A DNA stretch of 33,271 nt, from NCBI GenBank assembly GCA_012516175.1, contig JAAYWZ010000203.1:1-33271 (forward strand). Direction: 5' to 3'. The DNA is from Bacilli bacterium. GTDB lineage: Bacteria; Bacillota_I; Bacilli_A; Haloplasmatales; Haloplasmataceae. The position numbers and the translations under genes are program-made. Below, piece after piece: positions 1-33,271 of the stretch. Under the pieces are notes generated by a model. The model had not been told where the DNA came from. It saw nothing but the letters and a program-made list of their open reading frames with translations, and searched no databases. Each line of letters opens with the position of its first letter. The first letter of the stretch is position 1.

Positions 1-19
1 ATAAATTTTCAAGGTTTTT

Positions 20-58
20 GATATGTTCCCACAAGCAATAAAATTAAGGGTTCCCTGA
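20..58 (+). pseudogene. possible 3' remnant of a TrmA/RlmCD-family gene
   Basis: Read on the plus strand, bases 5-58 give a short open stretch (IFKVFDMFPQ, then unrelated residues, stop at 56-58) bounded upstream by a TAA at 2-4. Bases 20-34 are the exact reverse complement of 184-198, which encode the conserved DMFPQ motif near the C-terminus of the rlmCD gene next door. The shared DMFPQ coding suggests a decayed, inverted piece of a second family member, since Bacilli often carry two. It could also be a 15-bp inverted repeat arising by chance or with a structural role. The sequence before base 1 would decide. Confidence 0.3.
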
Positions 59-113
59 CATTGCCACATCCGGCAGATCGGCCTTGAGAAAAGCTAAATG
101 TCTGGAAACCCTT
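46..113 (-). repeat. imperfect inverted repeat, possible structured RNA or terminator
   Basis: The two 17-nt arms (about 46-62 and 97-113) pair at all but two positions. On the minus strand one of those two becomes a G-U pair, so an RNA transcribed downstream of rlmCD is the better folding strand. A smaller TGCC/GGCA hairpin (RNA sense) sits inside, and the interior is richer in G and C than the surroundings. A T-rich stretch follows the arm on the minus strand. I do not recognise a known RNA family. Confidence 0.45.
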
Positions 114-135
114 TATTTACAAGCTTTTCAGTTTT

Positions 136-1503
136 TTATTTCTTAACTCTTGACATCAATGTTACACACTCCACGTGGCTAGTTTGTGGGAACATATCCA
201 CAGGCTGGATTACCTCAATATTATATACTTTAGTTAATTCATTCAAATCTTTCGCAAGTGTTGATGGATTACATGATACGTATATTAGTTTCTTTACTTT
301 AACTCTCTTTAAGACACTAAGTAACTTATCATCAATGCCTGTCCGAGGTGGGTCCATGATAATACAATCAGGTTTAAAACCTTCTTTAATCCATTTAGGA
401 ATAATTGTTTCAGCATGTCCCGCTTCAAAATAGGCATTAGTGATGTTGTTTAATGATGCATTATTGCGAGCATCTTTAATTGCTTGTTCAGTTATATCAA
501 CACCACGCACTTCAGCTACATCACGAGCGATAAATAAACTAATAGTTCCAATCCCACAGTAACTATCGATAACTTTATCAGTCTTCTTGAGATTAGCTAA
601 TTGTTTTACGACATCATATAGTACTTCCGTTTGCTTAGTATTTAGTTGGTAAAATGAGTGTGGTGATATTGTAAACTTAATATCTTTAATCAAGGCCTCA
701 ATGGTCTTTTTACCTCTTATATGGATAAACTCTTCACCATAGATTTCATGACTACTAATATCAGGATTGATATTGACATAGAATGATACTACTTCTTTAA
801 CTTTAGTCATTAATTCTTCTGCCAATTTACTGATGTTTGTCATGTGTTTATCTTTTAAGACTAATACGACTTGACACTCTTTAGTATTCTCCATATAACG
901 TACTGACACATAACGTAGATTACCACTTCTAGTTTTCCGGTTATATGCCATGATATGATGCTTTGATAATAGTACTTTAATAATATCAAGTGTATTATTT
1001 ATAAACTCATTTTGAATAATGCATGTATCAATATAAACTAAATGATTGGTATTGGCTGCATACAAACCAGTAACGACATTTCTTCCTTCATTTGCGACAG
1101 GCATTTGGGCTTTATTACGATAGTAATAGGGTTTATCCATCCCAATCATTTCTTTGATATCGATATTAAGTTGATCATATTTAGTTAAATATCGTTCTAA
1201 AGAATGAACAATGATTTCTCTTTTGAACTTAAGTTGACTCTCATACTTTATGTGTTGAAGTTGACATCCACCACATCGACCAAAATAAGGGCAGGGTGCT
1301 TCCACCCTGTCTTTACTTGGTTTTTTAATTTTAACTACTTTTCCTTGAATATAATTATCTTCCTCTTTGATAAATTCACAGATTATTTCCTCTTCTGGAA
1401 TCGCTCCATCCACAAATACAGCCTTGCGTTTATAATATCCTATTCCTTCCCCATTAATTCCTAGTCTTTTAATTGTTAAGAGAGTTTGAAAATTGCTCTT
1501 CAT
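136..1503 (-). CDS. rlmCD: 23S rRNA (uracil-5-)-methyltransferase, RlmCD type
   Basis: This SAM-dependent RNA methyltransferase of the TrmA/RlmD family makes 5-methyluridine in 23S rRNA; in Bacilli one RlmCD enzyme modifies two positions. Numbered from a longer in-frame ATG at 1515, the protein has an N-terminal TRAM-like segment, cysteines 75, 81, 84 and 165 matching the 4Fe-4S cluster, the SAM motif DSYCGIGT (about 317-324), DPPRTG (388-393), the catalytic cysteine in SCNPSTL (415) and the C-terminal DMFPQTSHVE. I chose the ATG at 1503 because GAGGTG at 1508-1513 lies at the right distance from it, while the ATG at 1515 has no ribosome site. That gives 455 residues, normal for the family. 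It closely follows the glycosyltransferase and probably shares its transcript. Confidence 0.93.
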   Translation of the reverse strand: MKSNFQTLLTIKRLGINGEGIGYYKRKAVFVDGAIPEEEIICEFIKEEDNYIQGKVVKIKKPSKDRVEAPCPYFGRCGGCQLQHIKYESQLKFKREIIVHSLERYLTKYDQLNIDIKEMIGMDKPYYYRNKAQMPVANEGRNVVTGLYAANTNHLVYIDTCIIQNEFINNTLDIIKVLLSKHHIMAYNRKTRSGNLRYVSVRYMENTKECQVVLVLKDKHMTNISKLAEELMTKVKEVVSFYVNINPDISSHEIYGEEFIHIRGKKTIEALIKDIKFTISPHSFYQLNTKQTEVLYDVVKQLANLKKTDKVIDSYCGIGTISLFIARDVAEVRGVDITEQAIKDARNNASLNNITNAYFEAGHAETIIPKWIKEGFKPDCIIMDPPRTGIDDKLLSVLKRVKVKKLIYVSCNPSTLAKDLNELTKVYNIEVIQPVDMFPQTSHVECVTLMSRVKK

Positions 1504-1517
1504 GATGCACCTCATTG

Positions 1518-2624
1518 TTAAAGATTACGTGGTTTGATTAGTTCATTATAAAACTCATAGATTTCATCGATGATTTGTTCATAGTTCTTACCTAAAGTTT
1601 GTTGCGCCGCTTTTTCTACTTCTTCTTTCTTACTATCATTTAAAGCAGATATAATGCGTTGGGCATAGGATAAACTATTTTTATCCGCAAGATAACCATT
1701 AAAATTATCCTTCACATAATGATTTGAGTCCTTAAATAATAATGCTGGGCAACGTAAACTTGCAGCTTCTCTTATTGACAATCCTAATGAGTATTCAGGG
1801 ACAGGACTTAATAAGAGATTAGCTCTTGAATAGTATTTCGCTAAGATTTCCCGATCAGTTATTTCGCCAACGAAGATTACATGATTGGTTAGACGTTTTT
1901 CTTCAATCAATTTCAGCATATCTTGTTTAGCCTTACCTTCACCTACAAAAAGCATCCGGAAACGTTGGCGCATTTCTCTGAGGATTCCTAAAGCTTCGAT
2001 AATATATTTTATATTATTTTCCCATTCTAATTTTCCTACATAAAGTAAGACATTATACTCAGGATTAATATTGTATAGATGATTAATATAATCGATATCC
2101 TTTACTTTCTCGTTTTCATTATAGATAAAGTCACTACCTATTTCGATTATTTCAACACGTTTTTTAAGTCCATAAAACTTTAAGACGTCCGCAATCTCCT
2201 CATCAAATGTTAAAATTAAATCCATTTGGTTATACATCGAGACAATCTTTTTGATCTTATGTTTAATGATGATATTTAACTTCGTCTTATTCTTTAACTT
2301 ATTGTAGTAACAAACATGGCATGAACCAACAACTGGTCGTTTTAATTCTTTACCTAGTTTAACTGCGATTTCTCCAGCATGGAAAGGTGTATGGGCGTGC
2401 AAGATATCAAACTTGTATGCTTTTAGTCGGGATGGGATGACGTTGGGTTTATGTCTTAATACATCAAAACTCTCATTATCATGATAAGGATATATGTTTG
2501 GCGTAATAACCATAGTTCTCCCATATTTGCGATTCAACCAATAAGCATAACTGCGCACAATTACACTAACACTATCAATCACAGGATAATAAACATCAGT
2601 AAGTTGACCGGTATTTATAAACAT
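1518..2624 (-). CDS. GT4-family glycosyltransferase, probably glycolipid synthesis
   Basis: A 368-residue GT-B fold glycosyltransferase. The N-terminus (TGQLTDVYYPVIDSVS, then a HAHTPFHAG segment) resembles the acceptor domain of GT4 diacylglycerol and phosphatidylinositol glycosyltransferases. The C-terminal half has LYVGKLEWENN and the PEYSLGLSIREAAS segment matching the EX7E donor-sugar motif. By family it transfers a sugar from a nucleotide sugar to a lipid acceptor at the inner membrane face; diacylglycerol glucosylation is the likeliest role, but the acceptor cannot be read from sequence. The ATG at 2624 is preceded by an AAGGGG-type site, and a TATAAT at 2656-2661 suggests its own promoter. 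The stop lies 14 bases before the chosen rlmCD start. Confidence 0.8.
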   Translation of the reverse strand: MFINTGQLTDVYYPVIDSVSVIVRSYAYWLNRKYGRTMVITPNIYPYHDNESFDVLRHKPNVIPSRLKAYKFDILHAHTPFHAGEIAVKLGKELKRPVVGSCHVCYYNKLKNKTKLNIIIKHKIKKIVSMYNQMDLILTFDEEIADVLKFYGLKKRVEIIEIGSDFIYNENEKVKDIDYINHLYNINPEYNVLLYVGKLEWENNIKYIIEALGILREMRQRFRMLFVGEGKAKQDMLKLIEEKRLTNHVIFVGEITDREILAKYYSRANLLLSPVPEYSLGLSIREAASLRCPALLFKDSNHYVKDNFNGYLADKNSLSYAQRIISALNDSKKEEVEKAAQQTLGKNYEQIIDEIYEFYNELIKPRNL

Positions 2625-2655
2625 AGTTAACCCACCCCTTGTTCCTAGTAATCTT

Positions 2656-2661
2656 ATTATA
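2656..2661 (-). promoter_or_regulatory. candidate -10 box for the glycosyltransferase gene
   Basis: A perfect TATAAT on the minus strand, 32 bases upstream of the ATG. No good -35 box is found at 16-18 bases, so this is only a candidate. The rest of 2662-2743 is very AT-rich and shows nothing else I can name. Confidence 0.4.
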
Positions 2662-2743
2662 CAATAATTTTGTGATTATTAAAATATATATTAATTATAT
2701 TATAATTATTATGTCGAAACTAATATTTATATGCATCCTACTA

Positions 2744-2774
2744 CATAAAAAGGTATGGAGAAACCCATACCTTT
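2744..2774 (-). terminator. intrinsic terminator after pdaA
   Basis: Ten-base arms 2749-2758 and 2765-2774 pair perfectly around a six-base loop and are followed on the minus strand by TTTTTAT. A second small palindrome (2777-2791) overlaps the pdaA stop codon. Confidence 0.85.
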
Positions 2775-2781
2775 ACCGCTT

Positions 2782-3585
2782 TTAAAAAGCGGTCACGAAT
2801 AACTCAGGGGGAATAAACAAATCGGTAATAGGTGCGAACTCATACCCTTGATTCTGTAGATCGACGATAATGCGTTCTAATGCATCCGCATTATCTTTTG
2901 ATACTGAATGTAAGAGGATAATAGCACCTGGATGAATTCGCCGCATTACTGAATTGTAGGCATATTCCCACCCACGTACTTTGTCTACTTCCCAATCTTT
3001 GTAAGCTACTGACCAAAAGATGGTATAATAACCTAGCTCATCCGCAATCGCCAATGACCGATCACTAAAGGTACCGGCAGGTGGTCTTAAGATTTTTAAC
3101 GGTTTCTTACCTGTCAACTTTTGGTAGTAGTCTTCGAATTTTTGGAGTTCCTCTTTATAAGCTTCTTTATCTAACTTGGTTAGGTCAGGATGGCTCCAGG
3201 TATGGTTCCCAACGATATGCCCTTCTTTAACCATTCGCTTAACCAATGCTTCTTCTTTCTTCAGGTAATCACCTACTAAGAAGAAAGTCGCTGGTACATT
3301 ATATTTTTTTAATACATCGAGAATCTTGGGAGTATTCCCATTTTCGTAGCCTGCATCGAAAGTTAGGTAGAGTTTCTTGGATGTATTATCATCCATATAA
3401 TAGGCATTATGGCGTTTAATAATACTTTCGTAAAGAGCACCTACATCGGGTTTTTCTCCTGGTTTACCTAACTTATAACCCCAACCATAACTTTTAGTTG
3501 GACTACTTCCAGAGACTTTTATACTGAGAAGTAGACTTATAAGGATAAAACTGAGAAATACACCGAGTGCTTTAAGTAGTTTCAT
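2782..3585 (-). CDS. pdaA: PdaA-like spore cortex polysaccharide deacetylase
   Basis: A carbohydrate esterase 4 (NodB) deacetylase. In B. subtilis, PdaA removes acetyl groups from muramic acid so that muramic delta-lactam, the mark recognised by germination lytic enzymes, can form in the spore cortex. Starting at 3585 the protein has 267 residues: a signal or anchor segment (about 5-25), TFDAGYENG (75-83) in place of the usual TFDDG, HTWSH (128-132), RPPAG (167-171), FWSVAYKDW (190-198) and LLHSVSKDN. The second Asp of TFDDG is Ala here; B. subtilis PdaA also lacks it, having Asn. The start at 3585 has AAGGGAG seven bases upstream; the longer ATG at 3612 would overlap yihY further. With the chosen start the overlap with yihY is 14 bases, so the two are co-transcribed. 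Confidence 0.88.
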   Translation of the reverse strand: MKLLKALGVFLSFILISLLLSIKVSGSSPTKSYGWGYKLGKPGEKPDVGALYESIIKRHNAYYMDDNTSKKLYLTFDAGYENGNTPKILDVLKKYNVPATFFLVGDYLKKEEALVKRMVKEGHIVGNHTWSHPDLTKLDKEAYKEELQKFEDYYQKLTGKKPLKILRPPAGTFSDRSLAIADELGYYTIFWSVAYKDWEVDKVRGWEYAYNSVMRRIHPGAIILLHSVSKDNADALERIIVDLQNQGYEFAPITDLFIPPELFVTAF

Positions 3586-4495
3586 TAGTGTCACTCCCTT
3601 CGGTGTATTCATTATTATTTTTCATATTCTGCCTTTTTTCATGAATGGTAAATTTAGCCCTATTTATGACTATGCCGATAATTAGGACATAACACAACAA
3701 ATAGATCCACATCACAAACACAAATAACTGTGTAAAAGTTTTATAAACATTCTCATAATTGGCATAATTATCAGTGTAAAATTTAAAACCTAATGATACA
3801 ATGATCCAACCAAAAGTTGTAAAGAGTGCACCTTGAATTACATCACGTAATCTTTGCCTAAAATCAGGAACCGAATACATTAAAAAGGTTACGATGGAAG
3901 TAATAATCATAATACTTAAAACTAAGTTGATGTAATGATAAAAATAGCGGGAAAGAGAATGATCTAGTAAATAGATTTCTATAAGCTCATAGAGATATTT
4001 ACTAAAGATAGTTATGACCGAAAGAAAAAAGATTAAAACTATTAATAGTAATGTATTGATAAAAGAGACAATTTTCGTCTTAAATAAAATCGGTCGTGAT
4101 TCAATATTATAGATAATTAAATAACTGGTGTAAAAAGCTGAGTAAATTTTGGAAGCTATATACAATAAAACTAAATTAGATAGGGTTAAGATACTGGCGT
4201 GATAAGTATGATGTTCCATTAATTTAAGTAACACTGTATAAACATGGGATGGTAAAGCCTCATGTAATACAGTTAGAATATCATCATTATTATTGATTGT
4301 TAAATAAACAACTTCAAATACTAAACTTAAAATGGGAATAAATGCTAGTAGGATAAAAAAAGCGATGAATGGTGCGAGAACCTTAATCTCACGATGTTCA
4401 AGTAAATGGACTACTTCTCTAATATAGGTGAACTCCTCAGGATATTTTTTTTCTAATTTTCGTAAAAACTTAATTTTTTTTAATAACTTAAACAT
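3572..4495 (-). CDS. YihY/BrkB-family membrane protein
   Basis: A 307-residue integral membrane protein with about six hydrophobic helices, a basic N-terminus (MFKLLKKIKFLRK) and a hydrophilic C-terminal tail, matching the YihY/BrkB family (once misnamed ribonuclease BN). The biochemical function is not established. The only usable ATG (4495) follows an 18-bp hairpin directly; its sole candidate Shine-Dalgarno sequence (GGGTGA, about 4502-4507) lies inside the hairpin 3' arm, so translation is expected to be poor unless the hairpin is opened or absent from the transcript. It overlaps pdaA downstream. Confidence 0.82.
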   Translation of the reverse strand: MFKLLKKIKFLRKLEKKYPEEFTYIREVVHLLEHREIKVLAPFIAFFILLAFIPILSLVFEVVYLTINNNDDILTVLHEALPSHVYTVLLKLMEHHTYHASILTLSNLVLLYIASKIYSAFYTSYLIIYNIESRPILFKTKIVSFINTLLLIVLIFFLSVITIFSKYLYELIEIYLLDHSLSRYFYHYINLVLSIMIITSIVTFLMYSVPDFRQRLRDVIQGALFTTFGWIIVSLGFKFYTDNYANYENVYKTFTQLFVFVMWIYLLCYVLIIGIVINRAKFTIHEKRQNMKNNNEYTEGSDTNETT

Positions 4496-4537
4496 AAAAA
4501 TTCACCCATTATTATTGTGAATAATAATGGGTGAATT
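4496..4537 (-). terminator. 18-bp terminator-like hairpin that also buries the yihY ribosome site
   Basis: Arms 4499-4516 and 4520-4537 pair perfectly around a three-base loop. The minus strand continues with TTT and then the yihY ATG. The hairpin can end the traX-LUD transcript and also sequester the GGGTGA ribosome site of yihY. The T tract is short, so termination may be partial. Confidence 0.75.
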
Positions 4538-4545
4538 ATTACTTA

Positions 4546-5160
4546 TTAATATCCTAGAGTTTCATTAACTAAAATTACATATATGCGGTTAGGTTGTGGT
4601 TTCTTGATTAATACATAATTCCGACAAATCCTTTCTTTACTCTCACAATCGCTACATTTATTAGTTAAAGTACAAGGTGTGTTTAACTCTAACCGTTTAG
4701 CGTTTGATGGTGCCGCATGATTTTTAACGCGTTCAATCGCTTCATCTAAATCTTTTACAATCTTATTAACCCCAGCGATTACGATTACCTTATCTGGACC
4801 ATAAATCATGGCTGCTACCCGATTACCACGTCCATCGACATTATAAAGGGTGCCATCCTCACAAATCGCATTGGTACTAGTGATAAATACATCCGCAAAG
4901 AAGGTTTTCCGAAAGATTTCTTTTAAATCATCGCTTGTTAAGCCTTCCGCATAACGATCAAGGAAGGTGATGTTAAGAGATCGTAAGTAATCGATGACGC
5001 CTAGTTGCGATAATGTGACTGAACCACCCACTGATACTACATCATGTTCTTTAATAAAGTTTTCAAGAAGTGGAATTACTTCTTCCTTTTTTTCAAGAAA
5101 GAAACATTTCATATTGTTTTTTTCTAAGTTTTTAATGGTTTTTTCAATTCGTTTATCCAT
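4546..5160 (-). CDS. LUD-domain protein (LutC/DUF1121-like)
   Basis: A 204-residue protein of the LUD superfamily, whose LutB and LutC members take part in lactate oxidation. Family signatures visible are VVSVGGSVTLSQLG (41-54), the central ICEDGTLYNVDGRGNR (99-114) and GPDKVIVIAGVNKIV (121-135). The C-terminus has four cysteines (163, 169, 172, 179; C-x5-C-x2-C-x6-C) that could hold a metal or Fe-S cluster, as in the stand-alone LUD subfamily. No lutA or lutB is nearby, so a lactate role is not implied and the substrate is unknown. GAGGGAG lies eight bases before the ATG. It follows the TraX-like gene by 24 bases, probably as an operon. Confidence 0.8.
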   Translation of the reverse strand: MDKRIEKTIKNLEKNNMKCFFLEKKEEVIPLLENFIKEHDVVSVGGSVTLSQLGVIDYLRSLNITFLDRYAEGLTSDDLKEIFRKTFFADVFITSTNAICEDGTLYNVDGRGNRVAAMIYGPDKVIVIAGVNKIVKDLDEAIERVKNHAAPSNAKRLELNTPCTLTNKCSDCESKERICRNYVLIKKPQPNRIYVILVNETLGY

Positions 5161-5184
5161 ATCCGTACTCCCTCGACAATATTT

Positions 5185-5892
5185 TTATAGATTAATTAGA
5201 TAAAGAATCACCAAATGAGCAGGATAAAAAATATAAAAGAGATATTTTAAAGGATAACCCCGCTCATGATTGTACAACTTAATTAAGAAGAGTGCTAAAA
5301 CTGCGAAGATCTGAATAATTGTTTCAAAGTTAAAGGTTCCACTAGTAACAATAGTAATTAGTGGTTCGATAATAAATAAACCATTAAGTATTGTTAATGC
5401 AAGGAAAAGTTTACGGAAATCACTACGATAATAGTAAAAGGAGAAGATAATTAAGACACCAATGATGTTATAATCGGTCATTAAAATGAGTGAAGTAAAT
5501 CCCATTAAAACAAGATAACCAAAAGCTTTCGAGAAGTTTTCTTCAACATATTTATCGAATAACATTATCGCAATAAGTCCGATACTTAAGGTAAAAAAGA
5601 CATTTTGATGCGACAGTTCTATATAAGTTCTATAGAATGCTAAATCAAAGGGAACTTCTGAGATAAGCGCAAAGATGCTTAAGCGAAGTAAATATTTATG
5701 ACGATTACGCGTATGGAAAAAACCTTCTACTAAAAGAAAAGCGAAGATTGGAAAAGCTAAACGGCCAATGATTCGCATGATTATATAAACCACGTATTTT
5801 TCATTATATAAATATGACGAGGTGGCAGCGATATGATCGATAAGCATAAATAGAATGGCTAGTATTTTTAAGTTAGTGTTAGTTAATCTCAT
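5185..5892 (-). CDS. TraX-family membrane protein
   Basis: A 235-residue multi-pass membrane protein. The N-terminal half carries the TraX family pattern: LKILAILFMLIDHIA, IIGRLAFPIFAFLLVEGFFHTRNRHKYLLR (read here in parts) and SEVPFDLAF. TraX of plasmid F is linked to N-acetylation of pilin; chromosomal homologues in Bacillota are uncharacterised, and no conjugation genes occur here. About seven hydrophobic helices are visible. It is divergent from ssb; a TATAAT on the minus strand at 5921-5926 lies 29 bases upstream of the ATG but has no clear -35 partner. Confidence 0.82.
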   Translation of the reverse strand: MRLTNTNLKILAILFMLIDHIAATSSYLYNEKYVVYIIMRIIGRLAFPIFAFLLVEGFFHTRNRHKYLLRLSIFALISEVPFDLAFYRTYIELSHQNVFFTLSIGLIAIMLFDKYVEENFSKAFGYLVLMGFTSLILMTDYNIIGVLIIFSFYYYRSDFRKLFLALTILNGLFIIEPLITIVTSGTFNFETIIQIFAVLALFLIKLYNHERGYPLKYLFYIFYPAHLVILYLINL

Positions 5893-6011
5893 TGATGATA
5901 ACCTCTTTCCTTATATTAATATTATAACGAAAACAACAACTTTTTTAAATTAAAATCAGAAAATCTCCATCATCGTCGTATCTATATATGAACACACTGA
6001 AGGAGGTTTTT

Positions 6012-6374
6012 ATGTTAAATCAAGTCATCATCGTCGGTAGATTAGTCAGAGATCCCGAAATTCGTATCACTAATGATGGCAAGCGAGTTGCGAATGTGAC
6101 AATCGCCGTTAACAGAAGCTACAAAAATAATGAAGGACGTTATGAAACGGATTTTATTAACTGTACATTATGGGAAGGGATTGCTCAAGCTACTGCTGAT
6201 CATTGTCAAAAAGGTAGTATCATTGGTGTAAAAGGTCACCTCTTAATGCGTAATTTAGAATTAGAAAATCGGAAACTTACTTATCCAGATTTAATCGCTG
6301 AAACAGTTACATTCATTAGTCGTAATAAAAATACCACCTTACAAATAAGTGATAATAATGCAAAAATAGAATGA
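6012..6374 (+). CDS. ssb: short single-stranded DNA-binding protein (SsbB-like)
   Basis: An OB-fold SSB: NQVIIVGRLVRDPEIR, VANVTIAVNRSY, TDFINCTLWEGIAQ and GSIIGVKGHLL follow the family order. I start it at the ATG at 6012 because AGGAGG (6001-6006) precedes it; the upstream in-frame ATG at 5988 has no site. At 120 residues it is short and ends in a polar tail (SDNNAKIE) instead of the acidic DDDIPF-type tip through which main SSBs recruit partner proteins. This resembles B. subtilis SsbB, the competence-associated paralogue, rather than the replication SSB. It is alone on the plus strand, closed by a terminator, and not next to rpsF or rpsR. Confidence 0.88.
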   Translation: MLNQVIIVGRLVRDPEIRITNDGKRVANVTIAVNRSYKNNEGRYETDFINCTLWEGIAQATADHCQKGSIIGVKGHLLMRNLELENRKLTYPDLIAETVTFISRNKNTTLQISDNNAKIE

Positions 6375-6402
6375 GTTCATCCTCATTCTATTTTCATTTT
6401 TC
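6363..6402. terminator. bidirectional terminator between ssb and the ABC-F gene
   Basis: Thirteen-base arms 6363-6375 and 6382-6394 pair perfectly. T-rich tracts follow on both strands, so the convergent ssb and ABC-F transcripts can both end here. The ssb stop codon lies in the left arm. Confidence 0.85.
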
Positions 6403-6404
6403 TC

Positions 6405-7946
6405 TTATATTAACTTAATTAAACCCTTCTCCGTTAATTCATAAACTTCATCAAAGACTTCTTCTAGGAATTTACGGTCATGGGTTATACAAATTACACA
6501 ACCTTTATAGTTTAATAGTAAATTATGAATCACTGGTGCACTTAAAGGAGAAAGATTCCGCGTAGGTTCATCTAATAAAAGAACATTATTCTTACTTAAA
6601 ACCATTTTTAAGAAGAGAAGTTTCACCTTTTGACCACCACTTAGTTGTGATGTTTTATTTTCCATCTCTTCTCTTGTAAACTGCAGAGCACCCATTATTT
6701 TTCTGATTCTTGCTTCATCATAAACACCTGATGTTTTCATCACGTAGTGCAGTGCTGAATCATTAGAAATGAATAACTCTTCGTATTTTTGACTCATATA
6801 GCCAACTGAAATATCTTCCCGGTTTTTTAAATCATCATAAATACATTTTAATAATGTACTTTTTCCACAGCCATTTTTACCAATGATAGCTACCTTTGCA
6901 TCGCCTTGCACATATAACTTTACTTCTTGAGCGAGTATCCGTTCATTAATCTTTAGTGGTGCAAGGTAAAAATCAAGTACAACCTTACCTTTAGGAATTA
7001 ACACATCTTCTTCAAAAAATAAATCAATCGCTTCTTCTCTTTCGGGAATCTCTAGGAATTCTGCTTTTTCTTTTTCTAATCTTCTTTCAATACTCTTCAA
7101 TGCATGAATTTTCTTCTTCAGTAACCTACCAGTACTAGGGTTACGCACTGTTTGATCTTGAGCAGCTTCAACACGACTATAAATTTGGCGAAATCTTTCC
7201 ATTTTCTTTTTATAGTCTGCTCGTTGCTTACGGGCAATCATCTCTTGTGAATCAAGAGCTAATTTTCGAAATTCTTTATAGTCACGATAATTCATTTTAA
7301 CTACTTCATGGGTAGGTTTTCGTTTCTTATGGATAAGACTTAAATGAATTATTCCATTAGAAGCATTCTCTAAAAGTTTCTCATCATGCGACACGAATAA
7401 TAGTGGTCGTTCTTCATTTAAGATAAAGTTTTCTAGAAAAATGATTGTCTCTAAATCTAAGTCATTAGTTGGTTCATCTAAGAGTAGAAGATCAGGTTCA
7501 TGTAGGAGAATTTTGGCAAGTCCTAGTTTAACTAGTTCACCACCACTAAAATGATTTAATTTAGGATTATGATCAATTAAATTAGAATCAAATCTTAAGC
7601 GTGTTAATACTTGATCCAATTTTCCTAATAACTCGTAACTTTCTAATTTAATTTCACTATCAGGATATTCTTTCAACAAATAATCATAAACTGGCACATC
7701 ATACCATTCTTCAAGAATGGTTTGCGGTAGATAACCAACTTTTCCTTTTATATTAATTACACCTTTTACATCACAATAATCTAAACTTTGCGGATTATAT
7801 ATAGCTTTTAATAAGGTTGATTTACCATTACCTTCTAAACCAATTACCGCAAACTTATCTCCCCTATTTAATGTAAAGGAAAGATTATCGATTATTGTCC
7901 GATTCTCTTTATCTATGTGAATCGCTAAATTCCTTACTTCGAGCAT
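6405..7946 (-). CDS. ABC-F family ATPase, possible ribosome protection protein
   Basis: A 513-residue soluble protein with two ABC ATPase domains and no membrane segment, typical of ABC-F translation factors, which bind the ribosomal E site. NBD1 has Walker A (36-43), FSGGE (133-137) and LLLLDEPT (153-160); NBD2 has Walker A (356-363), LSGGQ (435-439) and VLLLDEPT (455-462). Between them is a long basic helical linker (about 215-320), the part that reaches the P-site tRNA or peptidyl-transferase centre. After Walker B, NBD2 reads RNLSPLS rather than NDLD. The length of the linker and the upstream leader ORF suggest an antibiotic-resistance-type member, but the spectrum cannot be read from sequence. 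AAGGAGGG precedes the ATG. Confidence 0.82.
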   Translation of the reverse strand: MLEVRNLAIHIDKENRTIIDNLSFTLNRGDKFAVIGLEGNGKSTLLKAIYNPQSLDYCDVKGVINIKGKVGYLPQTILEEWYDVPVYDYLLKEYPDSEIKLESYELLGKLDQVLTRLRFDSNLIDHNPKLNHFSGGELVKLGLAKILLHEPDLLLLDEPTNDLDLETIIFLENFILNEERPLLFVSHDEKLLENASNGIIHLSLIHKKRKPTHEVVKMNYRDYKEFRKLALDSQEMIARKQRADYKKKMERFRQIYSRVEAAQDQTVRNPSTGRLLKKKIHALKSIERRLEKEKAEFLEIPEREEAIDLFFEEDVLIPKGKVVLDFYLAPLKINERILAQEVKLYVQGDAKVAIIGKNGCGKSTLLKCIYDDLKNREDISVGYMSQKYEELFISNDSALHYVMKTSGVYDEARIRKIMGALQFTREEMENKTSQLSGGQKVKLLFLKMVLSKNNVLLLDEPTRNLSPLSAPVIHNLLLNYKGCVICITHDRKFLEEVFDEVYELTEKGLIKLI

Positions 7947-7972
7947 TATACCCTCCTTATTTAATTAAGTGA

Positions 7973-8002
7973 TTATCTTTTTAGTGTTACGATACTAATC
8001 AT
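7973..8002 (-). CDS. nine-residue leader peptide upstream of the ABC-F gene
   Basis: ATG at 8002 followed by nine sense codons and TAA encodes MISIVTLKR. An AAGGGG ribosome site (8010-8015) lies seven bases upstream, as good as that of any gene here. It ends 26 bases before the ABC-F ATG. Short translated leaders are a known feature of erm, msr and vga-type resistance genes, where drug-stalled ribosomes switch on the downstream gene. TGATTA at its start can pair with TAATCA just after its stop, but I see no clear terminator between it and the main gene, so the mechanism remains inference. Confidence 0.55.
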   Translation of the reverse strand: MISIVTLKR

Positions 8003-8035
8003 CTTCTCACCCCTTAAAAGAATTGTACTATGGTT

Positions 8036-8041
8036 ATTATA
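8036..8041 (-). promoter_or_regulatory. candidate -10 box upstream of the ABC-F leader
   Basis: TATAAT on the minus strand with TTGCTT (8060-8065) 18 bases upstream. Transcription would start near 8029, just ahead of the leader ORF. A competing TATAAT lies at 8098-8103 with TTGTCA at 8119-8124 (15-base spacing). Confidence 0.4.
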
Positions 8042-8052
8042 CAATAAACAAT

Positions 8053-8080
8053 TAGGTCTAAGCAAATCTGCTTAGACCTA
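8053..8080. repeat. 12-bp perfect hairpin upstream of the ABC-F gene
   Basis: Arms 8053-8064 and 8069-8080 pair perfectly around a four-base loop. The plus strand continues with TTTTATC; the minus strand has no T tract. It could be a plus-strand terminator, a backup stop for the tRNA transcript, an operator, or part of the ABC-F leader if the more distal promoter is used. Confidence 0.55.
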
Positions 8081-8131
8081 TTTTATCACGATATTAAATT
8101 ATATTAATCAACACTATTTGACAAAGAGCCA

Positions 8132-8155
8132 TAAAAAAAGCCCTTTTTAAGGGCT
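8132..8155 (-). terminator. terminator of the tRNA operon
   Basis: Seven-base arms 8139-8145 and 8149-8155 with a TTT loop (plus-strand reading), followed on the minus strand by seven T residues, directly after tRNA-Phe. Confidence 0.9.
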
Positions 8156-8159
8156 AGAA

Positions 8160-8235
8160 TGGTGGTTCGAGGCAGAATCGAACTGCCGACACAAGGATTT
8201 TCAGTCCTTTGCTCTACCGACTGAGCTATCGAACC
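8160..8235 (-). tRNA. tRNA-Phe (GAA)
   Basis: Full cloverleaf read on the minus strand: acceptor GGTTCGA/TCGAACC, anticodon loop CTGAAAA, discriminator A and encoded CCA. Last gene of the cluster. Confidence 0.97.
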
Positions 8236-8236
8236 A

Positions 8237-8313
8237 TGGCGGTCTCGACGGGAATCGAACCCGCGATCTCCTGCGTGACAGGCAGGCATGTTAGACCGCT
8301 ACACCACGAGACC
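8237..8313 (-). tRNA. tRNA-Asp (GTC)
   Basis: Acceptor GGTCTCG paired with CGAGACC, anticodon loop CTGTCAC, discriminator G, encoded CCA. It is one base from tRNA-Phe. Confidence 0.97.
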
Positions 8314-8315
8314 AA

Positions 8316-8392
<77 letters not shown>

Positions 8393-8400
8393 ATATAGTA

Positions 8401-8491
8401 TGGCGGAGGAAAAGGGATTCGAACCCTTGCGACGCTTGCACGTCCTGTCGGTTTTCAAGACCGATCCCTTCAACCACTTGGGTATTCCTCC
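8401..8491 (-). tRNA. tRNA-Ser (TGA)
   Basis: A 91-base class II tRNA with a long variable arm; anticodon loop CTTGAAA, discriminator G, encoded CCA. Confidence 0.96.
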
Positions 8492-8502
8492 ACTCGATCA
8501 GG

Positions 8503-8576
8503 TGGACCCACCAGGACTCGAACCTGGGACCAACCGGTTATGAGCCGGTAGCTCTGACCAACTGAGCTATGGGTCC
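8503..8576 (-). tRNA. tRNA-Ile2 (CAT, lysidine type)
   Basis: Acceptor GGACCCA/TGGGTCC and anticodon loop CTCATAA. It starts GGACC like B. subtilis tRNA-Ile2, and it sits between Met and Ser exactly as that tRNA does in the B. subtilis trnB cluster, so I call it the ATA-reading isoleucine tRNA modified by TilS. A second elongator Met is less likely because the neighbour is a clear one. The 3' end reads ACCT, so CCA is not encoded, unlike the other 13. Confidence 0.85.
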
Positions 8577-8585
8577 ATATAAAAA

Positions 8586-8662
8586 TGGTAGCGGCGAAGG
8601 GGATTGAACCCTTAACCTCACGGGTATGAACCGTACGCTCTTGCCAATTGAGCTACGCCGCC
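8586..8662 (-). tRNA. elongator tRNA-Met (CAT)
   Basis: Acceptor GGCGGCG/CGCCGCT, anticodon loop TTCATAC as in B. subtilis elongator Met tRNA, discriminator A, encoded CCA. Confidence 0.93.
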
Positions 8663-8670
8663 ACATTTGA

Positions 8671-8759
8671 TGGTGCCTGAAACCGGAGTCGAACCGGTAC
8701 GGGATTTGACTCCCGCAGGATTTTAAGTCCTGTGCGTCTACCTATTCCGCCACTCAGGC
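8671..8759 (-). tRNA. tRNA-Leu (TAA)
   Basis: An 89-base class II tRNA; acceptor GCCTGAG opposite TTCAGGC, anticodon loop CTTAAAA, long variable arm, encoded CCA. Confidence 0.96.
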
Positions 8760-8763
8760 ACGA

Positions 8764-8839
8764 TGGTGTCCTGCAGAGGAATCGAACCTCTGACCCTTTG
8801 ATTAAAAGTCAAATGCTCTACCGACTGAGCTAGCAGGAC
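8764..8839 (-). tRNA. tRNA-Lys (TTT)
   Basis: Acceptor GTCCTGC/GCAGGAC, anticodon loop CTTTTAA, discriminator A, encoded CCA. Confidence 0.97.
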
Positions 8840-8843
8840 ATAA

Positions 8844-8918
8844 TGGCTGGGATAGCTGGATTCGAACCAGCGAATGACGGAGTCAAAGTCCGTTGCCTTA
8901 CCGCTTGGCTATATCCCA
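8844..8918 (-). tRNA. tRNA-Gln (TTG)
   Basis: Acceptor TGGGATA/TATCCCA, anticodon loop CTTTGAC, discriminator G, encoded CCA. Confidence 0.97.
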
Positions 8919-8924
8919 ATATAC

Positions 8925-9001
8925 TGGGGCGACTAGTGGGAATCGAACCCACGCATGTCGGAGCCACAATCCGATGCGTTAACCACTTCGCCATAGTCGC
9001 C
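8925..9001 (-). tRNA. tRNA-His (GTG)
   Basis: Carries the extra 5' G (G-1) opposite C73 that marks histidine tRNAs; anticodon loop TTGTGGC, encoded CCA. Confidence 0.97.
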
Positions 9002-9013
9002 ATAACCTTATTA

Positions 9014-9087
9014 TGGCAGGGGTGGCAGGAATTGAACCCACACTAACGGTTTTGGAGACCGCTGTTCTACCATTAAACTACACCCCT
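9014..9087 (-). tRNA. tRNA-Trp (CCA)
   Basis: Acceptor AGGGGTG/CACCCCT, anticodon loop CTCCAAA, discriminator G, encoded CCA. The CCA anticodon reads only TGG, in line with TGA being used as a stop here. Confidence 0.97.
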
Positions 9088-9093
9088 AATCAC

Positions 9094-9179
9094 TGGTGGA
9101 GGGGGACGGATTCGAACCGCCGAACCCACCCGGGAGCAGATTTACAGTCTGCCGCGTTTAGCCTCTTCGCTACCCCTCC
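9094..9179 (-). tRNA. tRNA-Tyr (GTA)
   Basis: An 86-base class II tRNA with acceptor GGAGGGG/CCCCTCC, anticodon loop CTGTAAA and encoded CCA. Confidence 0.97.
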
Positions 9180-9185
9180 TCATGA

Positions 9186-9261
9186 TGGTGCCGACTACAG
9201 GAATTGAACCCGTAACCTACTGATTACAAGTCAGTTGCTCTACCGATTGAGCTAAGTCGGC
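9186..9261 (-). tRNA. tRNA-Thr (TGT)
   Basis: Acceptor GCCGACT/AGTCGGC, anticodon loop CTTGTAA, discriminator A, encoded CCA. Confidence 0.97.
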
Positions 9262-9266
9262 ATGAA

Positions 9267-9342
9267 TGGTGGAGGTTGACGGGCTCGAACCGCCGACCCC
9301 CTGCTTGTAAGGCAGGTGCTCTCCCAGCTGAGCTAAACCTCC
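9267..9342 (-). tRNA. tRNA-Val (TAC)
   Basis: First gene of the cluster; acceptor GGAGGTT/AACCTCC, anticodon loop CTTACAA, discriminator A, encoded CCA. Confidence 0.97.
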
Positions 9343-9395
9343 AATTACTATTGGCTTTTCAAAGATCCTCATACCTTCAAGAAGCATGCTTACTT

Positions 9396-9424
9396 ATATT
9401 ATCAAATCTTATATACTTTGTCAA
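9396..9424 (-). promoter_or_regulatory. promoter of the tRNA operon
   Basis: Perfect TTGACA (9419-9424) and TAATAT (9396-9401) on the minus strand with 17-base spacing, placing the start about 45 bases before tRNA-Val. No gene lies between 9343 and 9558. Confidence 0.7.
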
Positions 9425-9510
9425 TATTTTTATCCTGGAAAATTTTCAATGATTTAAATCATCTTCCCTTAATATATTATGAAAGCTATAAGCCAATTTA
9501 ATGCACCAAA

Positions 9511-9547
9511 TAAAAAAGCAATATCTTTTCTTGCGAAAAAATATTGC
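9511..9547 (-). terminator. terminator after rpsI
   Basis: Arms 9518-9530 and 9535-9547 pair with one mismatch and are followed by TTTTTTA on the minus strand, directly after the ribosomal protein genes. Confidence 0.88.
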
Positions 9548-9558
9548 CTTTGCGAACA

Positions 9559-9951
9559 TTAACGCTTGGAGAATTGTGGTGCACGACGTGCTTTTTTGAG
9601 ACCGTATTTCTTACGTTCTTTAACACGCGGATCGCGAGTAATTAAACCAGCTTTCTTGAGAATGGTACGATATTCAGGGTTAACTTCGAGAAGGGCTCTT
9701 GTAATACCTAAGCGAATAGCGCCAGCTTGTCCAGTAATACCACCACCATCAACATTAACAACAACATCATAGTTGTTTGTATTTTCTGTTAATGTTAATG
9801 GTTGTAAAATATCTAAACGTGTCGCAGGGTTAGGAATGTATTCTTCAAAATCACGATTGTTAACAGTGATTTTACCTGTACCAGGAATTAAGCGAACACG
9901 TGCAACAGAGGTCTTACGTCTACCAGTTCCATAATATTGTACAGCGTTCAT
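9559..9951 (-). CDS. rpsI: 30S ribosomal protein S9
   Basis: This 130-residue protein matches S9/uS9 throughout: [16 protein letters not shown] at the start, [15 protein letters not shown] in the middle and the basic tail [12 protein letters not shown], whose last residues reach the P-site tRNA in the ribosome. Full family length. AAGGAGG lies upstream of the ATG. It follows rplM by 21 bases in the conserved rplM-rpsI pair and ends at a strong terminator. Confidence 0.98.
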
Positions 9952-9972
9952 AAACTAATGTTTCCTCCTTCA

Positions 9973-10413
9973 TTAACCTTGAAGTTCATAGACTTCAGGT
10001 TTTTGAGCTTGATGTGGATGCATAGCGCCACGGTATACAAATAATTTCTTACCCATTGCTCTTCCAAGTTTACCTTTTGGTAACATACCCTTGACAGCCA
10101 TTTCTACAATTCTTTCTGGGAATTGGTCACGCATCACATTGGCACTTCTAACTTTTAATCCACCTGGATAGCCAGAGTGATGAATATATAATTTCTTGTT
10201 CCATTTATCTCCAGTTAACTCGACTTTTTCCGCATTAATTACGATTACGTAATCGCCACAGTCTACATGTGGTGTGAAAATAGGTTTATGTTTACCGCGT
10301 AATAATGAAGCGACTTCAGTTGCTAAGCGGCCTAATGTTTTACCAGCAGCATCTACTACATACCATTTGCGTTCTATGTCTTCTGCAGTTGCCATAAATG
10401 TAGAGCGCATCAT
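9973..10413 (-). CDS. rplM: 50S ribosomal protein L13
   Basis: A 146-residue L13/uL13, an early-assembly 23S rRNA-binding protein. Family signatures include [47 protein letters not shown] and the C-terminal MLPKGKLGR and [13 protein letters not shown]. The ATG at 10413 is directly followed by a second ATG, and another Met is at residue 7; the AGGAGG at 10421-10426 fits the first two best. It has its own promoter and a structured leader, consistent with separate transcription of rplM-rpsI. Confidence 0.98.
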
Positions 10414-10471
10414 TTCGTTTCCTCCTACTTAAAGATATTAACATCTAAGAATTGAAAATTGATAAAAACAT

Positions 10472-10513
10472 ATTTCTCTTTCCAATATTCGGGGCTAATA
10501 GTGGAAAAGAAAT
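10472..10513 (-). ncRNA. leader hairpin of rplM-rpsI, possible L13 autoregulatory element
   Basis: Within the mRNA leader, a pyrimidine-rich arm (about 10504-10513) pairs with a purine-rich arm (10472-10482) over about ten base pairs with a single bulge. Bacilli are known to have an L13-responsive leader before rplM; this hairpin is in the right place. I could not compare it with the RNA family model. Confidence 0.45.
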
Positions 10514-10525
10514 GTGCCATCCTTT

Positions 10526-10554
10526 ATAATATAAAATTTTCCCTTTATTGTCAA
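10526..10554 (-). promoter_or_regulatory. promoter of rplM-rpsI
   Basis: Perfect TTGACA (10549-10554), 17-base spacer, TATTAT (10526-10531) on the minus strand. The predicted leader is about 105 bases, long for a plain promoter and consistent with a regulatory leader. Confidence 0.8.
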
Positions 10555-10577
10555 GAAATTTTAATTATAATTTATCT

Positions 10578-12533
<1,956 letters not shown>

Positions 12534-12553
12534 TTATTCTCATGTTTTATAAG

Positions 12554-12790
12554 CCAAAATAAAATCCCTAGCTTAACGCTAGGGACGAATAAACCGCGGT
12601 ACCACCCTAATTTGTCTAATAAAATCAGACACACTCAAAATCTTAACGCGATTAACGGGCTATCCTACTTAAGTTCAGATAACCAACTCCAGAGCCATGT
12701 TCGATAATACTTATCTTACCTCTTTTCACCAACCGAGGCTCTCTGTGAAGCAAGCATTATCTACTCTTTCCTTCATCGTTTTTTCTATAT
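12554..12790 (-). ncRNA. T-box leader of metG (Met specifier)
   Basis: The T-box core, AGGGTGGTACCGCGG in the RNA sense, is at 12594-12608 on the minus strand. It is followed by a terminator hairpin (arms 12565-12572 and 12578-12585) and a T-rich tract. Upstream, the Stem I signature GAGAGCC, then GGTTGGTGAAAA, then GAAC-ATG-GCTCT is readable; the specifier codon ATG is at 12696-12698. Uncharged tRNA-Met pairs with the specifier and with the T-box, favouring the antiterminator so that metG is transcribed when methionyl-tRNA is low. Confidence 0.97.
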
Positions 12791-12803
12791 ATAGTTGTAA
12801 TAA

Positions 12804-12832
12804 ATACTATATCATATTTTATTTTGTGTCAA
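12804..12832 (-). promoter_or_regulatory. promoter of the metG T-box transcript
   Basis: Perfect TTGACA (12827-12832) with TAGTAT (12804-12809) at 17 bases on the minus strand, just upstream of the T-box Stem I. Confidence 0.65.
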
Positions 12833-12860
12833 TACTTTTTATTTATTAACATTATATTAA

Positions 12861-14573
12861 TTAAATATCTGTGTGTTCCTTCAAATAATTGATAACATCC
12901 TCTGCTTCCTCTAACATTAAAGACCGATGAGCTAAATGTTTTAAATCTTTATAATTAGAATTAATGATAATATCTTTAATATACAATAGGTTAGTTGATG
13001 CCATTGATAACTCATCAACACCTAAACCAACAAGAAGAAGTGCTGCATACTTATCACTTGCCATTTCGCCACAAACTCCTACCCAGCGATTATACTTGTG
13101 AGCTGTATCCACCGTCATCTTAATTAATCGTAAAATAGCGGGATTAAAGGGTTGATATAGATAAGAGACATACTCGTTCATGCGATCAGCTGCCAAAGTA
13201 TATTGGATTAAGTCATTAGTCCCAATAGAGAAGAAATCAACATACTTCACAAATTTCTCACAGAGAATGGCGCTGGCAGGTGTTTCAATCATTATGCCAA
13301 TTTCTATATCATCGCTAACTTCGATGTCTTCATTTCTTAATTCAGTTGTTGTTTGTTCTAAGATATCGCGGGAATCTCTGATTTCATCAATGGTAGAGAT
13401 CATCGGAAACATGATGGCTAGTTTACCATACACAGAAGCTCTTAATAGTGCTCTTATTTGCGTTTTAAACATCTCTTTATAGGTTAAACTTAACCGAATC
13501 GCCCGTAATCCTAAGAAAGGGTTCATCTCTTTAGGAAGCGGCATATACTCTAACTTCTTATCCCCACCAATATCAACAGTACGTACAACAACCCTTTTTG
13601 AATTCATTCCTGAGAGTACAGTTTTATAAACTTCAAACTGTTCTTCTTCCGTAGGTAAACTAGGACGATCCATGAATAAGAATTCGGTTCTAAAAAGACC
13701 AATACCATCACTATTTACTTCCAAGGCTTTTTCATAATCCATGAGATTACCAATATTTGCACCTAAAGAAATCTTTCGATCATCTAGCGTTGCCGTTGGT
13801 AGTTTCTTTATTAAATTAAGCTTTTCCGTATAAACTTGACTTAAGCGAATTTTATTTTCATACTCTTTAATTTGTTCCTCAGTAGGATTTAGAATCACTA
13901 ATCCTTCTTCAGAATCGATGATGATTAACTCACCATCTTGAAGTTCCTTCATAATACCCTTAACACCTAAGACAGCGGGGATGTCTAAGGACCGCGCCAT
14001 TATCGCACTATGTGAGGTTACCCCACCTGTTTCCGTAATAAAACCAAGGGTATTATTTTTGTTTAACCGAGCAGTTTGGGAAGGTGTTAAGTCATAGGAA
14101 GCGATAATGACTTTTTCATCAATATTGTCAATATCTACCTCTTCAATCTTAAGGAGTTCATAAAGAATCTTCCGCTTAACTGCTTCAACATCTTCCGCAC
14201 GTTCGCGAAAATATTCATCATCAAGTGCTTGAAAAGTCTTTATTACCTCATCAAATACTTTATTTACGGCATATTCTGCTGATTCTTTATTCTTTTCAAT
14301 TTCTAGTTTAATTAATGAAAGGATTTCTGGGTCTTGTGCCATAGTGATATGGGCATCAAAGATAAATAAATCGTTAACATTTAAGCGGTTAGCATATAGT
14401 TTTTTTTCATCTTTGATTTTCATTACCACATTTTCTATCGCTTTTTTTACCCGATTAAATTCAACAATTACATCATCAACTTTCTTAGAACTAACCAAGA
14501 TTTCTTGTTGATGGATGATTTTTACCCTACCAATCGCATAGCCATTGGATACTTTGGTACCTTTAAAAATCAT
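12861..14573 (-). CDS. ptsI: PTS enzyme I (phosphoenolpyruvate-protein phosphotransferase)
   Basis: Takes phosphate from phosphoenolpyruvate and passes it to HPr, starting the sugar phosphotransferase cascade. The 570-residue protein is of standard length: N-terminal HPr-binding helices, phosphorylated His188 in GGVTSHSAIMARS, RTEFLFMDR, GGDKKLEYMP, the PEP-binding segment GIMIETPASA, and the C-terminal CGEMASDKYAALLLVGLG containing the catalytic cysteine. It stands alone here, with no ptsH (HPr) beside it, unlike the usual ptsHI operon. AGGAG lies upstream of the ATG. The 74 bases before the T-box hold no clear terminator. Confidence 0.96.
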   Translation of the reverse strand: MIFKGTKVSNGYAIGRVKIIHQQEILVSSKKVDDVIVEFNRVKKAIENVVMKIKDEKKLYANRLNVNDLFIFDAHITMAQDPEILSLIKLEIEKNKESAEYAVNKVFDEVIKTFQALDDEYFRERAEDVEAVKRKILYELLKIEEVDIDNIDEKVIIASYDLTPSQTARLNKNNTLGFITETGGVTSHSAIMARSLDIPAVLGVKGIMKELQDGELIIIDSEEGLVILNPTEEQIKEYENKIRLSQVYTEKLNLIKKLPTATLDDRKISLGANIGNLMDYEKALEVNSDGIGLFRTEFLFMDRPSLPTEEEQFEVYKTVLSGMNSKRVVVRTVDIGGDKKLEYMPLPKEMNPFLGLRAIRLSLTYKEMFKTQIRALLRASVYGKLAIMFPMISTIDEIRDSRDILEQTTTELRNEDIEVSDDIEIGIMIETPASAILCEKFVKYVDFFSIGTNDLIQYTLAADRMNEYVSYLYQPFNPAILRLIKMTVDTAHKYNRWVGVCGEMASDKYAALLLVGLGVDELSMASTNLLYIKDIIINSNYKDLKHLAHRSLMLEEAEDVINYLKEHTDI

Positions 14574-14673
14574 AGGAACAACTCCTAAATATCATAAAAT
14601 TGGTTTGCCTATTTATTTTATCATTTATTACTATTTTTTTAAATACATAAGCGAAATTAAAACCCTTTCATTG

Positions 14674-14716
14674 AAAAAAGAAGAACACTCGCCAACATTC
14701 GGCAAGTGTTCTTCTT
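14674..14716 (-). terminator. strong terminator after pgk
   Basis: Sixteen-base arms (14678-14693 and 14701-14716) pair around a seven-base loop with one G-U pair in the RNA, followed by TTTTT on the minus strand. Confidence 0.93.
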
Positions 14717-14751
14717 ATTTATTATATAAATCGAAATTTATTGTTTATATC

Positions 14752-15948
14752 TTATTTATCCGCAATCGCTGCTACCCCTGGTAGAGTCTTACCTTCTAAG
14801 AATTCTAAACTAGCTCCACCACCAGTAGAAATATGGGTGAAGCGATCAGCATAACCTAATTGAATAGCTGCAGCAGCACTGTCACCACCACCGATAATTG
14901 TGACAGCACCTTCAAGATTGGCGATTGCTTCGCAAACACCAATAGTACCTTTCGCAAAGTTAGGCATTTCAAAGACACCCCTTGGTCCGTTCCAAACAAC
15001 TGTTTTCGCTCCAACTAAGGCATCCGCGAAGAGTTTTACTGTTTCAGGTCCAATATCAAGACCCATTTCATCTTCTTTTATATCATCAATTTTAGCGACA
15101 CGATGAGGAGCGTTATTATTGAATTCTTTAGCCACAACTGTATCTACAGGGAGAACTAATTTGCCTTGGGCTTTTTCTAATAATCCTTTCGCAAATTCTA
15201 AGCGATCATCTTCACAGAGCGATTTACCAATATTATATCCTTGGGCTTTTAAGAAGGTAAACATCATACCGCCACCAACAAGGACTTTATCAGCTTTGTC
15301 TAAAAGATTTTCAATAACCGTAATTTTATCAGAAACCTTTGCACCACCTAAGATAGCTACATAGGGATGCACAGGATTATCAACAGCGCCACCGATAAAC
15401 TTGATTTCTTTTTCCATTAAGAAGCCTGATACACATTCGAGATGGGTAGCAATTCCCACATTAGAAGCATGAGCACGGTGTGCAGTACCAAATGCATCAT
15501 TTACAAACACGTCACCTAAACTTGCCCAGTAAGCGCCTAACTCAGGATTATTTTTAGATTCTTTTTTGCCGTCAAGATCTTCAAAACGGGTATTTTCAAA
15601 TAATAGTACATCGCCTTCTTTAAGATTATAAATCGCATCTTCAAGTTCTTTACCACGTGTAACAGGTACGAACACAACTTCTTTATTTAAGAGTTCACTT
15701 AAACGTTTTGCGACTGGTCTTAAAGAGTTCTTTTCTTTATCTTCCTCTTTTTCAACTTTGCCTAAGTGAGAGAAAAGAATTGCTTTTCCACCTTGGTCAA
15801 TAATATATTGAATGGTTGGTAGGGCTTGGACAATTCGGTTATCATCAGTGATTTCCCGTGTTTTTTTATCCATTGGTACGTTAAAGTCCACCCGTACTAA
15901 TACTTTCTTACCTTTAAGTTCAACATCTCTAATTGTTTTTTTGGCCAT
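14752..15948 (-). CDS. pgk: phosphoglycerate kinase
   Basis: Makes ATP from 1,3-bisphosphoglycerate in lower glycolysis. The 398-residue protein has [12 protein letters not shown] near the N-terminus, [32 protein letters not shown], the central [12 protein letters not shown] and the C-terminal nucleotide-binding GGGDSAAAA and [15 protein letters not shown]. Full length with all key motifs. The ATG follows an AGGAGG-type site. It has its own promoter and terminator, so it is a single-gene unit here rather than part of a gap-pgk-tpi operon. A Rex/CRP-like dyad lies upstream of its promoter. Confidence 0.98.
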
Positions 15949-15979
15949 ATAACAAAAACCTCCTTATTGATACAAGTAT

Positions 15980-16008
15980 ATTATAATTTGTGAAAGAAGT
16001 AAATTCAA
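15980..16008 (-). promoter_or_regulatory. promoter of pgk
   Basis: TTGAAT (16003-16008), 17-base spacer, perfect TATAAT (15980-15985) on the minus strand, 31 bases before the ATG. Confidence 0.78.
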
Positions 16009-16013
16009 TTAGT

Positions 16014-16031
16014 TTGCGAAAAATATCACAA
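16014..16031. promoter_or_regulatory. Rex/CRP-FNR-like dyad upstream of pgk
   Basis: On the minus strand TTGTGA-TATTTT-TCGCAA: an 18-bp dyad differing from the Rex consensus (TTGTGA-N6-TCACAA) by one base in the half-sites. It lies five bases upstream of the pgk -35 box and fills the gap between that promoter and the cinA stop. A similar dyad sits at the gapA start site. Confidence 0.5.
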
Positions 16032-17261
16032 TTAAAGCGTTTTCTTAATTAACTGATATAATTCAAATAAAATTTGCAAAGTAGCCCTTTGTCTAATCTT
16101 ATTCCGGTCTCCTCTAAAGATGTTTTTGTATACATAGGTTTGTCCTTTAAAATCAATCGCACTATAGACTAAACCCACTGGTTTCTCCTTTGTCCCTCCA
16201 GTAGGACCAGCGATACCAGTCGTACTAATTCCAATATCCGCTTTACTAGTTAAACGCACTCCTGTAGCCATCGCTAAGGCTACTTCAGGACTAACAGCTC
16301 CAAAATTCTCTAATAACTCTTCTCTAACACCTAAGCGAGCCATTTTACTATCATTACTATAAGTTACAACTCCCTCCACTAAAATATCAGAACTTCCCGC
16401 AATATCCACAATTGAGGAAGAAATCATTCCACCAGTACAACTTTCTGCCACTGCCAAAGTTAATCCCTTTTCTCTTAATAAATCAATGATGGTTTTTTGG
16501 AGGGGGTCACTTCCATCACCCACGATAAATTCCTTCATTCTCGTTTCAAAGGCTTGGACACATTCTTCAAATTCATCTTTATAATTGGGGTCAGTAGTGA
16601 TAATTCGATAATCCACAAACCCAATACCAGTATAAGGTGCAATTTTTATATGAGGGAATAGTACATAAAAATCTTTAATCTTCATTTCCGCATCAGATTC
16701 ACCAATGTTCATTAAGCGATAATGTTTCTTATAGATTTTGTGGAATCCTAATTTTTCTAAGTAAGGAATGACATATTCTTCAACCATTGGTTCGAGTTCA
16801 CTTGGTGGTCCAGGAAGATTTATTACAACCTTTCCATTCTTCTCATATATCATCCCTGGGGCAGTTCCATGTTTATTCTCCATAATAATAGATCCAGGGA
16901 TAAAATAAGCTTGTTTAATATTGTTTTCTGACATCTCTTTATGAGTATGTTGATAATACTTCTGAATATTATCTATAACCTCTGGATATAATAGCATTTC
17001 TTCCTGAAAGTATTTTGCTGAGACTTCTTTTGTTACATCATCCACAGTTGGACCTAAACCACCGATAGTAATAACCACGTTTGCACTTTCATACAAGAAA
17101 TCTAAGGCACAAAGAATTTCTGTTTCTACATCCCTTACTGCTAAGTGGCGGGTTATTTCAAATTGATTTACCTCTAAAATACTTGCAAGATAAGTCGCAT
17201 TACTATTTAGGGTTTTTCCACTAACGACTTCATCACCAATCGCTAGAATTCCAATTTTCAT
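16032..17261 (-). CDS. cinA: CinA: NMN deamidase / ADP-ribose pyrophosphatase-like protein
   Basis: A two-domain CinA. The N-terminal MoaB-like domain starts KIGILAIGDEVVSGKTLNSNA and continues with ITIGGLGPTVDDVT and INLPGPPSELEPM; the C-terminal PncC domain has LAVAESCTGGMISS, VEGVVTYSNDSK, GISTTGIAGPTGGT and KPVGLVY. In characterised members the C-terminal domain deamidates nicotinamide mononucleotide in pyridine nucleotide salvage. I start it at the second of two adjacent ATGs (17261), which best suits the AGGTGA at 17266-17271; the first ATG (17264) overlaps the TGA stop of the upstream symporter gene. The resulting 409 residues is typical. It is translationally coupled to the symporter. 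No recA neighbour is present. Confidence 0.93.
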   Translation of the reverse strand: MKIGILAIGDEVVSGKTLNSNATYLASILEVNQFEITRHLAVRDVETEILCALDFLYESANVVITIGGLGPTVDDVTKEVSAKYFQEEMLLYPEVIDNIQKYYQHTHKEMSENNIKQAYFIPGSIIMENKHGTAPGMIYEKNGKVVINLPGPPSELEPMVEEYVIPYLEKLGFHKIYKKHYRLMNIGESDAEMKIKDFYVLFPHIKIAPYTGIGFVDYRIITTDPNYKDEFEECVQAFETRMKEFIVGDGSDPLQKTIIDLLREKGLTLAVAESCTGGMISSSIVDIAGSSDILVEGVVTYSNDSKMARLGVREELLENFGAVSPEVALAMATGVRLTSKADIGISTTGIAGPTGGTKEKPVGLVYSAIDFKGQTYVYKNIFRGDRNKIRQRATLQILFELYQLIKKTL

Positions 17262-18664
17262 CATTTCACCTGATTTCGCCAACATTCTAATTCCTTATTA
17301 TAGTAATCTAATTTAACTTTCTTTTTATATTTTAACTCAAAATCTTTTAAGGCATCAATAACTTTTCTTTTTAAGATAAAGAGTACCACGATATTCACAA
17401 ATGATGCAATCCCAACACCTAAGTCTGTAATGATCCATGCAAATTCAGCTGTATAAAGACTACTAATAAATATTATTACTAGGAAGATAATCTTATAAAT
17501 GAAGTTTGCGATTCTGTATTTATTTTCTCTAAAGATAAACATTAAATTAGTTTGTGCGTTATAAAAACTACCAAAAAGAGCAGTAAAACCAAATAAGAAG
17601 ATTGAAATAGTGATAAACAGATTTCCCCAACCTGTAAATACAGTGTTAACTGCCTCACTCACAAACTCATTATACCCTTTATCCTGTAATCCTATGAATA
17701 GATACCCTTCATCGGAGATGATATTGTATTTATTAGTAATTAAGATAATAAAAGCTGTTAAGGAGCATAAAATAATGGTGTCGATAAAGATACAAAAACT
17801 TGACAACAATCCCTGTTTAACTGGGTGACTAACATTACTAGAAGCAGAAATGTTCGGGGATGTACCAATCCCTGCTTCATGGGTGAAGATACCTCTTCGC
17901 ATCCCAATATTGATGGCTTTACCGATAATACCTCCATATACTGCTTTTTTATTTAATGCATTATTAATAATTAAGATTATCACATCATCAATCAAAGAAA
18001 AATGGGAGATAATAATCACTAGTGAAATAATGATGTAAAAAATGGCCATAAAAGGCACTAATACCTCTGAGAATCTAACTAACCTCTTCGCATTACCAAT
18101 AATTACATATCCTAATAGAATTGTTACACTTAAGCCGATAATTATTTTATCAAGTTTTAAGGTTGTGCTTAGTGTTTCAGATATTGTAGTTGCTTGAATC
18201 GTGGGCATGAAGATACCTAAACAGACAAGAAATAAGAGGGAGATGCTGTAAGCCCAAAACTTAGAACCGATACCGCGAGCGATGTAATAAGCTGTTCCAC
18301 CCCGATATTCACCATTAATCTCCGTTTTATACAATTGACCTAAAGTATTTTCCATAAAGGATAATGATGAACACAAAAGTGCTGTTAACCACATCCAAAA
18401 AATAGCTCCTGGTCCACCGTAACAAATCGCAAATGCTACCCCAACAATATTGCCTGTCCCGATATGATTGGCAAGAATTAAGGAAACAGTCTGAAATGCA
18501 CTAATCTTATTACTTTTATGATTCTTCTCAAAGAGAAGTTTAGGCATTATCTTAAAATACCGAAATTGGACAAAATGGGTTTTAACTGAAAAATAAAAAC
18601 TTAATGACAATAATATGATTATTAATGGCCAACCCCAAATAATCTCTTCTACTAAATATTTCAT
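17261..18664 (-). CDS. sodium:alanine/glycine symporter (AgcS family)
   Basis: A 467-residue inner-membrane transporter with about eleven hydrophobic helices. AgcS-family motifs are NHIGTGNIVGVAFAICYGGPGA (read in parts), FMENTLGQLYKTEINGEYRGGTAYYI in the second quarter and MRRGIFTHEAGIGTSPNISAS in the middle. Family members import alanine or glycine with sodium or protons. The C-terminal tail is lysine-rich and cytoplasmic. Its ribosome site (GGAGGA, 18668-18673) can pair with an upstream TCCTCC (18709-18714), which may dampen translation. It is separated from gapA by that gene's terminator and overlaps cinA downstream. Confidence 0.92.
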   Translation of the reverse strand: MKYLVEEIIWGWPLIIILLSLSFYFSVKTHFVQFRYFKIMPKLLFEKNHKSNKISAFQTVSLILANHIGTGNIVGVAFAICYGGPGAIFWMWLTALLCSSLSFMENTLGQLYKTEINGEYRGGTAYYIARGIGSKFWAYSISLLFLVCLGIFMPTIQATTISETLSTTLKLDKIIIGLSVTILLGYVIIGNAKRLVRFSEVLVPFMAIFYIIISLVIIISHFSLIDDVIILIINNALNKKAVYGGIIGKAINIGMRRGIFTHEAGIGTSPNISASSNVSHPVKQGLLSSFCIFIDTIILCSLTAFIILITNKYNIISDEGYLFIGLQDKGYNEFVSEAVNTVFTGWGNLFITISIFLFGFTALFGSFYNAQTNLMFIFRENKYRIANFIYKIIFLVIIFISSLYTAEFAWIITDLGVGIASFVNIVVLFILKRKVIDALKDFELKYKKKVKLDYYNKELECWRNQVK

Positions 18665-18723
18665 ATATCCTCCAATTCTAGTTATCTATATAATCATATT
18701 CAATTGATGGAGGAAAATATGAA

Positions 18724-18763
18724 ACATAAAAGAAAAGGTTATCAACTTTAATCGATAACCTTT
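18724..18763 (-). terminator. terminator after gapA
   Basis: Perfect ten-base arms 18734-18743 and 18754-18763 with a ten-base loop, followed by TCTTTTATG on the minus strand. Confidence 0.85.
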
Positions 18764-18793
18764 CTATGTCTATAATTACTATTATCTTTATTA

Positions 18794-19840
<1,047 letters not shown>

Positions 19841-19841
19841 T

Positions 19842-19847
19842 ATTATA
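19842..19847 (-). promoter_or_regulatory. -10 box of gapA
   Basis: A perfect TATAAT on the minus strand, 40 bases before the ATG. No good -35 box is seen at the usual distance, which may indicate that an activator or an extended element is needed. Confidence 0.6.
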
Positions 19848-19899
19848 GTTCCACAATAATTTTACTACTAATCAACACTTTTTTCAAGCATAAGCCAAA

Positions 19900-19915
19900 A
19901 TGTAAGCGCTAGTAT
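19900..19915. promoter_or_regulatory. possible CcpA cre site upstream of gapA
   Basis: ATGTAAGCGCTAGTAT matches the cre pattern WTGNAANCGNWNNCW at all but one fixed position. It lies about 65-80 bases upstream of the predicted gapA start. Weak on its own, since cre is degenerate. Confidence 0.3.
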
Positions 19916-19946
19916 TTTCTCTTTAATGCACCACCCCTTAATATTA

Positions 19947-21209
19947 TTATCTGCTAAACATAATTTTTTCACTCTTAAACATTCTTTGAATTATCAGAAC
20001 TAATAATCCTATGTATATACAAGTTGAAAACACGGCTAATAGCCAATTGACAAAAGTAATGTTAAATTGGAAAATAGCTTTTAAAACTAAGACAATGTTA
20101 TAAACTGGTAATAAATACTCAATAGGATTTTGACTTACTTCCATATTAAACATATTAAAGAAGGATATCCCCATTACAATAAGCATAAGTGGGGTAACTA
20201 AAGCTCCAGCCTGTTTAGTAGTTTTCGAGAAAGTTGACACTACTACCACAAGCCCAACAAACAGTAATACTGAAACAAACATAATTCCAAACAACATCAA
20301 ATAATCGCTAATTTGATATTTTAGTCCACCAAATAGATTCTCATCACCACTTATTTCGTTAAACTGCGGCATTACAGCCACAAGACCTATAAAAGAAGCG
20401 ATTGAAGAAAGAACAGCAATTACGGAAATACTAATGATTTTCCCCACCGCTAGTTCACTTCTCTTAATTGGGGTAACTAAAAGGGTCGCAATAGTTCCCC
20501 TTTCTTTTTCTCCTGCTACTGATTCCATTCCTACACTCATAGCACCAGTGAAGAGATAAATTATGAGGATCATCGGAATGAACATCCCTAAAAAGCGACC
20601 TTGCGCTTTTTCAGTATCACCCAGATCAGTCACCTTTTCATTGAAGATATTTAGCTTCTCAAGTTCAATCTTCGTTGCGGCTATACTGTTTTCATATTGA
20701 CTCATAACCCCAACAAAACCATAATAGGTGCTTTCTGAATAGGATTTATCTATATTATATAGGATTTCCACTTGCGGTTTATTTGTAGCATCATCATTTT
20801 TTACTACTTGGATAAAGTCAGCAGGAAAGTATATGATGAGATCAATTTCTTGGGTTTGAAGTTTGGTTTTTGCTGATTCAAATTCACTTTCATTAATGTA
20901 ATGAATGCCCGCATTCGCCACTAAACTCTCAGTTTCATTTAACTTCATCAAGTTTTTGTAGTCTTCAACTACACCAGAAAAACTTTTTACTTGCTTTCCA
21001 TTATTGGTGAAGGTATCAGGCGCATTCACCACATAGACAATTGGTGTATAGGCATTAATCTTTTTCGCTTCATTTTTAGCTGACATACCCATTAAACCAT
21101 AAATTAGGTACATGGTTAACGGAGGTAGTATAAATAAAGAAAAGATCATTGTCTTATCAGTAAAAACCCGTGCTAATTCTTTCTTCACAATTGTCCAGAT
21201 ATTTCTCAT
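19947..21209 (-). CDS. natB: ABC-2 type exporter permease (NatB-like)
   Basis: A 420-residue membrane subunit: one N-terminal hydrophobic helix (about 18-40), a large outward-facing domain (about 45-195) and a C-terminal block of five or six helices beginning with the FLGMFIPMILIIYLFTG segment. The conserved cytoplasmic loop MESVAGEKERGTIATLLVTP is typical of ABC-2 permeases of the NatB family, which expel sodium ions or peptides and drugs. Its start overlaps the end of the ATPase gene by four bases, so the two form a coupled pair. The substrate is not predictable; natB is named by resemblance. Confidence 0.85.
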   Translation of the reverse strand: MRNIWTIVKKELARVFTDKTMIFSLFILPPLTMYLIYGLMGMSAKNEAKKINAYTPIVYVVNAPDTFTNNGKQVKSFSGVVEDYKNLMKLNETESLVANAGIHYINESEFESAKTKLQTQEIDLIIYFPADFIQVVKNDDATNKPQVEILYNIDKSYSESTYYGFVGVMSQYENSIAATKIELEKLNIFNEKVTDLGDTEKAQGRFLGMFIPMILIIYLFTGAMSVGMESVAGEKERGTIATLLVTPIKRSELAVGKIISISVIAVLSSIASFIGLVAVMPQFNEISGDENLFGGLKYQISDYLMLFGIMFVSVLLFVGLVVVVSTFSKTTKQAGALVTPLMLIVMGISFFNMFNMEVSQNPIEYLLPVYNIVLVLKAIFQFNITFVNWLLAVFSTCIYIGLLVLIIQRMFKSEKIMFSR

Positions 21210-22006
21210 GCCACTATACCCCCATCTTCTTCTTTTGATCTCTTAAAGATTTCAAAAAACGCATCATCTAAATCTCTAGTATTGGTTTCCTCGAGAATTT
21301 CTTCGGTTGTTCCAACCATCCGAATCTTTCCATCGATGATAATACCAATACGATCACATAACTTTGCAGCTAAACTCATGATATGTGTAGAGATAACGAT
21401 GGTCTTACCTTCATTACGTAATTCTTGTAAGTAATCAGTTACTGTCCGCGCTGTTAATACATCTAAACCATTCGTTGGTTCATCAAAGATGATAATATCA
21501 GGATCATGGACTAAGGATATGGCGATGGAAGTTTTTTGTTTCATCCCTGTTGACATTTGACTAACCTTAACTTCCGCAAAATCATTAATCCCAAAGGTGT
21601 CAAATAACTTCTTTTTATTTTTCGCAATTGTATCTTCATCTAAGCCATATAATTGACCAAAAAAATTGAATAAATAATTAGGTGTAAAATGATCTTCAAG
21701 TTTCAATTCACTCGTTAAAAATGATAACTTCCCTCTAGCCTTATCATCCTCATTAACGACGCTTATTCTTTCATTATTAAGTTCAATAAATGCGTCCCCT
21801 TTATCAGGTTTAATTAATGTGGATATGCATCTAAGAGTAGTGGTTTTACCAGCCCCATTTGGTCCTAATAATCCGAATATTTCTCCTGGCTTCACGGTAA
21901 AACTTACATTATTAGCTGCAACTTTTAGAGGGTTATTAGAATTTTCAATCCACATTTGCTTTTTGCTTAAGCGATATGTTTTTGTAATATTTTCAACAAT
22001 TAACAT
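21206..22006 (-). CDS. natA: ABC transporter ATPase (NatA-like)
   Basis: A 266-residue ATPase partner of the following permease. Walker A GLLGPNGAGKTTTLR, signature QMSTGMKQK (MSTGM in place of LSGGQ, common in this subfamily), Walker B IIIFDEPTNGLD and H-loop STHIMS are all present. An insertion of about 15 residues after the first strand (SKKQMWIENSNNPLK) resembles NatA proteins. AGGTGG precedes the ATG. A TATAAT on the minus strand at 22050-22055 is a possible promoter. Confidence 0.9.
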   Translation of the reverse strand: MLIVENITKTYRLSKKQMWIENSNNPLKVAANNVSFTVKPGEIFGLLGPNGAGKTTTLRCISTLIKPDKGDAFIELNNERISVVNEDDKARGKLSFLTSELKLEDHFTPNYLFNFFGQLYGLDEDTIAKNKKKLFDTFGINDFAEVKVSQMSTGMKQKTSIAISLVHDPDIIIFDEPTNGLDVLTARTVTDYLQELRNEGKTIVISTHIMSLAAKLCDRIGIIIDGKIRMVGTTEEILEETNTRDLDDAFFEIFKRSKEEDGGIVA

Positions 22007-22102
22007 ACTCCACCTCTTAAATCATATTTTACATTTTTCACTTGTATTAATTATATCATAATTACTTCGATATTCATATTTTTTTGTATTATTAATTCCT
22101 AG

Positions 22103-22131
22103 TTGAAAAACATGCTAAAAGACATTAAAAT
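22103..22131 (+). promoter_or_regulatory. promoter of the GNAT gene
   Basis: TTGAAA (22103-22108), 17-base spacer, TAAAAT (22126-22131), 24 bases before the ATG. Confidence 0.65.
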
Positions 22132-22155
22132 ATTTATGATATAAGAGGTGAGTTT

Positions 22156-22581
22156 ATGAAGTGTATTATCGCAAATAACCAAAAACATTTTTATGATCAA
22201 GTCATTGTCAGAAGTAAAGTCTTCTTAATTGAACAAAAAGTACCAATTGAAGAAGAAATCGATTATTTAGATAGCGAAGCAACTCAATTCATCGTCTATG
22301 ATGATAATGATAACGCCATTGGTGCTGCGCGTTTTCGGATTGTTCATCATATCGGTAAAGTTGAACGCGTCTGCGTCTTAAAAGAGTATCGTAAAAAAGG
22401 TGTAGGAAGCTTAATCATGAATACTATCGAAAACTATGCGAAATCACTGGGCATTAAAGAAATGATGCTTAACGCCCAATTAACAGCTATTCCTTTTTAT
22501 GAACGTCTTGGATATCATGCTGAAGGAGAAATCATTCTTGACGCTAATATTGAACACCGTAAAATGACCAAAAAAATATAG
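22156..22581 (+). CDS. GNAT acetyltransferase, ElaA/YjcF type
   Basis: A 141-residue single-domain N-acetyltransferase. The N-terminus (RSKVFLIEQKVPIEEEIDYLD) is the mark of the ElaA/YjcF branch, and the acetyl-CoA loop is VLKEYRKKGVGSLIM (R/Q-x-x-G-x-G type), followed by LNAQLTAIPFYERLGY. The acceptor is unknown. GAGGTGA precedes the ATG. It is a single-gene unit on the plus strand with a strong shared terminator. Confidence 0.88.
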   Translation: MKCIIANNQKHFYDQVIVRSKVFLIEQKVPIEEEIDYLDSEATQFIVYDDNDNAIGAARFRIVHHIGKVERVCVLKEYRKKGVGSLIMNTIENYAKSLGIKEMMLNAQLTAIPFYERLGYHAEGEIILDANIEHRKMTKKI

Positions 22582-22616
22582 GCAGCACTTTCCATGTGCT
22601 GCCTATTATTTTTTTT
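22579..22616. terminator. bidirectional terminator between the GNAT gene and mgtC
   Basis: Eight-base GC-rich arms (22581-22588 and 22596-22603) with T runs on both sides serve both convergent genes; the stop codon of the GNAT gene lies at the left edge. Confidence 0.9.
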
Positions 22617-23106
22617 ACTCATCCTTGTTTTTAAGAGCTTGGGGACGATTATAATAAGAACGTACACTACTAAGAATTAAAGTAATTTCTACTAAGAAGG
22701 TTGCGAGAATTCCAATAAAATAATATCCATACCCAATCGCAATACCAATCATCGCAGCAGCCCATAGACTAGCTGCGGAAGTTAAACCACTAATGATATT
22801 GTTTTTATCATGAATGATGGTACCTGCACCTAAAAAGCCAATCCCCGAAACAACTTGGGCACTTAATCGTACTGTATCTATCTTTAAGACATTATAAGCT
22901 GCGGGATCATGGGCAGCTAACTCTAATGTTTGTCTAACTGTTTCCACTCCAACAATGGTAATTACAGCTGATCCTAAACATACTAACACGTAAGTACGAA
23001 ACCCAACTGGTTTCTTATGGCGTTCTCGCTCAAAACCAATGATACCTCCTGCGATGAAAGCTACTAGCATTCTTAATGCGTATTCTAATTCAGTTACTTC
23101 AAACAT
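22615..23106 (-). CDS. MgtC/SapB-family membrane protein
   Basis: A 163-residue protein with four to five hydrophobic helices. Family motifs are GGIIGFERERHKKPVGFRTYVLVCLGSA (read in parts, residues about 20-47), SAQVVSGIGFLGAGTI and GLTSAASLWAAAMIGIAIG. It lacks the extra cytoplasmic C-terminal domain of Salmonella MgtC. Members are linked to magnesium limitation and acid or host stress, but their exact action differs between species. No magnesium riboswitch is seen in the short upstream region. Confidence 0.88.
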   Translation of the reverse strand: MFEVTELEYALRMLVAFIAGGIIGFERERHKKPVGFRTYVLVCLGSAVITIVGVETVRQTLELAAHDPAAYNVLKIDTVRLSAQVVSGIGFLGAGTIIHDKNNIISGLTSAASLWAAAMIGIAIGYGYYFIGILATFLVEITLILSSVRSYYNRPQALKNKDE

Positions 23107-23201
23107 GGTTTTTCACCTCGTGCCAATATTATCTTTATTTTATCATAAAATTAACGAAAATTTAACAATTTATTAATATTTTATTCACATTCTAGCATGG
23201 T

Positions 23202-23258
23202 TTTACCAAATTGAAAACACATATGATAAAAACTCATATGTGTTTTAAATTTGGTAAA
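23202..23258. repeat. 25-bp near-perfect inverted repeat over the 3' end of the coiled-coil gene
   Basis: Arms 23202-23226 and 23234-23258 match over 25 bases with one mismatch around a seven-base loop. The right arm holds the last codons and the stop of the coiled-coil gene. The inner part can act as a terminator, but no T run follows the full stem on either strand, so its length is more than a standard terminator needs. Confidence 0.75.
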
Positions 23259-24109
23259 TATTTCTCAATAAAATAATTTAAGTCAAGGATATCATAAGTT
23301 TTAATATGTTTCTCAGCGATAATCTTACTTAATATTTTTTCCGCCACATCCTTAAACTCCTTTAAGAACTTATTATCTTTTTCTAATTTTTCTTTATCTT
23401 GACTAATAACATGTAACTGTTGTTTAAGTGTCTTGTTATCACTAGTTAAAGTTTCTACTTTTTCCTTTAAATTCTCATTCTCTTTCTTAAGATGTTTTAC
23501 CATTTTTTCATTATTAGTTACTTTCTTTAATTGTTCTTTATAACCTTCTACTTCTTTCTGAAGCCTTTCTAACTCTTCATCTTTTTCAATTAACGCTTCT
23601 CTTAAAAAATCAACTTGGCTACGATACATTGACATTTCTTCCGTTTTACTTTGCTCCTCTTTAATTACCTGATGATAATAACCTTCATTTAGTGGTTTGA
23701 TGTTGTGCTTAGGTAACTTATGATAATGATTAAAGACTTTGCGTGAAATTTCATATATTACTCTAATACATTTGATAAATTCTTCAATATTAAATGGCAA
23801 CAATTTTTGGTGCTTATATATATTACCTAAAGAGTTTATTTCTTTCAACTGATCAAAGTTCATAAATTCAATTCGAAGTGAACAATAATCCTTAATCAAA
23901 GTATGCTTCAAAAAGTCTCCTAATGTCGTTTGACTAATATTATATCCTTCCCGCTTTGATACAAACTTAAATAAATGTTCTAGATACACCTGCATTTGTA
24001 AAAACACTGTACAATTACGATATCGCAATGCCTCCTCAATCATTTGATATCGTTTAAATAAATCATCATCTAACTCCTCTAAAAAAAGAAAATCTTCATT
24101 AATTTTCAT
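23234..24109 (-). CDS. orphan helical protein with long C-terminal coiled coil (DUF4145/HEPN-like N-terminus)
   Basis: I do not recognise a named family with confidence. Starting at 24109 it has 291 residues. The N-terminal half (about 1-140) is helical with a YRNCTVFLQMQVYLEHLFKF segment and a GNIYKHQKL segment followed by FIKCIRVIYEISRKVF, resembling the DUF4145/HEPN-type helical domains found fused to restriction and RNA-processing proteins. Residues about 155-260 form a heptad coiled coil rich in Glu and Lys, and a short helical tail follows. The start at 24109 is chosen because GGGGGTGG lies seven bases upstream; a longer reading frame to 24229 would run through the promoter and the tandem repeat. 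It is flanked by unrelated genes and has its own promoter. Confidence 0.6.
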   Translation of the reverse strand: MKINEDFLFLEELDDDLFKRYQMIEEALRYRNCTVFLQMQVYLEHLFKFVSKREGYNISQTTLGDFLKHTLIKDYCSLRIEFMNFDQLKEINSLGNIYKHQKLLPFNIEEFIKCIRVIYEISRKVFNHYHKLPKHNIKPLNEGYYHQVIKEEQSKTEEMSMYRSQVDFLREALIEKDEELERLQKEVEGYKEQLKKVTNNEKMVKHLKKENENLKEKVETLTSDNKTLKQQLHVISQDKEKLEKDNKFLKEFKDVAEKILSKIIAEKHIKTYDILDLNYFIEKYLPNLKHI

Positions 24110-24166
24110 TTTTCCACCCCCTTTAGTACTATTATATTTAACAATATCCAATAAAAACCCATATAA

Positions 24167-24202
24167 AATGTAATTATCACTATTAATGTAATTATCACTA
24201 TT
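24167..24202. repeat. two perfect 18-bp tandem repeats at the coiled-coil gene promoter
   Basis: The unit AATGTAATTATCACTATT is present twice without a gap (24167-24184, 24185-24202). The pair overlaps the -10 box and transcription start of the minus-strand promoter, the place for a repressor operator. Each unit contains a GTAATTATCAC stretch with weak internal symmetry. Confidence 0.8.
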
Positions 24203-24229
24203 ATAGTGCAACTTCTCTAAATTAATCAA
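24200..24229 (-). promoter_or_regulatory. promoter of the coiled-coil gene
   Basis: TTGATT (24224-24229), 18-base spacer, perfect TATAAT (24200-24205) on the minus strand. The mRNA leader would be about 85 bases. Confidence 0.6.
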
Positions 24230-24244
24230 TTATTATTTACAAAA

Positions 24245-24283
24245 ATAAAAGAATCAATCAAAGATTGACTCTTTAATTGATTC
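24245..24283 (-). terminator. terminator after speB
   Basis: Arms 24251-24264 and 24270-24283 pair with one internal mismatch and are followed by TTTTATTTTT on the minus strand. Confidence 0.88.
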
Positions 24284-24284
24284 C

Positions 24285-25136
24285 TTATCTACTAATAGCC
24301 ATAAGTAATTCTCTTAATACTTTACAAGCCACAATCGTCGAAGCACCAGTTTGATCATAATGAGGTGCAAGTTCCACCACATCAGCCCCCACAATATTAT
24401 TTAGTTTCACAAATTTAAGGATTGCTTCTAGTAATTCATGAAAACTAATGCCACCTGGTTCAGGTGTACCTGTTCCTGGGAAGACGGATGGGTCTAGTAC
24501 ATCTAAGTCAATTGTAATGTATACTGGTTTATCCTTTACGATTTCGATAGCTTCATCTAATCCATTTGTATTATATTTATTCTGAATAACATGTTCTTTA
24601 GCCCATTCAAACTCTTCCTTCGCGCCTGAACGAATGCCAAATTGGAAGATTCTCCCATCACCTAATAGTTCCCAAGCGCGATACAGAACATTCGCATGGG
24701 ATAATTTGTGATCAAAGAAAGTATCACGCAAATCGGTATGGGCATCAAAATGTAAGATATGTAAATCAGGATATTTTTTGGCCATTGCCCTGATTGTTCC
24801 GACTGATAAGGAATGCTCACCTCCAAGCATGACTGGTTGTTTACCATCATTTAGGAGTTTAGAAGTAAAGGCCTCAATGTCATCAATCATCTTATCAACA
24901 CTACCAATTTTCGGAACTAAATCACCTGCGTCAAATATATTGAAATCTGTTAAATCCTTATCTTGATAAGGACTATAAACTTCTAAGCCATAGGATTCAA
25001 TTCTAATCGCATTTGGCGCAAATCTTGTCCCTGGTCGATATGATGTTGTACCATCGAATGGTGCACCAAAAATGACAGTTTTCGCTTCATCATAAGTACT
25101 ATTACAGAATAGAAATGTTAAAATATTTTTGTCCAC
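24285..25136 (-). CDS. speB: agmatinase (agmatine ureohydrolase)
   Basis: Hydrolyses agmatine to putrescine and urea. The 283-residue ureohydrolase has the manganese ligands in GGEHS (His108), FDAHTD (Asp131, His133, Asp135) and TIDLDVLDP (Asp210, Asp212), with the agmatinase-like start IFGAPFDGTTSYRPGTRFAP and the PEPGG segment. The SYRPG motif and the neighbouring arginine decarboxylase favour agmatinase over arginase or guanidinobutyrase. It follows speA by 23 bases and is co-transcribed with it; a terminator closes the unit. Confidence 0.94.
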   Translation of the reverse strand: MDKNILTFLFCNSTYDEAKTVIFGAPFDGTTSYRPGTRFAPNAIRIESYGLEVYSPYQDKDLTDFNIFDAGDLVPKIGSVDKMIDDIEAFTSKLLNDGKQPVMLGGEHSLSVGTIRAMAKKYPDLHILHFDAHTDLRDTFFDHKLSHANVLYRAWELLGDGRIFQFGIRSGAKEEFEWAKEHVIQNKYNTNGLDEAIEIVKDKPVYITIDLDVLDPSVFPGTGTPEPGGISFHELLEAILKFVKLNNIVGADVVELAPHYDQTGASTIVACKVLRELLMAISR

Positions 25137-25159
25137 TTTAGACCTCCAAATCGATAATT

Positions 25160-26611
25160 TTAATATACTAAAATATTAATATATTCATTAGTTAAATCTT
25201 CAGGACCAGTAATTATACTGCCCTTTTCTTTAGAGTAAAGGATATAATCAATCGCTTCTTGACTGATGATTTCCCCAGGCGCGATAACCGGAATTCCTGG
25301 TGGATAACACATGATAAATTCACCACTGACTAGTCCGGCGCTTTCCTTGAATAGTACAGGCATTTTCCGCGCATAGAATGCTTCACGGGGTGATACCCAA
25401 ACTTCTGGAATGGTAAATTCAGCTTTCGCGATTTCAATGGGTTCTGATTTGTACTTTTCCTTGATATCTTTTAGCGCAAATATTAGTTTATCAATATTTT
25501 CTTTCGTATCACCAAGGCTAATGACACACATGAAGTTATTGATATCGCCATACTCGATTAAAATTCTATACTCATCTCTTAATATCGCTCCAATCTCAAA
25601 GCCTGTTAAACCAATATTAGCAACATTGATGCTTAACTTAGTTAAATCATAATCATAAATGGTATCACCATTAATCATACTCCGATCAAAAACAATATAG
25701 CCACCGATTTTGCGCACTTCTGTACGGGCATATTCAGCAAGTTCAATTATATTATTAATCAGTTCCTTACCATTAAGCGCTAATTGTTTTCGAGCCAAAT
25801 CAAGGCTTGTCATCAGTAAATAGGAAGCACTAGTTGTCTGCATAATGTTAACGATACTACGTACATAATGAGGTTTAATATTTTTTGTACTTACTAATAA
25901 AACGGAACTTTGGGTTAGTGACCCACCGGTTTTATGTAAACTTAATGCACACATGTCAGCTCCAAGTTCCATGCCACCACGGGGTGTATTTTCATTAAAG
26001 TAGAAGTGCGAACCATGCGCTTCATCGCAAAGAACCAACATCCCATATTCATGGGCTAGATCTGCGATTTCCTTAATGTTGGAACATATACCATAATAAG
26101 TAGGGTTAATAATTAAAATGGCTTTCGCATCAGGATTATCAATGATGGTTTGTTTAACATCCTCAACACTTATACCTAAAGAGATACCCAATTTATTATC
26201 GATACCTGGATTGACATAAACAGGAATCGCACCACTTAAAATCAGACCATTGATAACTGATTTATGTACATTTCGGGGAAGAATTATTTTTTCTCCTTCT
26301 TGACAACTTGCCAAAATCATTGCTTGTACGGCTTGGGTTGTCCCATTTACCATCAAATAAGCTTCGTCAGCTCCAAAAGCATCTGCCATTAAAATTTCTG
26401 CTTCTCTTATAACCCCAGTTGGATGCATCGCATTGTCAATCGTTTTTGAGGAATTGACATCATATTTACATGCTTGTTCACCTAAAAACTCTTGAAGATA
26501 TGGGTTGCCTCGACCACGTTTATGCCCAGGCACATCAAAAGGGATGGTATCATCTTCAATTAGTTTTTTAAGAGCCTCATAAATAGGTGCTTTAGAATGG
26601 TCTAATATCAT
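25160..26611 (-). CDS. speA: arginine decarboxylase (Bacillus SpeA type, PLP)
   Basis: A PLP-dependent Orn/Lys/Arg decarboxylase of the compact Bacillus type. The 483-residue protein shows FDVPGHKRG (25-33), the cofactor region VNGTTQAVQAMI, DEAHG (196-200), the PLP lysine in SLHKTGGSLTQSS (Lys227), and the C-terminal YPPGIPVIAPGE. With agmatinase directly downstream, arginine is the likely substrate, giving agmatine and then putrescine; a lysine decarboxylase is the main alternative. No spermidine genes (speD, speE) occur nearby. AAGGAGA precedes the ATG. A perfect dyad sits in its probable promoter. Confidence 0.9.
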   Translation of the reverse strand: MILDHSKAPIYEALKKLIEDDTIPFDVPGHKRGRGNPYLQEFLGEQACKYDVNSSKTIDNAMHPTGVIREAEILMADAFGADEAYLMVNGTTQAVQAMILASCQEGEKIILPRNVHKSVINGLILSGAIPVYVNPGIDNKLGISLGISVEDVKQTIIDNPDAKAILIINPTYYGICSNIKEIADLAHEYGMLVLCDEAHGSHFYFNENTPRGGMELGADMCALSLHKTGGSLTQSSVLLVSTKNIKPHYVRSIVNIMQTTSASYLLMTSLDLARKQLALNGKELINNIIELAEYARTEVRKIGGYIVFDRSMINGDTIYDYDLTKLSINVANIGLTGFEIGAILRDEYRILIEYGDINNFMCVISLGDTKENIDKLIFALKDIKEKYKSEPIEIAKAEFTIPEVWVSPREAFYARKMPVLFKESAGLVSGEFIMCYPPGIPVIAPGEIISQEAIDYILYSKEKGSIITGPEDLTNEYINILVY

Positions 26612-26651
26612 CCTTAATCTCCTTCTATTTTCATCAAAGTTTAGTATATTT

Positions 26652-26669
26652 AAACTAAATGTTTAGTTT
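26652..26669. promoter_or_regulatory. perfect dyad in the speA promoter region, possible operator
   Basis: AAACTAAA-TG-TTTAGTTT is a perfect 8+8 dyad 41 bases before the speA ATG, just upstream of a TATACT -10 candidate (26643-26648, minus strand). A third GTTTAGT half-site lies at about 26639-26645. The cognate regulator is unknown. Confidence 0.45.
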
Positions 26670-26740
26670 GATTTTGATTCCTAGCATATTTTATTACTTT
26701 CAGGTATAAAATGCAAGTAAAATCTACTAATATCACTAAA

Positions 26741-26781
26741 TAAAAAAAGAATGATTACATTTATAGTTTATAATCATTCTT
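26741..26781 (-). terminator. terminator after the GNAT-like gene
   Basis: Eleven-base arms 26747-26757 and 26771-26781 pair perfectly, followed by a run of seven T residues on the minus strand. Confidence 0.9.
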
Positions 26782-26789
26782 AACTTTTA

Positions 26790-27230
26790 TTAATGCGGTA
26801 TTTCAAATACCATAACCGTCGCATTCTTATATTTAGTATTTAGGATACATTCTTCTGTAAGAAAGAAGTTCTCTTTCGGATACTCTTTAAAACCAAGGTT
26901 CGCAAAAATGTCAGTAAGAATAGGATTATTGACAATGACGTAGACCTCCCAAATATTCTGCTTACGTAAATTCGCAAAAAACATTTCATACATTTGTAAG
27001 ATTAACTCGTCAGCTAAATCTTTTTCAAAAATAAAATAACGAATTAAAGCTTTCTTCCTAAACATTTCATAAGTAATCATTCCCAAAACCTCGTCATTAT
27101 TTTCAATAAGAATTGCTCTTGGGAATAATTCTTCTTCAATCTCTTGCAATCCTTCTATTCCTTGTAGGAATTGCATTACTTTCTCATAATCTTTATGTTC
27201 ATATTGTTTAATCTTGACATCTTCATTCAT
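26790..27230 (-). CDS. GNAT-like acetyltransferase
   Basis: A 146-residue protein with the strand-helix layout of the GNAT fold: N-terminal IKQYEHKDYEKVMQFL, a central VLGMITYEMFRKKALIRYFIF and a late VIVNNPILTDIFANLGFKEY, which matches the GNAT C-terminal motif. The usual R/Q-x-x-G-x-G/A acetyl-CoA loop is not visible (the segment reads FEKDLADELI), so catalytic activity is uncertain. It follows spoIIR by 36 bases and probably shares its transcript; the substrate is unknown. Confidence 0.65.
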   Translation of the reverse strand: MNEDVKIKQYEHKDYEKVMQFLQGIEGLQEIEEELFPRAILIENNDEVLGMITYEMFRKKALIRYFIFEKDLADELILQMYEMFFANLRKQNIWEVYVIVNNPILTDIFANLGFKEYPKENFFLTEECILNTKYKNATVMVFEIPH

Positions 27231-27266
27231 AAGAATCCACCCCCTATAAATTATGTTTAAATTATG

Positions 27267-27830
27267 TTATTTATGTTTAAACCACTCTTTAATTTTCTCG
27301 ACAATTAAAAATGAATACTCTACCTTATCACTATCTATCTCATAATCGGTGGTAGCGAGATCAACAATACATAAAGTTGGAAATAAGACGCACCACCAGT
27401 TGTCACCTTCTCCCTCTCCTAAGACAATATACACAGATTCATATTTTCCCGCTGGATAAAGGGTATTATTATATACTTTTGTAGGAAAATAAGCCAGGCC
27501 ATAATCGACATAATAATTCATTTCTACTTCATTTTCTACCAACACTTTTTCGACAGCAGCTTTAATATCATCTAAATGGTTATAGATAATCATGCGGGCT
27601 TCCTCCGCATTTTCTGTATTATCGATTAATGGTCTAATTACTTCTAATACTTCATCTCTTACCTTTAATTTAATTTCTTGATCATAAATATCATTACTAT
27701 TACCCACAATCCTTAACCTAATCGCTTCTTCTGGTATATTGTCTTCAGTAGTACTCATAAAATGCAACTTATTGTTTAAAGCGATAAGTATACCGAAGAA
27801 TAATATTAAAATTGTTATGCCACGCCGCAA
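27267..27830 (-). CDS. spoIIR: stage II sporulation protein R
   Basis: SpoIIR is made in the forespore under sigma F and secreted to the intermembrane space, where it triggers SpoIIGA to process pro-sigma E and start the mother-cell programme. The 187-residue protein has an N-terminal signal or anchor (about 3-20) and the family hallmarks IPEEAIRLRIVGNSN, a helix-rich middle, YPAGKYESVYIVLGEGEGDNWWCVLFPTLC and a short polar tail. The start is TTG (27830) with AGGTGA eight bases upstream. That ribosome site lies in the 3' arm of the hairpin terminating the preceding hydrolase gene, so readthrough mRNA should be poorly translated. Confidence 0.93.
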   Translation of the reverse strand: MRRGITILILFFGILIALNNKLHFMSTTEDNIPEEAIRLRIVGNSNDIYDQEIKLKVRDEVLEVIRPLIDNTENAEEARMIIYNHLDDIKAAVEKVLVENEVEMNYYVDYGLAYFPTKVYNNTLYPAGKYESVYIVLGEGEGDNWWCVLFPTLCIVDLATTDYEIDSDKVEYSFLIVEKIKEWFKHK

Positions 27831-27875
27831 ATAAAATCACCTACCTTTCATAGTACATTATGATAGGTAGGTGAT
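27831..27875 (-). terminator. terminator of the hydrolase gene overlapping the spoIIR ribosome site
   Basis: Arms 27836-27851 and 27860-27875 pair over about 15 bases with one mismatch. On the minus strand the 3' arm carries GGTAGGTGAT, the spoIIR Shine-Dalgarno region, and is followed by TTTATTTG, in which TTG is the spoIIR start codon. Confidence 0.8.
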
Positions 27876-27892
27876 ATATTTTATGCAATAAT

Positions 27893-28792
27893 TTAATTTT
27901 TATTTAACCAATTGACAATATCTTGATAAACTTCATCTTTATTTAGTTCATTTAAAATCTCATGCCGACCATTAGGATAAAGTTTCATTTCCACATTATT
28001 AACTTGATTCTTTAACACTCGATATAAAGCCACGACACCCTTTCCTAAATTACCAACAGGGTCCTTGTCTCCAGAAATGATAAAAATAGGTGTTTGAGCA
28101 TTAATTTTGTTCATATTGGTTTTCTTACTAATAGCTAGCAAACCTTTAAAAAAGTCATAGTAGAACTGATTAGAACAGGTAAAACCACACATTTCATCTT
28201 GAATATACTTATCAACCACATTCTCATCACGACTTAACCAGTCAAATGCGGTGCGATTTGGCGCAAAGACTTTATTGTAACTGCCAAAGGATAAGCGTTC
28301 TAATAACTTACCTGGTGCTTTTTCCCCCTTAACGATACAAGCGATTTTACCTATCGCAGTCCCTAGTCTTAACATCTTAAAGCCATAATTACTACCACTT
28401 AAAATAGCGCCATCTACCTTATTATACATTTGGAGATATCTTAGGGTCACAAAGGAACCCATACTATGACCTAATAAATAAACTTTATGATTAGGAAATC
28501 TTTCTTTAGCATGGTTAACGATGATGTCAAGATCATAAACCATCTTATTAAAACCGTCTTTACCCAAAAAACCTTTTTCTTCATCAATAAGTATTGATTT
28601 ACCATGCCCACGGTGATCATAGGTAAAGACACCATAATTTTGCGAATTCAAGTAGTTCGCAAATTCATGATATCTATCACTATGCTCACACATTCCATGT
28701 ACACAAATGACTATCCCCTTCATGTCATCTAATAGATACTCATTGACATTGAGTTCTATATTTTCATAACCTATTAACTTAAAGTTGTTCAT
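27893..28792 (-). CDS. alpha/beta hydrolase, lysophospholipase/monoglyceride lipase type
   Basis: Serine hydrolase of the Hydrolase_4 group. Starting at 28792 (299 residues) it has the oxyanion region VICVHGMCEHSDRY, the second-strand signature FTYDHRGHGKS, the nucleophile elbow LLGHSMGSF, an aspartate in IISGDKDPVGN and a histidine in YPNGRHEILNE, giving a complete Ser-Asp-His triad. Family members cleave monoacylglycerols or lysophospholipids; the true substrate is unknown. An AAGGGGG site is 11-16 bases upstream of the ATG; the longer frame to 28837 has no ribosome site. A minus-strand TTGACA at 28831-28836 may belong to its promoter. Confidence 0.88.
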   Translation of the reverse strand: MNNFKLIGYENIELNVNEYLLDDMKGIVICVHGMCEHSDRYHEFANYLNSQNYGVFTYDHRGHGKSILIDEEKGFLGKDGFNKMVYDLDIIVNHAKERFPNHKVYLLGHSMGSFVTLRYLQMYNKVDGAILSGSNYGFKMLRLGTAIGKIACIVKGEKAPGKLLERLSFGSYNKVFAPNRTAFDWLSRDENVVDKYIQDEMCGFTCSNQFYYDFFKGLLAISKKTNMNKINAQTPIFIISGDKDPVGNLGKGVVALYRVLKNQVNNVEMKLYPNGRHEILNELNKDEVYQDIVNWLNKN

Positions 28793-28902
28793 TATATTAA
28801 CATCCCCCTTTAATATTATTTTAACACATAATGTCAAAAGTTCCTATTTATTATTGAAGTATTTATGTAATTGTTTTAAACTATAGAAGGAGATTGTGAG
28901 GT

Positions 28903-31128
28903 GTGAATATGAAAGAGTTAATCCAGGAAATACCGAATGATATTTTAACCATCCTTAAGAATTATCAGATTAATCAAGATGATATCATCATCTTAGCGAA
29001 AGGCGATTTAGACTTACATGGATATAATAGTACTAGTTATGTTTTAGGGACTAAAGATGCACTAATAACTATAAATGCTGAAGAAGATAGCGTATCATAC
29101 CTTGAAAATAAAGATATTGAAAAACTAACTTGCGAACAATTAGTAAGTTCAGGTATATTAGTAGCCACGGTAAATGGCGATGACTTAATTCTCTGTCAAT
29201 TTACGAATAGCGTCCTCCGTGACTTTAATTTATTCTGTAAGCTCTTTGAAAAAGTAAAGAGGGGGCAGACTTTAGAAGAAAGAGATTATAAGGCTCATGA
29301 ACTACCAAGAACATGCCCTAAATGCGGTAGTCTCTATGAAGACCCAGTGCGGAAAATCTGTCCTAAATGTTTCGATAAACGGAAAATTTTCTTTCGCGTT
29401 CTTTCCTATGTTCCGAAATATAAATTTCAAATTATTTTAATGTTAATATTAATGCTTATTTCGAGTGGATTAAATGTCTTCATTCCTTATCTTACTGGTA
29501 ATATCTTTTATGATGAAGTTTTAAAACAAGAAGGAGAACTATTTGGTAAGATTGGTTTTATTGTCATCAGCATCGCTATCGTAAAACTCTTGGCAACTTT
29601 AATAAGTATCTTATATGGAAGAATTAACTCTACCTTTTCTAGTAAGGTTATCTACGATTTAAAAACAGAGATCTTTAATGCTCTTCAAAAACTATCCTTA
29701 AGTTTCTTCAATAATAAGCAAACAGGAACTTTAATGAATAATGTCAATGGAGATGCAATGAACCTGCAATACTTCTTCCATGATGGTGTACCTTATTTTA
29801 TTGTGAATATCATTCAGTTCATTGGCATCTTCACAATCATGATGATTATTAATTGGAAGTTAACGCTCCTAGCACTTTTACCCATACCTCTTGTGACCTA
29901 TGCTTTAAAAAAGCTCTTTCCGATATTAGAAGTACTATACAACCGCATGTTTAGGCAAAACAGTGCCTTAAACTCCATCATTAGTGATTCCATCAATGGT
30001 TCCCGCGTAGTTAAGGCTTTTGGCCGTGAAGAAGCAGAAATCAAACGGTTCAGTGTGGTAAATCGTAGAAGTTATGAGGTTAATGTTAATGTAAATAGAA
30101 TTAATCAAACAGTCTTCCCACTAATCTATTTCTTTATGGGCACGAGTGGCTTAATCATCTGGAGTATAGGTTCCTGGTTAGTTGTAAATGACCAATTAAC
30201 CTTTGGTTCCTTGATATCCTTTACTGGATATATAGGGATGTTACTAGGACCACTAGAATTCATGACGAGGATTACTGACTGGTGGAGCAGTTGTATGAAC
30301 TCAGCTTCACGCATTTTTGAGATACTCGATACTGTTCCAGAAGTCGAAGAACACAAAGATGCGACGGTCCTTCCTAATATAAAAGGAGATATCACTTTCA
30401 AAAACGTCAGTTTCGAATATGAGCCTAATAAACCAATTCTAAAAGAGATAAATTTTGATATCAAAGCAGGCGAGATGATTGGTTTAGTCGGACATACTGG
30501 AGCTGGTAAATCAACTCTCGCTAATCTCATCTGCCGCTTGTATGATGTTAAAGAGGGACAAATTACTATCGATGGTATCGATATTCGCGATATCAGTCTT
30601 CATAGTCTCCATACACAAATTGGTTTTGTCTTACAGGAAACCTACTTATTCATGGGTAGTATCGCAGAAAATATTGCTTATGCAAGACCCGATGCCACTC
30701 GGGAAGAAATAATCGAAGCTGCCAAAATCGCGAATGCCCATGATTTCATCATGAAACTTCCTGAAGGTTACGATACTGTCATTGGTATCCGTGGTCAGAG
30801 CCTCTCTGGTGGTGAAAAACAACGGATTGCGATTGCGCGAGCTGTCTTATTAAACCCTCGTATTCTCATCCTTGATGAAGCCACAGCCAGTTTAGATACA
30901 GAAACGGAGAAACAAATTCAAGAAGCTTTAGAACGCTTAGTCAAAGGTAGAACAACAATTTCCATTGCTCATCGTTTATCAACTTTAAAGAATGCGGACC
31001 GTTTATTTGTGTTAGAAAATGGTCAGATTAAAGAAAGTGGGACACACGAAGAATTGATGAAATTAAAAGGTATTTATTTTAATTTAGTTAAAAAACAAAA
31101 TGAAGCATTACGCTTAAGGGGGGTTTAA
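28903..31128 (+). CDS. ABC exporter half-transporter with N-terminal PH-like domain and zinc ribbon
   Basis: A 741-residue fused membrane-ATPase protein. Residues about 1-120 form a beta-rich PH-like domain (SYVLGTKDALITI and following strands); a zinc ribbon follows (Cys138, 141, 153, 156; CPKCG and CPKC knuckles), then six transmembrane helices (about 172-460) and an ATPase with Walker A GHTGAGKS (530-537), Q-loop Gln578, LSGGE (634-638), ILILDE (654-659) and His690, all canonical. The start is GTG at 28903 with AAGGAGA upstream; the ATG six bases later is an alternative. One base separates it from the DUF1854 gene. This arrangement matches a poorly characterised DUF1854-associated exporter group that includes transporters annotated as cyanophycin-associated. 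The substrate is unknown. Confidence 0.88.
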   Translation: MNMKELIQEIPNDILTILKNYQINQDDIIILAKGDLDLHGYNSTSYVLGTKDALITINAEEDSVSYLENKDIEKLTCEQLVSSGILVATVNGDDLILCQFTNSVLRDFNLFCKLFEKVKRGQTLEERDYKAHELPRTCPKCGSLYEDPVRKICPKCFDKRKIFFRVLSYVPKYKFQIILMLILMLISSGLNVFIPYLTGNIFYDEVLKQEGELFGKIGFIVISIAIVKLLATLISILYGRINSTFSSKVIYDLKTEIFNALQKLSLSFFNNKQTGTLMNNVNGDAMNLQYFFHDGVPYFIVNIIQFIGIFTIMMIINWKLTLLALLPIPLVTYALKKLFPILEVLYNRMFRQNSALNSIISDSINGSRVVKAFGREEAEIKRFSVVNRRSYEVNVNVNRINQTVFPLIYFFMGTSGLIIWSIGSWLVVNDQLTFGSLISFTGYIGMLLGPLEFMTRITDWWSSCMNSASRIFEILDTVPEVEEHKDATVLPNIKGDITFKNVSFEYEPNKPILKEINFDIKAGEMIGLVGHTGAGKSTLANLICRLYDVKEGQITIDGIDIRDISLHSLHTQIGFVLQETYLFMGSIAENIAYARPDATREEIIEAAKIANAHDFIMKLPEGYDTVIGIRGQSLSGGEKQRIAIARAVLLNPRILILDEATASLDTETEKQIQEALERLVKGRTTISIAHRLSTLKNADRLFVLENGQIKESGTHEELMKLKGIYFNLVKKQNEALRLRGV

Positions 31129-31129
31129 A

Positions 31130-31618
31130 ATGAGTGAAATCACTTATCTTACACCAGAAAATGCGGAGTTTTTCCGTAATAAAAATGGCTTTCTAGGATT
31201 AAAGTTTAATAATACTGAATATCCCCGGGTAAACTTGATTAAAGCCTTCCCTTTTAATTATGAGAACAAATTTATCTCCGTCCGTGATAAAGACCAGAAG
31301 GAAATTGGCATTATTGAAGATATTAGCCTCTTCTCTCAAGAAATTCAAGAGTTGTTTAAAGAAGAAATTGAACGTCGCTATTATTTGCCCAAAATAACAA
31401 AAATCTACAACATTAAAGATGAATTTGGTTACAGTAATTGGGAAGTCGAAACCAATTTCGGTCGTCGTAAGTTCATCATTCGCCGAGATCCTAATAATTT
31501 CATTAATATTAGAGCTAACATGATTCTCATCATTGATGTCGATGGTAATCGCTATGAAATCCCTGACTACACCAAGTTAGATACGAAAAGTTTCAAGAAG
31601 ATTGAGTTATTGTTGTAG
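31130..31618 (+). CDS. DUF1854 protein, putative exporter accessory subunit
   Basis: A 162-residue soluble, beta-rich protein matching DUF1854: YPRVNLIKAFPFNYENKFIS, the middle EEIERRYYLPKITKIYNI, a WEVETNFGRRKFIIRRD strand pair and the C-terminal DVDGNRYEIPDYTKLD. In other genomes DUF1854 is found fused to or beside ABC exporters and has been proposed to bind ligand; its role is not known. Here it sits between two half-transporter genes, one base after the first and eight before the second, so a 1:1 complex with both is a reasonable inference. A GGGGG-type ribosome site lies inside the end of the upstream gene. Confidence 0.85.
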   Translation: MSEITYLTPENAEFFRNKNGFLGLKFNNTEYPRVNLIKAFPFNYENKFISVRDKDQKEIGIIEDISLFSQEIQELFKEEIERRYYLPKITKIYNIKDEFGYSNWEVETNFGRRKFIIRRDPNNFINIRANMILIIDVDGNRYEIPDYTKLDTKSFKKIELLL

Positions 31619-31626
31619 GTGGATAT

Positions 31627-33271
31627 ATGAAATTATTATTTAAATTACCAAAAGACATCGAGTCAAAGGTATTTGAAGATGGTGAACAAATCCTCTGTGC
31701 GACGCCCTATGATTTAGAAATACAAAATAATGTTAAAGGTTTCTTTGTTATTACTAGGACTTATTTCTATATTTTTTAAGAAAATGAATTAGTAAAAAAA
31801 GAAAAGATTTCTAAATATAAAGAATATCGCCATATCTTAGCGGTTGGTTTTGGTCATTTAGAAGCAGCTAATGATGAGGAAGAAACCCTACTCATTAGTT
31901 TCTCAATGAGACACATAAATCGCTATAAATCCATCGCTAACATCCTAAATTCCATCGTGAATAATCGGCTCCCGAAAATCACTAGCGATGATAAAGAAAA
32001 TACCTGTCCTAAATGTGGTAGACCTTATCGATTTGGATCACATGTTTGTCGTCATTGTTTAAATAAAAAAGTTGTCATTAAAAGACTATACGCTATTATT
32101 AAACCTTATTTGTTACCCCTATTCATATCCTTAATACTAATGTGGTTAATTACGGGAATTAATCTTTTATCACCAGTACTACATCGGATTTTAATCAATG
32201 ATTACTTAACCCCGAAAAAGAAAGATTTAATAGCCATCCTCTTATTAATTGGAGGGATTGGTTTATGTAATCTCACTAATACTTTAATTAATGTCGTAAA
32301 GAATCGCTTGATGATCAAAGTAAGTGCTAGTATTACTTACGATTTGCGCCAAACTGTTTATAGTAAAATTCAAGCTTTATCTATTAGTTATATTGAAGAG
32401 CGCAAAGCAGGCGAATTGATGAATCGTGTTACTGGTGATACTAATAGAGTACAACAGTTTATATCTAATGAGATTTCCATAGGCATTACCCAACTGTTAA
32501 CTTTAGGAGTAGTTACAGTACTACTCTTCATCATTAACTGGAAGATGGCCCTCTTTATTTTAATACCAGTACCATTCATTGTTCTATATTTCCGTTTTAT
32601 GAATCAAACCTTTAGAAGCATGTACCATTCCCAATGGCGTATCTCTGACCGCGCTAACTCCTTACTCCATGATATTTTAAGCGGTATTAGAGTCGTTAAA
32701 GCATTTGGAATGGAAGAAAGAGAAGTTAGTCGCTTCTCTAAAATAAGCAAAACCCTATCTGATGTCACCGCTAATAATGAAAAGCGTTATAATACTATCT
32801 TCCCAATTTTGAATTACCTCATGGGAATTGGTAGTTTCTTCATCTTATACTACGGTGGTACATTAATTTTAAAAGAAAAACTCCAATTAGGGGATCTAAT
32901 CCAATTTACTCAGTATTCCCAATTAATTTATGGTCCTTTAGGTTGGTTAACCTTTTTCCCTCGTTCTTTCACAAATGCGTTAACCGCTACTGAAAGAATT
33001 TTTGAAATCTTAGACGAGGAACCAAAAATCAAAAACCTCGTACCAGAATCTAATCAACCATTAGAAGGTACTGTAAAACTCGAACATGTCACTTTTGGTT
33101 ATCGTCCATATGAACCAGTCTTAAAGGATATTAACTTAGAAGTAAAACCAGGGGAAATGATTGGCTTAGTTGGTCATTCTGGAGCTGGTAAATCAACGAT
33201 GATTAATCTCATTATGCGTTTATATGATGTAGATGAAGGAAAGATTCTCATTGATAATCATGATATTAAAG
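31627..33271 (+). pseudogene. second ABC half-transporter of the operon, interrupted by an in-frame TAA and cut by the window end
   Basis: The frame from ATG 31627 encodes the same architecture as the first half-transporter: PH-like domain (about 20-115), zinc ribbon (Cys127, 130, 141, 144), six transmembrane helices and an ATPase seen up to just past Walker A (GHSGAGKS). Codon 51 (31777-31779) is TAA, after TYFYIF and before ENELVKK, inside the PH-like domain. The frame is the same before and after, so a single-base change such as GAA, CAA or AAA to TAA explains it, not an indel. The next in-frame ATG (31906) has no well-placed ribosome site. It may be a recent pseudogene, a sequencing error, or an mRNA reinitiating downstream to give a protein lacking most of the PH-like domain. 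Nothing else in the visible part is decayed. Confidence 0.75.

Follow-up and report, generated by a model that had tools for sequence, protein, structure and literature searches.

The locus described here raises the question of whether a very short open reading frame, lying directly ahead of an ABC-F gene, belongs to a leader through which that gene responds to antibiotics acting on the ribosome. The window, i.e. the whole stretch of DNA analysed (33,271 nucleotides), carries this upstream open reading frame (uORF) on its minus strand at 7973..8002. Read from 8002 to 7973, the frame ATG ATT AGT ATC GTA ACA CTA AAA AGA TAA translates as MISIVTLKR*, and it is recognised from the sequence, from its reading as an ORF and from the enrichment of such frames in the gene family. 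On the same strand, it is preceded by the Shine-Dalgarno (SD) sequence AAGGGGTGAG (8006..8015), identified in the sequence and by its duplex with the anti-SD, while its stop is separated from the ATG of the ABC-F gene by 26 bases (7972-7947), within which lies the SD of that gene, AAGGAGGG (7951..7958, minus strand). An earlier, sequence-only reading of this DNA had proposed a nine-codon frame with a strong SD, followed after 26 bases by an ABC-F gene, and all of these are present.

A likely promoter (8036..8065, minus strand) was read from the sequence upstream of the uORF, with TTGCTT at 8065-8060, an 18-base spacer and TATAAT at 8041-8036, the latter being a perfect match; it was not among the sites listed by a consensus promoter scan of the window. 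Transcription would likely begin around 8029, ahead of the uORF, which should then be in the message, in a leader of about 83 nt. On the minus strand between 8029 and 7946, the window scan gave no terminator-like site, and no Rfam family reached its gathering score in the window leader, where the matches were all sub-threshold.

The promoter region lies in the remnant of an old ISL3-family insertion-sequence end (8036..8130, minus strand), with a terminal repeat at 8130-8111 and a palindrome at 8080-8053, recognised through copies elsewhere. Compared with the genome, bases 8130-8036 are 79-81% identical over 95-110 bases to five stretches and 71% to a sixth; the palindrome recurs within three mismatches at seven other places, and the terminal repeat is found within two mismatches in eight copies, the window's among them, one of which adjoins an ORF with a DDE_Tnp_ISL3 match. 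The ISL3 match reaches the TATAAT box, its last part being AT-rich and weak, and the insertion-sequence element may have been the source of the promoter. A perfect 12-base inverted repeat at 8053-8080 in the element end is terminator-like on both strands and overlaps the possible -35 box. The element end sits between a tRNA cluster and the ABC-F leader, with 14 tRNA genes upstream at 9342-8160 and a terminator-like site at 8155-8139. Among 31 relative loci scanned, the ABC-F gene comes just after a tmRNA gene in one (L038) and a tRNA-Cys gene in another (L040); tRNA genes precede the window's too. Elsewhere in the window, a T-box leader (12578-12785, minus strand, 147.5 bits) stands ahead of a 645-aa ORF (12515-10578), which we presume, as a guess, to be an aminoacyl-tRNA synthetase, and a 128-aa ORF (5988-6374, plus strand), which we take to resemble a single-strand DNA-binding protein, is convergent with the ABC-F gene.

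As for the ABC-F gene itself (6405..7946, minus strand), the ORF, profile matches, a protein model and its structural alignment point to a probable ribosome-protection factor of 513 aa. Two ABC_tran stretches in the protein indicate that two ATPase domains are encoded directly downstream of the uORF, and the AlphaFold2 model (mean pLDDT of 81.8, four sequences as input) contains two long linker helices (residues 220-264 and 270-294). The best NCBIfam match, NF000355 (ribosomal protection-like ABC-F equivalog), scored 306.2 bits, below its cut-off of 380 bits. In sequence matches to solved structures, 6ha8 (VmlR, 166 bits) and 7p48 (Sal(B), 160 bits) came out best, followed by the housekeeping YheS (149 bits) and EttA (141 bits), and VmlR2 (141 bits), VgaA (136 bits) and Lsa(A) (88 bits) did no better than these two housekeeping proteins. 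Structural alignment of the model ranked VgaL first (Z of 34.1), then VgaA-LC (32.8), Sal(B) (31.6), VmlR2 (30.6), VmlR (30.2) and EttA (30.1), the last three being tied. On sequence and model together, the likeliest predicted role is ribosome protection of the PLSA type (ARE1, ARE2, ARE6 group); the PADLOC matches resemble generic ATPase matches.

The ABC-F gene was found in 3 of 8 genomes searched in the family (E of 1e-60), 49 of 395 in the class (1e-90) and 20 of 392 in the phylum (1e-120), with the genome of the window counted in, and in 15/49 (1e-140) and 3/34 (1e-120) genomes of two related families. The proteins of two sister species (L002 and L003) are 69 and 68% identical to that of the window. 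For the uORF count, 47 ABC-F upstream regions were used (L001-L009, L012 and L020-L056, where L001 is the window). Left out were L010, where the gene start is missing, L011, which duplicates L003 in both identity and leader, L013 and L014 (30 and 27% identity), L015-L019 (no match), as well as G173 and G255, whose genes are cut by contig ends. The 47 rows are not independent, since the near-duplicates L008/L031, L033/L035 and L055/L056 were kept, and the genes of L008 and L051 have internal stops. The leader of L077, found later, is the same as that of L012.

A uORF was defined as a frame of 3-12 codons within 170 bases upstream of the gene, whose SD forms a duplex with the anti-SD at -11 kcal/mol or stronger, a rule that was fixed after the leaders had been read and for which four thresholds were tabulated. 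Under this rule, 25 of the 47 ABC-F genes, the window included, have a uORF, vs. none of 121 control genes (mechanically predicted ORFs of at least 150 codons, taken from the sampled stretches and the window) and a mean of 0.6 out of 47 (maximum of 2) in dinucleotide-preserving shuffles of the ABC-F upstream regions. At -10 kcal/mol, the figures are 32/47 for ABC-F genes, 1/121 for controls and a mean of 1.3 for shuffles, and the three relatives found later all have a uORF at -10 kcal/mol or better. The sister uORFs sit at the place aligned with that of the window. A -10-like box upstream of the uORF occurs in 33 of 40 leaders, vs. 20.1 expected from shuffles, with a perfect TATAAT in 18 of the 40. 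At -8.5 kcal/mol, a usable uORF is missing in ten of the 47 loci (L012, L021, L022, L023, L025, L026, L030, L034, L038 and L047, the sole listed ORF of the latter overlapping the ABC-F gene), and eight further loci include three without one (L080, L081 and L083) and a borderline case (L079). Nine of these 13 loci lie at 46-54% identity. Loss of the frame in relatives with the same gene, which the sequence-only reading had named as evidence against its proposal, is thus found in part. We hold it, by slightly more than an even judgement and jointly with the whole explanation given below, that the uORF truly belongs to an attenuator in the leader of the ABC-F gene.

For the relatives' leaders, the energy needed to open the ABC-F ribosome site was calculated while a ribosome of assumed footprint edges occupied successive uORF codons. 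This energy replaced the average base accessibility after the first result was known, the latter measure having reached p 0.05 in only 5 of 40 leaders. The count covers 36 leaders whose spacers measure 35 bases or more and whose uORFs were hand-picked, some with weaker SDs; the window and L052, L055 and L056, with shorter spacers, were left out. In 16 of the 36, the site closes by at least 3 kcal/mol between uORF start and stop, vs. a mean of 0.8 and a maximum of 3 out of 36 when the spacers are shuffled. From first to last codon, the cost rises from 4.0 to 11.1 kcal/mol in the sister L002, from 3.4 to 8.4 kcal/mol in the sister L003 and from 2.2 to 11.4 kcal/mol in L005, and one of three later-found relatives, L097, behaves likewise (4.8 to 9.3 kcal/mol). 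Among the predicted structures listed for relatives, an arm that follows the uORF stop (arm B) pairs with a further arm (arm C), or else arm C pairs with the ABC-F SD region (arm D).

The relatives' leaders would accordingly consist of the uORF followed by arms B, C and D. If a ribosome were arrested at the beginning of the uORF, B and C could pair and leave the ABC-F site free, while a ribosome at the uORF stop would cover B, letting C pair with D and shutting the site. Since the start leaves the site open and the stop closes it, drugs arresting ribosomes just after initiation would be expected to turn the gene on. A U-rich tract after arm C of the sisters resembles a terminator; because the stems consist almost wholly of A-U pairs and arm C also pairs with the SD, the sisters are tentatively read as regulated by translational rather than transcription attenuation. 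The view that such a layout is typical of drug-inducible ribosome-protection genes agrees with the uORF enrichment, with the best alignment of the model being to resistance ABC-Fs and with the switch predicted in many relatives.

The 20 of 36 leaders that did not reach 3 kcal/mol may follow other designs, unless the calculation fails to detect their switch. In L029, L033, L035, L039 and L042, the site is costly in every state (8.0-12.8 kcal/mol). These have three-codon uORFs (MRI, MKF, MRF, MKN), and in all computed ribosome states a hairpin covers the ABC-F SD, which points to another design. A search of 12 relative loci against Rfam gave no match at the gathering score.

The leader of the window departs from this arrangement. 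In alignment with the sisters, the only two leaders that align well with it, it has neither the sister uORF stop nor a stretch of about 34 bases that in the sisters separates B from the SD and holds arm C, the anti-SD arm; the junction lies at 7961..7962 (minus strand). The core of arm C, TCTCTTTT, is invariant in six relatives at 55-69% identity (L002, L003, L004, L005, L020 and L084). A remnant of arm B, ACTAAAAAGATAAT, persists at 7972..7985 (minus strand), mostly within the uORF, whereas the matching stretch of the sisters follows the uORF stop. The possibility that the anti-SD arm had been transposed to a place ahead of the uORF was rejected, the longest shared word being of 7 bases, a length attained in 508 of 3000 shuffles and in 280 of 2000 AT-rich 21-mers of the window. 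The computed opening cost of the window site is 9.0 kcal/mol in the free RNA; it declines from 6.4 kcal/mol when a ribosome occupies the uORF start to 3.7 kcal/mol when it occupies the last codons, the reverse of the trend in the sisters. If pairing is also permitted on the 5' side of the ribosome, codons 5 and 6 give 9.2 and 8.2 kcal/mol, before a drop to 3.8 kcal/mol.

The explanation that we consider just about probable, from sequence comparison and folding models, is that this is a new ABC-F uORF-attenuator leader in rearranged form, probably partly derepressed. A deletion of about 34 bases would have removed arm C, and the uORF would now run through the remains of arm B; with C lost and B translated, routine translation of the uORF would keep the ABC-F site open. 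When no ribosome is present, a weak hairpin would close the site, so that either expression without a drug or a weak induction would be expected. The RNA states in this explanation are computed ones, and we infer the translation of the uORF, the drug class, the expression level and the direction of the deletion.

The best-surviving alternative, possible although we doubt it, is that the window leader is a working drug-inducible attenuator of a simpler type, in which a ribosome held on the first codons of the uORF opens a hairpin. Such a hairpin is predicted at 7948..8028 (minus strand), its 5' side formed by the 5' leader with the uORF SD, its 3' side by the spacer with the ABC-F SD, and its loop by the uORF, the fold being of marginal significance. 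Its free opening cost is above that of 386 of 400 shuffles (as high in 14/400), and the drop from 9.0 to 6.4 kcal/mol with a ribosome at the start is equalled in 17 of 400. L055 and L056 offer a strong version of the uORF-in-hairpin design: their uORFs, MDRISF and MDRNSF, themselves form a highly stable hairpin with the ABC-F SD, and the opening cost goes from 20.0 and 16.6 kcal/mol when free to 4.1 and 4.4 kcal/mol, respectively, with a ribosome on the uORF. On the other hand, the z-score of the window fold is only -1.6, with 14 of 200 shuffles as stable; an SD accessibility as low occurs in 40 of 500 shuffles and an energy as low in 47 of 500. Moreover, the site is most open at the last codons, a state reached without any drug. 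As to alternative folds that would mask or expose the ABC-F SD depending on where the ribosome stands, the window yields only a marginal hairpin, together with an opening order opposite to that of the sister switch. The hairpin may mean that some regulation remains.

Less probable is that the uORF merely couples translation or supplies reinitiating ribosomes to the gene, or that it is a relic without regulatory role. The short distance between uORF and gene and the missing switch arm are in its favour, as is the presence of the same ABC-F gene without a usable uORF in the ten loci, and in L080, L081 and L083 among the eight new ones. The peptide also speaks for it: the sisters have MVTVF and MITITC in place of MISIVTLKR, so that the peptide, whose conservation the earlier reading had proposed to check, is not conserved, and at most M[IV][ST][IV] is kept across the three sequences. 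Yet the frame and its strong SD have been kept despite the rearrangement of the leader.

That the nine residues form a specific drug-arrest sequence with Ser or Thr at position 3 is very unlikely. Ser or Thr at this position is the arrest context of phenicols and oxazolidinones, and five of the six nearest leaders fit (MISIV, MITIT and MVTVF within the family, MYTS and MFTNR from near relatives). MDKTL does not, and neither do MFYNR, MNNLL and MENLI, three near leaders found later, so that the motif was rejected. The peptides of other relatives vary widely (MDKTL, MYTS, MFTNR, MYKNN, MRI and MKF among them). Finally, short ORFs are frequent in AT-rich DNA, but a chance ORF of no biological meaning is scarcely conceivable with 0/121 controls, about 0.6/47 in shuffles and sisters carrying the frame at the aligned place.

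The case for this window's leader still sensing a drug is weak, because the switch arm is missing, the fold is marginal and the peptide is not conserved. The claim of a specific drug sensor is borne out only in part, since the window copy is without the arm of a switch that seemingly works in relatives. Tentatively, and with less assurance than for the explanation itself, a large clade of ABC-F leaders in uncultured Bacilli may read the progress of the ribosome along a uORF of 3-9 codons (start being on and stop being off), with the window as a natural constitutive allele, produced when the switch arm was lost beside the end of an insertion sequence from which its promoter may come. With these results, the lineages in which ABC-F genes are under the control of a uORF would come to include those around the Haloplasmataceae. 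About 40 natural leaders with differing peptides, many with start-versus-stop logic, would offer a test of position vs. peptide sensing, in which the window, having lost the switch arm, would serve as the natural control.

In the literature searched, neither the string MISIVTLKR, nor such a clade of leaders, nor a paper with both 'ABC-F' and 'Haloplasma' was found. As a kind, the attenuator can nonetheless not be called undescribed, as it had been: excerpts of PMC9226507 and PMC10201436 present uORF attenuators of ABC-F genes, reported or predicted, for vmlR, vmlR2, cplR, lsaA and lmo0919/vgaL. Short uORFs ahead of ABC-F genes are also proposed there to be arrested by drugs with little context-specificity (PMC10201436, in the excerpts). 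A purely positional sensor is argued against by the vmlR peptide, which is said to matter: its MIN sequence counts for induction by lincomycin (PMC10201436, in part), while the natural variants MDN, MDK and MRK work too (PMC9226507, in part).

According to the excerpts of PMC10201436, the Clostridioides difficile cplR leader, whose uORF follows the consensus MR[I/M], resembles the window kind in that a tiny uORF precedes a PLSA-type ABC-F gene, stalling frees the ABC-F SD and translational attenuation alone represses. It differs in its three-codon uORF and in the intrinsic terminator stem that hides the SD, whereas the window leader has a nine-codon uORF and is devoid of both a terminator-like site and arm C. 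As far as the excerpts of PMC9226507 go, the vmlR leader of Bacillus subtilis is similar in that initiation arrest on the minimal uORF MIN drives a PLSA ABC-F gene, unlike the window in its 219 nt (vs. about 83 nt), four stem-loops, RNA polymerase pausing and terminator. A premature terminator, a trait of vmlR and cplR that is not essential in the latter, is absent from the window leader. In erm(C), as described in the part of PMC10655708 available, competing arms likewise form a translational switch, and a deletion in the leader is reported to give constitutive expression, which offers an analogy for the putative derepression of the window. There, however, a macrolide-arrest peptide controls a methyltransferase gene and it is the leader peptide that was deleted, whereas the window keeps its uORF and the anti-SD arm is missing.
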